64,000 nt of DNA, from assembly GCF_013410565.1 (NCBI RefSeq), contig NZ_JACCFO010000001.1:2294001-2358000 (forward strand), given 5' to 3'. Positions 1 to 64,000 of this stretch are shown piece after piece (the stretch's first letter is position 1; every line of letters begins with the position of its first letter). The notes under the pieces are model-generated. The model made no database searches, had not been told where the DNA came from, and saw nothing but the letters and a program-made list of their open reading frames with translations. The stretch is from Streptomonospora nanhaiensis. Lineage in GTDB: Bacteria; Actinomycetota; Actinomycetes; Streptosporangiales; Streptosporangiaceae. A program made the translations under genes and the position numbers.

Positions 1-2
1 GC

Positions 3-1223
3 GGTTCGGCACCGGCCGCCCCCGCGGCCGCCGCCCGCCCCGGTATCGGCGACCGCGCCCTCGCCGCCCCGCCGCGCGGCGCGGCCCGGCGCGCGGCGCC
101 CGGACTCACCTTCGCGGCGTTCGCCGCCGCCCGCGCCGGCGCCCGCCTCGCACCCGCCGCGCCCGCCGCCGGCTGGGGGCGCCTGGGCGGCACCCTCCCC
201 GCCGTGCCGCTGCCCCGCCCCGAGGAGTTCACCGAGGGCGTGCTCGCCGCCCCGGCCGTGGCCGGCGCCTCCGGCACCCGGGGCGTCGCCTCCGCGCTGG
301 ACCTGTGGTGGGCCCGCTTCACCGACCTGCGCCGCCGCATCGCCGCCGACGTCGGCCCGCGCGCGGCCGAGCCGCTGATCGGCGCCGTGCTCACCGCCCT
401 GTGCGTGGGCCGCGACCTCGGCGCGCCGGTGCCGGTCGCGGCGCACATGGCCGCCGCGTCCGCCGAGGTGCGCGCCGCCGAGCCCCGCCCGGCCGCCGAC
501 CTCGCCGCCCGCGCCGCCGAGGCGCTCGCCGAGCTGACCGCGCTGGGCGCCGTGGCCGAGGCCCAGGCAGCGGGCGGCCCGCACGCCGTCCTCACCGGCG
601 TGGGGCGGTGGCTGTGGTACGCGCTGCTGTGCGCGGGCGGGGTGCGGCCGCGCCCGCTCGCCGAGCTGATGGCCGAGGACGCCGAGGTGGTCGTGGACCG
701 GGCCGCCTCCGGCGCCCCCTCCGGCGAGGACGAGCTGCGCCGCTGGATCGCCGCGCGCGGGGCACCGGAGGCGATGCGCGCGCTCGTGGCGCTCTACCGC
801 CGCAGCGACGACTGCGTGCACCGCTCCGTGGCGCGCGCCGCCACCGCCGCCCACGCCCTGGAGGCCCGCCCCTACTACGAGGCGCTGCGGACCGACCCCC
901 GGTTCGGCGCCCGGGCCCGCGCCTGGCTGTTCGACGCCGGGTTCGCCAAGCAGGACGCGCTCGGCCCCGACGACCACCTCGCCCCGCTGCTGGACGGCCT
1001 CGCGGCCAGCCTGCGCCTGGGCACCTACGGCAACGACGACGAGGGGTCCTACTTGAGCGTCAGCGAACCAGAACTGCCCGGCGTCTTCGACACCGCCGCC
1101 GGCTGCGGGCACCCCGAGAGCCCGTTCGTGCTCGCCTGGTTCGCCCAGCACCACCCCGACCACCGCATCCGCGCCGCCGCGCGCAGCGCCCGGGCGGCGC
1201 TGGTCCGCCAGCGCGCCGGGTGA
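3..1223 (+). CDS. C-terminal part of an unrecognised protein, cut by the left edge
   Basis: The reading frame is open from the first complete codon at position 3, so the true start lies outside the window. The 406 visible residues begin with an Ala/Pro/Arg-rich stretch, then a long Ala/Leu/Glu-rich helical region. A short segment near residues 245-330 (PLRD-free, with RSDDCVHRSVARA and YYEALRTDPRFGARA) looks like HEAT/ARM-type helical repeats. The C-terminus carries less biased residues (GTYGNDDEGSYLSVSEP and GCGHPESPFVLAWFAQHHPDH). No signal peptide, membrane segment or known catalytic motif was recognised. GC-rich third positions support coding. Forty-eight bases separate its stop from the EI24-type gene, so co-transcription is possible. 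A methionine-type start codon at 204 is available but the frame upstream of it also reads as protein. Confidence 0.6.
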   Translation, partial: GSAPAAPAAAARPGIGDRALAAPPRGAARRAAPGLTFAAFAAARAGARLAPAAPAAGWGRLGGTLPAVPLPRPEEFTEGVLAAPAVAGASGTRGVASALDLWWARFTDLRRRIAADVGPRAAEPLIGAVLTALCVGRDLGAPVPVAAHMAAASAEVRAAEPRPAADLAARAAEALAELTALGAVAEAQAAGGPHAVLTGVGRWLWYALLCAGGVRPRPLAELMAEDAEVVVDRAASGAPSGEDELRRWIAARGAPEAMRALVALYRRSDDCVHRSVARAATAAHALEARPYYEALRTDPRFGARARAWLFDAGFAKQDALGPDDHLAPLLDGLAASLRLGTYGNDDEGSYLSVSEPELPGVFDTAAGCGHPESPFVLAWFAQHHPDHRIRAAARSARAALVRQRAG

Positions 1224-1257
1224 ACGGCCGCGAGGTGCGGGCCGACCGCCGACACAC

Positions 1258-1263
1258 TATTCT
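1258..1263 (+). promoter_or_regulatory. Candidate -10 element (TATTCT) of the EI24-type gene
   Basis: TATTCT ends eight bases before the GTG start at 1272, and there is no Shine-Dalgarno sequence between them. That spacing would place transcription initiation at or next to the start codon, giving a leaderless mRNA. No convincing -35 hexamer is visible 17-18 bp upstream. Confidence 0.35.
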
Positions 1264-1271
1264 CGACCGTC

Positions 1272-2153
1272 GTGAGCACTCCCCTCCGCGATCTCTTCGC
1301 CGGCGTCGGCATCCTGTTCCAGGGCCTGGGCATCATCGTCCGCCATCCCCGCCTGTTCGTGTTCGGCGCCATCCCGCCCCTGGTCACCTCGGTGCTGTTC
1401 GTGGTCGGGTTCGTCGCGCTGGTCACCAACATCACCGACCTCACCGCCTGGCTCACGCCGTTCGCCGACGGCTGGTCGGAGGGCTGGGCCACCACCCTGC
1501 GCGTGGCGGCCGGGATCGTCCTGATCGCCGCCGCGGTCATGCTCATGGTGGTCGCCTTCACCGGCCTCACGCTGGCCCTGGGGTTCCCGCTCTACGACAA
1601 GATCGCCGAGAGCGTCGACGACTACCTGGGCGACGCGCCGCCGTCCTTCGACGACTCCATCACCCGTACGATCGTCCGAGCGGTGCGCCAGTCGCTGGGC
1701 CTCATCCTGGTCTCGGCGCTGATCTCCATTCCGATGTTTCTCGCCGGGTTCATCCCGGTCGTGGGCCAGACGGTCGTGCCGGTGGTCTCGGGCATGATCG
1801 GCGGCTGGCTGCTCACCATCGAACTCCTGGGCACACCGTTCGAGCGGCGGCGGCTGCTGCGGGTGCGCGACCGCCGCGAGGCCATGCGCCGCCGCCGGTT
1901 CCTGGTGTGGGGCTTCGGCATCCCCAGCTACCTGCTGCTGGCCGTCCCGTTCGTCGCGGTGCTGGCGTTCCCCGTCGTCACGGCCGGCGGCACCGTCCTG
2001 GCGCGGCAACTGCTGCCGCCCGCCCCGCCCGCACCGCCGCAGGCGCCCCACGGCTACGCGCCGCCGACCCACCCGGGCATGCCGCCCGGCCCCTCCGCCC
2101 CGCCGCAGGGCCCCTACGGCCCGCCTCCGGGACCCGGCCACCCGCGCGGCTGA
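1272..2153 (+). CDS. EI24/CysZ-like integral membrane protein
   Basis: A 293-residue membrane protein of the EI24 (etoposide-induced 2.4, CysZ-like) family. CysZ imports sulfate in proteobacteria; the role of actinobacterial members is not settled, so I do not assign a substrate. Hydrophobic segments lie near residues 27-55, 78-105, 137-170 and 215-245. The family-typical start (DLFAGVGILFQGLGIIVRHPRLFVFGAIPPL) is present as a cytosolic amphipathic part leading into the first helix. The last 45 residues form a low-complexity Pro/Gly tail (APPAPPQAPHGYAPPTHPG). Start GTG at 1272 has no ribosome binding site but a good -10 just upstream, suggesting a leaderless transcript. Confidence 0.8.
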   Translation: MSTPLRDLFAGVGILFQGLGIIVRHPRLFVFGAIPPLVTSVLFVVGFVALVTNITDLTAWLTPFADGWSEGWATTLRVAAGIVLIAAAVMLMVVAFTGLTLALGFPLYDKIAESVDDYLGDAPPSFDDSITRTIVRAVRQSLGLILVSALISIPMFLAGFIPVVGQTVVPVVSGMIGGWLLTIELLGTPFERRRLLRVRDRREAMRRRRFLVWGFGIPSYLLLAVPFVAVLAFPVVTAGGTVLARQLLPPAPPAPPQAPHGYAPPTHPGMPPGPSAPPQGPYGPPPGPGHPRG

Positions 2154-2482
2154 ACCGCCGGCGCGGCGGCCGCCCCGCGCTCGCCGCCGCGCCCCGAGCT
2201 AACCGTTCCGCCACGACTTACTTACCGCCCGTTGCACTATCGTGTGGCGCACGCCACGCTAAAGGAGCTTCTGCGGACGCCTCTCTGGGAGCGCTCCCAG
2301 ATATGGGAGCGCTCCCAGCAGGCTCCGCGGTCGCTCCCCTCCGGACACAACCCCCGTCCTGTCCATCCCCCTCACCATCCCCATCCCCGCCTTCTCGATC
2401 TCCTTCCTCATGCACCATCCCCCACCCCATCCCCCACGGCCGCGCCCCCGCGGCCGGGAACGTGACAATGAGGAGTGCACAG
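2154..2482. promoter_or_regulatory. Intergenic control region of the monooxygenase gene
   Basis: This 329-base gap holds the two CebR-type boxes (listed separately) and a possible -10 (CACTAT, about 2234-2239) upstream of them. If that -10 is used, the boxes lie inside the transcribed leader, so a bound repressor would act as a roadblock. The remainder is C-rich sequence with no coding signal that I trust. Confidence 0.4.
2286..2317. promoter_or_regulatory. Two tandem CebR/CelR operators
   Basis: The perfect 14-bp palindrome TGGGAGCGCTCCCA occurs at 2286-2299 and again at 2304-2317, 18 bp start to start. This is the sequence known as the binding site of the LacI-family cello-oligosaccharide regulator (CebR of Streptomyces, CelR of Thermobifida fusca). 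It lies 166-197 bases before the monooxygenase start. The regulator gene itself is not in the window. Confidence 0.93.
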
Positions 2483-3784
2483 GTGAACCTCGCCCGACTG
2501 ACGGCCCTGATGGGCGGCGCCGCCGTCCTGGCCGCCGGGTTCGCGGTGGCCCTGCCGCCCGAGCCCGCCGAGGCCCACGGCGGCCTCACCTACCCCGCCA
2601 CGCGCACCTACGCCTGCTACCGCGACGGCATCGACAACGGCAACGGCGGCTCGCTGGACCCGCAGAACCCCATGTGCCAGGACGCGCTGGCCGCCAACAG
2701 CTACCCGTTCTGGAACTGGTTCGGCAACCTCATCAGCAACGCGGGCGGCCGGCACCGCGAGATCATCCCCGACGGCAAGCTGTGCGGCCCCACCAGCCAG
2801 TTCGACGCGTTCAACGCCCCGGGCACCGAGTGGCCGGCCACCGACGTGCGCGCGGGCCAGCAGATCACCTTCCGCTACAACGCCTGGGCGCCGCACCCCG
2901 GCACCTGGTACCAGTACATCACCAAGGACGGCTGGAACCCCGACGAGCCGCTGGGCTGGGACGACCTCGAACCTGTGCCGTTCGACCAGGTCACCAACCC
3001 GCCGATCAACGGCTCGGGACCCGACGGCGCCGAGTACACCTGGAACGCCGCGCTGCCCGACAAGAGCGGCCGGCACATCATCTACTCGATCTGGCAGCGC
3101 TCCGACAGCCCCGAGGCGTTCTACAACTGCGCCGACGTCAACTTCACCGGCGGCGGCACCACCGAGCCCGACACCGAGGCGCCCACCGCCCCCGGCGCGC
3201 CCATGGCCCACGAGGTCACCGGCGACAGCGTCGACCTGATGTGGGGCGCGGCCAGGGACAACCGCGGGGTGACCCGCTACGAGGTCCGCGACGCCGCCAC
3301 CGACGAGGTGGTGGCCACCAGCACGCGCACCGAGGCCACGGTCACCGGGCTCACCCCCGAGACCGACTACGCGTTCTACGTGGTCGCCCTCGACGCCGCC
3401 GGGAACACCTCGCCCGCGTCGTCCACCGTCAGCGTCACCACGGGCTCGGCCAACGAGACCAGCGGCGAGTGCACGGTCGACTTCACCGTCGCCAACCAGT
3501 GGTCGGGCGGCTACACCGCCAACGTGAAGCTGACCAACGACGGCGACGCCGCCATCAGCGGCTGGACGGTCGACTGGGAGTTCACCGACGGCGCCACGGT
3601 CTCCAACGGCTGGTCGGCGGAGTTCCAGCAGCACGGCGACCACGTCATGGCCACCAACGCCGCCTGGAACGGCAACGTCCCCGCCGGCGGTTCGGTGACC
3701 TTCGGGTTCAACGCCTCCTCCACGGGCCCGGCCCAGGTTCCCGAGGCGTTCCGGCTGGACGGCTCGTCGTGCGCCACGGCGTGA
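2483..3784 (+). CDS. Secreted lytic polysaccharide monooxygenase, AA10-FnIII-CBM2
   Basis: Copper enzyme that oxidatively cleaves crystalline cellulose or chitin outside the cell. The 433-residue precursor has a Sec signal peptide ending in PAEA; the mature protein then begins with His32 (HGGLTYP), as required for the copper-binding histidine brace. The second brace His is in APHPGTWYQY. Order of domains: AA10 (about 32-230), fibronectin type III (about 235-325, TAPGAPMAHEV to SVTT), CBM2 (about 335-433, with Trp residues in QWSGGY, SGWTV, NGWSA and AAWNG). This layout matches Thermobifida fusca E8 (AA10B) as I recall it. GTG at 2483 was chosen because AGGAG lies seven bases before it; ATG at 2468 would add five residues. 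The upstream CebR boxes point to induction by cellulose breakdown products. Confidence 0.93.
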   Translation: MNLARLTALMGGAAVLAAGFAVALPPEPAEAHGGLTYPATRTYACYRDGIDNGNGGSLDPQNPMCQDALAANSYPFWNWFGNLISNAGGRHREIIPDGKLCGPTSQFDAFNAPGTEWPATDVRAGQQITFRYNAWAPHPGTWYQYITKDGWNPDEPLGWDDLEPVPFDQVTNPPINGSGPDGAEYTWNAALPDKSGRHIIYSIWQRSDSPEAFYNCADVNFTGGGTTEPDTEAPTAPGAPMAHEVTGDSVDLMWGAARDNRGVTRYEVRDAATDEVVATSTRTEATVTGLTPETDYAFYVVALDAAGNTSPASSTVSVTTGSANETSGECTVDFTVANQWSGGYTANVKLTNDGDAAISGWTVDWEFTDGATVSNGWSAEFQQHGDHVMATNAAWNGNVPAGGSVTFGFNASSTGPAQVPEAFRLDGSSCATA

Positions 3785-3859
3785 CCGGGTAGCCCACCAG
3801 ACCACTCCCCACGATCCCCCGGCCGGGGGCGGCAGGGTCCGGCCGGCGGGATCGACCGG

Positions 3860-3908
3860 GGCGGGAAGGCGGACGTGCGTCGGGGCACCGCCTTCCCGCC
3901 CTTTTCTC
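3860..3908 (+). terminator. Intrinsic terminator after the monooxygenase gene
   Basis: Perfect 13-bp inverted repeat, GGCGGGAAGGCGG at 3860-3872 and its complement at 3888-3900, followed by CTTTTCTC. It also separates this gene from the convergent ddl gene. Confidence 0.85.
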
Positions 3909-3934
3909 ACGCGCGGGAGGCCGGGCGCCCGGCC

Positions 3935-5050
3935 TCAGCGCAGGCCGGGCGCCCGGCGCAGGCCCGTCTGGATGATGCGGTCGACCAGCGCCGGGTAGTC
4001 CACCCCGCTGGCCGCCCACATCTGCGGGAACGCCGAGGACGGGGTGAACCCGGGCAGGGTGTTGATCTCGTTGACGTAGACCCGGCCGTCGTCGCCGTAG
4101 AAGAAGTCCACCCGCGCCAGCCCCTCGCAGCCCAGCGCCTCGAACGTGCGCGCGGCCTCGCGGCGGATCTCGGCGACCACCTCGGCGGGCAGGTCGGCGG
4201 GGATCGACAGGGTGCTGGTGGACAGGTACTTGGCCTGGAAGTCGTAGAAGTCGAAGCCCTCGGCCACGTGGATCTCGGCGGGCAGCGAGGTGTCGGGCGC
4301 GCCGCCGTCGAGCGACTCCAGCACGCCGCACTCGATCTCGCGGCCGGGCACCGCCGCCTCGACGATCACCTTGGGGTCGTGCTCGCGCGCGGACTCGATC
4401 GCGGCGACCACGGCGTCGGTGTCGGCGGCGTCGGACACCTTGGTGATGCCCATGCTGCTGCCGCCGCGGGCGGGCTTGACGAACAGGGTGGCGCCCAGTT
4501 CGGCGATGTCGTCCAGCACCCGCTTGCGCTCGCCGCGCCAGGCGCGGTCGGGCACGGCGACGTAGCGGCCGGTGGGGATCCCGTGCCCGGTGAACAGGGC
4601 CTTCATGAAGACCTTGTCCATGGAGGCGGCGCTGGCGAAGACCCCGGCGCCCGCGTAGCGGACGTCCATCATCTCGAAGAGGCCCTGGACGGTGCCGTCC
4701 TCGCCCAGCGGGCCGTGCAGCAGCGGCAGGACGACGTCGATGCCGCCCAGCGGGCGCGGCGCCTGGCCGTCGGCCAGCACCATGAGGTCGGCGGCGCCGC
4801 TGAAGGGCACGGCCAGGCGCGGGCCGGAGCCGTCGACCTCGGGCAGCCGGCCGTCGACGATGGCCAGCTGCTCCAGTTCGGCCGAGGACAGGGTCCACTC
4901 GCCCTGGCGGGTGATCCCGATGGGCACGATCTCGTACCGGTCGGTGTCGATCGCCGAGATGACGCCGCCCGCGGTCACGCAGGAGATCTCGTGCTCGGTG
5001 CTGCGTCCGCCGAAGACGACGGCGACCCGGATTTTACGCTGCTCGGCCAT
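3935..5050 (-). CDS. ddl: D-alanine--D-alanine ligase
   Basis: Makes the D-Ala-D-Ala dipeptide used in peptidoglycan precursors, with ATP, in the cytosol. The 371-residue length and the start (RKIRVAVVFGGRSTEHEIS, glycine-rich first domain) fit the family. The ATP-grasp part shows LPLLHGPLGEDGTVQG, the KPARGGSSMGITKV ATP-binding strand, and the magnesium-binding end ARVDFFYGDDGRVYVNEINTLPG, followed by the substrate-loop residues FTPSSAFPQMW. It is the last gene of a minus-strand series plsC-gpsA-trans-sulfuration enzyme-ddl; the association of gpsA with ddl is the same in Streptomyces as I recall. A 132-base gap with an inverted repeat precedes it, so it may also have its own promoter. Confidence 0.96.
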   Translation of the reverse strand: MAEQRKIRVAVVFGGRSTEHEISCVTAGGVISAIDTDRYEIVPIGITRQGEWTLSSAELEQLAIVDGRLPEVDGSGPRLAVPFSGAADLMVLADGQAPRPLGGIDVVLPLLHGPLGEDGTVQGLFEMMDVRYAGAGVFASAASMDKVFMKALFTGHGIPTGRYVAVPDRAWRGERKRVLDDIAELGATLFVKPARGGSSMGITKVSDAADTDAVVAAIESAREHDPKVIVEAAVPGREIECGVLESLDGGAPDTSLPAEIHVAEGFDFYDFQAKYLSTSTLSIPADLPAEVVAEIRREAARTFEALGCEGLARVDFFYGDDGRVYVNEINTLPGFTPSSAFPQMWAASGVDYPALVDRIIQTGLRRAPGLR

Positions 5051-5073
5051 GCTGCCCGACCCTATCTCGCCCT

Positions 5074-5097
5074 ATCAACCAACAGGAACCGGTTGAT
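5074..5097. promoter_or_regulatory. Inverted repeat upstream of ddl, possible operator
   Basis: ATCAACC (5074-5080) and GGTTGAT (5091-5097) form a 7-bp-arm dyad with a 10-base centre, 24-47 bases upstream of the ddl start codon. The sequence is less GC-rich than its surroundings. No partner protein can be named. Confidence 0.35.
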
Positions 5098-5182
5098 CCC
5101 GGTTGCGGCCGTTCGTTCCACGGTCGTGTCCTGGTGCCCGGTTGGCGGGCGTCCGAACGTCCGATGGGCCGACGGCCCCGTC

Positions 5183-6466
5183 TCATCTTGCGGTCTGGTC
5201 GGCGCCGCAGCGGTCCAACGCCGCCAGCGCGTCGCCGATCAGGTCCCGCGGATCCTCCAGCCCGATGGAGAAGCGCACCGCGCCCGGCCCGATCCCCGCC
5301 TTCTCCAGGGCGTCGTCGCTCATCTGCCGGTGGGTGGTGGAGCCGACGTGGCCCACCAGCGTGTGCGTGCCGCCCAGCGAGGCCGCCACCATCGCGGTGC
5401 GCACGCCGTCGGCCAGCGCCATGCCGGCCTCCCGCCCGCCGCGCGGGGTAACGGTGACCACCGCGCCGAACCGGTCGGGGTCGAACAGCCGGGCCGCGAG
5501 CGCGTGGCCGGGGTGGTCGGGCAGGCTGGGGTGGGCCACGCTCTCCACGGCGGGGTGGGCGGCCACGGCCGCGGCGAACTCCGCGGCGGTGGCGCACTGG
5601 CGGGCCATGCGCAGCGGGAGCGTCTCCAGCCCGCGGTGCAGCAGGAACGCCTCGTCGGGGGCCAGGCAGGGCCCGAGGTCGACCCGCGCCGAGCGCACCG
5701 CGGCCATCACCTCGGGCCCGCCCACGGCCACACCGCCGGTGGCGTCGCTGTGCCCGCCGATGTACTTAGTGGCCGAGTGCACCACGATGTCGGCGCCGTG
5801 CTCCAGCGGCCGGCACACCGCGGGCGAGGCGAACGTGGAGTCGACCACCAGGGCGGCGCCCGCGTCGCCGGCGACGGCGGCCAGAGCGGGCAGGTCGGCC
5901 ACCGTCATCGTGGGGTTGGACAGGGTCTCGGTGAACACCACGGCGGTCTCGGGCCGCACCGCGGCGCGCACCGCGTCCAGGTCGGTGATGTCGACGAAGT
6001 CGACGGCCACCCCGAAGCGCCGCAGCAGGCCGTCCAGCAGCGAGTAGGTGTTGCCGTAGATGGAGTGCGAGGCGACCACGTGGGCACCTGCCCTGGTCAG
6101 CCCCAGCAGCACGCTGCTGATGGCGCCCATGCCCGAGGCGAACGCCTCGCCGCGCACCTCGCGCCCGCTGCCGCCGGCCTCCATGGCGGCCGCCGCCCGC
6201 GCGAAGGCGTCGGCGGTGGGGTTGTCGATGCGCGAGTAGGAGTAGCCGGGCACGGTGCCGGCGAGCACGTCGGCGTAGTCCCGCGAGGTCGCGAACTCGA
6301 AGGTGGTGGTGCGGTACACCGGCGTGCGCAGCGGCCGCTCGGTGGGGGGCGGCCCGGTGGGCAGCCGCACGGCGCGGGTGTTCTCCCCCGGCCGGTCCCC
6401 GGCGTCCCGCCGGCTCCGCTCCCGGCCGGTGCGGCCGTGTCCGCTGTGGCGGCCCTGCTCGTGCAT
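5183..6466 (-). CDS. PLP-dependent trans-sulfuration enzyme (cystathionine gamma-lyase / methionine gamma-lyase class)
   Basis: Fold-type I PLP enzyme of the Cys/Met metabolism family, cytosolic. The 427 residues carry the family marks: YSRIDNPTADAFARA near residue 80, EAFASGMGAISSVLLGL, the Tyr/Gly cofactor region HSIYGNTYSLLDGLL, the Asp-Ser-Thr motif VVDSTFASPAVCRPLEHGADI, the Schiff-base lysine in VHSATKYIGGHSD, and SLGGTHTLVGHVGSTTH near the end. The first 35 residues are Arg/Gly/His-rich and probably not structured. Members differ in whether they cleave or build cystathionine or degrade methionine, and sequence alone does not decide here. It lies 93 bases after gpsA on the same strand. 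Confidence 0.85.
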   Translation of the reverse strand: MHEQGRHSGHGRTGRERSRRDAGDRPGENTRAVRLPTGPPPTERPLRTPVYRTTTFEFATSRDYADVLAGTVPGYSYSRIDNPTADAFARAAAAMEAGGSGREVRGEAFASGMGAISSVLLGLTRAGAHVVASHSIYGNTYSLLDGLLRRFGVAVDFVDITDLDAVRAAVRPETAVVFTETLSNPTMTVADLPALAAVAGDAGAALVVDSTFASPAVCRPLEHGADIVVHSATKYIGGHSDATGGVAVGGPEVMAAVRSARVDLGPCLAPDEAFLLHRGLETLPLRMARQCATAAEFAAAVAAHPAVESVAHPSLPDHPGHALAARLFDPDRFGAVVTVTPRGGREAGMALADGVRTAMVAASLGGTHTLVGHVGSTTHRQMSDDALEKAGIGPGAVRFSIGLEDPRDLIGDALAALDRCGADQTAR

Positions 6467-6559
6467 GGTGGCGTGTCTTCCGTTTCGGCTGGTCGTGCCG
6501 CGACGGTCCCCCCGACCGCCCGGCTGGGCGCCCGCACCGCTGCGGCGCGGGCGCGCGGG

Positions 6560-7597
6560 CTACACCCCGTAGCGCTCCGGCTTGGCGCTGCGCGACATGA
6601 ACGCCGCGAGCGCCTCGGCCGGGGGGAGGCCGTGGTGCATCATCGCGACCACGGCCTCGGTGATGGGCATCTCGACCCCGGCGGCGCGGGCCAGGGCCAG
6701 CACCGACTCCGAGGACTTGACCCCCTCGGCGGTCTGCCGGGTCTCGGCGACGACCTCCTCCAGGGTCATGCCCTGGCCGAGCTTCTCGCCGAAGGTGCGG
6801 TTGCGCGACAGCGGCGAGCTGCACGTGGCCACCAGGTCGCCCATGCCGGCCAGGCCGGCCAGGGTGTGCTCGTCGGCGCCCAGGGTCACCGCCAGGCGCA
6901 CGGTCTCGGCCAGGCCGCGGGTGATCAAAGACGCCTTGGCGTTGTCGCCGAAGCCCATGCCCACGGCCACGCCCACGGCCAGCGCGATGACGTTCTTCAC
7001 CGCGCCGCCCAACTCCACCCCGACCAGGTCGGTGGCGGTGTAGGGGCGGAAGTAGGCGGACTTGCAGATGTGCTGGAGCCGCACGGCGGTGGGCTCGTGC
7101 GGGCAGGCCATGACGGCGGTGGCCGGCTGGCGCTGGGCGATCTCGCGGGCCAGGTTGGGGCCCGAGACCACCGCCACCTGCTCGGCCGGCACGGCCAGGA
7201 CCTCGGTGATGACCTCGCTCATGCGCAGCGAGGTGCCCAACTCGATGCCCTTCATCAGGCTGACGACCACCGCCGAGGGGGCGATGTGGGCGCGCCAGGC
7301 CGACAGGTTGCCGCGCAGTGTCTGCGAGGGCACGGCCAGCACCACGAAATCGGCGCCGTGCAGCGCCTTGGCGGGGTCGGTGGTGGCGGTCAGCGCCGGG
7401 TTGAGCGGGATGCCCGGGAAGTAGTCGGGGTTCTCGTGGCGCGCGTTGACCGCGTCGGCCACGGCGGCGCGCCGCCCGCACAGGACCACCTCGGCGGCGC
7501 CGGCGTCGGCGACCACGTTGGCGAAGGCGGTCCCCCAGGAGCCGCTGCCCATGACCGCGACCTTGGTGGCGTGCTCCCGCGGCGTGTCAGCGCTCAC
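6560..7597 (-). CDS. gpsA: NAD(P)-dependent glycerol-3-phosphate dehydrogenase
   Basis: Reduces dihydroxyacetone phosphate to sn-glycerol 3-phosphate for phospholipid synthesis. Of 345 residues, the start holds the Rossmann motif VAVMGSGSWGTAFA; then come VLAVPSQTLR, LMKGIE, the SGPNLAREIA segment, the catalytic lysine region ELGGAVKNVIALAVGVAVGM and the NAKASLITRGLAE substrate-binding helix. The chosen GTG start at 7597 overlaps the plsC stop by four bases (GTGA), a sign of translational coupling. The pairing with an acyltransferase is functional: glycerol 3-phosphate is the first acyl acceptor in phospholipid assembly. Confidence 0.96.
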   Translation of the reverse strand: MSADTPREHATKVAVMGSGSWGTAFANVVADAGAAEVVLCGRRAAVADAVNARHENPDYFPGIPLNPALTATTDPAKALHGADFVVLAVPSQTLRGNLSAWRAHIAPSAVVVSLMKGIELGTSLRMSEVITEVLAVPAEQVAVVSGPNLAREIAQRQPATAVMACPHEPTAVRLQHICKSAYFRPYTATDLVGVELGGAVKNVIALAVGVAVGMGFGDNAKASLITRGLAETVRLAVTLGADEHTLAGLAGMGDLVATCSSPLSRNRTFGEKLGQGMTLEEVVAETRQTAEGVKSSESVLALARAAGVEMPITEAVVAMMHHGLPPAEALAAFMSRSAKPERYGV

Positions 7598-8511
7598 CGG
7601 CGGGTCGTCCCCTCGCCGTTGGCCGTGCCGTCGAGGGCGCCGTCGGCGGCCGGCGTGTCGGCGGCGGGCTCGGCCGGAACCGGGTCCGCGGGGGCCGGTG
7701 CGGCGGACTCGGCCGCGGCGACCTCGGGCGCCTCGGGGGCGGCCGGCGCGGCGCCGGCGGCGTCGGAGCCGCCCTGCGCGTCCTGCGCGTCGCCCTGGCG
7801 CGCGCGGCGCATGTCGTAGGGCTCGGCGGGCGGGACCTCGCCGCGCAGCCCGGCCTGCAGCTCGGTGATGGCGCGCATGATCTCGGCGGTGGCCTCCTTG
7901 AGGACCGTGGCCGTCATCGGCTTGTCGCGGTAGGCCGACAGGTCCACCGGCGGTCCGGCGATCATCTGCACCCGCTTGCGCGGGAACGGCCGCAGCTTGG
8001 CGGTGCCGTAGCGCAGCAGGTGCTGCTCGCCCCAGTGGGCCAGCGGGACGACCGGCACCCCGGTGCTCAGCGCCAGCCGCGCCACTCCGGTGCGGGCGGT
8101 CATCGGCCACAGGTCGGGGTCGCGGGTGCAGGTGCCCTCGGGGTAGAAGATCACCGAGGCGTTGTCGCGGGTCAGCGCCAGCTCGGCCGCGTGCAGGGCC
8201 TTGACGGCGTCGGTGCTTCCGCGCTTGACCGGGATCTGGCCGGTGCTGCGGGCCACCGCGCCCACCAGCGGGATGCGGAACACCCCCTCCTTGGCGGTGA
8301 AGGTGGGCCAGCGGCGCGCGCCGATGTAGAGGTAGTGGGCGATGGTCAGCGGGTCGGCCATCGACAGGTGGTTGGCGGCGATGATCACCCCGCCCTCGCG
8401 GGGGACGTTCTCGGTGCCCTGCCACTCGGGCCGGGTGACCAGGCCGAGGACGGGGCGGACGATGGCGGCCACGACCGTCTTGACCCATTGCACTTCGCGC
8501 TGCTTAGCCAC
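7594..8511 (-). CDS. PlsC-type 1-acyl-sn-glycerol-3-phosphate acyltransferase
   Basis: Transfers fatty acyl groups to lysophosphatidic acid at the membrane. The 305 residues contain the two acyltransferase signatures: NHLSMAD (the NHxxxxD catalytic pair) near residue 48 and FYPEGT (the EGT acceptor-binding motif) near residue 125. The last 75 residues are an acidic Ala/Pro/Glu linker-like tail that most PlsC proteins lack. GTG at 8511 was chosen because GGAGGA stands directly upstream; a longer frame up to 8643 exists, but its extra 44 residues look non-coding. It heads the plsC-gpsA unit. Confidence 0.88.
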   Translation of the reverse strand: MAKQREVQWVKTVVAAIVRPVLGLVTRPEWQGTENVPREGGVIIAANHLSMADPLTIAHYLYIGARRWPTFTAKEGVFRIPLVGAVARSTGQIPVKRGSTDAVKALHAAELALTRDNASVIFYPEGTCTRDPDLWPMTARTGVARLALSTGVPVVPLAHWGEQHLLRYGTAKLRPFPRKRVQMIAGPPVDLSAYRDKPMTATVLKEATAEIMRAITELQAGLRGEVPPAEPYDMRRARQGDAQDAQGGSDAAGAAPAAPEAPEVAAAESAAPAPADPVPAEPAADTPAADGALDGTANGEGTTRR

Positions 8512-8852
8512 GGGCTCCTCCGTTTCGACCTGCGTCGCCGATGTGGCGCACCGGACCGCCGGCGCGCACCGCTTCGCCGCGCCGTGTCCGTCGGGTGGCC
8601 GCATGCGGCCGGTCCAGTCTAGGCGGACGGGGCGATTGCCCATGTCCGACCCGATTTAGGCGTTCGCGGCCCCCGCCCGCCGGGGCCTTGGGGGCGGCGG
8701 TGCCCCGGGTGCCGTGGCACCAGTGTCCCCCAGCGGCGCCGCCCCATGCCCGCACGCCCTCGCGCCCGCGCGCGCCGGGGCCGGACGGCATAGCCTGGCG
8801 GGCGGGGGCGGGCCCGGGGAGCAGGCGGTCCGGCGAGTCGAGGAGGGGCGCG
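8512..8852. promoter_or_regulatory. Divergent intergenic region between plsC and cofC
   Basis: On the minus strand TAGACT (8620-8615) is a candidate -10 for the plsC-gpsA unit. On the plus strand TAGCCT (8791-8796) is a candidate -10 for cofC. Neither has a clear -35 hexamer. The remaining sequence is GC-rich without genes. Confidence 0.3.
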
Positions 8853-9509
8853 ATGCCGCCGTTGGATGATGACCGGCGCTGGTCGCTGGTGGTCCCGGTG
8901 AAGCGCCTGGGCGCGGCCAAGTCGCGCCTGGCGGGGGCGGCCGAGTTGCGCGGGCTGGCCCGCGCCGACCTCGCGCTGGCCGTGGCCTGCGACACGGTGA
9001 TGGCGGCGGTCTCCTGCCCGCGCGTGGGGGCGGTGTTCGTGGTCACCGACGACGACCGCGCCGCGCGGGCGCTGGCCGAACTGGGCGCGCGCGTGGTGGG
9101 CGGCGAACCGGGCACCGGGCTCAACCCGGCGCTGGTGCACGGCGCCGCGCTGGCGCTGCGGGAGTTCCCGCACCGGGGCCGGGCCGCACTGTCGGCCGAC
9201 CTGCCCGCGCTGCGGGCCGGCGAACTGGAGCGGGTACTGGACGCCGCGGCCGCGCACCCGGTGTCGTTCCTGCCCGACGCCCCCGGGATCGGCACCACGC
9301 TGTACGCGGCTCGGCCCGGGGCGGCATTCGCCCCGGCGTTCGAGGGCGCCTCGCGGCGGCGGCACCGCGCGGCCGGGGCGGTCGAACTCGACGGCACCGC
9401 CGCGCCCAGCGTGCGCCGCGACGTCGACACCCCCGAGGACCTGCGCGAGGCCGCCGCGCTGGGTGTGGGACCGTACACGGCCAAGCTGCTGGCGCGCGCC
9501 GCCCGCTGA
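8853..9509 (+). CDS. cofC: 2-phospho-L-lactate / phosphoenolpyruvate guanylyltransferase (F420 synthesis)
   Basis: Couples GTP with a three-carbon phosphate (phosphoenolpyruvate or 2-phospholactate) in coenzyme F420 synthesis; the mycobacterial equivalent is FbiD. The 218-residue protein opens with the nucleotidyltransferase segment SLVVPVKRLGAAKSRLAG, followed by VFVVTDDDRAA, GTGLNPAL, the metal-binding region ALSADLPAL and a C-terminal DVDTPEDL. ATG at 8853 has a perfect AGGAGG at 8841-8846. The other F420 genes are not in the window. It converges on the HU gene, with a terminator between. Confidence 0.93.
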   Translation: MPPLDDDRRWSLVVPVKRLGAAKSRLAGAAELRGLARADLALAVACDTVMAAVSCPRVGAVFVVTDDDRAARALAELGARVVGGEPGTGLNPALVHGAALALREFPHRGRAALSADLPALRAGELERVLDAAAAHPVSFLPDAPGIGTTLYAARPGAAFAPAFEGASRRRHRAAGAVELDGTAAPSVRRDVDTPEDLREAAALGVGPYTAKLLARAAR

Positions 9510-9590
9510 GGCGGGCGCGCGCCCGCGGTGACCGCCGCGCGGGGCGGCGGGGGCGCGGACGGCCCGGGGCGGGCGCCCCGTGACACGCCG

Positions 9591-9625
9591 CGGCGCCCGG
9601 GTCCTCTCGGGGGACCCGGGCGCCG
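9591..9625. terminator. Bidirectional hairpin between cofC and hup
   Basis: Perfect 14-bp arms, CGGCGCCCGGGTCC at 9591-9604 and its complement at 9612-9625, with a seven-base loop. It lies in the 145-base gap between convergent genes and has no long T run on either side. Confidence 0.7.
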
Positions 9626-9654
9626 ACGCGCGGGCGGCGTGCGCCGCCGCGGGA

Positions 9655-9936
9655 CTACTTCTTCTCGCCGTTCACCAGGGCCTTGAAGTCGGCCCCCGGG
9701 CGGAACTTCGGAACGAAGCTCGCCGGGACGTTGATGGTCGCCCCGGTGGCGGGGTTGCGGGCCTCGCGAGCGGCGCGCTCGGACTTCTCGAAGACGCCGA
9801 AGCCCGTGATGGCGACCTTGTCGCCCGAGGCCACGGTCTTCTGGATCGTCTCCAGCACCGCGTTCACGGCTTCGGTGGCGGTCTTTCGGTCGCCCATACG
9901 TTCAGAGATGGCGTCGATCAGGTCACGCTTGTTCAT
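9655..9936 (-). CDS. hup: HU-family nucleoid DNA-binding protein
   Basis: Small dimeric chromosome-bending protein of 93 residues. It begins MNKRDLIDAISERMGDRKT and carries the typical FGVFEKSERAAREARNPATG beta-arm, with the Pro that intercalates in DNA (RNPATG), and ends in FKALVNGEKK. It lacks the long Lys/Ala-rich tail of the HupS type, so it is the short form. A strong GGAGGAACCA-ATG start and a good sigma-70-like promoter precede it. Confidence 0.97.
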   Translation of the reverse strand: MNKRDLIDAISERMGDRKTATEAVNAVLETIQKTVASGDKVAITGFGVFEKSERAAREARNPATGATINVPASFVPKFRPGADFKALVNGEKK

Positions 9937-9966
9937 TGGTTCCTCCGGTTCCCCCTTGCTCGCACG

Positions 9967-9996
9967 AAATTAGGGGACACCCGGCCTCCGACACAA
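9967..9996 (-). promoter_or_regulatory. Promoter of hup
   Basis: On the minus strand TTGTGT (9996-9991), an 18-bp spacer and TAATTT (9972-9967) match a vegetative promoter. Transcription would begin about 25 bases upstream of the hup ATG. Confidence 0.65.
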
Positions 9997-10014
9997 ACAC
10001 AAACGCCCGTGAAT

Positions 10015-10254
10015 TCAGCGTGTCGGGGGGTCTTCGGCCTGCTGAGCAAGCTCCTGGAGCATCGCGTCGAGCCGAGCGGAGGCGCGCACTGGATCCCTTT
10101 TGACCGCCTCTGTGACCGTCAAAAGCCTACGTATAACCGGAATCCGGACACCGTCGGGCAGTGCGTTGGCGCGGCGGTGCGCTTCCCGCAGCCGCCGCGC
10201 CAAGTCAAGGTAAAATTCTGCGGAATCCGGTTCTACTGGGTGACCGGAAGCCAT
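10015..10254 (-). CDS. Small protein of unknown function downstream of leuD
   Basis: A 79-residue protein beginning [19 protein letters not shown]. It is mostly amphipathic helix with many Arg, Leu and Glu ([52 protein letters not shown]). The ATG lies inside the last codons of leuD, a 22-base overlap, which suggests translational coupling. The less biased composition compared with random GC-rich frames supports it as real. No domain was recognised; a regulatory or scaffold role would be speculation. Confidence 0.6.
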
Positions 10255-10823
10255 GCGTGGCGCCGCTTCTCGTAGGCGTCGATGTCGTCGGTGTGGCGCA
10301 GCGTGAGGGCGATGTCGTCCAGCCCCTCCATCAGCCGCCACCGTGTGTAGTCGTCCAGTTCGAACGGCTGCACGATCCCCGGCGCCCGCACCTCGCGCTC
10401 GACCAGGTCCACGGTCACCTGGGTGGCGGGATCGGCCTCGACCGCGTCCCACAGCCGCTCGACCACGTCCTGGGGCACCACGACCGTCAGCAGCCCGCCC
10501 TTGAGCGAGTTGCCGCGGAAGATGTCGCCGAACCGCGGCGCGATCACGGCCTTGAACCCGTAGTCCTGGAGCGCCCAGACCGCGTGCTCGCGCGAGGACC
10601 CGGTGCCGAAGTCCGGGCCGGCCACCAGCACGCTGCCGCCGGCGAACTCCGGCTTGTTCAGCACGAACTCGGGGTCGTTGGCGCGCCAGGCCGCGAACAG
10701 GCCGTCCTCGAACCCGGTGCGGGCCACCCGCTTGAGGTAGACGGCGGGGATGATCTGGTCGGTGTCCACGTTGCTGTAGCGCAGCGGCACGGCGCTGCCG
10801 GTGTGGACGGTGAACTTCTCCAT
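10233..10823 (-). CDS. leuD: 3-isopropylmalate dehydratase, small subunit
   Basis: Partner of LeuC in the isomerisation of 2-isopropylmalate to 3-isopropylmalate (leucine synthesis); it can also serve the citramalate route. The 196 residues show [20 protein letters not shown] at the start, the [14 protein letters not shown] substrate-loop motif, and [24 protein letters not shown]. It follows leuC by 38 bases on the same strand. Confidence 0.97.
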
Positions 10824-10861
10824 GTCGGCTATCAGTCCCTTGTGTCTGCGTGCGGCGCGGG

Positions 10862-12259
10862 CTACAGGTCGGCGGGCGAGGACAGGGTGCCGCGCACGGC
10901 GGTGGCGGCGGCGACCAGCGGCGACACCAGGTGGGTGCGCCCGCCCTTGCCCTGGCGGCCCTCGAAGTTGCGGTTGGAGGTGGAGGCGCTGCGCTCGCCC
11001 GGCTTGAGCTGGTCGGGGTTCATGCCCAGGCACATCGAGCAGCCCGCCTCGCGCCACTCGGCGCCCGCGGCGGTGAAGATCTCGCCCAGGCCCTCGGCGT
11101 TGGCCTGCTCCTTGACCCGCATGGAGCCGGGTACCACCAGCATGCGGACGTTGTCGGCCACCTTGCGGCCCTTGATGATCTCGGCGGCGGCGCGCAGGTC
11201 CTCGATGCGGCCGTTGGTGCACGAGCCCAGGAACACGGTGTCGACCCGGACCTCGCGCAGCGGCGTGCCGGGCGCCAGGTCCATGTAGGCCAGCGCCTTC
11301 TCGGCGGCGGCGCGCTCGGTGGGGTCGGTGAACGACGCCGGGTCGGGCACCGCGGAGTCCAGCGGCGCGCCCTGGCCGGGGTTGGTGCCCCAGGTGACGA
11401 ACGGGCTCAGCTCGGCGGCGTCGAGCACGACCTCGGTGTCGAAGACCGCGTCGTCGTCGGTGCGCAGGCTCCGCCAGTGCGCCACCGCGGCGTCCCAGTC
11501 GGCGCCCTGGGGCGCGTGCGGGCGGCCCTTGATGTAGTCGAAAGTGGTGTCGTCGGGCGCGATCATGCCCGCGCGGGCGCCGGCCTCGATCGACATGTTG
11601 CAGATCGTCATCCGGGCCTCCATGGACAGCTCCCGGATGGCCTGGCCGCGGTACTCGATGACGTAGCCCTGGCCGCCGCCGGTGCCGATGCGGGCGATGA
11701 CGGCCAGGATGATGTCCTTGGCGGTCACGCCCTCGGGCAGCGAGCCGTTGACGGTGACCGCCATGGTCTTGAACGGCGCCATCGGCAGCGTCTGGGTGGC
11801 CAGCACGTGCTCGACCTGGCTGGTGCCGATCCCGAACGCCAGCGCGCCGAACGCGCCGTGGGTGCTGGTGTGGCTGTCGCCGCAGACGACGGTCATGCCC
11901 GGCTGGGTCAGGCCGAGCTGCGGGCCCACCACGTGGACGATGCCCTGGTCGATGTCGCCCATGGGGAACAGCCGCACGCCGAAGTCGGAGGCGTTCTTGC
12001 GCAGGGTCTCGATCTGGGTGCGCGAGACCTTGTCGGCGATGGGGCCGAGGATGTTCTCCGTGGGGACGTTGTGGTCCTCGGTCGCGATGGTCAGGTCCGG
12101 GCGGCGCACGGGCCGGCCGGCCAGCCGGAGCCCCTCGAACGCCTGCGGACTGGTGACCTCGTGGACGAGGTGCAGGTCGATGTAGAGCAGGTCGGGTTCG
12201 CCATCGGCACGCCGGACGACGTGCTCCTCCCAGACCTTCTCGGCCATCGTGCGAGCCAT
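10862..12259 (-). CDS. leuC: 3-isopropylmalate dehydratase, large subunit
   Basis: Aconitase-family iron-sulfur enzyme of leucine synthesis, 465 residues. Visible marks: EKVWEEHVV at the start, [28 protein letters not shown], the [4Fe-4S] ligand cysteines in FLGSCTNGR and [10 protein letters not shown], and [24 protein letters not shown] at the end. ATG at 12259 is preceded by GAGGAGA at good distance; a longer frame upstream lacks support. Divergent from ndgR, whose promoter region contains a probable NdgR box, so leuCD is likely under NdgR control. Confidence 0.97.
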
Positions 12260-12391
12260 GTGCCACGTCTCCTCGCGTCTTGTGAAACTGCATGGGAAGG
12301 CTGCTCGCCGCCGTGCCCGTGATCGGCCCCCGCCGCGGCGACCACGCGCGCCCGGCCTGGTGAGCGCCGCGGGGCGCGCGGGCCGGACGAC

Positions 12392-12420
12392 TTGCATTCC
12401 AAATAGCGAGACGGCAATAT
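12392..12420 (+). promoter_or_regulatory. ndgR promoter with an embedded NdgR-type box
   Basis: TTGCAT (12392-12397), 17 bp, then CAATAT (12415-12420), which ends six bases before the ndgR ATG; the transcript would be leaderless. The spacer contains ATTCCAAATAGCGAGAC (12396-12412); its right ten bases are identical to the box upstream of ilvB. A box at this position would allow autorepression. The leuC promoter on the other strand probably overlaps, with a possible TTGCCG at 12418-12413. Confidence 0.6.
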
Positions 12421-12426
12421 CAAGCC

Positions 12427-13164
12427 ATGGACAACTCTAGCTCATCCAGCGGCGTCGGTGTGCTCGACAAGACGATGTCGGTCCTCGACGCCCTGGAGTC
12501 GGGGCCCGCCACCCTCGCCCAGCTCGTGCGCATCACCGGCCTGGCCCGTCCCACCGCCCACCGCCTGGCCGTCGCCCTGGAGCGCCACCGCATGGTCACG
12601 CGCGACAGCCAGGGCCGGTTCGTCCTGGGCCCCCGGCTGGGCGAGCTGTCCATCGCCACCGGCGAGGACCGGCTGCTGGCCATCGCCACCCCGGTGCTCA
12701 CCCAGCTGCGCGACCTCACCGGCGAGAGCGCCCAGCTCTACCGCCGCCAGGGCGACTCCCGCGTGTGCGTGGCCGCCGCCGAGCGCACCAGCGGGCTGCG
12801 CGACACCGTTCCGGTGGGCAGCGAGCTGCCCATGACCGCCGGTTCGGCCGCCCAGGTGCTGCTGGCCTGGGAGGACCCCGCGCGGGTGCGGCGGCTGCTG
12901 GCCGCCGCCCGCTTCAGCGAGACCGCGCTGCAGTCGGTGCGCCGCCGCCGCTGGGCCCAGAGCGTCGGCGAGCGCGAACAGGGCGTGGCCTCGGTGTCGG
13001 CGCCGATCGCCGGGCCCGGCGGCCGGGTGATCGCCGCCATCTCGGTGTCGGGCCCCATCGAGCGGCTCACCCGCACGCCGGGGCGGCTGCACGCCCAGGC
13101 GGTCACCTCGGCCGCCGAGAAGATCAACGAGGCGCTGCACGCCCAGGACCCCGCGGCGGTGTAG
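12427..13164 (+). CDS. ndgR: IclR-family regulator of amino-acid synthesis, NdgR/LtbR type
   Basis: Transcription factor that in Streptomyces (NdgR) and Corynebacterium (LtbR) controls leuCD and other branched-chain amino-acid genes. The 245 residues contain an N-terminal winged helix (about 12-75: [34 protein letters not shown]) and an IclR effector domain (about 85-240). The short Ser-rich start [17 protein letters not shown] is typical. Position divergent from leuC is conserved. Its predicted -10 lies six bases before the ATG, so no ribosome binding site is expected. Similar palindromes upstream of cimA, leuB and ilvB suggest a local regulon. Confidence 0.92.
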
Positions 13165-13185
13165 GCGCGGCCGGCCGCGCCGCGC

Positions 13186-14370
13186 TCAGCCGCCGCCCTC
13201 CTCCAGCGGCACCCGCAGCACGCGGTCGTCGTCGGCGGCCGGGAAGCCCCGGCCGTCGCGGTTGCTGGTGCCCAGCCACAGGCCGTCTCCGCCCGGAGCC
13301 GGAACCACCGACCGCAGCCGGCCGTAGTCGCCCGCGAACAGCGCCTCGGGCTCGCCGAGCGGATCGTCCGCGCGGCCGGTGAGCGGCATGCGCCACAGCC
13401 GCTCGCCGCGCAGCGCCGCCACCCACAGCGATCCGGCGGCCACGGCCGCCCCACTGGGCGAGGACTCCTCGGTGGTCCAGGTGACCACGGGGTCCACCAG
13501 GTCGTCGGGGGCGTCGGGGCCGCCCACGCCCTCGACCTCGGGCCAGCCGTAGTTGCCGCCGGCCTCGATCACGTTGACCTCGTCGTAGGTGTCCTGGCCG
13601 AACTCCGTTGCGAACAGCACGTCCTCGGGCCCCCAGGCCAGGCCCTGCACGTTGCGGTGGCCGTAGCTGTAGACGAGGTTGTCGAACGGGTTGCCGTCGG
13701 CGGGGCGGCCGTCGGGCGTCATGCGCAGGATCTTGCCGCCCAGGTCGCCGGTGTCCTGGGCCCGCTCGGCGCGCCCGGCGTCGCCCGTGGCCGCGTAGAG
13801 CAGGCCGTCGGGGCCGAACGCCAACTGGCCGCCGTTGTGGTGGTCGGCGGCGGGGATGCCGTCGACCAGTACGCGCGACTCCCCCAGCGCGAGGCGGCCG
13901 TCCTCGCCCCACTCCAGGTCGATGCGCGCGATGCGGTTGTCGGAACGGGCGGTGTAGTAGACGTAGACCTTCTCGGGCCGCGAGCCGTAGGGGTCCAGCG
14001 CGATGCCCAGCAGGCCGCCCTCGCCCCGGGGGCGCACCCCCGCGACCGTGCCGACCTCGCTGACGCCGCCGTCGTCGTCGACACGCACGATGCGGCCGGA
14101 GCCGCGCTCGGTGGCCAGCGCCCCGCCGGAGGGCAGCACGGCGATCCCCCACGGGACCTCCAGGCCGCCGGCCACGGTTTCGGGCTCGCCGGGCGGGACC
14201 AGGCGGCCGGTGGCGTCGGCGGCACCGCCGCCGGGGGTGTCGCCGGCTGTGCGCTCGGGACCGGATCCGCCGGGCGCGCCGCCGCCGCACCCCGCCGCGA
14301 GCACGGCGGTGATCGCGAGTACGCAGGTCAGAAAGCGCGCGGGGGGACGCCTGGGCTGGGATCGGTCCAT
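13186..14370 (-). CDS. Lipoprotein of the glucose/sorbosone dehydrogenase (quinoprotein-type beta-propeller) family
   Basis: Predicted secreted, membrane-anchored sugar dehydrogenase-like six-bladed propeller; soluble members use PQQ. The 394-residue precursor has a lipoprotein signal ending in LAAGC (Cys about 28) and a Gly/Pro-rich linker. The domain shows GGLEVPWGIAVLPSGGALATERGSG, GEGGLLGIALDP, DHHNGGQLAFGPDGLLYAATGD, GKILRMTPDG, YGHRNVQGLAW and GQDTYDEVNVIEAGGNYGWPEVEG, all family marks. ATG at 14370 was chosen as it gives a normal signal peptide; 14382 adds four residues. No PQQ synthesis gene is in the window, so the cofactor is unproven. Confidence 0.85.
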   Translation of the reverse strand: MDRSQPRRPPARFLTCVLAITAVLAAGCGGGAPGGSGPERTAGDTPGGGAADATGRLVPPGEPETVAGGLEVPWGIAVLPSGGALATERGSGRIVRVDDDGGVSEVGTVAGVRPRGEGGLLGIALDPYGSRPEKVYVYYTARSDNRIARIDLEWGEDGRLALGESRVLVDGIPAADHHNGGQLAFGPDGLLYAATGDAGRAERAQDTGDLGGKILRMTPDGRPADGNPFDNLVYSYGHRNVQGLAWGPEDVLFATEFGQDTYDEVNVIEAGGNYGWPEVEGVGGPDAPDDLVDPVVTWTTEESSPSGAAVAAGSLWVAALRGERLWRMPLTGRADDPLGEPEALFAGDYGRLRSVVPAPGGDGLWLGTSNRDGRGFPAADDDRVLRVPLEEGGG

Positions 14371-14521
14371 GGGTGGGGGCATGCCCGCTGCGGGGCGCGG
14401 CCGAACGTGGCGGCGGGCGGAGAGGCGGTGGAGGGGCCGCCCGCCCCGTCCTGGCGGGCGGCCACCGATGGGACGGTCCGCCACCCGCTCCGGTGGCGTG
14501 CCGTCCGCACCCACCGGAACA

Positions 14522-15337
14522 CTAGAGCGGCCTGGTGACAGAATCGGTCGCGCGGCCGGAGGTGTCGAGCGAATTCCGCAACCTGGCGGCCAGGTGGCCG
14601 GCCCAGCGGCGGTAGCCCTCCGCGCCGGGGTGGAACCCGTCGGCGGAGAACAGCTCCGGGCCGCTCAGGGCGGAGCGCGGGAAGGCCGCGTGGTCGGCGC
14701 CCGGAAGCCGCGCCAGCACCGCCCGCAGCCGGGCGTCGAGGTAGCGCGAGCGCAGGCCCAGCAGCGGGCGCAACGGCCAGGGCAGTGCCGGGAACCTCTC
14801 CAGCGGAGGCAGCGCGCTGAACGCCGTGGCGGCGCGCGGCCAGCGGGCGCGCACGCCGCCGGCGATGGCGGCGGCGTTGCGGGCGAAGGCGCGACCGGAG
14901 GTCATCCGGGTGATGTCGTTGACCCCGACCACCACCAGGACGAGGTCGGGCCGCCAGGCGGCGCCGGCCTCCCGCGCCGCGGCGGGCAGGAGCGCGCCGG
15001 CCACCCGCGCGGAGTCGGCCCCCGAGCGGGCGGCGGCGCGCCACTCCACGGCCCGCCCGGTGGCGGCGGCCAGTTCGGCGGCGACCCGGCCGGGCACGCC
15101 GTCGGCCAGGGAGTCCACCCCCACACCGGCGGCCGAGGAGTCGCCCAGCACCAGCAGGCACAGGGGCTCCGGCCCGGCGGCGCCCTCCGCCGCGCCGGTG
15201 CCGGGGGCGGTGCCGCGGGTGCCCCGGGCCGGCGGCAGGGTGAGGGCGGTGCGGCGCACCCGCCGGCCCTGCACGAGCAGGACGGGGGCCGCCGCCCACA
15301 CCAGCGCCTGGGCGGCGGTGAGCAGGGCGGTCCTCAT
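14522..15337 (-). CDS. SGNH/GDSL hydrolase, membrane-anchored or secreted
   Basis: Esterase/lipase-like protein of 271 residues. An N-terminal hydrophobic segment (ALLTAAQALVWAAAPVLLVQG) acts as signal or anchor. The SGNH blocks are present: Ser in LGDSSAAGVG, Gly and Asn in VVVGVNDITR, and the Asp/His pair in FSADGFHPGAEGY. Substrate unknown. Its ATG overlaps the stop of the DUF4188 gene (ATGA, 15334-15337), so both are in one coupled unit, probably controlled by the divergent MerR regulator. Confidence 0.85.
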   Translation of the reverse strand: MRTALLTAAQALVWAAAPVLLVQGRRVRRTALTLPPARGTRGTAPGTGAAEGAAGPEPLCLLVLGDSSAAGVGVDSLADGVPGRVAAELAAATGRAVEWRAAARSGADSARVAGALLPAAAREAGAAWRPDLVLVVVGVNDITRMTSGRAFARNAAAIAGGVRARWPRAATAFSALPPLERFPALPWPLRPLLGLRSRYLDARLRAVLARLPGADHAAFPRSALSGPELFSADGFHPGAEGYRRWAGHLAARLRNSLDTSGRATDSVTRPL

Positions 15338-15879
15338 CGCGCGTCCGGTGCCGCCGCGGCCGCCCCGGCGCCGGTGCCGCCGCGCGTGCGGCGGCGGGCC
15401 AGGCGGTCCAGGGCGCGGCGCGTGCTCCGGTCGACCGGAACCGTGCCCAGCGCCCGGCCCAGGCCGTGGTCGGGCATGTTGAGGTAGACGGCCTCGTAGC
15501 CGGCCCCCTGCTCGGCGCGCTCGGACTGCGGGGCGCCGATCTCGTAGGTCTCGTGCCACACCCCGGCCCCCGCGCCGCCCTCGCGCAGGTAGCGCTGCCA
15601 GGCGGCGCTGTGCGTGGCCCGGCGGGCGTAGTCCATCAGGGCCCGGGTGCTCTCCCAGTACTGCACGGCGGTCACGCCGCGCGCGGAGGGCAGCACGCGC
15701 TCGTGCAGCAGGCCCAGAGCGGGGTCGGCCCGGAGTTCGGAGCTCATCGCCAGGAAGGCGCGGTTGATCCACATCCAGCGGCGGGGTCGCAGCAGCGCGT
15801 TGACCCGCACGCCGAGCAGGAAGACGGTCAGGCTCTCGCGGGGCTCGGTGGTGGTGCGGCGCACCTGAGTCTGGGGCAT
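15334..15879 (-). CDS. DUF4188 (monooxygenase-like) protein
   Basis: A 181-residue protein of the DUF4188 family, annotated elsewhere as monooxygenase family but without an established reaction. Typical segments are ESLTVFLLGVRVNALLRPRRW, RGVTAVQYWESTRALMDYAR, AAWQRYLREGG and VWHETYEI. The fold is probably a dimeric ferredoxin-like barrel. First gene of the pair with the SGNH hydrolase; divergent from a MerR-type gene across a region with inverted repeats. Confidence 0.8.
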   Translation of the reverse strand: MPQTQVRRTTTEPRESLTVFLLGVRVNALLRPRRWMWINRAFLAMSSELRADPALGLLHERVLPSARGVTAVQYWESTRALMDYARRATHSAAWQRYLREGGAGAGVWHETYEIGAPQSERAEQGAGYEAVYLNMPDHGLGRALGTVPVDRSTRRALDRLARRRTRGGTGAGAAAAAPDAR

Positions 15880-15984
15880 GGTGCTCGGTCCTCTACGTCG
15901 CCGGTCCGGCCGCGCCGGCCGGAGGGTGCGGACTTACGCCGCGGCCGGCTCCTGGACGGTCGCGCCGCGCACCCCATTGGATAG

Positions 15985-16021
15985 TTGAACTCTCTAACGT
16001 TGGAGAGTAGTACTCTCCAAC
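15985..16021. promoter_or_regulatory. Operator/promoter between DUF4188 and the MerR-type regulator
   Basis: ACTCTC occurs at 15989 and 16012 and its complement GAGAGT at 16003. The strongest element is a 21-bp dyad at 16000-16020 with perfect 9-bp arms TTGGAGAGT / ACTCTCCAA. A second dyad pairs 15989-15994 with 16003-16008. TTGAAC (15985-15990) and TAGTAC (16008-16013), 17 bp apart, form a possible plus-strand promoter overlapping the dyads. Confidence 0.65.
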
Positions 16022-16047
16022 AGAGGAAGGCAAGGGGGTTCTCTCGG

Positions 16048-16713
16048 ATGCGGATATCGGAGCTGAGCAGGCGCAGCGGGGTGCCCGTGGCGACCATCAA
16101 GTACTACCTGCGGGAGGACCTGCTGCCCAAGGGCGCGGCGGTCTCCACCACGCAGGCCGACTACTCCGAGGCCCACCTCCAGCGGCTCCGGCTGGTGCGC
16201 GCCCTGGTCGAGGTGGCCGAGGTCCCGCTGGCCCGCATCCGCGCCGTGCTGGCCGCGGTGGACAACCCCGACCTCGACCTCCACACGGTCCTGGGCACCG
16301 CGATCTTCGCGATGAGCGCCACGCCCGAGTCCCACCCCGGCGACCCCGCGTGGGACCGCGCGGCCGAGCAGACCGACGCACTCCTGGCGGAGCTGGACTG
16401 GCGCGTCACGCCGGACTCCCCCGCGCGCGTCCAGCTGACGCGGGCGCTGGCGGCCATGCAGGCGCTGGGCCGCCCGGCGACCCCCGAGATGCTTCGGGGG
16501 TACGCGTCGGCGGCGCACCAGGCGGCGGAGCTGGACGTGGCGTGCATCGACCCCGAGGCGCCGCGCGAGGAGGCGCTGCTCCACGCGATCAGCCTGTCGG
16601 CGCTGATGGAGCAGTCGCTGTCGGCGCTGCGCCGACTGGCGCAGGAGGACGTGTCGGCGGCGCGGTTCGGCGCCGCGCCGGCGCGCACCGGGAAGGGACC
16701 CGGCGCCCGGTAA
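16048..16713 (+). CDS. MerR-family transcriptional regulator
   Basis: The 221-residue protein opens with the MerR winged-helix MRISELSRRSGVPVATIKYY, then LREDLLPKG and the second wing ADYSEAHLQRLRLVRAL. The C-terminal effector part is helical and has no Cys cluster, so a metal sensor is unlikely. ATG at 16048 is chosen because the HTH begins there; AGGAAGG about 20 bases upstream is distant. It likely controls itself and the divergent DUF4188/SGNH pair through the dyads at 15989-16020. Confidence 0.88.
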   Translation: MRISELSRRSGVPVATIKYYLREDLLPKGAAVSTTQADYSEAHLQRLRLVRALVEVAEVPLARIRAVLAAVDNPDLDLHTVLGTAIFAMSATPESHPGDPAWDRAAEQTDALLAELDWRVTPDSPARVQLTRALAAMQALGRPATPEMLRGYASAAHQAAELDVACIDPEAPREEALLHAISLSALMEQSLSALRRLAQEDVSAARFGAAPARTGKGPGAR

Positions 16714-16719
16714 CGGCAA

Positions 16720-16747
16720 AGGCCCTCATCGGTGCGGATGAGGGCCT
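16720..16747. terminator. Bidirectional terminator hairpin between the MerR-type gene and tRNA-Glu
   Basis: AGGCCCTCATC (16720-16730) and its perfect complement (16737-16747) make an 11-bp stem with a six-base loop. It serves the plus-strand regulator and the minus-strand tRNA. Confidence 0.8.
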
Positions 16748-16765
16748 GCGCGTGTGTCGGTGTGG

Positions 16766-16838
16766 TACCCCCGAGCGGATTCGAACCGCCGTTACCGCCT
16801 TGAGAGGGCGGCGTCCTAGGCCACTAGACGACGGGGGC
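16766..16838 (-). tRNA. tRNA-Glu (anticodon CUC), copy 1
   Basis: A 73-base cloverleaf from GCCCCCG to CGGGGGT plus A. The anticodon stem CCGCC/GGCGG encloses loop CTCTCAA with anticodon CTC. The T arm contains GGTTCGAATCC. Identical in sequence to the copy at 16998-17070. CCA is not encoded. Confidence 0.97.
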
Positions 16839-16940
16839 GTGTGCAGTGGGTCCACCCTATCGGACCGAATCGGGTGATCCGGCCGCGATCGCGGCGGAAC
16901 CGGGAGCGCCGGGGCGGCTGGTGACCGCCCCGGCGACCCA

Positions 16941-16972
16941 GCAAAAAAGCCCCCGCGCGAAGCGGAAGCCTC
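16941..16972 (-). terminator. Terminator downstream of tRNA-Glu copy 2
   Basis: On the minus strand GCTTCCGC, a short loop, GCGGGGGC and then TTTTTTG. The stem has two G-U pairs. It separates the two tRNA-Glu genes, so copy 1 probably depends on readthrough or its own promoter. Confidence 0.8.
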
Positions 16973-16997
16973 TTCACCTGGCATTGTCCCTGCTGCG

Positions 16998-17070
16998 TAC
17001 CCCCGAGCGGATTCGAACCGCCGTTACCGCCTTGAGAGGGCGGCGTCCTAGGCCACTAGACGACGGGGGC
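16998..17070 (-). tRNA. tRNA-Glu (anticodon CUC), copy 2
   Basis: Same 73-base sequence as the copy at 16766-16838, including anticodon CTC. It follows tRNA-Gln by about 70 bases on the same strand and is followed by a T-run terminator. Confidence 0.97.
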
Positions 17071-17139
17071 CTGATGTGATCGCCTGGGCGATCGAGCCGG
17101 TGACCGACTCGTACCGGCCGCCGTGACCGGAGGCCGTGG

Positions 17140-17211
17140 CTGGGGTACCAGGACTCGAACCTAGACTAACTGAACCAGAATCAGTCGTGCTGCCGATTAC
17201 ACCATACCCCA
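17140..17211 (-). tRNA. tRNA-Gln (anticodon CUG)
   Basis: A 72-base cloverleaf from TGGGGTA to TACCCCA plus G. The anticodon stem ACTGA/TCAGT encloses TTCTGGT with anticodon CTG. The U1-A72 first pair is typical of tRNA-Gln and is a recognition element for Glu-tRNA-Gln amidotransferase. First gene of the tRNA series here. Confidence 0.97.
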
Positions 17212-17347
17212 GTGCGTTCGGTGGGAGCCGGAGAGTTCCGATCGCCGGTCCCGCTCCCCCTCGGCGCAGGCATTACTTTAGCGGACATCCGGAGTGCTCG
17301 CGAACCGATAACCCGGCGGACACCCGCCGGGGGCCCGAGAGCCCCGC

Positions 17348-17372
17348 GCGGGCGGCGCACGGCGCCGCCCGC
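17348..17372 (-). terminator. Hairpin downstream of gltX
   Basis: GCGGGCGGCGC (17348-17358) and its perfect complement (17362-17372) with a three-base loop, ten bases past the gltX stop. There is no T run, as is common in these genomes. Confidence 0.6.
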
Positions 17373-17382
17373 CGCGCCCCGC

Positions 17383-18840
17383 TCACGCCTGAGCGGCGTC
17401 CTCCGCGCCGGCCGCCTCGGCGCGCAGCCGCTCCAGGGCCGCGCGCAGCCGGCCCAGGGTGCGCTCGCGCCCCAGCACCTCCAGCGACTCGAACAGCGGC
17501 AGGCCCACCGTGCGCCCGGTGACGGCCACGCGCACCGGTGCCTGCGCCTTGCCCAGCTTCAGCCCCAGCCCCGCGCCGGCGGCCTCGACCTCGGCCTTCA
17601 GCGGCTCGGCCGCCCACTCCAGGGCGGGGTCGGCCAGCCGCTCCAGGGCGGCCTCAAGCATGGGCACGGCGGTGTCGGGCTTCATGGCCTTGGCCCAGCT
17701 CCTGTCGTCCTCGGCGGGCTCGTCCAGGAACAGGAAGTCGACGTTGGGCACGATCTCGCCGAGCACGGCCACCCGGCTCTGCGCCAGCGGCGCCACGGCC
17801 CGGAAGGCCGCCTCGTCGAAGTGGTCGGCGGGCCAGGGCGCGGACTCGCCGGTCAGCCAGGGGCGGCAGCGCTCGACGAACTCCGCAGGGTCCAGCGCCC
17901 GGATGTACTCGCCGTTGAACGCGCGCAGTTTCTTCTCGTCGAAGAAGGCGCTGGAGCTGTTGACGTCCTCCAGCCGGAACAGCGGGACCATGTCGGCGAA
18001 GGGCATGATCTCGCGGTCCTCGCCGGGGCCCCACCCCAGCAGCATGAGGTAGTTCACCATGGCCTCGGCCAGGAACCCCTCGTCCTGGTAGGACTCCAGG
18101 GCGACCTTGTCGCGGCGCTTGGAGAGCTTCTGCCGCTTCTCGTTGACGATCACCGGCAGGTGCGCCCACACCGGCGCGGTGCGCCCCAGCGCCTCCCACA
18201 GCAGCTGCTGCTTGGGGGTGTTGGACAGGTGCTCCTCGCCCCGCACGACGGTGTTGACGCCCATCTCGACGTCGTCGACCACGTTGGCCAGCACGAACAG
18301 CGGCGAGCCGTCGGCGCGGGCGATCACGAAGTCCTCGATGGCGCTGTGCTCGAACTCCACCCGGCCGCGGACGCGGTCGTCCACCACGGTCGGCCCGCCC
18401 TCGGGCACGCGGAACCGCAGCGCCCGTCCCGGGCCGGGCTCCAGCCCGCGGTCGCGGCAGAAGCCGTCGTAGCCCAGGTGGGGGTTGCCGCGCCGCTCCT
18501 GCACCTGCTCGCGGGTGCAGTCGCAGTAGTAGGCCCGGCCGTCCTTGTAGAGCCGCTCGGCGGTCTCGCGGTGCTTGCCGGCGTAGGCCGACTGGAAGTA
18601 CGGCCCCTCGAAGTGGGGGTCGTCGGCGCTGATCCCCAGCCACGCCAGCGCGCGGATGATGCCGTCCGTCCACTCCGGCCGGTTGCGCGCCGCGTCGGTG
18701 TCCTCGATGCGCAGCACGAACCTGCCGTCGGCCTGCTGGAGGGCCAGTGCCCAGTTGAAGAGCGCGGACCGCGCGCCGCCGACGTGGAACATGCCAGTGG
18801 GAGACGGCGCGAAGCGCACGCGGATCGGAGTCTCAGTCAC
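17383..18840 (-). CDS. gltX: Glutamyl-tRNA synthetase
   Basis: Class I synthetase, 485 residues, charging tRNA-Glu and, in organisms using GatCAB, also misacylating tRNA-Gln with Glu. Marks: [24 protein letters not shown] (HIGH-type HVGG), [21 protein letters not shown], and the KMSKS-type KLSKRRD. GTG at 18840 begins [10 protein letters not shown]. The neighbourhood holds both tRNA substrates, and gatCAB lies 18-25 kb away. A non-discriminating enzyme is therefore expected; no glutaminyl-tRNA synthetase gene is seen. Confidence 0.97.
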
Positions 18841-18911
18841 ACGCCCAAGCCTATCGGCGCACGCCGCGGGCCGGTCCCGGCGCGCGCGGGGCCGGGCCGG
18901 GGCGCGGCGGC

Positions 18912-19712
18912 TCAGTCGCGGGGCACGACGCGGTTGGTCAGGGAGCCGACCTTCTCGACCGTCACGGTCATCTCCTGGCCGGTCTGGACGGGTCCGACGC
19001 CGGCCGGGGTGCCGGTGAGCAGGACGTCGCCGGGCAGCAGGGTCATGAACGAGGTGACGTAGGAGATCACCGCGGGGATGTCGTGGATGAACTGCGAGGT
19101 GCGGCCGTCCTGGCGGACCTCGCCGTCGACCGTGGTGGTGAGGCGGAGGTCGCCGGCCTCCTCCAGCGACAGCCCGGTCTCGATCCAGGGGCCGATCGGG
19201 CAGAAGGAGTCGAAGCCCTTGGCGCGGGTCCACTGCTTGTCGGTCTGCTGGAGGTCGCGGGCCGTGACGTCGTTGGCCACCGTGTAGCCGAAGATCACGT
19301 CCTTGGCGCGCTCGCGGGGGACCTCGCGGCAGGGGCGGGCGATCACGATCGCCAGCTCGCCCTCGAAGTCCACGCGCTGGGAGACCGGCGGGTAGAACAC
19401 CGGGTCGCCGGGCCCGGCCACCGAGGTCGAGGGCTTGAGGAAGACCACGGGCTCCTCGGTGCTGGGACCGGTGATACCGCTCATCTCGGCGACGTGGTCG
19501 GCGTAGTTCTTGCCGATGCACACGACCTTGCTGGGCAGCACCGGCGAGAGCAGCCGGACGTCCTCGACCTTGGCGCGCTCGCCGGTGAGCTGGAACTGGC
19601 CCATCAGGGGGTGCCCGCTGATCCGGGAGACGTAGTCCTGGCCGCTGTCCTGGTCGGTGTCGACCAGGCCGTAGGCCACCTCGTCGTTCACGGAGAATCT
19701 TGCGATGCGCAC
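18912..19712 (-). CDS. Fumarylacetoacetate hydrolase (FAH) family protein
   Basis: Metal-dependent C-C bond hydrolase/isomerase family, 266 residues, exact substrate unknown. It has the family core: [35 protein letters not shown], the metal-binding [18 protein letters not shown] (E-x-E), [14 protein letters not shown], and [13 protein letters not shown] at 19712 gives the usual MRIARFS start with AGGCAGG upstream; ATG at 19733 would add seven residues. It precedes gltX by 71 bases on the same strand and is probably co-transcribed. Confidence 0.88.
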
Positions 19713-19963
19713 GTCTGCAGCCTGCCTGTTCATAGCCGGTGGTGCTCCGCCGACCAGCGTACCGAGCCGGTGCGGGGGCGGGCCGCCCCGCCCCGGCCCG
19801 CCGCGGCCGCGGGCCGGGGCGGCCCGGCCGACCGGGTGGCCCGGATCGGGACGGCCCGTGACGGCACGCACGTTTCGGACACCCGAGAAGGTGCACCGGA
19901 TGCGTTCCGTTTCTGCGATGCTGTGGGCGTTCCCGACCATCCGAGCCAGGAGAGGCCGCCGGC

Positions 19964-20914
19964 TTGTCGCATCCATCCCCCGCCGCCGCACGCGCCCGCC
20001 GCGCCCGGCGGCGGCGCACCTACGTCCTGGAACTGGTGCTGGGGCTCGCCGTCATCGCGGCCGGCACCGGGCTGCTCGTCCTGGACCGGCAGGCGCCCGA
20101 CCTCGCCTCCGGCGCCGCCGGCGCCACGGCGAGTCCGCCGCCCGCCGGCGCCGACGGCGCCGGAGGCGACCGGCCGGGCTCCGCCGACGCCGCCGCGCCC
20201 CAGGCCGAGGGCCCCGGCGGCGGCGACGCGGACGGCGGCACGGACGGCGGGGGCGATGGGCCCGGGGCGGCCGGGCGCGACGGCGGGGGCGACACCGCCG
20301 AGGAGGACCGGCCCGAGGGCGGCCGCGAGGGCGGCGACGGCGACGGCGAAGCAGCCGGGCTGCCCGCCCTGCTGCGCTCGGTGGAGGAGGAGGTGACCTC
20401 CGGCAGCGGCGACCTGGAGGTGGTGCCCGGCCAAAGCGAGCCCGCCGGCGAGGGGCCGCTGACCCGCTACATCGTGGAGGTCGAGAAGGGCCTGCCCGGC
20501 GAGCCGGAGGACTTCGCCGCGGCCGTGGAGCAGATCCTCGCCGACGAGCGCAGCTGGCGCGGCGAGGACGCGATGTCCGTGCAGCGCGTGGACTCCGGGC
20601 CGGTGGACTTCCGGGTGGCCCTGGCCGCGCCCGAGACCGTGGACCGCATGTGCGCGCCGCTGCAGACGCTGGGCCGGGTCTCCTGCACCACCGGCGGGCG
20701 GGCGATCATCAACCAGAACCGGTGGGTGTCGGGGGTCGAGCACTTCGACGGCGACCTGGAGACCTACCGCGTCTACGTCATCAACCACGAGGTCGGCCAC
20801 GCGCTGGGCCACGGCCACGTGAACTGCCCCGGCCGCGGGGAGCCCGCGCCGGTGATGCAGCAGCAGACGTTCGGCCTCCAGGGCTGCGAGCCCAACGGGT
20901 GGGTGCACCCCTGA
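19964..20914 (+). CDS. DUF3152 membrane-anchored metzincin-like protein
   Basis: A 316-residue protein: Arg-rich N-terminus, one membrane segment (about 21-42, [20 protein letters not shown]), a Gly/Asp/Glu-rich extracytoplasmic linker (about 45-140), then a DUF3152 domain. The domain ends with the zincin motif [11 protein letters not shown], which fits HExxHxxGxxH exactly, and a later Met in PAPVMQQQT that could be the Met-turn. Four Cys residues could form disulfides. A zinc protease is inferred; no substrate is known. TTG at 19964 has AGGAGAGG upstream and is the only sensible start. Confidence 0.82.
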
Positions 20915-20948
20915 GCGTCCGCCCGGCCCCGCCCGGCCCCGGCGGTTT

Positions 20949-20980
20949 GCCGGGCGCCGCGCGGTCGCGCGGCGCCCGGC
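20949..20980. terminator. Bidirectional hairpin between the DUF3152 gene and cimA
   Basis: GCCGGGCGCCGCGC and its complement, 14-bp perfect arms with loop GGTC, in the 78-base gap between convergent genes. Confidence 0.7.
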
Positions 20981-20992
20981 AGGCCCGCGTGA

Positions 20993-22588
20993 TCAGTCCT
21001 GCGGGTAGCCCTGCCGCAGCAGACCGTAGGTGACGGCCTGCTCCAAAGCGATCCAGGACGCCTCGATGACGTTCTCGCCCACGCCCACCGTGGTCCACTC
21101 CCCCCGGCCGTCGCTGAAGGTCACCAGGATCCGGGTGACCGCGGCGGTGCCCGAGGCCCCCTCCAGGATGCGGACCTTGTAGTCGGTCAGCTCCAGCCCG
21201 CCCAGGGCGGTGTAGACGCCCTCCATGGCCGAGCGCAGCGCCCGGTCCAGCGCGTTGACCGGGCCGTTGCCCTCGCCGGTGGCGATCACCCGCTCGCCCT
21301 TGACGTGCAGCTTGACCGTGGCCTCGCTGACGGCCGACTCGTCCGCGCGCCCCACCGCGCGCCGCTCGGCGATGACCCGCCAGGACTCGGTGTCGAAGTA
21401 GCGCACCGGCCGGCCCAGCTCCTCGCGCAGCAGCAGCTCCAGCGACGCGTCGGCCGCCTCGAAGCTGTAGCCCGCCAGCTCCATGCTCTTGACCCGCTCG
21501 ACCACGCGGCCCGCCAGCTCGCGGTCTCCGGACAGGTCCAGACCCAGCTCCTTGGCCTTCAGCTCGATCGAGGCGCGCCCGGCCATGTCCGACACCAGCA
21601 TGCGCATGTCGTTGCCCACCAGCACCGGGTCCAGGTGCTGGTAGAGGTCGGGGTCGACCTTGATCGCCGAGGCGTGCAGGCCGGCCTTGTGGGCGAACGC
21701 CGACACCCCGACGTAGGGCTGGTGGGTGCTGGGCGCGATGTTGACGATCTCGGCGATGGCCTGCGACACCCGCGTCATCTGGCTGAGGCAGCCCTCGGGC
21801 AGGACGTCGCGGCCCTGCTTGAGCTCCAGGGCCGCCACCACCGAGAAGAGGTTGGCGTTGCCCACGCGCTCCCCGTAGCCGTTGGCCGTGCACTGCACGT
21901 GCGTGGCGCCGGCGTCCACGGCCGCCAGCGTGTTGGCCACCGCGCAGCCGGAGTCGTCCTGGGCGTGGATGCCCAGCCGCGCGCCCGTGGCCTCGCGGAC
22001 CTCGGTCACGACGCGGGTGATGTCGGCGGGCAGCATGCCGCCGTTGGTGTCGCACAGCACGACCACGTCGGCGCCCGCCTCGGCGGCGGCGCGCACCACG
22101 CTCAGCGCATAGGCGGGGTCGTGCCGGTAGCCGTCGAAGAAGTGCTCGCAGTCGAGGAACACCCGCCGGCCGCTGCCGCGCAGGAAGGCGACGGTGTCGG
22201 CGACCATCGCCAGGTTCTCCTCGCCGGTGGTGCGCAGCGCCCGCTCCACGTGCCGGATGTCGCTCTTGGCCACCAGGGTGACCACCGGCGCGCCGGAGTC
22301 GCGCAGCGCCAGGACCTGGGGGTCCTCCTCGGCGCGCACCCCCGCCCGCCGGGTGGAGCCGAAGGCCGACAGCCGCGCGTGGCGCAGGTCCAGCTCGGCG
22401 GCGGCGCGCTGGAAGAACTCGGTGTCCTTGGGGTTCGCCCCCGGCCAGCCGCCCTCGATGAACGCCACCCCGAACTCGTCGAGGAGCTTGGCGATGGCCA
22501 GCTTGTCGGCGACGGTGAGGTTGATGCCCTCGCGCTGGGCCCCGTCGCGCAGCGTGGTGTCGAAGACGTGGAAACTGTCGTCAGGCAT
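20993..22588 (-). CDS. cimA: (R)-citramalate synthase
   Basis: Condenses pyruvate with acetyl-CoA to citramalate, giving a threonine-independent route to 2-oxobutyrate and isoleucine. The 531 residues begin VFDTTLRDGAQREG (DRDG-type catalytic start), with FIEGGWPGANPKD, VVLCDTNGGMLP, GIHAQDDSGCAVANTLAAVDAGATHVQCTANGYGERVGN (metal-binding His pair) and FAHKAGLHASAI. A LeuA-type regulatory domain occupies about 380-531. The leader upstream encodes a peptide with three consecutive Ile codons and a terminator, which fits isoleucine control and favours citramalate over isopropylmalate synthase. Confidence 0.93.
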   Translation of the reverse strand: MPDDSFHVFDTTLRDGAQREGINLTVADKLAIAKLLDEFGVAFIEGGWPGANPKDTEFFQRAAAELDLRHARLSAFGSTRRAGVRAEEDPQVLALRDSGAPVVTLVAKSDIRHVERALRTTGEENLAMVADTVAFLRGSGRRVFLDCEHFFDGYRHDPAYALSVVRAAAEAGADVVVLCDTNGGMLPADITRVVTEVREATGARLGIHAQDDSGCAVANTLAAVDAGATHVQCTANGYGERVGNANLFSVVAALELKQGRDVLPEGCLSQMTRVSQAIAEIVNIAPSTHQPYVGVSAFAHKAGLHASAIKVDPDLYQHLDPVLVGNDMRMLVSDMAGRASIELKAKELGLDLSGDRELAGRVVERVKSMELAGYSFEAADASLELLLREELGRPVRYFDTESWRVIAERRAVGRADESAVSEATVKLHVKGERVIATGEGNGPVNALDRALRSAMEGVYTALGGLELTDYKVRILEGASGTAAVTRILVTFSDGRGEWTTVGVGENVIEASWIALEQAVTYGLLRQGYPQD

Positions 22589-22644
22589 GGGTTCTCGAAC
22601 TCCCGCGGATCGGTGTGCTCTCGTGGTGCGGGCCCCGCCGCCAA

Positions 22645-22675
22645 CAAAAAAGACCCCTCGTGGACACGAGAGGTC
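22645..22675 (-). terminator. Attenuator terminator in the cimA leader
   Basis: On the minus strand an 11-bp stem, GACCTCTCGTG with CACGAGGGGTC (one G-U pair), followed by TTTTTTG. It lies after the leader peptide stop and 57 bases before the cimA ATG. GACCTC occurs twice (22692-22687 and 22675-22670), so the upstream copy can compete for GAGGGGTC and act as antiterminator. Confidence 0.88.
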
Positions 22676-22697
22676 AGCGCGCTGGCGAGGTCCGGTT

Positions 22698-22739
22698 TCA
22701 GCCAGCGCGCCTCACGATAATGATGACCTGAGACGGCAC
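22698..22739 (-). CDS. cimA attenuator leader peptide (13 residues)
   Basis: GTG at 22739 to TGA at 22698 encodes MPSQVIIIVRRAG. Five consecutive branched-chain codons (GTC ATC ATT ATC GTG) make translation sensitive to charged tRNA-Ile and tRNA-Val. A hairpin with perfect 10-bp arms (GCGCGCTGGC / GCCAGCGCGC) covers the end of the peptide and would be disturbed by a stalled ribosome. A -10 (CAGACT, 22752-22747) ends seven bases before the GTG, so the leader is probably leaderless mRNA. Confidence 0.85.
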   Translation of the reverse strand: MPSQVIIIVRRAG

Positions 22740-22746
22740 GTAGGCC

Positions 22747-22752
22747 AGTCTG
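22747..22752 (-). promoter_or_regulatory. Candidate -10 element of the cimA leader
   Basis: CAGACT ends seven bases upstream of the leader GTG, the same spacing as at ilvB. No good -35 is visible, consistent with dependence on an activator bound at 22792-22808. Confidence 0.55.
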
Positions 22753-22791
22753 CCACATGCCGGGGCGCCGATCCGGGTCCGCCGGGCAGAA

Positions 22792-22808
22792 GTCTCACTG
22801 CGTGAGAC
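22792..22808. promoter_or_regulatory. NdgR-type palindrome upstream of cimA
   Basis: GTCTCACTGCGTGAGAC, 7-bp perfect arms around TGC. The centre is 61 bases upstream of the predicted transcription/leader start, a classical activator position. The same 17-mer framework occurs at 25386, 31502 and, in degenerate form, 12396. Confidence 0.72.
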
Positions 22809-22817
22809 GCCGACCGC

Positions 22818-22843
22818 GGGCGCGCCGGGGCCCCGGCGCGCCC
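22818..22843. terminator. Perfect 26-bp palindrome downstream of ilvE
   Basis: GGGCGCGCCGGGG followed directly by its complement, 11 bases past the ilvE stop on the minus strand. It is probably a terminator that insulates the cimA promoter from ilvE transcription. There is no T run. Confidence 0.6.
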
Positions 22844-22854
22844 GCCCCCGCGTG

Positions 22855-23973
22855 TCAGCCGAAGGTGCGCACCCAGCCGTGGGTGTCGGGGCGGGTGCCG
22901 TACTGCAGCGCCACCAGCTCCTCGCGCAGGCCCATGGTGACGGGGCCGGGGCCGCCGTCGCCCATGGTGAACTCCCCGGTGCGGCTCTTGACGCGGCCCA
23001 CGGGGGTGACGACGGCCGCGGTGCCGCACGCGAACACCTCGGTCAGCTCGCCGGACTCGGCCGCGCGCCGCCACTCGTCGGTGGACAGGCGGCCCTCCTC
23101 GGTGGCGAACCCCAGCTCGGGCGCGAGCGTGAGCAGGGAGTCGCGGGTGATGCCGGGCAGCAGGGTGCCGGTGAGCGCGGGGGTGAGCAGGCGGGCCTCG
23201 TCGCCGGAGCCGAAGACGAAGAACAGGTTCATGCCGCCCATCTCCTCGACCCAGCGGTGCTCGACGGCGTCGAGCCACACCACCTGGTCGCAGCCCTGGT
23301 CGACGGCCTGGGCCTGGGCGAGGAAGCTGGCGGCGTAGTTGCCCGCGAACTTGGCCTCGCCGGTGCCCCCGGGTGCGGCGCGGGTGTAGTCCTCGCTCAG
23401 CCACACGGTGACGGGCTTGACGCCCCCGGAGAAGTAGGGGCCGGACGGAGAGGCGATCAGGACGAACCGGTAGCTGCGCGAGGGGTTGTTGACGCCGAGG
23501 CCGACGTCGGTGGCGAACATGAACGGGCGCAGGTAGAGGCTGCTGTTGGGCTGGGTGGGGATCCAGTCGGCGTCGGCGGCCAGCAGGGTCTCGATGGCGC
23601 CGAGGAACAGCTCCTCGGGCAGTTCGGGCATTGCCATGCGCCGCGCGCTGCGGTTGAACCGCGCGGCGTTGGCGTCGGGCCGGAAGCAGGCGACCTCGCC
23701 GCCGGGGTGGCGGTAGGCCTTCAGGCCCTCGAAGATCTCCTGGGCGTAGTGCAGGGCCGCCGTGGCGGGGTCGAGGGTGAGGGGGCCGTAGGGCTCCAGA
23801 CGGGCGTCGTACCAGCCCTTGCCCTCCTCATAGGCGATGGTGACCATGTGGTCGGTGAACACGTTGCCGAACCCGGGGTTGTCCAGCAGCTGCGCGCGCT
23901 CCTGCGGGGTCCTCCGCTGAGCCGAGAGCTGGACGTCGAACGTCAACCCGCTTGTGGTGGTGCCGTTGTTCAT
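22855..23973 (-). CDS. ilvE: Branched-chain amino-acid aminotransferase
   Basis: PLP enzyme of fold type IV that performs the last step of Ile, Val and Leu synthesis and the first of their breakdown. The 372 residues include [69 protein letters not shown], the Schiff-base lysine in [26 protein letters not shown] and [18 protein letters not shown] at 23973 has GAGAGGA upstream. It lies between leuB and cimA, all on the minus strand, each with separating hairpins. Confidence 0.97.
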
Positions 23974-24194
23974 GGGTCAGGTCCTCTCCGTACATCGGGC
24001 CGGCAGCGCCGACCCGGCTTCCAGTGTGACGGAAACAACGCACCCGCGGCCATACCGCCGCACACCCACCGTTGCGGGCGGCCGGAGGGCCGCCGCGCGG
24101 GGGCGCGCAGCGCGCAGCGGGCGCGCCGTGAATCGGCACGCCCGCTGCACCTGGAGATCCGTGTGTCCGCCTCAGCCGCGCCGATTTGCGACCA

Positions 24195-24231
24195 GCAGGG
24201 CTGAGGCGCCGGTCGGCGGCGTCAGCCCTGC
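24195..24231 (-). terminator. Hairpin overlapping the leuB stop codon
   Basis: GCAGGGCTGA (24195-24204) and its complement (24222-24231) form a 10-bp stem. The leuB stop (24224-24222) is within the second arm. A further imperfect stem, arms starting GCGGGCG, lies at about 24118-24146. Confidence 0.5.
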
Positions 24232-25289
24232 CCGGCTACTCGCTCGGCGATGGCGTCGCCGATCTGGGCGGTGGAGCGCTCGCTGAGGCCGTCCTTCGCG
24301 CGGGCCAGCAGGTCCTCGGCCACGGCGCGCTCGATGGCGCGCGCGGCCCCGCTCAGCCCGAGGTGGTCGAGCATGATCGCCGAGGACAGGACGGTGGCCG
24401 TGGGGTCGGCCTTGCCCTGGCCGGCGATGTCGGGGGCCGAGCCGTGCACCGGCTCGAACATGCTGGGGAAGTCGTTCTCGGGGTTGATGTTGCCGCTGGC
24501 GGCCAGCCCGATGCCGCCGGCGATCGCCGCGCCGAGGTCGGTGATGATGTCGCCGAACAGGTTGTCGGTGACCACGACGTCGAAGCGCTGCGGCTGGGAC
24601 ACGAAAAACATGGTGGCGGCGTCGACGTGCAGGTAGTCGACGGAGACCTCGGGGAACTCCGCGCCCACCTCGCGCACGACGCGCTGCCACAGCTCGCCGG
24701 CGTAGCTGAGCACGTTGTCCTTGTGCACCAGCGTGAGTTTGCGGCGCGGGCGGCGCGCGGCCGCGGCGAAGGCGTAGCGCACGACGCGCTCCACGCCGAA
24801 GCGGGTGTTGACGCTGTCCTGGGTGGCGATCTCGTGGGGGGTGCCCTTGCGCAGCACCCCGCCCATGCCGGCGTAAGGGCCCTCGGTGCCCTCGCGCACC
24901 ACGAGCATGTCGATGTCCTCGGGCGCGACGTCGGCGAGCGGGGTGGTGACGCCGGGGTAGAGGCGGACCGGGCGCAGGTTGACGTAGTGGGAGAACGCGA
25001 ACCGCAGCCGCAGCAGCAGGCCGCGCTCCAGCACGCCGCTGGGCACGCTGGGGTCGCCCACCGCGCCGAGGAAGACGGCCTCGTGCCCCCGCAGCTCCGC
25101 CTCGACGGAGTCGGGCAGGGTCTCGCCGGTGGCGTGCCACCGGCGGGCGCCCAGCTCGTACTCGGTGGTGTCGAAGGCGAGGTCGTGCCCGGAGGCGACG
25201 GCGGAGAGGACCTTGAGGCCCTCGGCCACCACCTCGGGGCCGATCCCGTCGCCGGGGATGACGGCCAACTTCACGGTGCGCGCAGCCAT
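24222..25289 (-). CDS. leuB: 3-isopropylmalate dehydrogenase
   Basis: NAD-dependent oxidative decarboxylase giving 2-oxoisocaproate in leucine synthesis; it can also act on the citramalate-derived intermediate. The 355 residues show [15 protein letters not shown] at the start, [47 protein letters not shown], the metal site [26 protein letters not shown] and [23 protein letters not shown] at 25289. A palindrome of the NdgR type lies 97-113 bases upstream. No leader peptide or attenuator was found. Confidence 0.97.
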
Positions 25290-25385
25290 TACCAGCCCAG
25301 CCTCTAATCTGCTCGTCTCGTCGGGGTTTCCGGTGCGGCCTCACGGCGGGGTCCGGCCGCGCGGGGACTCCGCGCGGCCTGGGTC

Positions 25386-25424
25386 GTCTCAGATGGTGAG
25401 ACCTGGGGAAACGGTCAGTGAGAC
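25386..25424. promoter_or_regulatory. NdgR-type palindrome plus half-site upstream of leuB
   Basis: GTCTCAGATGGTGAGAC (25386-25402) has perfect 6-bp arms. A half-site GTGAGAC follows at 25418-25424. On the minus strand TAGTCT (25432-25427) is a possible -10 just upstream; if it is used, the box would lie inside the transcribed leader and act negatively, unlike at cimA and ilvB. Confidence 0.6.
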
Positions 25425-25428
25425 AAGA

Positions 25429-25530
25429 CTAGCGCCCCGCCGGGCCGCCGTTGTCGCGGCGGTCGAGAGCGACCTGGACGGCCTCGGTGGCCTCGTCGGC
25501 GGTGTCGGGAGCGGTGGTGGTGTCGTACAC
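25429..25530 (-). CDS. Small acidic protein of unknown function upstream of leuB (33 residues)
   Basis: GTG at 25530 is preceded by a near-perfect AGGAGG with five-base spacing. The 33 codons have strongly G/C-rich third positions (all but about two). The peptide begins MYDTTTAPDTADEATEA, is acidic in the first half and ends ALDRRDNGGPAGR. No family was recognised. The frame stays open upstream to a GTG at 25818, but that part is Pro/Arg-rich with weaker third-position bias. The stop is 139 bases before leuB, so it could be the first cistron of the leuB transcript. Confidence 0.5.
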   Translation of the reverse strand: MYDTTTAPDTADEATEAVQVALDRRDNGGPAGR

Positions 25531-25994
25531 GGTGTCCTCCTCGCCTCGCGGGCACGCGCGCAGCCGAAGGGCGCCGCCGGACGGCGGGCGCGAGGGGCGG
25601 CGGGTCGCGCCGCGCGGGCGCCCGGACATGCCGGGGTACGCCGGTGGATGCGCTGGATGGAACGGCGCGGGGCGCCGCCGGCCCCAGGGGGCGCAGGCGG
25701 AGCACGCGCCGAACCCGGCGAGTGGTGGTGCCGGGAGGTCCGGCCGCGAGGTATGGGGCGGGCCGGGCCGTGCGGGCGGCGGTGGAGGTCCGATGCCGGT
25801 GTGGACCGGCGTGGTCACCGCGCGCCCAACTCCTAGGAACCCAGACTATCGGACGTCCGAGTATCCGGCCAGTGTCCCGCCGGGCGGACACGCGCGGCGC
25901 GGGCCCGACGCCGGCGGGGGCCGCCCGCTCGTGCGGGCGGCCCCCGGCCGCTGTCCGGCGTCCGCGCCGCGCCCCGAGGGAGCGGTCGGCGGGG
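25531..25994. promoter_or_regulatory. Intergenic region downstream of serA with a possible minus-strand promoter
   Basis: In this 464-base stretch the only structured element is a perfect 12-bp palindrome TCGGACGTCCGA (25849-25860) directly upstream of a minus-strand -10-like TAGTCT (25848-25843), with AGGAG and a GTG at 25818 following. That would serve the small reading frame that ends at 25429. The rest is Pro/Arg-biased GC-rich sequence. Confidence 0.35.
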
Positions 25995-27581
25995 CTAGTC
26001 GAGATCGACCTGGCGGGACCGCTCCGCGCGGATCTCGGTGGCGATGGACTCCAGCGTGGCCTCGGGGATCGCGGAGTCGACGGTGAGCGTGATCAGCGCG
26101 GTGCCGCCGGCGGCGTCGCGGCTGACCTGCATGCCCGCGATGTTGATCCCGGCCTCGCCCAGCAGCGCGCCGACCGTGCCGACGATGCCGGGGCGGTCGT
26201 CGTAGGACAGGAACGCCATGTGCGCGCTGATCGGGATCTCCATGCTGTAGCCGTTGATCTCGACCAGCTTCTCGGCCTGGCGGGGGCCGGTCAGCGTGCC
26301 CGAGACCGACACCCGCTGGCCGTCGGGCATCAGGCCGCGCACGGTGATGAGGTTGCGCCAGTCGGAGTGGTCGTCGCTGGTGACCAGGTTGACCTCGACG
26401 CCGCGCTCCTTGGCCAGCAGCGGGGCGTTGACGAAGGTCACGGCCTCTTCGACCACGTCGCCGAACACGCCCTTGAGGGCCGCCAGCTCGATCACCTTGA
26501 CGTCGTGGGCCGCGATCTCGCCGCGGACCTCGATGTCGATGCGGTCGGCCACCCCGCGCGCCAGCGCGGTGAAGATGCGGCCCAGCTTCTCGGTGAGGGG
26601 CAGGCCCGGCTTGACGTCCTCGGCGACCGCGCCGCCCTGGACGTTGACGGCGTCGGGCACGAACTCGCCCGACAGCGCGAGCTTGACCGAGCGCGCCACC
26701 TGCGTGCCGGCCTTCTCCTGGGCCTCGGCGGTGCTGGCGCCCAGGTGCGGGGCCACGACCACGTTCTCGAACTCAAACAGCGGGCTGTCGGTGCAGGGCT
26801 CCTTGGCCCACACGTCGATGCCCGCGCCGCCGACCCGGCCCTCCTTGAGCGCGCGGTAGAGCGCGGCCTCGTCGAGGATGCCGCCGCGCGCGGCGTTGAT
26901 GATGCGCACGTGCGGCTTGACCTTGGCCAGCGCCTCGTCGCCGATGAGCCCGACGGTGTCCTTGTTCTTGGGCAGGTGGATGGTGATGAAGTCGCTGCGC
27001 TCCAGCAGTTCGTCGAGGGTGACCATCTCGACGCCGATCTGCGCGGCGCGGGCCGGCTGCACGAAGGGGTCGTAGGCGATGATGTGGGTGCCGAAGGCCG
27101 AGAGCCGCTGGGCCACCAGGGCGCCGATGCGGCCCAGGCCGACGATCCCGACCGTCTTGTCGTAGATCTCGACGCCGGTGTACTTGGAGCGCTTCCACTC
27201 GCCGTTGATCAGGGCGTTGTGCGCGGGCGCGGTGTTGCGGGCCGAGGCCAGCAGGAGGTTGATGGCCTGCTCGGCGGCGCTGACGATGTTGGAGGTCGGG
27301 GCGTTGACCACGAGCACGCCGGCCTTGGTGGCCGCCTCGACGTCAACGTTGTCCAGACCCACGCCGGCCCGGGCCACCACCTTCAGCCGCGGCGCGGCGG
27401 CCAGCGCCTCGGCGTCGACCCGCGTGGCGCTGCGCACGATCAGGGCGTCGACGTCGGCGAGGGCCGGCAGCAGCTCGGCGCGGTCGGCGCCGTTGGCGTG
27501 GCGGACCTCGAAGTCGCCCTCCAGCAGGGCGAGACCGGCGGGGGAGAGTTCTTCCGCGACGAGAACGGAGGGCTTAGGCAC
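25995..27581 (-). CDS. serA: D-3-phosphoglycerate dehydrogenase
   Basis: First enzyme of serine synthesis, NAD-dependent. The 528 residues equal the usual long actinobacterial form: catalytic/NAD domains (about 1-315) with VGIVGLGRIGALVAQRL, NAARGGILDEAAL and the catalytic His in VVAPHLGASTAEAQEKAG; an intervening domain (about 320-450); and a C-terminal ACT domain (about 455-528, DDRPGIVGTVGALLGEAGINIAGMQV) for serine feedback. GTG at 27581 has AAAGGA seven bases upstream; a longer frame to 27683 is unsupported. It follows ilvC after a 259-base gap with a long palindrome, so it is probably a separate transcript. Confidence 0.96.
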   Translation of the reverse strand: MPKPSVLVAEELSPAGLALLEGDFEVRHANGADRAELLPALADVDALIVRSATRVDAEALAAAPRLKVVARAGVGLDNVDVEAATKAGVLVVNAPTSNIVSAAEQAINLLLASARNTAPAHNALINGEWKRSKYTGVEIYDKTVGIVGLGRIGALVAQRLSAFGTHIIAYDPFVQPARAAQIGVEMVTLDELLERSDFITIHLPKNKDTVGLIGDEALAKVKPHVRIINAARGGILDEAALYRALKEGRVGGAGIDVWAKEPCTDSPLFEFENVVVAPHLGASTAEAQEKAGTQVARSVKLALSGEFVPDAVNVQGGAVAEDVKPGLPLTEKLGRIFTALARGVADRIDIEVRGEIAAHDVKVIELAALKGVFGDVVEEAVTFVNAPLLAKERGVEVNLVTSDDHSDWRNLITVRGLMPDGQRVSVSGTLTGPRQAEKLVEINGYSMEIPISAHMAFLSYDDRPGIVGTVGALLGEAGINIAGMQVSRDAAGGTALITLTVDSAIPEATLESIATEIRAERSRQVDLD

Positions 27582-27795
27582 AGCTGGTTCCTTTGACGGG
27601 TTGCGGCGTGGCCGCGCGTTCGCGGCTGGTCCTTGTCCCCACGCGCGGGGCGCGTTGGGCTGAGTTCGGGTTGTGACGGCCACGAAAAGTCTAGTGCGCC
27701 GGTGGGGATCCCACGCGGAAAGGGGTCCACCTGACCCGGGGAGAAGGCCCGTCCGCGCGGGGCCGCCCGGCCGTGCGGGTGGACGGCCGGACGGC

Positions 27796-27833
27796 GCGGC
27801 GGGCGGGCCGGCGCGCGCCGGCCCGCCCGCCGC
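27796..27833. terminator. Perfect 38-bp palindrome after ilvC
   Basis: Two uninterrupted 19-bp arms starting GCGGCGGGCGGGCCGGCGC, beginning seven bases past the ilvC stop on the minus strand. Entirely G/C and without a T run. It probably ends the ilvBNC transcript. Confidence 0.7.
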
Positions 27834-27840
27834 AAGGCGC

Positions 27841-28836
27841 CTAGCCCTGCAGCCAGCTCATCAGCGGGCGCAGCTCGGCGCCCACCTTCTCGATCGGCTC
27901 GTTCTGCTCGGCCTCACGGCGCTTGAGGAAGTTCGGCCGCCCGGCGTCGAACTCGGCCACCAGCTCGCGCGCGTAGGAGCCGTCCTGGATCTCCGCCAGC
28001 ACCCGGCGCATCTCCTCGCGGGTCTCCTCGGTGACGATGCGCGGACCGCGGGTGTAGCCGCCGTACTCGGCGTTGTCCGACACCGACCAGTTCATCTTTG
28101 AGATGCCGCCCTCGTACATGAGGTCGACGATCAGCTTGACCTCGTGCAGGCACTCGAAGTAGGCGACCTCGGGCTGGTAGCCGGCCTCGGTGAGGGTGGA
28201 GAACCCGGCCTTGATCAGCTCGGCCAGACCGCCGCACAGGACGGTCTGCTCGCCGAACAGGTCGGTCTCGGTCTCCTCCTTGAAGGTGGTCTTCAGCGCG
28301 CCCGCGCGGGTGCCGCCGATGCCCTTGGCGTAGGACAGCGCCAGCTCCCAGGCCGACCCGGAGGCGTCCTGCTCCACGGCGACCAGGACCGGCACGCCGC
28401 GGCCCTCCTCGAACTGGCGGCGCACCAGGTGGCCGGGGCCCTTGGGGGCGACCATGGCGACGTCGACGTTGGCCGGCGGCTGCACCAGGTCGTAGCGGAT
28501 GCTGAACCCGTGGCCGAAGAACAGCGCGTCGCCGTCCTTGAGGTGGGGCGCGATCTCGTTGGCGTAGAGGTCGCGGTGGATGTGGTCGGGGACCAGCACC
28601 ATGATGAGGTCGGCCTCCTGGGCGGCCTCGGCGGGGGTGACCACCCGCAGGCCCGCCTCCTCGGCCTTAGCGCGGCTGGCCGAGCCCTCGGCGAGGCCGA
28701 CGCGCACGTCCACGCCGGAGTCCCGCAGCGACAGCGCGTGCGCGTGCCCCTGGCTGCCGTAACCGATCACGGCGACCTTGCGCCCCTGGATGACGCTCAG
28801 GTCGGCGGCGTCGTCGTAGTACATCTCTGCTGCCAC
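27841..28836 (-). CDS. ilvC: Ketol-acid reductoisomerase (class I)
   Basis: NADPH-dependent step of Val and Ile synthesis. The 331 residues are the short class I form. Seen: [26 protein letters not shown] (NADPH site), [32 protein letters not shown], the metal-binding [37 protein letters not shown] and [11 protein letters not shown] at 28836 lies eight bases after AAGGAG and gives MAAEMYYDD. Third gene of ilvB-ilvN-ilvC, 144 bases after ilvN. Confidence 0.97.
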
Positions 28837-28980
28837 TTCGGCTTGCTCCTTGTGTGTGGTTGGCGTGTGTGGTCGGTGCCGCCGCGCCGGGGGGCGGCGC
28901 GCGGCCGGGAGTCGGCACCGGGGTGTGCGGGTCGCGCCCGGCGGCCGGGCCTCATGGGCGCCGGCCGGGCCGGGCGGGGC

Positions 28981-29505
28981 TCACGCGCTGCGCTCTACCG
29001 CGCGCAGTGAGCGGTCGGTGATCGACCTGGGGCCGCGGCCCAGGGCGACGAGGCCGGACTTCACCAGTTCCTTGATGCCGAACGGTTCGAGGTTGCGCAC
29101 CAGCGCGTCGAGCTTCTCGGGCCGACCGGTGGCCTCGACGACCACCACGTCGGGCCCGACGTCGACGATGTTGGCGCGGAACAGCTCGGCCGTCTGGATG
29201 ACGGCGGCCCGGTTGCCGGCGTCGGCCTTGACCTTGGCCAGCAGGAGTTCCCTGCGGACCGAGGCGTCGTTGTCCATCTCGACGATCTTGATGACGTTCA
29301 CGAGCTTGTTGAGCTGCTTGGTCACCTGCTCCAAAGGGTGGCGGTCGCAGTTGACCACGATCGTCATGCGGGACAGGCCCTCGTACTCGGTGGTGCTGAC
29401 GCTGAGCGAGTGGATGTTGAACCCGCGCCGCGAGAACAGCGCCGATGTCCGGGCGAGGATACCGGGGGTGTCTTCCACGAGGACCGACAGGGTGTGCTGG
29501 GTCAT
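28981..29505 (-). CDS. ilvN: Acetolactate synthase, regulatory subunit
   Basis: Small subunit that activates IlvB and confers valine inhibition. The 174 residues have an N-terminal ACT domain (LSVLVEDTPGILARTSALFSRRGFNIHSLSV) and a C-terminal ALS_ss_C domain (ELLLAKVKAD to ELVKSGLVALGRGPR). ATG at 29505 is 20 bases after the ilvB stop, so the two are co-expressed. Confidence 0.97.
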   Translation of the reverse strand: MTQHTLSVLVEDTPGILARTSALFSRRGFNIHSLSVSTTEYEGLSRMTIVVNCDRHPLEQVTKQLNKLVNVIKIVEMDNDASVRRELLLAKVKADAGNRAAVIQTAELFRANIVDVGPDVVVVEATGRPEKLDALVRNLEPFGIKELVKSGLVALGRGPRSITDRSLRAVERSA

Positions 29506-29525
29506 GGGGATTCTCGCTCTTCCAC

Positions 29526-31286
29526 TCAGTCCTCGTCGTCCCAGTCGGGCGCCATGTCGCGCGCGTACTGGATGTTGTCGTTGCTGATGCCGGGGCCGAC
29601 CATGGGCCAGACCATGGCGTCCTGGTGGACGGTGAAGTCGACCACGACCGGCGCGTCGTCGACCGCCATGGCCTTCTCGACGGTGGCGTCGATGTCCTCG
29701 GCGCGCTCGCAGCGCAGCCCGACACAACCGTACGCCTCGGCCAGGCGGACGAAGTCGGGGATGCGCACCTTCTTGTCGCGCGGGGCGGTCTGCAGGTCGG
29801 TGTTGGAGTAGCGGCCCTCGTAGAACAGGGTCTGCCACTGGCGGACCATGCCGAGGTTGCCGTTGTTGACGATGGCGACCTTGATGGGGATGCCCTCGAT
29901 CGCGCAGGTGGCGAGCTCCTGGTTGGTCATCTGGAAGCAGCCGTCGCCGTCGATGGACCACACCGTGCGCTCGGGCGCGCCGACCTTGGCGCCCAGCGCG
30001 GCGGGCACCGAGAACCCCATGGTGCCCAGGCCGCCGGAGTTGATGAAGGAGCCCGGCTTCTCGTGGCCGATGAACTGGGCGGCCCACATCTGGTGCTGGC
30101 CGACGCCGGCGACGTAGTGGGCGTCGGGGCCGACGATCTCGCCCAGGCGGCGGATGACGTGCTGGGGCGAGAGCGTGCCGTCGTCGGGGTCCTCATACCC
30201 CAGCGGGTAGACCTCGCGCAGCCGGTCCAGCTGGGCCCACCAGGCGGCGTAGTCGCCCTGGCGGCCGGCGGCCTGGTCGTTGCGGACGGCCACGACGAGG
30301 TCGGCGATGACCTCGCGGCAGTCGCCGACGATGGGGACGTCGGCGTGCCGGTTCTTGGAGATCTCGGCGGGGTCGATGTCGGCGTGGACGATCTTGGCGC
30401 CGGGGGCGAAGCTGTCGAGCTTGCCGGTGACCCGGTCGTCGAAGCGGGCGCCCAGGGCGACGATGAGGTCGGCCTTCTGCAGCGCGCCCACGGCGGCCAC
30501 ACTGCCGTGCATGCCGGGCATGCCCAGGTGCTGGGGGTGGCTGTCGGGGAAGACGCCGCGGGCCATCAGGGTGGTGACCACGGGCAGGCCGGTCAGCTCG
30601 GCCAGGACCCGCAGCTCCTGGGCGGCGCCGGCGCGCAGGACGCCGCCGCCGACGTAGAGGACGGGCCGGCGGGACTCGGCGATCATCCGGGCGGCCTCGC
30701 GCACCTGCTTGCCGTGCGGCTTGGTGACCGGGCGGTAGCCGGGCATGTCCAGGCGCTGGGGCCACTCGAAGTCGACGGCGGCCTGGAGCGCGTCCTTGGC
30801 GATGTCGACGAGGACGGGTCCGGGGCGGCCGGAGGAGGCGATGTGGAAGGCCTCGGCGATGGTCCGCGGGATGTCCTCGGCGCGCTTGACGAGGTAGTTG
30901 TGCTTGGTGATGGGCATCGTTATGCCGCAGATGTCGGCTTCCTGGAAGCCGTCGGTGCCGATGAGGGGCGTGGCGACCTGGCCGGTGATGGCGACCAGGG
31001 GCACCGAGTCCATGTGGGCGTCGGCGATGGGGGTCACCAGGTTGGTGGCGCCGGGGCCGCTGGTGGCCATGCAGACGCCGGGGCGCCCGGTGGCGTAGGC
31101 GTAGCCTTCGGCCGCGTGGCCCGCTCCCTGCTCGTGCCGCATGAGGATGTGCCGCACGTTCACCGAGTCGTAGAGGGGGTCGTAGGCGGGCAGGATCGCC
31201 CCGCCGGGGATCCCGAACACCACGTCGACACCGGCATGCTCCAGTGACCTGATGAGCGATTGGGCTCCGGTCATCTGCTCGGTCAT
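29526..31286 (-). CDS. ilvB: Acetolactate synthase, catalytic subunit
   Basis: ThDP/FAD enzyme forming acetolactate and acetohydroxybutyrate, the entry step to Val, Leu and Ile. The 586 residues carry the catalytic glutamate in [71 protein letters not shown], and the ThDP motif [15 protein letters not shown] ending in [15 protein letters not shown] at 31286 has GAAGGA upstream. Expression is probably attenuated: a leader peptide and T-run terminator precede it, with an NdgR-type box further up. Confidence 0.98.
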
Positions 31287-31344
31287 CACAAGATCCTTCG
31301 GAGGGCTCGTCGTCGGGTGTGCCTGGCAACTGCGCTTGGCAACA

Positions 31345-31377
31345 AAAAACCCCCCACCGCGGGTGCGGTTGGAGGGA
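31345..31377 (-). terminator. Attenuator terminator in the ilvB leader
   Basis: On the minus strand an 11-bp stem, CCTCCAACCGC with GCGGTGGGGGG (one mismatch, one G-U), loop ACCC, then TTTTTTG. It lies 59 bases before the ilvB ATG and after the leader peptide. A preceding hairpin CTTGGTC/GACCAAG covers the last leader codons. Confidence 0.9.
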
Positions 31378-31398
31378 GCGCGCAGCACGGATGCTTGG

Positions 31399-31449
31399 TC
31401 AGCTGGCTGCGCGCCGACCAAGTACGAGAATGAGGAAGTTGCTCTGCAC
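31399..31449 (-). CDS. ilvB attenuator leader peptide (16 residues)
   Basis: GTG at 31449 to TGA at 31399 encodes [16 protein letters not shown]. Five consecutive regulatory codons (CTC ATT CTC GTA CTT: Leu Ile Leu Val Leu) fit multivalent control by all three end products; CTT and GTA are rare codons in such GC-rich genomes and would add to stalling. The -10 lies seven bases upstream of the GTG and no ribosome binding site is present, so it is probably read from a leaderless mRNA. Confidence 0.9.
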
Positions 31450-31456
31450 GGAACCA

Positions 31457-31486
31457 ACGATGACCGAGGCGCGGGCGGCGCGTCAA
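31457..31486 (-). promoter_or_regulatory. Promoter of the ilvB leader
   Basis: TTGACG (31486-31481), 18-bp spacer, CATCGT (31462-31457). Initiation would fall on the leader GTG at about 31449. Confidence 0.65.
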
Positions 31487-31501
31487 CCGAAACGGCGGTT
31501 T

Positions 31502-31518
31502 GTCTCATATAGCGAGAC
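31502..31518. promoter_or_regulatory. NdgR-type palindrome upstream of ilvB
   Basis: GTCTCATATAGCGAGAC with 5-bp perfect arms. Its centre is 61 bases upstream of the predicted start, exactly as at cimA. The right ten bases ATAGCGAGAC are identical to the sequence in the ndgR/leuC region. Confidence 0.72.
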
Positions 31519-31717
31519 GAAAAGTTCAGAATGCGATTGCGACCCAGGTCACAGAAGCGCGCCGATGGCCGCGCCGGAACGGCCGCCACACTGGGAAACC
31601 CGCAGGTGACAGCGTGTGCGGGGCGCCGGGCGCACCGCCGCGGGCACCGCGCGGCGGCGCCCCGGGGCCGCACGGCCCCGAAGACGCCTCCGGCACGGCG
31701 GGCCGGCGCCCGGCCGC

Positions 31718-34429
31718 CTACAGCGGGATCCCCAGTTCGCCGCCGACGAGCGCCTCGACGCCCTCGGCGACCATCGGCCTGGCCACCAGGAAGCCCTGGC
31801 CGTAGCCGCAGCCCATGGAGCGCAGCTGCTCCAGCTGCGCGGTGTGCTCGATGCCCTCGGCCACCACCTGGACCCCCAGGTCCTGGCCGAGCCGGATGAT
31901 GGTGTGGGTCAGCAGGGTCACGGTGCCGTCGGAGCCGAGGTCGCGGATGAACGACGGGTCGATCTTGATGGTGTCGACCCGCAGCTCCCGCAGGTGCGCC
32001 AGCGACGCGTAGTCCATGCCGAAGTCGTCGATGGCCAGCCGCACGCCCAGGCGGCGCAGCTGGGCCAGGCGCTCCACGGCCTCGCCCTGGTCCTCCAGCA
32101 GGACCTCCTCGTCGACCTCCATGGTCAGCACCTCGGCGGGCAGGCCGCTGTCGGCGAGCACACCGGCCACGGTCTCGACGAACCGGGGGGCCAGGATCTG
32201 CTTGACCGACAGGTTCACCGACAGTGCGATGTCCCAGTCCGAGGCCCGCCACAGCGCGACCTTCTCGCACGCCTCGCGCAGGATCCACTCCCCCAGCGGG
32301 ATGATCAGCCCGGACTCCTCGGCGGCGCCGATGAACCCCTCGGGCATCACCCGGGTGTCGCCGTGCTCCCAGCGCACCAGCGCCTCCACAGCGGTGACCT
32401 GCGAGCTCTGCAGGTCGACCACCGGCTGGTACTCCAGCAGGAACTCGCCGCCGGCCAGGGCCTGGCGCAGCTGGGTCTGCAGCTCCAGCCGGCCCACCAC
32501 CATGGCGTGCATGTGGGCGGCGTAGATCTCCATCCGCCCGCCGCCGCCGGACTCCTTGGCCCGCGCCATGGCCATGTCGGCGTTGCGCAGCAGCTCGCCG
32601 GCGTCCATGCCCTGCTCGGCGAAGGCCACGCCCACGCTGGCCGAGAGCACGACCTCGCGGTCGGCCACCTGGAAGGGCTCGGCGCTGATGACGCGGGCCA
32701 GCCGCTCGGCGAGGTCCACGATCCGCTGGGCGTGCGCGCTGTCCTCGATGAGGACGGCGAACTCGTCGCTGCCCCAGCGGGCCAGGGTGACCCCGGAGTC
32801 GGTGGTGGCGCGCAGCCGCCGGCCCGCCTGGGCCAGCAGGTAGTCGCCGAAGGTGTGCCCGGCGGAGTCGTTGACGGCGGTGAAGCCGTCCAGGTCCAGG
32901 AAGATCGCGGCGACCTCGGCGGTGGCGCCGGAGTCGAGCAGCCGCTGCCGGCGCGCCAGCACCTCGCGGGCACGCTCCTCCAGGTAGGCGCGGTTGGGCA
33001 GGCCGGTGATGCCGTCGTGGAAGGTCAGGTGGTTGACCTGGTCCTCCAGCGCCACCTGGGCGCTGATGTCGCGCGTGGTGACCAGCAGGCGGTCGGGCTC
33101 GCCCGGCTGCTCGTACAGCGAGGCGGTGGACTCGGTGTGGCGCCAGGTGCCGTCGCCGGCGCGCACGCGCACCCGCAGGTGGATGCCCTCGCTGCCGCCG
33201 CCGGTGAACGCCGACACCGCGGCGCTCACCCGCGGGAGGTCCTCGGGGTGCACGATCGCCGTGACGGGCTCGCTGATCAGGTCGTCGAGCCGGTAGCCGA
33301 ACGCCTCGGCGGCGCCGGGGCTGACGTAGAATACGCGGCCGTCGAAGTCGAGGATGAGGATGACGTCGCCGCTGTTGCGGGCCAGTTCGTGGAAGTGCTG
33401 CTCGCGGGTGTGCACCATGCGCGAGAGCGTGGCGTTCTCCTCCAGCAGGCCGCTGACGCGCACCAGCAGCACGATGACCGCCGAACCGGCCGCCAGCGGC
33501 AGCACCGGGGCCACGCCGTCGACCCGAAGCCCGCCGATGGTCAGCACCACCGCCGCGGCGAAGAGCGCGCCGCAGGCGGCGATCTCGGGGGCGAAGCGGT
33601 ACAGCCCGCGCCCGGTGATGCGGCGCGGGCGGGCGCCGGCGCGGTCGCGGATGAGCCAGGGCAGGCTGGCCAGCAGCGCGAACCCCAGCAGCCGCACCGG
33701 GTACTCGATGCCGCCGGCCGGGAGCACGCCGGTGAGCCGGGTGACGGCACCGATCAGGTCGGCGCCGCAGATGATGACGAACGCGCCGATGGCCAGCAGC
33801 ACCGCGCGCCGGGTGCTGTGCGGCGAGGTGAACACCAGGGGCGCCAGCAGGCACAGCACCGCGATGTCGGCCACCGGGTAGACCAGCGCGAAGGCCAGGA
33901 ACTCCGCGCCCTCGCCGAGTTCGCTGTAGAGCGGCGCGAACAGCAGCAGCCACACGATCGAGAACAGGGCGGCCGCGCCCACGTAGCTGTCGGTGACGTG
34001 CCGGATCCCCGGGCGCAGCCCGCTGGGCAGCGGCGCGAACCGGGTGAAGCCCAGCACGAACAGCGGCAGGGCCACCAGCGAGAACAGGTCGCCGAAGGTG
34101 AGCGAGACCGCGGCGTTGGTGGTGAGCAGGCCGGTGACGGCGTAGACGAACGCGCCCGCGCTCCAGGCCGCCGCCGCCAGGCCGAGGAAGCGCAGCGCGG
34201 CGGCGCCGTCGGCGCCCTCGGCGTTGGCCTCGTTGTCGGCGGTGGTGGCGGCGCGCCGGCGGGCGGCGTAGAGCAGGGAGGCGGCGGCCGCGGCGGCGGC
34301 GAAGGCCGGCGGCCAGGAGCCGAGCCAGGCGGTGAGCGAACCGGCGCGGAAGTCGACCAGTGTCCCCAGCGCGTAGACCACCGCGAAGGCGACGACGCCC
34401 CCGAGCCAGATGCGGGAATCGTGCTTCAT
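31718..34429 (-). CDS. Membrane PAS-GGDEF-EAL protein (c-di-GMP metabolism, CdgC-like by position)
   Basis: A 903-residue signalling protein: about ten membrane helices (1-335), a PAS domain (about 350-460, [28 protein letters not shown]), GGDEF (about 470-630) and EAL (about 640-895). The GGDEF signature is degenerate (RWGSDEF instead of RxGGDEF) and no RxxD inhibitory site precedes it. The EAL domain keeps AVEALVRW, a Glu in [10 protein letters not shown] and the DDFG pair, though the loop reads [11 protein letters not shown] expect a phosphodiesterase or receptor rather than an efficient cyclase. The position next to ilvB matches Streptomyces CdgC as I recall. ATG at 34429 follows GGAGGGTGGCG. 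Confidence 0.9.
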
Positions 34430-35000
34430 CGCCACCCTCCGGGACGCGGGTTGGCCGGGCGGGCGGCGCGTACCGCCGCGGCGACCGTGATCATCGATGG
34501 TTGGGCGCGACCGCTCCGGCGCTGGCCGGAGTTGCGGCACCCGCCTCCTTCCGGGATGTGTGCCCGGCGGGGCCCGGTGCGGTTTCAGCGAGCCGGGTCC
34601 GCACCGAGGGCGGTGCTGGGTGAGGTGGCCGGTGCCGGGCGGCCGGGCGCGGCGGCGCGGGCGGGCCGGCGGCACGGGCCGGTGCGGCGGGTCCGCGGCG
34701 CCGGTCCGGGCGGCGGGGTGTCGGGGGCCGTCCGCGGGCCGGCCGTCGTGGTGGCGGGCGTTGCGGTCATGGGGCGGCTCCTCCTCCCGCGCGGCGGGCG
34801 CGACGGTCTGGTCCGGCTCCGGGGCCGGGCCGCTTCGGCGGGGCCAGGCGCCCAGGGCACCGGGAGGCGCGTGCGTGTGTCCGGCTGTTCGGCGCCGGGC
34901 GTGGGACCGGCCCCCGAGGTGCCGCAGAGGCGGCGGCTCCCGGACCGGGGCGTGGCCGCCGGATCGTCGTAGGCATGTCACCGGTTCCGCGTGATCAAGG
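34430..35000. other. Gene-poor GC-rich stretch upstream of the CdgC-like gene
   Basis: In 571 bases nothing convincing was found. A 61-residue minus-strand frame (34585-34770) has a good GGAGGAGGAG before its ATG but encodes only Thr/Pro/Ala/Arg low complexity. The region probably holds the promoter of the CdgC-like gene, but no clear hexamers were seen. Confidence 0.4.
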
Positions 35001-35117
35001 CTAGTCAGCCAATGTCACGCGGAGATAGAGATGCAGCAGAGACACGGCGACGATGTGGTCACCCTGCGTGCCCTTCGCCGAATCCCAGCCGCTGACCAGG
35101 TCGTTCGCCACTGCCAT
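35001..35117 (-). CDS. Small hydrophobic protein of unknown function (38 residues)
   Basis: ATG at 35117 is preceded by GAGGAGG with seven-base spacing. It encodes MAVANDLVSGWDSAKGTQGD then HIVAVSLLHLYLRVTLAD. The composition is balanced and unlike the Arg/Pro/Ala-rich random frames around it. The second half (residues 21-36) is a short hydrophobic amphipathic helix, too short for a certain membrane span. No family was recognised. It lies between gatB and the CdgC-like gene. Confidence 0.5.
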   Translation of the reverse strand: MAVANDLVSGWDSAKGTQGDHIVAVSLLHLYLRVTLAD

Positions 35118-35602
35118 GCTGCCCCCTCCTCGGCCGAGCGGCACCGCTCGACTTCGTCACGCCGTGCGCGGCGCACCGGCCGCCCGGTCCCGCCCCGGCG
35201 CGCGCCCCTCCCGGCGCGGCCCCCGCCGAACCCGGCTCCGGGCCGGCCCCGCGGCGCGTCGGGGCCCGCCCGCCCGGACGTCGGCGGCCGCGTGCGGGGC
35301 GGGTGCGGCGGTGCGGCACCACCTCCCGCCGCTGTTCTCGGACACACCCGCGGCCGTCCCCAGGACGGCCGCACCGGCGCGCGCCGCCCGGCCCGCGACC
35401 GCCCCGGCCACGCCCCGCTTGGGTTTCGGCCGGGGCCGTTCGGCCCGGTCGGCGGATTTCGGTCGGCCGCCGGCACCGCGTGCGCGGCACGGCCGCCGTG
35501 GCCGCCGCCGCACACCGGGTGCCCGCACCCATGGTGCCCGAGCCCGCCGACATTTCCGGGACCCGGCGCGGCGGGCCGGAAACGCGGACCCCGCCGCGCG
35601 GG
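35118..35602. other. Gene-poor stretch downstream of gatB
   Basis: The 485 bases contain only Arg/Pro/Ala-biased frames on both strands. A short dyad GAGCGG/CCGCTC lies near 35140, just upstream of the small gene at 35001-35117. No T-run terminator for gatB is visible. Confidence 0.35.
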
Positions 35603-37153
35603 TCACTGGGCGCCGAGGCGCTCCAGGATCAGCGCGCGGGCGCGGCCGGCGTCGGCCTGGCCCTTGGTGGCCCGCATGACGGCGCCCACCAGGGCGCCCG
35701 CGGCGGCCACCTTCCCGTTGCGGACCTTGTCGGCGGCGTCGGGGTCGTTGGCGATGGCCTCGTCCACGGCGGCGCCCAGCGCGGAGTCGTCGCTGACGAC
35801 CTTCAGGCCGCGGGCCTCGACCACGGCGTCGGGGTCGCCCTCGCCGTTGAGCACGCCCTCGACCACCTGGCGGGCCAGCTTGTTGGTCAGCGCGCCCTCG
35901 GCCACGAGGGCGGCCACGCGGGCCACCTGCTCGGGCGTGATGGGCAGGTCGGCCAGTTCGACCTCGGTCTCGGTGGCGCGGCGCGACAGCTCGTTGAGCC
36001 ACCACTTGCGGGCGTCGGCCGGCGGCGCGCCGGCCTCGACGGTGGCGGCGACCAGGTCGACGGCGTCGGCGTTGATCAGGTCGCGCAGCTCCTCGTCGGA
36101 GAGCGACCACTCGGCCTTGATGCGGGCGCGCTTGGCGGCGGGCAGTTCGGGCAGGGTGGCGCGCAGCTCCTCGACCCACTCGGCGCTGGGGGCGACCGGC
36201 ACCAGGTCGGGGTCGGGGAAGTAGCGGTAGTCCTGCGCCTCCTCCTTGCTGCGGCCCGACACCGAGGTGCCGGTGTTCTCCTGGAAGTGGCGGGTCTCCT
36301 GCACCACGCGCTGCCCGGCGTTGAGGACGCCGGCCTGCCGCTCGATCTCCGAGCGCACGGCGCGCTCGACGGAGCGCAGGGAGTTGACGTTCTTGGTCTC
36401 GCTGCGGGTGCCCCACTCGTCGGCGCCGCGCGGCATCAGCGAGACGTTGACGTCGCAGCGCAGCGAGCCCTGCTCCATGCGGACGTCGGAGATGCCCAGG
36501 GAGCGCACGAGGTCGCGCAGCTCGGCGACGTAGGCGCGGGCCACCTGCGGGGCCAGCTCGCCGGTGTGCTCGATGGGCTTGGTGACGATCTCCAGCAGCG
36601 GGATGCCGGCGCGGTTGTAGTCGACGATGGAGTACTCGGCGCCGTGGATGCGGCCGGTGGCCCCGCCCACGTGGGCGGTCTTGCCGGTGTCCTCCTCCAT
36701 GTGCACGCGCTCGATCTCGACCCGGAACTCGCGCGGGCCCTCGGGCGTGTCGACGGTGACGTCGAGGTAGCCGTCGGAGCACAGCGGCTCGTCGTACTGG
36801 GAGATCTGGTAGTTCTTCGGCATGTCGGGGTAGAAGTAGTTCTTCCGCGCGAAGCGGCACCACGACGCCACCGAGCAGTTCAGCGCCAGCCCCAGCCGGA
36901 TCGCGCTCTCCACCGCCGTGCCGTTGACCACCGGCAGCGAGCCGGGCAGCGCCAGGCACACGGGGCAGACCTGGGTGTTGGGCGGAGCGCCGAACGCCGT
37001 GGCGCAGGAGCAGAACATCTTGGAGGCGGTGCCCAGTTCGACGTGCGTCTCCAGCCCGAGCACCGGCTCATAGGAGCGCATGGCGTCGTCGAAGGCCACG
37101 GGGGCCGGACCAACACCGCTCGTGGCAGGGCCATTCGTTACCGCGCCAACCAT
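35603..37153 (-). CDS. gatB: Asp/Glu-tRNA(Asn/Gln) amidotransferase, subunit B
   Basis: tRNA-binding and kinase subunit of GatCAB, which converts Glu-tRNA-Gln to Gln-tRNA-Gln. The 516 residues contain [19 protein letters not shown] and CPVCLALPG (zinc-type Cys pairs), [47 protein letters not shown], and YRYFPDPDL. The C-terminal YqeY-like helical tail starts near residue 365. ATG at 37153. In most relatives gatB follows gatC-gatA closely; here it is 3.5 kb away behind two plus-strand surface protein genes. Confidence 0.97.
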
Positions 37154-37546
37154 CGCCGCACAACCCGTTTCCGTATCCGAGGAGGACCGCCGGTGCGCCC
37201 CGGCGGGATCGTCCGAAAAGACCGCGCCCGCGGTTCACGCGAGGCGGGGGCCGGGCGCACGGCCCCGACCGCCGATCGGCAGGTCGCGGCCTACCCTCCG
37301 AGCCTACCGATGTCGGGCGCGCGCCGGGGACGTCCGGCCGCGGGCGGCGGCCGCCCCGGCCGGGCGGTCACGGGGGATACGCGCCATGTCACGGCATGCG
37401 CACGATTCGACGTCGGCTCGGGCGGCGCGGCCCGCCGCCGGGGCCCGCCGAGGTTACGCTGAAGGCCGTCCGAGCAGGCCGGTTCCCGGTCCGCCCTTGA
37501 CCCCCGATCCGTCCCGCGCCTTTCCGGGGGGAGTGTGCCTTCAGCC
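37154..37546. promoter_or_regulatory. Divergent region between gatB and the first thioester protein gene
   Basis: TAGGCT (37306-37301, minus) and TACGCT (37455-37460, plus) are -10-like hexamers for gatB and the surface protein gene. Neither has a recognisable -35. No gene is seen in these 393 bases. Confidence 0.3.
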
Positions 37547-38764
37547 ATGTTCCGCACCCTGCGGCGGGCCGCCGCCGCGGCCGCCGCGGCCCTTGCCGTG
37601 GCCGTCGGGGCGGGTGCCCCGGCCGCCGCCGACGACATCTCGCGGGTCGCCCCCGACTCCACCCCCGGCGCCACCGTGCTGCTGGCAGGCGGCGAGGCCG
37701 CCGAGACCACGCTGTACCGGCTGGCGGTGGGCGAGGGCGCCGAGGTGGCCGCCTACTGCGCCGACGTCAGCACGAGCGTGCGGCCCGAGGCCGCCTACGT
37801 CGAGGCGGCCTGGGACGACCCCGCGGCCCCGGCCGGCGCCGGCGACGCCGCCGGCGCGGTGGGCTGGATCGCCGAGCACTCCTATCCCCATGTGGGCCTG
37901 GAGCGGCTGCGCGCCGAGAGCGGCGCGCGGGCGCTGACCGAGGCGCAGGCCATCGCCGGAACCCAGGCCGCGATCTGGCACTTCACCAACGGGCTGGAGT
38001 TGGGCCGGGGCGGGCGCGGCAACGGCGGCGCGAACGGCAACGGGAACGGCGGGAACGCCGGTCCGGTCGTGCGGCTCTACGAGCACCTGGTGGCCGGCGC
38101 CGAGGAGACCGCGCGGCCCGCCCCCGAGCCCGGCCTGCGGGTCACCCCCGCGCGGGTGGAGAGCGCCGACCCCGCCGAGCCCATCGGACCGCTGACCGTG
38201 CACACCTCGGCGCTGGGCCCGGTGTCGGTGTGGGTGCGCGGCGCCCCCGAGGGGCGGCTGACCGACGCCGACGGCACCGAGGTGGCGCGGCTGGGCGACG
38301 GCGACCGATTCTTCCTGCGGCTGCCGGAGACGGCGGGCGCGGGCGTGGCCACGGTGTACGCGGGGGTGTCCGACGCCGTGGTGGCGCCGGGCCGGCTGTT
38401 CGTGGGCCGCTACGGAGTGAGCACGCAGCCGCTGGTTGCGGCCGGCAGCGCGATGGCGGGGGCGACGGCGTCGGTGAAGGTCGACTGGGCGCCCCCGGAG
38501 CCCGAGGCGCCGGACGCGCCGGCCTCCCCCGCGCCCGAGGCGGACCCGGCCCCGTCCTCGGCACCCCCCTCCACGGCGCCCGCGCAGGCCGCGCCCTCAC
38601 CGTCGGACTCCGAGACGCCGATGGTGGTCGCCGAGGACCGCCGGCCGCGGGAGCGGCTGGCCCACACCGGGACGTGGCTGGGGACGATCGTGATCGTGGG
38701 GCTGGCTTTGGTGGCGGTGGGCGCGACAGCGCTCTACCTGGGGCGGCGCCGCCGCGACCTGTGA
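37547..38764 (+). CDS. Cys-Gln thioester-forming surface protein with LAxTG sorting signal
   Basis: A 405-residue exported protein: signal peptide (about 1-28, ending PAAA), a thioester domain (TED) with the reactive Cys in VAAYCADVST and the Gln in AGTQAAIWHFTNG, a Gly/Asn-rich insert, a beta-sandwich domain (about 185-305), a Pro/Ala/Ser stalk, and a sorting signal LAHTG followed by a membrane helix and RRRRDL. LAxTG is the motif preferred by class E sortases of actinomycetes. Thioester domains of this family bind host or surface amines covalently in Gram-positive pathogens; the target here is unknown. ATG at 37547 is preferred; GTG at 37535 is in frame, but too close to GGGGAG. Confidence 0.86.
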   Translation: MFRTLRRAAAAAAAALAVAVGAGAPAAADDISRVAPDSTPGATVLLAGGEAAETTLYRLAVGEGAEVAAYCADVSTSVRPEAAYVEAAWDDPAAPAGAGDAAGAVGWIAEHSYPHVGLERLRAESGARALTEAQAIAGTQAAIWHFTNGLELGRGGRGNGGANGNGNGGNAGPVVRLYEHLVAGAEETARPAPEPGLRVTPARVESADPAEPIGPLTVHTSALGPVSVWVRGAPEGRLTDADGTEVARLGDGDRFFLRLPETAGAGVATVYAGVSDAVVAPGRLFVGRYGVSTQPLVAAGSAMAGATASVKVDWAPPEPEAPDAPASPAPEADPAPSSAPPSTAPAQAAPSPSDSETPMVVAEDRRPRERLAHTGTWLGTIVIVGLALVAVGATALYLGRRRRDL

Positions 38765-39262
38765 TCCGCGCCGCCGTGGAGGGGCGGTGTGCCACCCGGT
38801 GTCCGCCCGGGCCGGGCGGCGCGGGAGGCCCCGAATTCCCCTTCGGCCCGCCACTGAAACCGGTGCGGCGTGAATTTGGGCCTGTCATCGGCCGTACCGC
38901 CGTTCTCCGCGCCCCTGGCGTCGACACACTGCGCGCCGTAACGGACAGCGTTCACTCCGTTCCGGATAACGGACAGTACAGAACAGATTCGTGTGAATTT
39001 GGCGAAGCAGGTTGGAAGCCCGGAATTGGGTCGCTAGTATCTGGCGGTGCGGTCGTTGAGCACTCGCCGACGCGGCCCCCCGCTACCGTCATCGGCGATC
39101 CGTGCACCACGCCCCCAAGGCGTCAGATTCACTTTCGGCCGAACACCGCACCAGAAACCGCGTCCCTGGACGCACGGCCCCCTGGTCGGCCGATGGCTGT
39201 TTCATCCCGTGAACTGGGAAAACAGCAATGTCCGGTTTCCCCTAATTGCACCGGGACTCGAT
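38765..39262. promoter_or_regulatory. Long upstream region of the second thioester protein gene
   Basis: TTGGAA (39012-39017), 17 bp, TAGTAT (39035-39040) is one of the best promoters in the window and implies a leader of about 215 bases. Upstream, TAACGGACAG occurs twice (38939-38948, 38967-38976), 28 bp apart, with the second overlapping an inverted repeat CCGTT/AACGG. The DNA is less GC-rich than average. Confidence 0.6.
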
Positions 39263-40474
39263 TTGACCATAACGATTCACCCCCACTCTGCCCCGCGCCG
39301 CACCGGTGTGATCACCAAGGTCGCGGCCACCGCCGCTGCCGCGGCCCTGGCTTTCGGCGTCTCGACCATGCCCGCCTACGCGGAGGGTGCGATCGGGCAC
39401 TACAAGGGCGGCGGCGAGCAGGGCCTCAAGGTCAACACCACCGACGGCAGCGTCAGCACGACCCTGTTCGACCTGGTGCTCGAAGACGGCACGGTCCTCA
39501 AGACCTACTGCATCGACTTCGAGACCAACATCCGCAAGGCGGAGTACCAGGAGGACGACTGGGAGACCTACCCCGGCCAGGGCGAGTTCGCCGAGCCGGC
39601 CAAGGTCCACTGGATCCTGCAGAACTCCTACCCCCAGGTCGACGTCGCGACGCTCGCCGAGCAGAGCGGCGTGGCCGGGCTGCAGAAGCAGCAGGCCCTG
39701 GCCGGTACCCAGGCCGCCATCTGGCACTTCAGCAACGGCATCGACCTGAAGGACGACAACGACGCCAACGTCAAGGCGCTCTACGACTACCTGGTCGAGA
39801 ACGCCAAGGACGAGCCCTCGACCTCCGAGCCGAACATCTCGCTGAACATCGCCCCGGCCTCCGCCGAGGGCACCGCCGGCGAGACCATCGGCGAGTTCAC
39901 CGTCGAGACCACCGCCGACGCCGTCCCGCTGACCCTTGAGGGCCCCGAGGGCGTCGAACTGGTCGACCTGGAGACCGGCGAGCCGGTCGAGAGCGTCGCC
40001 AACGGCGGCAAGTTCGGTGTCGCGGTACCCGAGGGCACCGAGCCCGGCTCCGCCACGGTCACCGCGTCGGTCTCCACCACGGTGCACGCCGGCCGCCTGT
40101 TCCGCGGCACCGGCGACACCCCGACCCAGACCCTGATCACCGCCGAGAAGGGCGAGGTCAGCGTCGAGAGCGGTGTCACCGTCAACTGGACCGAGGGCAC
40201 CCAGCCCAGCCCGAGCCCCTCGCCCAGCGAGACCCCCAGCCCGAGCCCGAGCGACAGCCCGAGCCCCTCGCCCAGCGAGACCCCCAGCCCCTCCCCCAGC
40301 GAGACCCCTGACGACCAGGCTCCGCCGGAGGACGAGGACGAGGGCGGTCTGCCCGTGACCGGTGCCGCCATCGGCGGTCTGGTCGCCGCGGCCGTCGCCG
40401 CTCTGGGCACCGGTGGTGCGGCCATGTACCTGAGCCGCAAGCGCCGCAGCTCCGCCGCCGACTCCGCCGAGTAG
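39263..40474 (+). CDS. Cys-Gln thioester-forming surface protein with LPxTG sorting signal
   Basis: A 403-residue paralogue of the preceding gene: signal peptide (ending MPAYA), TED with Cys in LKTYCIDFET and Gln in AGTQAAIWHFSNG, a beta-sandwich domain (about 200-300), a Ser/Pro repeat stalk (units like PSPSPSETP, about 310-350), an acidic patch EDEDEG, then LPVTG, a membrane helix and RKRRSS. Sorting motif and stalk differ from its neighbour. Start TTG at 39263 with GGGA six bases before is my choice; the frame is open to a GTG at 39047, but the extra 72 codons lack the third-position bias. A strong promoter lies at 39012-39040. Confidence 0.84.
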   Translation: MTITIHPHSAPRRTGVITKVAATAAAAALAFGVSTMPAYAEGAIGHYKGGGEQGLKVNTTDGSVSTTLFDLVLEDGTVLKTYCIDFETNIRKAEYQEDDWETYPGQGEFAEPAKVHWILQNSYPQVDVATLAEQSGVAGLQKQQALAGTQAAIWHFSNGIDLKDDNDANVKALYDYLVENAKDEPSTSEPNISLNIAPASAEGTAGETIGEFTVETTADAVPLTLEGPEGVELVDLETGEPVESVANGGKFGVAVPEGTEPGSATVTASVSTTVHAGRLFRGTGDTPTQTLITAEKGEVSVESGVTVNWTEGTQPSPSPSPSETPSPSPSDSPSPSPSETPSPSPSETPDDQAPPEDEDEGGLPVTGAAIGGLVAAAVAALGTGGAAMYLSRKRRSSAADSAE

Positions 40475-40522
40475 GTCTCCTCGGCTGAGTAGTCCCGAGC
40501 CTTCGGGACCGGACAGCGGGTG

Positions 40523-40557
40523 AGGGCCCGCCGCCGCACCACGCGGCGGCGGGCCCT
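40523..40557 (+). terminator. Terminator of the second thioester protein gene
   Basis: AGGGCCCGCCGCCGC and its complement, perfect 15-bp arms, five-base loop, followed by CTGCTTTCG. Confidence 0.8.
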
Positions 40558-40596
40558 CTGCTTTCGCGGGCCCCCGTTGAAGGGCGCGCACACGGC

Positions 40597-40639
40597 AACG
40601 GGCGCCCGGCCCCCCGGTTGGAGGGGCCGGGCGCCCGTT
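40597..40639 (-). terminator. Hairpin serving gatA
   Basis: AACGGGCGCCCGGCCCC (40597-40613) and its perfect complement (40623-40639), nine-base loop. It lies 35 bases past the gatA stop on the minus strand. Confidence 0.75.
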
Positions 40640-40673
40640 CCTCGTGCGCGCGGCGCGGTCGGCGGGCCGGCCG

Positions 40674-42176
40674 CTAGACCGCGAAGGCGCTGCCCGCCAG
40701 CAGCGGGCCGCCGCGGCGGTCGGTCAGCGCCGCCTCGACGGCCGCCGCCACGCGGTAGGTGCGGTCGTCGGCCAGCGCCGGCGCCATGATCTGCAGGCCC
40801 ACCGGCAGGTTGTCCTCGTCGGCCAGGCCGCAGGGCACCGACAGCGCGGGGGTGCCCGCCAGGTTGGCCGGGATGGTGCACAGGTCGGCCAGGTACATCG
40901 CCATCGGGTCGCCGGTGCGCTCGCCCAGCGGGAACGCCGTTGTGGGCGTGGTCGGCGAGACGAGCACGTCGACGTTCTCGAAGGCGGCGTCGAAGTCGCG
41001 CTTGATCAGCGTGCGCACCTGCTGGGCCGAGCCGTAGTAGGCGTCGTAGTAGCCGCTGGACAGCGCGTAGGTGCCCAGGATGATCCGCCGCTTGACCTCG
41101 GGGCCGAAGCCCTCGGCGCGGGTCAGCGACATGACCTCCTCGGCGCTGCGGGTGCCGTCGTCGCCCACGCGCAGGCCGTAGCGCATCGCGTCGAAGCGGG
41201 CGAGGTTGGAGGAGCACTCGCTGGGCGCGATGAGGTAGTAGGCGGCCAGCGCGGCGTCGAAGCTGGGGCAGGAGACCTCGACGACCTTGGCGCCCAGCGA
41301 CTCCAGCAGCTCCACCGCCTCGGTGAACCGGCGCAGCACGCCGGGCTGGTAGCCCTCGCCGCCCAGCTCCTTGACGACGCCGACGCGCAGGCCCTCGACG
41401 TCGGCGCGCCGGGCCGCCTCGACCACCGGCGGCACGGGCGCGTCGACCGAGGTGGAGTCGCGGGGGTCGTGGCCGGAGAACGCCTCGTGCATCAGCGCGG
41501 CGTCGAGCACGGTGCGGGCCATCGGGCCGGGGGTGTCCAGTGAGGACGCGAAGGCGATCACGCCGTAGCGGGAGGACCCGCCGTAGGTCGGCTTGGCGCC
41601 CACCAGGCCGCACACCGCCGCCGGCTGGCGGATGGACCCGCCGGTGTCGGTGCCGGTGGCCAGCGGGGCCTCGAAGGCGGCGACGGCCGCCGAGGAGCCG
41701 CCGGAGGACCCGCCGGGGATGCGGCCGAGGTCCCACGGGTTGCGGGTGACGCCGTAGGCGGAGTTCTCCGTGGAGGAGCCCATGGCGAACTCGTCCATGT
41801 TGGTCTTGCCCAGCACCACCATCCCGGCCCCGCGCAGCCGCGCGGTGACGGTGGCGTCGTAGGGCGGGCGCCAGCCCTCCAGGATCCTGGAAGCCGCGGT
41901 GGTGGGCATGTCGGCGGTGGTGAAGACGTCCTTGTGCGCCACGGGCACGCCCGCGAGCGGACCGGGGTCCTCGCCGGCGGCCAGCCGGGCGTCGACCGCG
42001 CGGGCCTGCTCCAGGGTGGTCTCGCGGTCGACGTGCAGGAAGGCGTTGACCTGGCCGTCGACCTCGGCGATCCGGTCGAGGTAGGCGCCGGCGGCCTCTT
42101 CGGCGGAGGTCTGGCCGGAGCGGACGGCCGCGCCGAGTTCGGCCGCGCTCATCCGCACGAGCTCGCTGGCGGTCAC
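40674..42176 (-). CDS. gatA: Asp/Glu-tRNA(Asn/Gln) amidotransferase, subunit A
   Basis: Amidase-signature subunit that releases ammonia from glutamine. The 500 residues show the catalytic Lys in VPVAHKDVF, the Ser pair in [14 protein letters not shown] and [14 protein letters not shown], and [30 protein letters not shown] at 42176 overlaps the gatC stop by GTGA, so translation is coupled. Confidence 0.97.
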
Positions 42177-42472
42177 TCTTCCTCCCCCAGGATCTGCGGC
42201 ACGCGGAAGCGCTGGTCCTCCACCGCGGGCGCGCCCGCCAGCGCCTGGTCGGGGGTGAGCCCCTGGTGCGTCTCGTCGGGGCGGTAGACGTTGGTCAGCG
42301 GAAGGGCGTGCGAGGTGGGCGGGATGTCGCCCTTGGCGACCTCCTGCACCTTGGCCACAGCCGAGATGATCTCGTCGAGCTGGGCGGCGAGCTGGTCCAG
42401 CTCGTCCTCGTGCAGCGCCAGCCGCGACAACCGGGCGAGGTGCGCGACCTCATCGCGGGTGATGGCGGACAT
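42173..42472 (-). CDS. gatC: Asp/Glu-tRNA(Asn/Gln) amidotransferase, subunit C
   Basis: Assembly subunit of GatCAB, 99 residues, normal length. It has [43 protein letters not shown] and a C-terminal [16 protein letters not shown] at 42472 is used rather than the TTG nine bases earlier. It starts 156 bases after the GGDEF-EAL gene. Confidence 0.96.
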
Positions 42473-42628
42473 GAATGGCAACCGTTTCTTCGGCGGAATC
42501 GGACGTGCCCGCCCCGCCGAGGCGCCCGCCGCGTGCGGCGGTGCCGCGCGTGCGGCGGCTCGGCGGATTCGGACAGCTCAATCCTATTGCCGCGCGGACG
42601 GCGGCTGGGGCGCGCGGCCGGGCGGGCC

Positions 42629-44707
42629 CTAGAGCGTGCGGCTGTGCTCGGTGGGCTCGCCGGAGGCCCCGCCCAGGGCGCTGTAGGGGCCGCCGTGCTC
42701 GGCGAGCCAGGGGGCGACCTGGTGGGCCTCCAGGGGCGAGGCGAAGTGGCGGCCCTGCGCGGCGTAGCAGCCCATGGCGCGCATGTCCTCGGCCACCCGC
42801 TCGGACTCCACGCCCTCGGCCACGGCGCGCATGCCCAGGGTGCCCACGAGGTCGACGGCCGAGCGCACGATCAGGTGGCCGTCGGGGTCGGCGAGGCTGC
42901 GCCGCACGAACGACTCGTCGATCTTGATCTCCTCGACGGGCAGGCCGCCCAGCCGGGCCAGGGTGAAGTAGCCGGTGCCGAAGTCGTCCAGGGCCAGGGC
43001 GATCCCGAGGTCGGCCAGGGCCAGGATGGTGGGGGTGACCGCGTCGGCCTCGGCCACCATGACCCGCTCGCTGATGTCCAGGCGGATGGCCTGGGGCGCC
43101 ACCCCGTGGCGGCGCAGCGCGGCGGCCACGATGTCGGGCAAGGTGGGGTCGAGGAGTTCGCGGGCCGAGAGGTTCACGGCCACGGGCAGCTCGATGCCCT
43201 GGGCCCACCAGCGCGCGACCTGCGGCAGGGTGCGCTCCAGCACCTCGTGGGTGAAGCTGCGCATCAGGTAGGACTGCTCCACCAGCGGCACGAAGTCCTC
43301 GGGGGGCAGCACGCCGCGCTGGGGGTGGCGCCAGCGCACCAGCGCCTCAAGGCCCACGGTGCGGTGGTCGGCCAGGCGGACCTTGGGCTGGTAGAACATC
43401 TCCAGCTCGTCCTCGACCAGGGCGCGGCGCAGCTCGCCGAACAGGCTGAGCCGGGCGGTGGAGTTGCGGTCCTTGTGCTGCTCGTACAGCTCCACGCCGG
43501 TGCGGTGCTCCTTGGCGACGTACATGGCGACGTCGGCGCGCTGCATGAGGAGTTCGAAGTCGGGGGCGTGGTTGGGGTAGAGGGCGATGCCCACGCTGGC
43601 CTCCAGGTCGAAGTCCATGCCGTCCAGGCGCATGGGCTCGGCCAGGGACACCCGCAGCCGGGTGGCGACCTCGCGGGCCGAGGCGGGGTCGCGGACCTGG
43701 GGCAGCAGCACGGCGAACTCGTCGCCGCCCAGGCGGGCCACGAGGTCGCCGGGGCGCACGCTGTGGGTGAGGCGGCGGGCCACGGTCTGCAGGAGGCGGT
43801 CGCCGGTGGGGTGGCCCAGGGTGTCGTTGACCTCCTTGAACCGGTCGAGGTCGAGCAGGAGCAGGCCCACGCGGTGCTTGCGCAGCTGGGCCTCGCTGAG
43901 CGCCTCCTGGGTGCGCAGGATGAGCAGCTTGCGGTTGGCCAGGCCGGTCAGCTCGTCGTGGTTGGCCTGGTGCTCGCGCTTCATCGACAGGGTGGCGCTG
44001 GTGTAGAGCGCGGCAAGGGGGAAGAAGAACAGCGGCACCAGCCAGACCTCGTGGACCATGGCCACCGACACCAGCGGGGCCAGGCTGAGCAGCACCCCGT
44101 GGACGAACAGCCGCTGGCCGAGGTCCTTGCGCAGCACCGCGCCCAGGGGGGCGCGCTCGTGCATGGCGACCGCGGACTCCACCAGCACGAGGTTGCACAC
44201 GTAGTAGACGGCCCCGGCGGCGGCGACCGCGGCGAGGTCGGGGCCCTTGGCCACCCAGGGGTGGACCGCGCTGCCGGGGGCGACCAGGCGCAGCACGGCG
44301 TCGGCCGCCCCGAAGCTGAGGGCGTACTGGGCGATGTTGAACAGCACGCGGTGGGGGGCGTGGCCGCGGGCCACGCCCGCGATGGCGGTGGCCACGGCCT
44401 GCACCAGGCCGGCCACGGGCAGGCCGAAAGACAGCAGCAGCGCGAAGGAGAACGGCAGCGAGGTGGGCGCGCCGTTGTCGGCGGCCGTGCGGGGCGAGGC
44501 GATCGGCCGGAGTTCGCCGATGACGACCATGCACAGCATGAGCCAGATCAGCGGCGAGGCGCCGAGGACCTGCAGCCGGTCCAGGCCGTAGACGAAGAGC
44601 GTGACGCCGAGGAGCGCGCCCCCGGCCACGGTGATGCCGGCGAGGTAGAGCCACAGCGGCGTCCCGACCCGGGGCCCGAGGTCCCGGGTGTTAGTGGGAT
44701 CCAACAT
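42629..44707 (-). CDS. Membrane GGDEF-EAL protein (RmdB-like by position)
   Basis: A 692-residue c-di-GMP enzyme with six to seven membrane helices (about 15-240), GGDEF (about 245-405) and EAL (about 425-675). Both active sites look intact: RLGGDEF with an inhibitory RxxD (RPGD) five residues before it, and EAL with LEALVRW, a Glu in LDISERVM, DDFGTGY and EIKIDESF. It has no PAS domain. Synthesis and hydrolysis are both possible. The place between ligA and gatC matches Streptomyces RmdB, a phosphodiesterase, as I recall. ATG at 44707. Confidence 0.92.
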   Translation of the reverse strand: MLDPTNTRDLGPRVGTPLWLYLAGITVAGGALLGVTLFVYGLDRLQVLGASPLIWLMLCMVVIGELRPIASPRTAADNGAPTSLPFSFALLLSFGLPVAGLVQAVATAIAGVARGHAPHRVLFNIAQYALSFGAADAVLRLVAPGSAVHPWVAKGPDLAAVAAAGAVYYVCNLVLVESAVAMHERAPLGAVLRKDLGQRLFVHGVLLSLAPLVSVAMVHEVWLVPLFFFPLAALYTSATLSMKREHQANHDELTGLANRKLLILRTQEALSEAQLRKHRVGLLLLDLDRFKEVNDTLGHPTGDRLLQTVARRLTHSVRPGDLVARLGGDEFAVLLPQVRDPASAREVATRLRVSLAEPMRLDGMDFDLEASVGIALYPNHAPDFELLMQRADVAMYVAKEHRTGVELYEQHKDRNSTARLSLFGELRRALVEDELEMFYQPKVRLADHRTVGLEALVRWRHPQRGVLPPEDFVPLVEQSYLMRSFTHEVLERTLPQVARWWAQGIELPVAVNLSARELLDPTLPDIVAAALRRHGVAPQAIRLDISERVMVAEADAVTPTILALADLGIALALDDFGTGYFTLARLGGLPVEEIKIDESFVRRSLADPDGHLIVRSAVDLVGTLGMRAVAEGVESERVAEDMRAMGCYAAQGRHFASPLEAHQVAPWLAEHGGPYSALGGASGEPTEHSRTL

Positions 44708-45071
44708 AGACGTCCTCTGGGGGTTTCAGGGTGCCCCGCCCGGTTCGGGTGACCGCCGTGAAGGGGCCGGCGCCTGCGGCAGGGCGGTCGTTGACGTTCA
44801 CTGTTGCGGTCACCCCCAAGACCGGCGTGGATGGGTCCGCGCAGGCACGGACGACCGACCGACTACCGTTTCAGCTTACGACGCTTCATCACCAGGTGTC
44901 GCCGAACGGGGACTTTCGGTGAAGCGTGCATCACCTGGGTCGATCGCCCGATTCGACCTGAAATACTGCGACAGGTAGCCTAGTGATCGCGCATCGTAGA
45001 CGCTACTGCCTGCGCGAACAACATTCGGTGGCACGGTCGGCGGCGCCCCGCGGAACCGCCTCTGAGCACCC
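44708..45071. promoter_or_regulatory. Region between ligA and the RmdB-like gene, with dyads
   Basis: ACGCTTCA and its complement TGAAGCGT lie about 40 bases apart near 44880-44930, and CATCACC-type half-sites occur next to both. This 364-base stretch is less GC-rich than average and probably holds the promoter of the minus-strand c-di-GMP gene. No gene was found in it. Confidence 0.4.
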
Positions 45072-48298
<3,227 letters not shown>

Positions 48299-48443
48299 AG
48301 GTCACCAGGTTAGAGGGCCGCGGGCCCCGGCCCGACCGCGCGCCGCGGGGGGCGGGCGCCCGCGGGACGGACCGGCCCCCGCGGCGGGCGGGACGGGGCG
48401 GCACGGCCCCGGGCCTGCCCCGAGGCTCCCGGGCCGCGCCGGG

Positions 48444-50672
48444 TCACTCCCTGATGCCGAAGCGCTCGTGCACGCGGCGCAGGGGGCGCGGCGCCCACCA
48501 GTTGGCGCGCCCCGCCAGGCGCATCAGCACCGGTACCAGCACCGCCCGGATGAGGGTGGCGTCGACGAGGATGACCAGCGCCATGCCCAGGCCCAGCATG
48601 ACCAGGTACATCACCCCGGAGAAGGCGTAGGCGGCGAAGGACGCGGCCAGGATGACGGCGGCCGCGGTGATCAGCGGGCCGCTGCGCTCCAGCCCGGCGG
48701 CCACGGCCGAGGTGTTGTCGCCGGTGCGGTCGTACTCCTCCTTGATGCGGGCCAGCATGAACACCTCGTAGTCCATGGACAGCCCGAAGGCGATGCAGAA
48801 CATCAGCAGCGGGAAGGTGGGCTCCAGGGTGCCGATGGCGGTGACCCCCACGAGGCCGGCGAGGTTGCCCTCCTGGAACACCCACACCAGGGCGCCGAAC
48901 ATGACCGCCATGCTCAGCACGTTGAGCACGATGGCCTTGAGCGGCAGCAGCAGGCTGCCGGTCATCAGGAAGAGGATGACGAACGTGACGGCGAGGATGA
49001 GGCCGAACACCAGCGGGACCGCGTCGACCAGGTCGGTGCGGAAGTCGTTCAGCTCGGCGGGGTAGCCGCCGATCAGGACGGTCCCGGGCGCCTCGACCGC
49101 GCGCACCTGGGCCAGCAGTTCGTCCACCGAACCCACGCCCTCCAGCGCGGCGGTGGCGGGGACCGCCGAGAACCAGGTGGCGTCCTCGGCGGCGAACCGC
49201 TGCGCGGCGTCGCCTGGCTCGCGGACCCGCTCCCCCTCCACGTAGACGCCGGTGAGCGCGTCGACCTGGGCGATCCCCTCCACCCGCGACAGCTCGGCGG
49301 CGTAGCCGGCGATCGCCTCGGCGTTGTCGGCGGTTCCGGGCAGGTCCTGGGCGACGATCTGGAGCGCGTCCATCTCCTCCTGGGGGAAGTTGGCGCGGAT
49401 GCTGTCCTGGACCTCGCGGCTGGAGGTCCCCGGCGGCAGGATGCGGTCGTCGGGCAGGCCGAAGGAGAGGTTGAGCACGGGCGCGGCCAGCACCAGCAGC
49501 ACGCCCAGCGCGGGCAGCCCGTACAGCAGCGGGCGGCGCATCATCCGCACGGCGGTGCTGTGCCACCACCGCGCCCCGCTCCCCCGGCCGTCCAGGCTGC
49601 GCACCCGCACGCGCGCGCCCAGCCGGGCCAGCGCGGCGGGCATGATCACCAGCGCGGCGAACACCGAGGTCAGCACCACACCCGCGCCGGCGTAGCCGAA
49701 GGAGCGCAGGAACGGGAAGGGGAACAGCAGCATGCACAGCAGGGACACCGCCACGGTCAGGCCGCTGAAGGCGACCGTGCGCCCCGCGGTGGCCACCGCG
49801 TGCTCCACCGCCTCGGGGACGGTCCGGCCCTCGCCCAGCTCCTCGCGGAACCGGTTGATGATGAACAGGCAGTAGTCCACGCCCAGCCCCAGGCCCATCA
49901 CCAGCGCGAGGTTGGCAGCGAAGGTCGAGACCTCGGTGGCCGCGGCGACCCCGCGCAGCAGCGCCAGGGTGGCCACGACGGAGAACAGGCCCATGGCCAC
50001 GGTGAGCACGGCGGCGGGCAGCCGGCGGTAGATCGCCCACAGCAGCAGGAGCACCATCGGCAGGACGATCATCTCGGCGGTGAGGAAGTCGGCCCGCGCC
50101 TGCTCGGCGGCCTGGCGGAACACCTCGTCGCCGCCGCCGACGGCCACCCGGATCGCGTCGCGCTCCAGGGTGTACTCCGGCGACAGCTCGGCCAGCCGGG
50201 TGCGGGCCTCGGTGACGTCGCCGGACAGCCGGGCGATGATCAGGGCCTGGGTGCCGTCCTCGCCGCGCATGGACGGCGACTCCCCGCGCGACCAGTAGGA
50301 GGCGGTCTCGGCCACGCCGTCCTCGGCGGCGAACGCGCGCTCCACGGCCAGGCCGGCCTCGCGCACGTCCGGGGAGTCGACGGTGCCCTCGGTGGCGGTG
50401 ACCAGCAGCAGCACGCCCTGGGTGCCGGTGCCGAACTCCTCCTGGAGGATCTGGGCGGCCTGCAGCGACTCCGATCCGGGGCTGACGAACCTGCTGAGCA
50501 CCAGCCGGTCGAGGGTCCCGGCGGCGGCGAGCAGGGCGACGAGGGTGAGCACCGCCGAGGCCAGCAGGACGGTCCCGGAGCGGCGGGCGGTGAACCGGCC
50601 CAGGCGGCGCAGGGCGGAGGACCGCAGGCCGGGCGGGGGGTCGGCGGTGACGGGTGGTCGGGTGATGGACAC
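48444..50672 (-). CDS. MMPL-family membrane transporter
   Basis: An RND-superfamily exporter of 742 residues with two repeats of one plus five membrane helices and large extracytoplasmic loops (about 60-200 and 395-525). Proton-relay type motifs are present in both halves: MGLGLGVDYCLFIINRFREEL and AFGLSMDYEVFMLARIKEEYDRTGD. The family exports lipids or antibiotics, but the cargo here is unknown. GTG at 50672. Expression is probably controlled by an operator overlapping a strong AT-rich promoter at 50751-50780. Confidence 0.92.
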   Translation of the reverse strand: MSITRPPVTADPPPGLRSSALRRLGRFTARRSGTVLLASAVLTLVALLAAAGTLDRLVLSRFVSPGSESLQAAQILQEEFGTGTQGVLLLVTATEGTVDSPDVREAGLAVERAFAAEDGVAETASYWSRGESPSMRGEDGTQALIIARLSGDVTEARTRLAELSPEYTLERDAIRVAVGGGDEVFRQAAEQARADFLTAEMIVLPMVLLLLWAIYRRLPAAVLTVAMGLFSVVATLALLRGVAAATEVSTFAANLALVMGLGLGVDYCLFIINRFREELGEGRTVPEAVEHAVATAGRTVAFSGLTVAVSLLCMLLFPFPFLRSFGYAGAGVVLTSVFAALVIMPAALARLGARVRVRSLDGRGSGARWWHSTAVRMMRRPLLYGLPALGVLLVLAAPVLNLSFGLPDDRILPPGTSSREVQDSIRANFPQEEMDALQIVAQDLPGTADNAEAIAGYAAELSRVEGIAQVDALTGVYVEGERVREPGDAAQRFAAEDATWFSAVPATAALEGVGSVDELLAQVRAVEAPGTVLIGGYPAELNDFRTDLVDAVPLVFGLILAVTFVILFLMTGSLLLPLKAIVLNVLSMAVMFGALVWVFQEGNLAGLVGVTAIGTLEPTFPLLMFCIAFGLSMDYEVFMLARIKEEYDRTGDNTSAVAAGLERSGPLITAAAVILAASFAAYAFSGVMYLVMLGLGMALVILVDATLIRAVLVPVLMRLAGRANWWAPRPLRRVHERFGIRE

Positions 50673-50750
50673 GTCTGCTGCGCTGCCTTCCGGAGTGGGA
50701 CGGCCCGAGGCCGGCGGGAAAGGGGCGCCGGGGACTCCCGGGCGCAGCTA

Positions 50751-50780
50751 CTGTATATACAGCAGATCATATGGAGTCAA
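50751..50780 (-). promoter_or_regulatory. AT-rich promoter with overlapping palindrome upstream of the MMPL gene
   Basis: On the minus strand TTGACT (50780-50775), 17 bp and TATACA (50757-50752). The perfect 12-bp palindrome CTGTATATACAG (50751-50762) covers the -10. A repressor binding there would block RNA polymerase. The 60 bases around it are strikingly AT-rich for this genome. No repressor gene lies next to it. Confidence 0.75.
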
Positions 50781-50938
50781 TATCGTATGCATTACCCACA
50801 ATCGGGGAACGCACCCCGCCCCGGGACGCGGTGAAGGGCGGGTAGAGCGCGGTGAAGGCACGCGGGGCGCGGCGGCGCGGCCAGGTGCCCGGCGGCGGGC
50901 GCCGCGCGGGGATGCGGGGGCGGGAGCGTGCCCGCGGC

Positions 50939-51469
50939 TCAGGCGGCGGAGGACGCCGAGGGCGTGTCGGCCGGCTCTGTGCCGTCAGCGGGCGCGGCCG
51001 ACCGCGCGCGGCGGCGGCGCGCCAGCAGCACCGCCGCCACCGCCGCGGCGATCAGGAGCACCCCCGCGGCCGCCGCCAGGGCGGGCGAGCGCAGGAAGAG
51101 GTCCCACCACACGGCGAGGACGGCCAGGCCGCCGAGGCTGTAGACGGCCGCCCACCCGGCGCAGCCGGGCAGCATGGCCACCAGGTAGCGCACGAACGAC
51201 ATGCGCATCGCCCCGGCCGCCAGGTGGATGGCGGTCTGGAAGCCCACGGTGGCGTAGGAGAGGGTGACCACGGGCGGCCCGAAGCGGTTGATCAGCGACT
51301 CGGCCCGCTCCAGGCGGTCGCCGAGCCGCCGGCCGGCGGGCGAGCGGTGCAGCCCGATCCCCAGGCCGCGGCCGATCCAGTAGGTGGCCTGGGTGCGGGC
51401 GAAGACGATGGCGAAGAGGGCGGCGTAGACGATCCAGAAGGGCCGGCCGTCCAGGAACCCGTACTCCAT
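50939..51469 (-). CDS. Short DedA/VTT-family membrane protein
   Basis: A 176-residue protein resembling the DedA (SNARE-associated, VTT) family, which includes lipid scramblase-like proteins. It has YWIGRGLGIGLHRSPAGRRLGDRLERAESLINRFGPPVVTLSYATVGFQTAIHLAAGAMRMSF in two overlapping family segments, and helices at about 10-28, 60-85, 100-125 and 130-155. It is shorter than most DedA proteins, which begin with a further helix. ATG at 51469 has GGAGGGG upstream. A partial iron box lies 30-48 bases before the start. Confidence 0.75.
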   Translation of the reverse strand: MEYGFLDGRPFWIVYAALFAIVFARTQATYWIGRGLGIGLHRSPAGRRLGDRLERAESLINRFGPPVVTLSYATVGFQTAIHLAAGAMRMSFVRYLVAMLPGCAGWAAVYSLGGLAVLAVWWDLFLRSPALAAAAGVLLIAAAVAAVLLARRRRARSAAPADGTEPADTPSASSAA

Positions 51470-51498
51470 CGCACCCCTCCGCACACGGATCAGGCAAC

Positions 51499-51517
51499 CA
51501 TGCTATGCCTTACCTAA
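51499..51517 (-). promoter_or_regulatory. Partial DtxR/IdeR iron box upstream of the DedA gene
   Basis: On the minus strand TTAGGTAAGGCATAGCATG matches 12 of 19 positions of the iron-box consensus TTAGGTTAGGCTAACCTAA; the left half is nearly perfect and the right half weak. Iron-dependent control by an IdeR/DmdR protein is inferred only. Confidence 0.45.
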
Positions 51518-51587
51518 CCTGTACGGAGGTCGGCGGCGGCGAATTGTGGCCGACCAGACCCCGCCCGCGCCGGGCGCCGGTGGCGCG

Positions 51588-52679
51588 CTAGACCGGGGAG
51601 TCCTGCCTGCGGCGGGCGGTGGCCGCGATGGTGCCCGACCCCAGCACGGTGTCGCCGTGCTCGCCGCCGTACAGAACGGCGGCCTGGCCCGCCGCCACCC
51701 CGGTGGCCGGCTCGTCCAGCTCGATCACCAGCCGGCCGTCGCGCTCCACCGCGCGGCAGCCGTAGACCTCGCCGTGGGCGCGCAGCTGCACCCGGCAGGC
51801 GGTGGGCTCGGTCAGCGGCGCGCAGCCGCTCCACACCGGGCGCTCGGCGGTGATCTCGTCGACCTTGAGGGAGTCGCGCGGGCCCACCGTGACCGTGTTG
51901 TTCACCGGCTCGATGGACAGCACGTAGCGGCGCTTGACGGCGCCCCCCAGGTTGAGGCCCTTGCGCTGGCCCACCGTGAACGTGTGCGCGCCCTGGTGGG
52001 TGCCCAGCACGGCGCCGGACTCGTCCTTGATGGGGCCGGGCTCCCCGCCCAGCCGGTCGTTGAGGAATCCGGCGGTGTCGCCGTCGGCGATGAAGCAGAT
52101 GTCGTGGCTGTCGGGCTTGTCGGCCACCGCCAGCCCGCGCCGCTCGGCCTCGGCCCGGACCTCGACCTTGGTGCAGTCGCCCAGCGGGAACATGGCGTGC
52201 GCCACCTGCTCGCGGGTGAGCACGCCCAGCACGTAGGACTGGTCCTTGCCGAGGTCGACGCTGCGCCGCAGCCGGCCGTCGACCTTGCGGACGTGGTGGC
52301 CGGTGCACACGGCGTCGAAGCCCAGCGCGATCGCGCGGTCCAGCACCGCCGCGAACTTGATCTTCTCGTTGCAGCGCAGGCACGGGTTGGGGGTGCGGCC
52401 CGCGGCGTACTCGGCGACGAAGTCGCTCACCACGTCGCGGTCGAACTCCTCGGCCATGTCCCACACGTAGAAGGGGATGCCGATGACGTCGGCCGCGCGG
52501 CGGGCGTCGCGGGAGTCCTCGACCGTGCAGCAGCCGCGCGCGCCGCTGCGGTAGGACTGCGGGTTCTTGGAGAGGGCCAGGTGGACGCCGGTGACGTCGT
52601 GGCCGGCCTCGGCCGCGCGGGCGGCGGCCACGGCGGAGTCGACGCCGCCGGACATGGCGGCCAGTACGCGCAGAGTCAT
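51588..52679 (-). CDS. mnmA: tRNA 2-thiouridylase
   Basis: Thiolates U34 in tRNAs for Lys, Glu and Gln using ATP and sulfur relayed from a cysteine desulfurase. The 363 residues have the PP-loop [10 protein letters not shown] near the start, the catalytic Cys in [31 protein letters not shown], the second Cys in [12 protein letters not shown] and [14 protein letters not shown] at 52679. The cysteine desulfurase gene lies 1.3 kb away, separated by a plus-strand DUF695 gene, and is the likely sulfur source. Confidence 0.96.
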
Positions 52680-52804
52680 AGCGCCTCCCAGCCTATGTCC
52701 TGGCGGGCACCCGCCTCGACAGGGTTTCGCCGGGCCGCGCCCCGCCCGCGCCGCGCGGGGACCTTCTGGCGCGCCCGCCGCGGCGTTCTGCGAAAATCAG
52801 GGCC

Positions 52805-53983
52805 ATGGCTCTGTTCCGTCGCCGCCGCTCTCAGCAGTCCGAATCCGCCGTCGCCGTGGACGAGTTCTGGCGCCAGTGGCCGGAGTTCCGGACCGCCCTG
52901 GCGGCCTCCGTCGACAACGGCACCCCGCCGCCCGAGGACGTCGCCGAGCGGGTGTCCCAGGCGGTGGCGCGGATCCACCCCGACCTCAACTGGGAGGTCT
53001 CCACGGCGCCGCGCGACGCCGACTCCGGGCTGGGCGGGCTGGGCGACCTCGGGCTCGACGACGACACCGACCCCGGGCGGCTGATGGCGCGCATGGCGGC
53101 GCTGGACGACCCCCTGGCCTCGCTGGAGAACGGCTCCACGCACGCGCTGGTGCTCACCGCCGGGCCCGACGACCAGGCGCGGGTGCTCACCGAGCGCTGG
53201 GCGCGGGCGGCGCCCGAGGAGCCCGGCTGGCGGTTCTTCCCCGCGCTGCCGGCCGACCCCGAGCGCCTGGGCCGCACGACGCGCTGGGACGACCACGAGT
53301 TCGACCTCGCGCACAGCAGCGTGTCCATGCGCGTCGACCAGCGGCGCAGCAAGGTCGAGGTGGGGGTCTACCACCCCGACTTCATGTTCGTGTCCGAGGA
53401 GACCCGCGCCGGGCTGGCCGACCACGTGGTGATGCTGGCGCTGGGCGAGGACGACTACGTGCGCTGGGTGGGCCGGACCGAGCCGCTGGTGGAGAAGCCG
53501 CTGGACCCGCTGCCGCCCACCTCCATCCCCTCGGTCGTGAGCCAGCTCTCCGGCGCGCTGGGCGGCTGGGTGACCCTCCAGGGCCGGGTGCCGCTGCGCG
53601 GCGTGATCGAGATCGCGGTGCGCCACCCGCTGCACCGCCGCGACTTCCCGGCGCTCACCCTCTACGCCCACGTGGTGCTGCCCTACGCCGCCAGCGACGG
53701 CGACCGGCTGCCCACCGAGCCCTCCACCACAGCGCTGGAGGAGTTCGCCACCGGGCTGCGCACGCTGCTGGGCGACAACGGCGCCCTACTGGCCCAGCAG
53801 ACCGCGGGCGGCCAGCGGCAGTTCTACTTCTACATCGACCCCGACTCCGGGGTGATGGCCGACTTCGAGGCGGCCGTGCGCGACTGGGGCGAGGGCCGCG
53901 CGGTGGTGCAGAGCCGGCTCGACCCCGAGTGGCAGACCATCGAGCAGCTGCTGCGGCCCATCCGGGGGCAGCTGGAGCGCTGA
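52805..53983 (+). CDS. DUF695-containing protein of unknown function
   Basis: A 392-residue soluble protein. The N-terminal part (VDEFWRQWPEFRTALAASVDNG) and central part (HALVLTAGPDDQARVLTERWARAAPEEPGW, FDLAHSSVSMRVDQRRSKVEVGVYHPDF) are conserved-looking. The last 60 residues fit DUF695 (GGQRQFYFYIDPDSGVMADF and QSRLDPEWQTIEQLL). No catalytic motif or signal peptide is seen. It is alone on the plus strand between mnmA and the desulfurase and ends in a bidirectional hairpin. Confidence 0.75.
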   Translation: MALFRRRRSQQSESAVAVDEFWRQWPEFRTALAASVDNGTPPPEDVAERVSQAVARIHPDLNWEVSTAPRDADSGLGGLGDLGLDDDTDPGRLMARMAALDDPLASLENGSTHALVLTAGPDDQARVLTERWARAAPEEPGWRFFPALPADPERLGRTTRWDDHEFDLAHSSVSMRVDQRRSKVEVGVYHPDFMFVSEETRAGLADHVVMLALGEDDYVRWVGRTEPLVEKPLDPLPPTSIPSVVSQLSGALGGWVTLQGRVPLRGVIEIAVRHPLHRRDFPALTLYAHVVLPYAASDGDRLPTEPSTTALEEFATGLRTLLGDNGALLAQQTAGGQRQFYFYIDPDSGVMADFEAAVRDWGEGRAVVQSRLDPEWQTIEQLLRPIRGQLER

Positions 53984-53989
53984 TCGGGC

Positions 53990-54012
53990 CCGCCCCCGGC
54001 CGCCGGGGGCGG
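53990..54012. terminator. Bidirectional hairpin between the DUF695 gene and the cysteine desulfurase
   Basis: CCGCCCCCGG and its complement, 10-bp arms with a three-base loop, between convergent stops. Confidence 0.7.
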
Positions 54013-54013
54013 C

Positions 54014-55204
54014 TCAGGCGGCGCGGCGCTTGCGGCGGGCCGCCCGCGCGCGCTCGACCACGGGGCCGATCGCCTCGCCCAGCGCGGCGATGTCGGCCGG
54101 GCCGGAGCCGTGCCCCAGCGAGAACCGCAGCGAGCTGCGCGCGGTCTCGGCGTCGGCGCCCATGGCCAGCAGCACGTGGCTGGCCTGCGCCACCCCGGCC
54201 GAGCACGCCGACCCCGTGGAGCACGCGATCCCGCGCGCGTCCAGCAGCATCAGCAGGGCGTCGCCCTCGCAGCCGGGGAAGGACAGGTGCGCGATCCCGG
54301 GCAGGCGCTCGGTGGGGTGGCCGTTGAGGACGGCGTCGGGCACGTGCTCGCGCACCGCCGCCACCAGGGAGTCGCGCAGCCGGGCCAGGTGGCGGGCGTG
54401 GGCGGCGCGTTCGGCCGCCGCCAGCCGCAGCGCCGTGGCGAACCCGCGCAGCAGCGGGGTCATCAGCGTGCCCGAGCGCAGCTCGCGCTCCTGACCGCCG
54501 CCGTGCAGCACGGGGGTGGGCTCCACGCCGCGCGCCAGCACCAGGGCGCCCACGCCCACGGGCCCGCCGATCTTGTGCGCGCTGACGGTCAGCGCGGAGG
54601 CCCCGGACTCGGCGAAGGACACCGGCTGGGTGCCCACCGCCTGCACCGCGTCGCTGTGGAAGGGGATGCCGTACTCGCGGGCCACCGCGGCCAGCTCGGC
54701 CACCGGCTGGAGGGTGCCGACCTCGTTGTTGGCCCACATCACCGACACCAGGGCGACGTCGTCGGGGTCGCGCTCGATGGCGGCGCGCAGCGCCTCGGGC
54801 GCCACGCGGCCGTGGCGGTCGACCGGGACCTCCTCGTAGACGGCGCCCTGGTGGTCGGCCATCCAGCGGGCGGGGTCGAGCGCCGCGTGGTGCTCCACCG
54901 CGCTGACGAGGATGCGCCGGCGGCGGGGGGACTCCTGGGCGCGGGCCCAGTACAGGCCCTTGACGGCGAGGTTGTCGGCCTCGGTGCCCCCGGCGGTGAA
55001 CACCACCTCGTTGGGGGCGCAGCCGAGGGAGTCGGCGATGCTCTCGCGCGCCTCCTCGACCGCGCGGCGGGCGCGGCGCCCCGCGCCGTGCAGCGAGGAG
55101 GGGTTTCCGAGGTGGCCGAACTCCTCCGTCATGTCCGCGACTACCTCGGGACGGACGGCGGTGGTGGCGGCGTGATCCAGGTACACCATGGCGGTGTCCA
55201 GCAT
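54014..55204 (-). CDS. Cysteine desulfurase (NifS/IscS type)
   Basis: PLP enzyme that takes sulfur from cysteine for tRNA thiolation and Fe-S clusters. The 396 residues show [15 protein letters not shown] at the start, [20 protein letters not shown], the cofactor region [38 protein letters not shown], the Schiff-base lysine in [15 protein letters not shown] and the active-site loop Cys in [15 protein letters not shown] at 55204. It is upstream of mnmA on the same strand, the usual pairing. Confidence 0.94.
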
Positions 55205-55372
55205 ACGGCGGCGCGCCGGGTGCGCTCGGCCGCGCCCCGGCCTAGGGGCACCCCCGCGCCCGGCGGGGCGCCGCGGTCCCGGTCGGCGGGCCCCGGACGC
55301 GCCGCGGCCCCGGGCGGCGGACGCCTCCCGGGGCCGTGCGGGCGCCGTGGGCGGACGCGCCGCCCGCGGCGC

Positions 55373-56317
55373 TCACCTGCGCTTGTTGATCTCCTCGGTG
55401 AGCTGCGGCGCCACCGTGTGGAGGTCGCCGACCACGCCGAAGTCGGCCAGCTCGAAGATCGGGGCCTCGGGGTCCTTGTTGACCGCGACGATGTTCTTCG
55501 AGGTCTGCATGCCGGCCCGGTGCTGGATCGCGCCGGAGATGCCCAGGGCGACGTAGAGGTTGGGGCTGACGGTCTTGCCGGTCTGGCCGACCTGGAACTG
55601 GTTGGGGTACCAGCCGGAGTCGACCGCGGCGCGCGAGGCGCCCACGGCGGCGCCGAGGGCGTCGGCCAGGTTCTCCACGACGGAGAAGTCGTCGGAGCCC
55701 ACGCCGCGTCCGCCGGAGACCACGATCGCGGCCTCGGTCAGCTCCGGGCGGGCGCCCTTCTCCTGCACCACGCGCTCGACCACGCGGGCGGCGGTGGCGG
55801 CGGCCGACAGCTCCACGGCGACCTGCTCGACCTCGGCCTGGGCCGGGGCGGGCTCGGCCGGCACGGAGTTGGGCCGCACCGCGACGACGGGCACGCCCGT
55901 GCGCACCTTGGCGTGGGTGACCACGGCGCCGCCGAAGACGCTGTGCTCGGCCACGAGGTCGGCCGTGAGGTCGACCACGTCGGTGAGCACGCCCGAGCCG
56001 AGCTTCACGGCGGTGCGGCCGGCGACCTCCTTGTTCTCGGGGGTGGCCGAGACGAGGACGGCCGCGGCGGACTTCTCCTGGGCGAGCTTGGCCAGCAGCT
56101 CGGCCTTGGGGGCCACCACGTAGTCGTTCAGCTCGGCGGAGGCGGCGTAGACCTTGACCGCGCCGAACTCGGCGAGCCGGGCCTGGGCGGCCTCGGCGCC
56201 GTCACCGATCCAGACCGCCGCGGGCTCGCCGACACGGCGGGCGGCCGTCAGCAGCTCGGTGGTGACCTTCTTGACCTCACCGTCGACGTGGTCGACGAGG
56301 ACGAGGACTTCAGCCAT
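55373..56317 (-). CDS. etfA: Electron transfer flavoprotein, alpha subunit
   Basis: FAD-binding subunit passing electrons from acyl-CoA dehydrogenases. The 314 residues have a divergent N-terminal domain and the conserved FAD domain from [24 protein letters not shown] through [37 protein letters not shown] in overlapping family blocks. ATG at 56317 has GGAAGG ten bases before it; 29 bases separate it from etfB. Confidence 0.96.
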
Positions 56318-56346
56318 GTCAGTCAATCCTTCCTGTCTCGCCGGAC

Positions 56347-57126
56347 CTACACGAACTTCTTCTCGGCGAGGAAGTCGGCGGCCTTGACGCCGCCGTCGCC
56401 CTCGTCCTTGATCACGGTGCCGGCGGCGCGCGGCGGGGCCGGCGCGAAGTCGACGGTCTCGGTGGCGGCGTTGGCCAGGCCCACCAGGGCGGTGTCGATG
56501 CCGGCGTCGGCGGCGCTGAGCTTGGCGACCGGCTTCTTCTTGGCCTGCATGATGAGCTTGAACGACGGGTAGCGCGGCTCGTTGATCTTCTCGACGACCG
56601 ACACCACGGCCGGGAGCTGCGCCTCGACCACGTCGTAGCCGTAGTCGGTGGCGCGCTGGATCTTGATGGCCCGGCCGTCGACCTCGACCTTGCCGGCGAG
56701 GGTGAGCTGCGGCAGGCCCAGGTACTCGGCCAGCGCCGCGCCGACGATGCCGGTGCGGGCGTCGGTGGACTCCGAGCCCAGCACGACGAGGTCGTACTCC
56801 AGCGTGCCCAGCGCCTTGGACAGGGCGTAGGCGGTCTGGAGGGCGTCGGAGCCGTGCAGCGCGTCGTCCACGAGGTGGACGGCCTTGTCGGCGCCCATGG
56901 ACAGGGCCTTGCGGATGGAGTCGGTGGCCTGGTCGGGTCCCATCGTCAGGATGGTGACCTCGCCGCCGTGCTTCTCCTTGAGGAGCAGCGCCTCCTCGAT
57001 GGCGTACTCGTCCAGCTCGTTGATGACGCCGTCCGACGCCGCGCGGTCCAGCGTGTTGTCATCGGACGAGAGCTTGCGCTCGGTCGCCGTGTCCGGGACC
57101 TGCTTGACCAAAACGACAATATTCAT
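56347..57126 (-). CDS. etfB: Electron transfer flavoprotein, beta subunit
   Basis: AMP-binding partner of EtfA, 259 residues. Seen: NIVVLVKQVPDTATERKLSSDDNTLDR, VINELDEYAIEEALLLKEKHGG, GADKAVHLVDDALHGSDALQTAYAL, the nucleotide-binding VLGSESTDARTGIVGAALAEYLG, and MQAKKKPVAKL near the end. First gene of etfB-etfA. Confidence 0.97.
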   Translation of the reverse strand: MNIVVLVKQVPDTATERKLSSDDNTLDRAASDGVINELDEYAIEEALLLKEKHGGEVTILTMGPDQATDSIRKALSMGADKAVHLVDDALHGSDALQTAYALSKALGTLEYDLVVLGSESTDARTGIVGAALAEYLGLPQLTLAGKVEVDGRAIKIQRATDYGYDVVEAQLPAVVSVVEKINEPRYPSFKLIMQAKKKPVAKLSAADAGIDTALVGLANAATETVDFAPAPPRAAGTVIKDEGDGGVKAADFLAEKKFV

Positions 57127-57373
57127 GGCCGGTGGCCGACCTCCCCTGCACTCATGCGTCGCCCACTCGGACGGCGCGGACGCCTGGCGCGTCCGTGGCC
57201 CCTAAGGGTGCCAAATGCAATCGATGCCATCGGGTGGCGGGGCGGCGTTCACGTCACGCCTCCCGCCTGCGTACTCTGCTTTCCACCCCGATGTTACTGG
57301 CTGGTAGCACTCGGGGCGAACCCGACCCGCCCCCTGGCGGCGCGGGGCGCCGAAGGCCCCGCGCGCGGGGGTG

Positions 57374-59479
57374 TCAGCCGCCGAACAGCGCCCAGTTGGA
57401 GGGGCCGCCCGGAATGAGCCAGTAGGAGTGCGCGCCCAGGCCGTAGGACAGCACCAGCAGCGCCAGCAGCACCGGCACCACGATCGCGCCCCAGTAGACG
57501 TAGGTGTTGCGCACGGCGATGCCCTCGATGGTGGATCGGGCCTGGCGCATGGCGCCGCGGCCGTTGGGGCCCACGAAGCTGAGCAGCACCACCAGGCCCA
57601 GCGCGTAGGCGGTGACGTTGTTGGGGTTGTTCGTGCCGGTGATCAGGCCGATGACGATCCCCACCACGATCCCGGCCAGCAGGTAGCCCAGCCCGTAGAG
57701 CAGGGTGCGGCCCAGGGTGCGCAGCACCGCCCACGGCATGCTCAGCGCGATCACCATGTGGTCGGAGCTGCGCGGGCCGCGGGTCTGGAGCCGCCGGGCG
57801 TGCTCGACCTTGACGGTGTCGAGGGCGCCCAGCACCGAGGCGGCGAGCACGCCGAGCAGCACGCCGATGTCGGGGATGGCCAGCGTGAACCCGGTGAGGA
57901 AGGCCAGGACGGGGATGACCAGCAGCCACGGCAGGTGGCGCGGCTCCTCCTCGTAGTCGTCGTCCTCGGCGTCGTCGTCGGTGTCGATGTAGTCGCTGAG
58001 GCGGTCGCCGCCGCCCCGGCGGAAGCGGGTGAGGAACCCGCCGCGATCCTCCTCGCCGTCGTCCTCGTCGCCGTAGCGGCCGACCTGGCCGCCGCGCCGC
58101 TCCTCGACGGGGGTGAGGATGTCGCGGAACTCCTCGGGGCGCAGCGTGGAGTTGAAGAACTGGGTGCGCGGCGCCATGGGGTCGTCGGCGTCGTCGTCGG
58201 CGGTGTAGGGGCCGGCCTTGCCGGTCTCGCGCTGCTCCCAGTCGTCGGGGGCGGCCATGGTGCGGTCCGCTCCGCCCGCGCCCGCCGCCATCGTGCGGTC
58301 GGCGCCGCCCGGGGCGGCCATGGTGCGGTCCGCTCCGCCCGCGCCCGCCGCCATCGTGCGGTCGGCGCCGCCCGGGGCGGCCATCGTGCGGTCCGCTCCG
58401 CCCGCGCCCGCGGCCATGGTGCGGTCGGGGCCGCCCAGGTCGGCGCCCGGGGTGTCGGCGCCCATGGCCGAGCCGGCCAGCGCCCCGGCGCCGGCCGCGG
58501 CCCCGGCGGCGCCCGCGGCCGCGGCCGTACCCCAGCCGGTGGCGCCGGCGGAGCCGTGGTCGGCGGTGCGCCCGGGGCTGTGGTGGGGCGCCTGCACGGT
58601 GTGGTTGCCGGTGAGGCCGCTGCCGGTGTAGGCGGCGTCCTCGGTCCAGGGGAGGTCGAGGTTGAGGCGGCTGGTCTGGGCGACGAGCTGGGCCGCGGTG
58701 GGCCGGGCCGACATGTCGCGCGAGACGGCGGCCTCGACCAGCGGCTGGAGCGCGGCGGGCATGCCGTCGAGGTTGATCTCGCCGTTGAGGATCCGGAAGA
58801 AGATCACCTCGAAGGACCCGGCGCCGTAGGGCGGGTGGCCGGTGGCGGCGAAGGCCACGGTGGCGCCCCAGGCGTGGATGTCGGTGGCCGGACCGAGGTC
58901 GGTGCCCTCGATGACCTCGGGCGACAGGTAGCTGGGCGTGCCCACGAACGTGCCGGTCTGGGTGAGCTTGGCGCCGTCGACGGCGTGGGCGATCCCGAAG
59001 TCGATGACGATCGGTTCGCCGTTGGAGATGATGACGTTGCCCGGCTTGAGGTCGCGGTGGATGACCTCGACGGCGTGGATGTCGTCGATCGCCCGCGCCA
59101 GGCCGCTGACGAACCGGGTGAGCGCGCGGCCCCGCAGCGGCCCGTGGTCGGTCACGGTGGAGTCGAGGGTGGGCCCGGGGATGTACTCGGTGACCACCCA
59201 GGGGAGTTCGGCGTCGGTGTCGGCGTCGATGACCTCGGCGACGTTGCGGCTGTGCACCCGGCGCATGGTGTCGACCTCGCGGGCCAGGCGCGCGCGGGCG
59301 ATGTGGTCGCCGGCGACCTCGGAGCGCAGCACCTTGATCGCGACGAGCCGGTCCTGCCGGGGGTCGACGGCTTGGTACACGACGCCCATGCCGCCCTGGC
59401 CGATACGGCGGCGGATCAGGTACGGGCCGACGCGTTCCGGCAGCTCCTCGCCCTCGGGGAAACCTGCCGACATTGCCAT
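57374..59479 (-). CDS. Membrane Ser/Thr protein kinase with DRTMAA repeats
   Basis: A 701-residue Hanks-type kinase. The kinase domain (about 17-280) has the loop GQGGMGVVYQA, VAIKVL, catalytic HRDLKPGNVI, DFGIAHAV, a TGTFVGTPSYLSPE activation segment and DIHAWGATVAF. An Ala/Gly linker follows, then six copies of DRTMAA in three 21-residue units (about 345-410), an acidic region (DDDAEDDDYEEE) and four to five membrane helices in the last 200 residues. Kinase first and a membrane cluster at the C-terminus, without PASTA repeats, is unlike PknB. The repeat threonines could be phosphorylation or FHA-docking sites (inference). Confidence 0.92.
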   Translation of the reverse strand: MAMSAGFPEGEELPERVGPYLIRRRIGQGGMGVVYQAVDPRQDRLVAIKVLRSEVAGDHIARARLAREVDTMRRVHSRNVAEVIDADTDAELPWVVTEYIPGPTLDSTVTDHGPLRGRALTRFVSGLARAIDDIHAVEVIHRDLKPGNVIISNGEPIVIDFGIAHAVDGAKLTQTGTFVGTPSYLSPEVIEGTDLGPATDIHAWGATVAFAATGHPPYGAGSFEVIFFRILNGEINLDGMPAALQPLVEAAVSRDMSARPTAAQLVAQTSRLNLDLPWTEDAAYTGSGLTGNHTVQAPHHSPGRTADHGSAGATGWGTAAAAGAAGAAAGAGALAGSAMGADTPGADLGGPDRTMAAGAGGADRTMAAPGGADRTMAAGAGGADRTMAAPGGADRTMAAGAGGADRTMAAPDDWEQRETGKAGPYTADDDADDPMAPRTQFFNSTLRPEEFRDILTPVEERRGGQVGRYGDEDDGEEDRGGFLTRFRRGGGDRLSDYIDTDDDAEDDDYEEEPRHLPWLLVIPVLAFLTGFTLAIPDIGVLLGVLAASVLGALDTVKVEHARRLQTRGPRSSDHMVIALSMPWAVLRTLGRTLLYGLGYLLAGIVVGIVIGLITGTNNPNNVTAYALGLVVLLSFVGPNGRGAMRQARSTIEGIAVRNTYVYWGAIVVPVLLALLVLSYGLGAHSYWLIPGGPSNWALFGG
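58251..58439 (-). repeat. Three tandem 63-bp repeats inside the kinase gene
   Basis: Period 63 bp, copies starting at 58251, 58314 and 58377. The first two are identical over 63 of 63 bases; the third has a few changes. Each encodes 21 residues with two DRTMAA motifs, alternating PGGA and GAGGA spacers. Confidence 0.95.
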
Positions 59480-59899
59480 TGCGAATTCATCCCCTCAAAC
59501 CTGGCACACCACGACTTCCAGCCTATCCGCTGCGGGACGGCCGGGCCGGAGGCCGGAGTCAGGCCCCGAGGGTCCGCTCCGCCACCGCTCACGCTCCACA
59601 AGCACCACGTCGTCCGGCGCCGCCGGGCGGGGGTCCCGCCGCCGGGCGGGCGCCCTGGCCGGCGCACCGGCCCGACCGCCCGGTCGCGCACGGCGCCGAC
59701 CGCGGCCCAGACCGCGGCACGGCGTTCGGGCGACCACATGAGTATGACGCAGATAAACCGGCGCTGGTTCCGGATCCGCGCCGCCGCCGGGCCCGGCGGC
59801 GGCGGAGGCGGCGGGCACCGGACGCCCGGCGGTGCGGGCGGCGCCGCCGTCGGGGTATCGGCGGCGGCGCCGTGGAGGCCCGGCGGGGCCCGGCGGGGC
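59480..59899. promoter_or_regulatory. Region upstream of the kinase gene
   Basis: Four hundred and twenty bases with no supported gene. On the minus strand CATACT near 59735-59740 is -10-like within a locally AT-richer patch (ATGAGTATGACGCAGATAAA on the plus strand). Nothing else was seen. Confidence 0.3.
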
Positions 59900-60436
59900 T
59901 CAGTCGGTGCGCACGCCCAGCCCGGCGAGGGGCTGGGCGCCGGGCAGCTCCCCCAGGTCGGCGCCGGGCAGCACCAGCTTGGAGCCGCGCAGACCGCTGC
60001 CCACGACCACGTGCCCGGCCTCCAGCACGGCCTGGTCGACCAGAACCGGCCACTCGGCGGGCAGGCCGATGGGGGTGATTCCGCCGTACTCCATGCCCGT
60101 GGCGGCCACCGCGTCCTCCTGCGGGGCGAAGGACGCCTTGCGCGCCTCCAGGTGGCGGCGGGCCACCCCGTTGACGTCGGCGCGGGTGGTGGCCAGGACC
60201 ACGCAGGCGGCCATGCGCACCTGCCCGGAGCGCTTGGCGGCGATGACGACGCAGTTGGCCGAGGCGCCCATCGGGATGCCGTAGGCCGCCGCGCAGTTGG
60301 CGGTGTCGGCGAGGTCGGGGTCGATGGGCGCGGCCAGCACCCGGACGGCCGGCGCCCACTCGCGCAGGGCGGCCGCGACCGGCGCCGCCAGCAGGTCCTC
60401 GCGCTCCAGCGCGGGCTCGGTCTTCAATCCCCACAT
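59900..60436 (-). CDS. YbaK/aminoacyl-tRNA deacylase family protein
   Basis: Trans-editing type protein of 178 residues that may remove wrong amino acids from tRNA. It shows RVLAAPIDPDLADTANCAAAYGIPMGASANCVVI, VLATTRADVNGVARRHLEARKASFAPQEDAVAATGMEYGGITPIGLP in family-typical blocks, with the conserved Lys in ARKASFA. Which mischarged tRNA is edited cannot be told. ATG at 60436. Confidence 0.85.
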   Translation of the reverse strand: MWGLKTEPALEREDLLAAPVAAALREWAPAVRVLAAPIDPDLADTANCAAAYGIPMGASANCVVIAAKRSGQVRMAACVVLATTRADVNGVARRHLEARKASFAPQEDAVAATGMEYGGITPIGLPAEWPVLVDQAVLEAGHVVVGSGLRGSKLVLPGADLGELPGAQPLAGLGVRTD

Positions 60437-60550
60437 GGCTGTCGTCTTCTTTCGTCGGTGGTTGGCTGTGCGGCCGGACGGGCCGCGGGAAGGGCGGCCG
60501 GGCGCCGCCGGAGGGCGGCCGGGCGCCCCGCCGCGCGCCCGGCCCCGGCC

Positions 60551-61360
60551 TCAGCGGCCGGAGAAGCGCGCCTTGCCCGGGCCGTGCTCCACGAATCCGC
60601 GCATGCCGGTCTTCTGGTCCTCGGTGGCGAACAGCCCGGCGAAGTGCAGCCGCTCGATCTCCAGACCGGTGTCCAGGTCGGTCTCCAGGCCCTCGTCGAT
60701 GGCCTGCTTGGCCGCGCGCAGCGCCAGCGCCGGGCCGTTGGCGTAGCTGGCGGCCATGGCGACCGTGTGGGCGTAGACGTCGCCGGCCGGCACGATGGCG
60801 TCGACCAGGCCCATGGCCAGGGCCTCGGCGGCGCCGACGTGGCGGCCGGTGAAGATGAGGTCCTTGGCGCGGGCCGGGCCCACCAGGCGGGGCAGCCGCT
60901 GGGTGCCGCCGGCGCCGGGGATCACGCCCAACTGGATCTCGGGCTGGCCCAGCTTGGCGTCCTCGGCCGCCACGCGGAAGTCGGCGCACAGCGCGACCTC
61001 CAGGCCGCCGCCCAGCGCGTAGCCGGTGATGGCGGCGACCACGGGCTTGGGGATGCGGGCGACGGCCGTGCAGGCGCCCTGGAGGACCTGGGAGTGGGCG
61101 GCCATCGCGGCGTAGCCCATCTCGGCCATCTCCTTGACGTCGGCGCCGGCCGCGAAGACCCGCTCGCCGCCGTAGAGCACGACGGCGCGCACGGAGTCGT
61201 CGTCGGCCACCCGGCGGGCGGCATCGGCCAACTCGCGCTGCATCCGGCCGTTGAGGGCGTTCATCTTGGGGCGGTCCAGGCGGATGACCGCCACGGCCGC
61301 GGTCCCGGAATCCCGCTCCACCCGTACGAACTCGCCCGCGGTCTCGTCCACACCACTCAC
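60551..61360 (-). CDS. Enoyl-CoA hydratase/isomerase family protein
   Basis: Crotonase-fold enzyme, 269 residues, probably hydrating 2-enoyl-CoA in fatty-acid breakdown. The oxyanion hole is visible in [15 protein letters not shown] and [19 protein letters not shown]; the two catalytic glutamates fit [22 protein letters not shown] and the preceding helix. It ends PGKARFSGR, with [15 protein letters not shown] just before. Together with etfAB in the same region it suggests fatty-acid oxidation, though not an operon. Confidence 0.92.
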
Positions 61361-61441
61361 CCGGCACTCCTTCGCATCGCCGTTCGTCCGGCCCCGCCCG
61401 CGGCGGGCGCCTCCATACCTACCACTGGCGGCGGGCCGGGG

Positions 61442-62239
61442 TCAGCCGCCGATCCCCAGCGGCTGCCAGGTGCCGGCCGCCAGCGACACCAGGTGCGCGG
61501 CGCACAGCAGCGCGGCGGTGCCCGCCACCAGCCAGGTGTCGGCGGCGCGCCACCGGCTGCGGCGGGCGTGCCCGCGCGGGCCGGTGCCGAAGGCGCGGGT
61601 GTCCATGGCCATGGCCAGGGTGGTGCCGGTGCGCACCGCCCGCACCAGGAGTGCGAACGCCTTGCCGAGGAAGACGCCCAGCGCCCGCAGCGGGTTGGCA
61701 CCGGCCTCCAGGCCGCGCGCCCGGCGGGCCGCGCCGAGGGTGCGCCACTGCGCGGTCAGCAGCGGGATGAGCCGCAGCGCCGCCAGCACCGCCACGGCCG
61801 GGCGCTCGGGCACCCGCAGCCGCTGCACGAGCGCGTCGGCGGTCTCGGTGGGGTCGCTGGTGACGGCGGCCAGCACGCTGGGCACGGCGATGGCCAGCAG
61901 CCGCACGGCGGCGCCCAGCGCGCCCGCCCAGCCCTCCTGGCCGAAGAGCAGGTTGACCAGCCCGATGGCGGCGGCCATGACCAGCAGCGGCAGGCCGACG
62001 GCGGCCAACTGGGCGCCGCGCAGCCCGGAGCACGCGGCCAGGGGCAGGGCCGCGGCGAGCACGATCCCGCTGGTGACGGGGTCGACCACGGGCACCAGCC
62101 CGGCGGCGACGAGCGCGGCGGCCAGCAGCTTGGCCGCCGGGTTGGCCCGCGCGAGCCACGCGCGGCGACCCGCCGCGGCGGCGGGTCCGGCGGGCGGGCG
62201 CGGTGCCGCGGGGTGCGGGGTGCGGGCGGGCGCGCTCAC
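61442..62239 (-). CDS. ECF transporter transmembrane (T) component
   Basis: EcfT/CbiQ-family protein, 265 residues, with five to six helices (starting near residues 30, 70, 100, 145 and 240). The ATPase-coupling helices contain ARRARGLEAGANPLRAL and a later ALLVRAVRTGTTLAMAMDTRAFG, the typical paired Ala-Arg-Gly-like motifs. The start overlaps the ATPase stop by four bases (62236-62239). Subunit of a vitamin importer with the next two genes. Confidence 0.9.
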   Translation of the reverse strand: MSAPARTPHPAAPRPPAGPAAAAGRRAWLARANPAAKLLAAALVAAGLVPVVDPVTSGIVLAAALPLAACSGLRGAQLAAVGLPLLVMAAAIGLVNLLFGQEGWAGALGAAVRLLAIAVPSVLAAVTSDPTETADALVQRLRVPERPAVAVLAALRLIPLLTAQWRTLGAARRARGLEAGANPLRALGVFLGKAFALLVRAVRTGTTLAMAMDTRAFGTGPRGHARRSRWRAADTWLVAGTAALLCAAHLVSLAAGTWQPLGIGG

Positions 62240-63927
62240 CGGTCCCCCTCACGGCCGGCACGGCCGGCACGGTCGGCACGGCGGGCCGCGGCGGCGGCCG
62301 GCTCCGCGCCGGGACCGGCGGGACCGGCGGGACCGGCGGGACCGGCGCGTTCGCGGGGTTCGGCGGGTTCGGCGGGCGGCTCGGCGCCGCGCGCGGGCCG
62401 TGCCGGGGCGGTGCGCCCGCCCTCGACCACCACCTCGGTGTCGGCGAGGACGTCCAGCAGCAGGTCGTCGTGGGTGGCCATCACCACCGCGCGGTCGGCG
62501 GCGCGCAGTCCGGCGAGCAGTTCCACCAGCTCCGACCAGGTGCGGGTGTCCTGGCCGAACGTGGGCTCGTCCAGCAGCAGCACGTCGGGGGCCGCCTCGG
62601 GGCCGGCGCTCAGCGCGGTGGCCACCGACAGCCGGCGCTTCTCCCCGCCCGACAGCGTGAAGGGGTGGGCGTCGGCGAGCCCGGTCAGCCGCAGCCGCTC
62701 CAGCAGGTCGGCCACGCGCCGGGCGGTCTCGGCCGCGCCCAGGCCGGCGCGGCGCGGGCCGAAGGCGAGTTCGTCGCGCACGCTGCCCGTGACGAACTGG
62801 TCCTCGGCGTGCTGGAACACCGTGCCGACGTGGCGGGCCAGGCGCCGCGCGGGCCAGCGCGCCAGCGGCCGGGAACTGACCTCGGCGAGCCGGCCGCGCG
62901 GGGCGACCGTGCCCGAGGCCGGGCGCGCCAGTCCCGCGAGCAGGCCCAGCAGGGTGGACTTGCCCGCACCGTTGGGGCCGGTGAGGGCGGTGGCGCACCC
63001 GGCGCGCACCAGCACGTCGGCGTCGCGCAGCACGGTCGAGGCCCGGCCGCCGAGCACGCCCGGCGGCGCGGGAGCGCGGGCGGCGCACGCCGCGGCCTCG
63101 ACCAGCGCGGCGCCCGGTGCCGCGGCCGGCAGGCGGGGGCGCGGCTCGCGGCCGGGGATCCACACGCCCCGCTCGGCCAGCGCGCGGCCGTGGCTCGCGA
63201 ACACGGCGGCCGGGGGGCCGTCGGCCACCACGCCGCCGCCGGGCTCGACCACCACCACGCGGTCGACGAGGTCGGCGGCGCCCCCGGCGACCTCGGCCAC
63301 CCGGTGCTCCACCAGCACCATGGTGGCGCCGGTGCGGCGCGGCAGGTCGGCGAGCACGCCGCGCACCAGGGCGGCCCCGGCGCGGTCGAGGTTGGCGGTC
63401 GGCTCGTCCAGCAGCAGCAGGCGCGGGCGCATGGCCAGCGCCCCGGCCAGCACCAGGCGCTGCTTCTCCCCGCCCGAGAGCGCGGCCGTGGGGCGGTCGG
63501 GGCCGTAGGGGAACCCGACCGCGGCAAGCGCCTCGCGGACCCGCGCCCAGATCTCGGCGCGCTCCAGGCCCAGGTTCTCCGGCCCGAAGGCGACGTCGTC
63601 GCCGGCGCTGGCCATCACCAGCTGGCTCTCGGGGTCCTGGCCGACCAGGGCGCAGAGCCCGCGCGCCGCCGCGGCGGGGCGGCCGTCGACGCGCAGCCGC
63701 CCCTCCTCGTCGCCGCCGATGGCGCCCTGGTCGCCGGTGAGTCCGGCCATGGCGTGCAGCAGGGTGCTCTTGCCCGCGCCGGAGGGGCCCAGCAGCAGCA
63801 CGCGCTCGCCGGGCTCGATCACCAGGTCCACGCCGCGCAGCGCCCATCCGGCGCGGCCGGTGTGCCGCCACCCCCAGCCGGCCAGCTCGACCCGGGCGCC
63901 GGCGGCCGCCGCGCCCGTGCCGCTCAT
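62236..63927 (-). CDS. ECF transporter double ATPase
   Basis: A 563-residue fusion of two ABC ATPase domains, as in YkoD/CbiO2 type importers. First half: Walker A GPSGAGKST, signature LSGGEKQRL, Walker B LLLLDEPT. Second half: GPNGAGKST, LSGGEKRRL, VLLLDEPTFGQD. An Ala/Pro/Glu-rich tail ends the protein. ATG at 63927 overlaps the stop of the upstream S component (ATGA). By gene order S-ATPase-T it resembles YkoEDC, a thiamine-precursor importer; the substrate remains unproven as the S subunit is cut off. Confidence 0.92.
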   Translation of the reverse strand: MSGTGAAAAGARVELAGWGWRHTGRAGWALRGVDLVIEPGERVLLLGPSGAGKSTLLHAMAGLTGDQGAIGGDEEGRLRVDGRPAAAARGLCALVGQDPESQLVMASAGDDVAFGPENLGLERAEIWARVREALAAVGFPYGPDRPTAALSGGEKQRLVLAGALAMRPRLLLLDEPTANLDRAGAALVRGVLADLPRRTGATMVLVEHRVAEVAGGAADLVDRVVVVEPGGGVVADGPPAAVFASHGRALAERGVWIPGREPRPRLPAAAPGAALVEAAACAARAPAPPGVLGGRASTVLRDADVLVRAGCATALTGPNGAGKSTLLGLLAGLARPASGTVAPRGRLAEVSSRPLARWPARRLARHVGTVFQHAEDQFVTGSVRDELAFGPRRAGLGAAETARRVADLLERLRLTGLADAHPFTLSGGEKRRLSVATALSAGPEAAPDVLLLDEPTFGQDTRTWSELVELLAGLRAADRAVVMATHDDLLLDVLADTEVVVEGGRTAPARPARGAEPPAEPAEPRERAGPAGPAGPAGPGAEPAAAAARRADRAGRAGREGDR

Positions 63928-64000
63928 CGGCGCGCCGAGGGGAAGGGGGCCAGCGCCCCCGCGCGCGCCAGCGCGGAGGTCAGCAGCCGCGCGCCGACGC
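63924..64000 (-). CDS. C-terminal end of an ECF substrate-binding (S) component, cut by the right edge
   Basis: Only 24 codons are visible, VGARLLTSALARAGALAPF plus PSARR, ending in TGA that overlaps the ATPase start. The residues resemble the final helix and tail of actinobacterial YkoE-like S components. Its position as first gene of the coupled trio supports the call. Confidence 0.6.
   Translation of the reverse strand, partial: VGARLLTSALARAGALAPFPSARR

Follow-up and report, generated by a model that had tools for sequence, protein, structure and literature searches.

The palindromes at the branched-chain amino acid (BCAA) genes of Streptomonospora nanhaiensis are, as we predict with considerable confidence, operators of the IclR-family regulator NdgR, and most of the listed genomic copies of the same motif lie elsewhere, in a dispersed non-coding element whose palindromes are, on balance, putative NdgR sites as well. 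In the window, by which we mean the whole 64,000-nucleotide stretch of DNA analysed, the three palindromes that a preliminary description had placed at cimA, leuB and ilvB were recovered where it had put them, two as exact matches to GTCTCA-N5-TGAGAC and one with a single mismatch (Table 1). A fourth site, between ndgR and leuC, stood only in part; its right half, CGAGA, shares the motif, whereas the site as a whole lacks the motif as it had been worded, and its left half, TTCCA, agrees with the half-site KTYCR known from the literature. We note that the count alone is no evidence for the motif, since the window holds five matches with up to three mismatches, below the mean of 17.2 in shuffled sequences. 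The evidence is rather that the sites with zero, zero and one mismatch are intergenic and beside BCAA genes, and that they are conserved in relatives.

Table 1. Predicted sites, leader elements and genes in the window; mismatches refer to GTCTCA-N5-TGAGAC.
Feature	Position	Strand	Remarks
Predicted NdgR operator, cimA	22792..22808	-	GTCTCACTGCGTGAGAC (coding strand GTCTCACGCAGTGAGAC); exact match, direct reading; upstream of cimA
Predicted NdgR operator, leuB	25386..25402	-	GTCTCAGATGGTGAGAC; exact match, direct reading; 97-113 bp upstream of start
Possible second leuB site	25407..25423	.	GTGAGAC half conserved; 21 bp from first site, centre to centre
Predicted NdgR operator, ilvB	31502..31518	-	GTCTCATATAGCGAGAC (coding strand GTCTCGCTATATGAGAC); 1 mismatch, direct reading; upstream of ilvB
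Hybrid predicted NdgR operator, ndgR/leuC	12396..12412	+	ATTCCAAATAGCGAGAC; 4 mismatches; 31 bp upstream of ndgR
cimA leader ORF	22698..22739	-	MPSQVIIIVRRAG; isoleucine-rich; direct reading and leader filter
Terminator-like hairpin and T-run, cimA leader to cimA	22646..22675	-	126-nt fold, z = -2.35
ilvB leader ORF	31399..31449	-	BCAA filter passed at 29/30 loci, this genome included
Terminator-like hairpin and T-run, ilvB leader to ilvB	31346..31378	-	146-nt fold, z = -2.32
cimA, citramalate synthase	20993..22588	-	NCBIfam TIGR00977, 631 bits (cut-off 450)
leuB, 3-isopropylmalate dehydrogenase	24222..25289	-	NCBIfam PRK03437, 580 bits (cut-off 393)
ilvB, acetolactate synthase large subunit	29526..31223	-	NCBIfam PRK07789, 1077 bits
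leuC	10862..12259	-	NCBIfam PRK05478, 808 bits
leuD, after leuC	10233..10823	-	NCBIfam PRK01641, 278 bits
ndgR, IclR-family regulator	12427..13164	+	Divergent from leuC; IclR-family models below cut-off

Gene names (leuC, leuD, cimA, ilvE, leuB, ilvB, ilvN, ilvC and serA) follow NCBIfam. The ilvB match begins at profile position 51 and the tabulated start is that of the gene caller; the true start is probably the in-frame ATG at 31286. We call the IclR-family protein NdgR because of its position beside leuCD and because 29 of 31 genomes each hold a single match to it. The four genomes searched for its DNA-binding domain (HTH) hold one NdgR-like domain each, the next IclR HTH being only 35-38% identical.

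Conservation was assessed in up to 30 genera of relatives, with 179 composition-matched (permuted) palindromes as the control. With up to two mismatches allowed, a site stood upstream of ilvB in 22 of 30 regions (control mean 0.55), of ndgR in 20 of 29, of leuB in 12 of 30 (0.52) and of cimA in 11 of 30 (0.34), the control means for all four genes ranging from 0.34 to 0.61. The conservation of the arms, which had been proposed as a check, is thus borne out as over-representation upstream of all four genes, the weakest being leuB and cimA, whose sites are weak or missing in a majority of the relatives at this threshold. Positions are near-fixed at ndgR (18 of 20 at -31 or -22/-23), ilvB (16 of 22 at -282 to -330) and cimA (all 11 at -187 to -260); at leuB seven of the 12 sites lie within 233 bp of the start and five more than 400 bp away. 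At 26 of the 29 ndgR loci a -31 or -22/-23 site is among the two best listed; the four-mismatch site of this genome is not among its own two. Two permuted controls scored high: CGATCT, found at 23 of 29 ndgR loci, shows identical letters in six inspected rows, between -179 and -249, which fits leuC coding sequence; the other, ATCTCG, scored as high as 12 of 29 and is itself a form of the genuine motif.

This conservation, the single NdgR-like domain in each of the four genomes searched and a binding precedent in Streptomyces coelicolor lend good support to the earlier proposal that the palindromes are NdgR operators. According to PMC4340878 (Kim et al. 2015), the S. coelicolor regulator is likewise divergent from leuC, targets ilvBNC, leuB-ilvE and ndgR-leuCD, and gives in vivo ChIP-seq peaks at ilvB, leuB and ndgR-leuC. 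The S. coelicolor site as given there is also an imperfect palindrome with YCA..TGR halves, but its motif is 15 bp long, of the GTCCAC..GTGGAC type, and allows no C at the second position of a TCTCR half, whereas the sites described here have TCTCR halves on a 17-bp frame, include cimA as a likely target and, among the copies listed, lie mostly in the dispersed element. The exact motif had not been known as published, but it is not entirely new, its half-sites representing a variant form of the NdgR/LtbR motif already in print (KTYCRSMWYSYGRRM; Table 1 of PMC8222616). By reading, most sites fit four of the five positions in each half of KTYCR..YGRRM from that table, and all five are fitted by the ndgR/leuC left half and by the TGGAC half of many copies of the second palindrome of the element. 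Group 1 IclR motifs (GKTYCRYW3-4RYGRAMC) in the same source share the 17-bp frame and the YCR/YGR core, and differ from the sites here in having T rather than C at position 3 and A rather than G in the other half. Tandem IclR sites spaced 18-22 nt are described there as common, a spacing that the two leuB sites possibly match.

We propose that an NdgR dimer would read two inverted half-sites on the 17-bp frame, mostly TCTCR and sometimes of the published GTYCR type, at the promoters of ndgR/leuCD, leuB, cimA and ilvBNC. The sequences themselves show the sites and their conservation as well as the leaders and hairpins; that NdgR binds here, in which direction it regulates and to which effector it responds are inferred, in part from homologs. 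This reading provides a concrete, conserved candidate NdgR operator across an actinobacterial family, adds cimA, with an isoleucine-rich leader of its own, to the set, and shows the two half-site types together on one frame. In Corynebacterium glutamicum, LtbR was reportedly described by Brune and colleagues in 2007 as an IclR repressor of leuB and leuCD, and its motif is said to be CA(T/C)ATAGTGAGAC, which resembles the sites found here at ilvB and ndgR; we know of no dispersed element associated with LtbR. The LtbR regulon includes tryptophan genes, to judge from a title in the reference list of PMC8222616.

Genome-wide, the palindrome occurs at 14 exact sites and, with up to two mismatches, at 73, as compared to 30 for the pattern read backwards; with DTCTCRNNNNNYGAGAH the counts are 52 and 4. 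The preliminary description had held that the motif marks BCAA promoters and that many unrelated genome hits would speak against it, and such hits were indeed found, 33 of the 50 sites listed (of 52) lying inside the dispersed element, so that most listed copies stand away from these promoters. This location does not undo the operator reading, but an operator-bearing dispersed element is unexpected. The element is 154 bp long and present in 38 copies, all in non-coding stretches. Each scorable copy has a pair of NdgR-type palindromes, the spacing being 135-136 bp in 32 of 34 and 156-157 bp, or two helical turns more, in the other two, with the reservation that the element model favours the usual spacing. 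In 25 seed copies the commonest base of palindrome 1 is that of 75 promoter sites at 17 of 17 positions, of which the 12 outer ones were selected for, as the seeds were picked by palindrome 1 (up to two mismatches), and the inner five were not; these five, the further element copies and palindrome 2 are less affected by this selection. Palindrome 2, of the type GTCTCAC-N3-GTGGAC, combines an NdgR half-site of the new type with one of the published type, and it occurs upstream of BCAA genes exactly in two of 119 regions, both at cimA (L192 and L207), and with up to one mismatch in seven, against means of 0 and 0.17 for 30 permuted controls.

Alternatively, NdgR might bind only the promoter sites, the element palindromes resembling them through convergence or common descent and serving a different protein. 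Additional conserved blocks in the elements, CGACGA..TCGTCG and AAACGGGCAT, make it probable that other proteins act there, and the 74 neighbouring genes examined include no Pfam family with more than three members and, among the 25 families listed, no BCAA theme. Against this stand the agreement of palindrome 1 with the promoter sites, the mixed half-sites of palindrome 2 and its appearance upstream of cimA in relatives, and the lack of a close NdgR paralog in the four genomes searched, and we consider a different reader rather unlikely. In both carrier species a less related IclR HTH is encoded about 0.9 kb from one element.

If NdgR does bind the elements, our best guess at their function is phased looping or titration, the operator pairs perhaps being looped by a dimer of dimers. 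It is conceivable, and we offer it tentatively, that an NdgR operator was captured by an expanding repeat, so that 38 elements, the majority of them with a helically phased pair, would contribute some 70 additional NdgR sites. NdgR would then either loop the DNA locally at dozens of points, helping to shape the nucleoid in response to amino-acid supply, or be titrated, which would alter the setting of BCAA regulation in carrier species alone. Binding of NdgR to the elements would, to our knowledge, make them one of few bacterial examples in which a repeat has spread the binding site of a metabolic regulator. REP/BIME, ERIC and Correia-type sequences are likewise dispersed non-coding repeats carrying sites for DNA-binding proteins. 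What sets the present case apart is that the sites would belong to a regulator of a pathway and stand in phased pairs, a combination for which we know of no counterpart. Titration, looping and regulon rewiring are directly testable in that there are sister species free of the element.

The promoter sites might also be relics of the element, landed beside BCAA genes, in keeping with the palindrome common to both and the abundance of the element in this genome. This we regard as very improbable, because apart from the palindromes the element model finds little in the window, with 16-nt matches at 25387 and 22792 and a weak gapped match at 12396, and because the promoter sites occur in many genera whereas the element was found, among 68 genera sampled, only in this one; the reverse order, in which an operator region gave rise to the element, may apply. 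As to mobility of a MITE-like kind, 27 copies are present in a sister species, for the most part at other places, four of the 24 compared sharing a location with one of 39 loci here. The single element pair that was aligned over its whole length has one abrupt end and one that fades, a picture in which transposition with clean ends is not apparent. No element was detected in 118 other genomes of the family under stricter filters, by which weak matches are lost. An exact 20-base core pattern gave only three matches, in unrelated phyla, in a collection of 84,980 species that may lack near records, about the number expected by chance on a rough hand estimate. Other readings of the element were rejected or found no support: for hidden genes in the arms, a codon-based caller returned none across the cores, and a single reading frame is not maintained by the repeat periods of 70-74 bp; a role as promoters of the neighbours has no support, nine of the 38 copies lying between convergent genes; and even spacing is rejected, as chromosomal gaps vary as if random, 35% of random sets being at least as even.

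A further possibility is that the palindromes work as hairpins in RNA, be it terminators or stems within mRNA, and not as DNA bound by a protein; a short stem is possible in each case, and the cimA copy lies just behind ilvE. This has very little probability in our view, as letters and not just pairing are conserved (none of five predicted pairs changed on both sides in 25 element copies, hence no covariation), no T-run follows the cimA, leuB and ilvB palindromes, self-complementarity is incomplete in both the ndgR/leuC site and palindrome 2, and cimA and ilvB have their terminator-like hairpins apart from the palindromes. An Rfam search confined to the window returned three tRNAs.

At cimA and ilvB the predicted NdgR control is joined by a second layer, an Ile/Leu/Val-codon-rich leader peptide followed by a terminator hairpin, probably acting by ribosome-mediated attenuation. 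Both loci have the arrangement of a BCAA attenuator, a leader ORF with regulatory codons and then a terminator hairpin with T-run; at leuB of this genome no such leader passed the filter. In each case 52 bp separate palindrome and leader ORF, and cimA itself starts 204 bp downstream of its palindrome. Actinobacterial ilvB leaders in PMC1262725 are alike in having a BCAA-rich leader and then a terminator hairpin upstream of ilvB. Changes to regulatory codons of the S. coelicolor leader were without effect there, so attenuation may not be classical. The string cimA is absent from that paper's text, whereas here an Ile-rich leader precedes cimA. A literature search, with most subscription papers outside its reach, found no description of the cimA leader or of the dispersed element. 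The cimA leader passed the automatic filter at 20 of 30 loci, and in rows read by eye RAG or RVG stands at or near its end at 26 of the 30.

The palindrome GTCTCA-N5-TGAGAC, which the preliminary description had placed upstream of cimA, leuB and ilvB, is present there as claimed on direct reading of the sequence; the ndgR/leuC site, grouped with these three, has the right half of the motif and lacks the left. In our own alignment on the dyad its left half, TTCCA, agrees at all five positions with the NdgR/LtbR half-site KTYCR published in PMC8222616, and a predicted hybrid operator is therefore the interpretation that suits the fourth site best. The identities of leuC, leuD, cimA, ilvE, leuB, ilvB, ilvN, ilvC and serA were confirmed by NCBIfam; the regulator gene matched IclR-family models, all below cut-off, and the name NdgR for its product rests on gene position and orthology.

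Conservation was assessed in the 600 bp upstream of ilvB, leuB, ndgR and cimA (shorter at three contig ends) across 31 family genomes including our own, which yielded 30, 30, 29 and 30 loci, respectively; no locus was obtained from one genome for each of ilvB, leuB and cimA, and from two for ndgR. Sites with at most two mismatches occurred at 22/30 ilvB, 12/30 leuB, 20/29 ndgR and 11/30 cimA loci, and with at most one at 14, 8, 4 and 9 loci, compared with means of 0.34-0.61 and 0.01-0.04 for 179 control palindromes made by permuting the letters of the same half-site. The highest single controls at two mismatches reached 9, 6, 23 and 7 in the same order. The control scoring 23 at ndgR, CGATCT, has its matches between -140 and -280; in the six examined (-179 to -249) the letters are identical, as would be expected of conserved coding sequence in leuC. 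ATCTCG, the control behind the 9, one of two 6s and the 7, is one form of the real motif. Positions of the sites with at most two mismatches clustered at ndgR (18/20 at -31 or -22/-23), ilvB (16/22 at -282 to -330) and cimA (11/11 at -187 to -260); those of leuB were split, 7/12 within 233 bp and 5/12 beyond 400 bp. Sites with up to three mismatches lying in the expected ranges, once pooled, numbered 75 from 119 loci (26 ilvB, 22 ndgR, 16 cimA and 11 leuB, three of the 75 being from our own genome); their matrix is approximately [GAt]TCTC[AG]-N-A-T-N-[GC]-[TC]GAGA[Ct].

In Streptomyces coelicolor, a ChIP-seq study reports NdgR binding at ilvB, leuB and ndgR-leuC, with the motif [GT]T[CT]CAC[CA][CTA][TC][GC][TC]GGAC (PMC4340878), and a comparative IclR study gives KTYCRSMWYSYGRRM for NdgR/LtbR and GKTYCRYW3-4RYGRAMC for IclR group 1 (PMC8222616). 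In the dyad alignment, the TCTCR half found here matches four of the five positions of the published KTYCR. The NdgR DNA-binding domain, searched against four genus genomes (E up to 1e-6), found one NdgR in each, 95-100% identical, and one further match per genome at 35-38% identity. We consider it highly probable that the promoter palindromes are real operators, and those of NdgR; the predicted operators are a variant form of an already known kind.

Both ilvB and cimA are preceded by a leader peptide ORF (MPSQVIIIVRRAG at cimA) and then by a strong hairpin with a T-run, and the leader-region stretch has a fold z of -2.3 in each case. A branched-chain amino-acid leader filter was passed at 29/30 ilvB and 20/30 cimA loci, and by eye RAG or RVG closes the leader, or lies near its end, at 26/30 cimA loci. 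Leaders of ilvB in Actinobacteria are already described in an attenuator paper, where codon changes in that of S. coelicolor are reported to be without effect; the string cimA is absent from its text (PMC1262725). At both genes 52 bp lie between predicted operator and leader start, and it is in this stretch that a promoter would be expected.

Genome-wide (6.28 Mb) the exact motif has 14 sites, and the form DTCTCRNNNNNYGAGAH has 52 versus 4 for the backwards pattern. This is the maximum among 120 family genomes (the next being 40, in a 12.1-Mb genome); the sister species G080 has 33, and 8 and 14 were counted in two further members of the genus. Many of the 120 genomes likewise have more sites than their controls, partly from GC-rich versions that we take for coding chance. 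Fifty of the 52 sites were listed: 33 belong to copies of a dispersed element, 3 are those of the window and the remaining 14 are neither. The claim that the palindrome marks branched-chain amino-acid promoters is therefore too narrow, since most listed copies belong to this element. Three loci with operator-like sites outside elements (L033, L035, L044) are possible further NdgR targets.

Features of the window, of the element and of related loci
Feature	Location	Strand	Remark
Palindrome, cimA	window 22792		
Palindrome, leuB	window 25386		
Palindrome, ilvB	window 31502		
Site, ndgR/leuC	window 12396		
Regulator gene (NdgR)	window 12427		
cimA conserved Ile-rich leader, terminator-like hairpin	window 22646-22739	-	
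tRNA cluster	window 16600-17211	-	two tRNA-Glu(CTC), tRNA-Gln(CTG) on this strand; tRNA-Gln on the plus strand
Operator-like site	L033:2001-2017		upstream of class I/II aminotransferase gene
Operator-like site	L035:2001-2017		upstream of MFS transporter gene
Two operator-like sites	L044:2001-2038		21 bp apart, second weaker; upstream of methyltransferase gene
Element core: palindrome 1			RTCTCACATGGTGAGAC type
Element core: spacer			blocks CGACGA..TCGTCG and AAACGGGCAT
Element core: palindrome 2			GTCTCACCATGTGGAC type
Example element copies, G000:C1 (own genome)	L046:2001-2154; L030:1864-2017; L031:1865-2017		
IclR-type HTH next most like NdgR	L223 / G000:C1:5640167-5640352; G080:C25:58566-58751		35% identical

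The element core is non-coding and of about 154 bp. A model built from 25 copies found 38 in our genome (E below 1e-10), all outside the window; within the window it matched just the palindromes themselves, apart from a single weak gapped hit. By our own gene caller, the non-coding stretches that hold the 38 copies have a median length of 1,120 bp. Where both NdgR-type palindromes could be scored (34 of the 38 copies, 4 being unscorable), their spacing is 135-136 bp in 32/34 and 156-157 bp in 2/34; in the sister species it is 135-137 bp in 20/22 scored copies, two truncated and three unfetched of 27 being left out. The extra 21 bp of the longer variant amounts to two helical turns, a step that would suit a dimer of dimers binding in phase. 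GC-rich tandem arrays flank some of the cores: at L046, arrays of ~72 bp stand on both sides in inverted orientation, and arrays of 70-74 bp were detected at 8/42 own loci (the 42 include 38 with the element) and of 59-145 bp at 18/24 sister loci.

The hybrid site type of palindrome 2 also occurs upstream of the branched-chain amino-acid genes, exactly in 2/119 regions and with at most one mismatch in 7/119, the means of 30 controls being 0 and 0.17. Because this site type and base preferences are common to promoter sites and element palindromes, NdgR binding at the element copies is the likeliest reading, and one we would somewhat favor.

The element was found in 2/120 family genomes (E up to 1e-5) and within the genus in 2/6, a third genus member giving a single weak match of 50 bases. 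Strong copies number 27 in G080; 4 of the 24 fetched stand at the same place as one of 39 own loci, with matching flanks 87-97% identical, and at one own site the G080 counterpart is 47 bp of arm-like DNA without the core. Two pairs of own copies share 92% identity over 1,070 bp and 94% over 745 bp. For one of these pairs a full alignment shows an abrupt boundary at one end and a gradual loss of similarity at the other, so that duplication, gene conversion and transposition are all possible origins. The exact core pattern had three matches in the named genome collection, all unrelated; 74 neighbouring genes examined were without a common family, and element positions along the chromosome look random. 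Another genus member without the core, G107, carries sequence similar to the GC-rich arm repeats (L256-L260), with no palindrome in it within three mismatches, and the arm repeats may for this reason be older than the core or independent of it.

After NdgR's own, the most similar IclR-type HTH is encoded ~0.9 kb from a copy of the element in our genome as well as in G080, this copy being one of the four at a shared place. In the window, both ARAGORN and Rfam called the three minus-strand tRNAs of the small cluster; its plus-strand tRNA-Gln was called by ARAGORN only.
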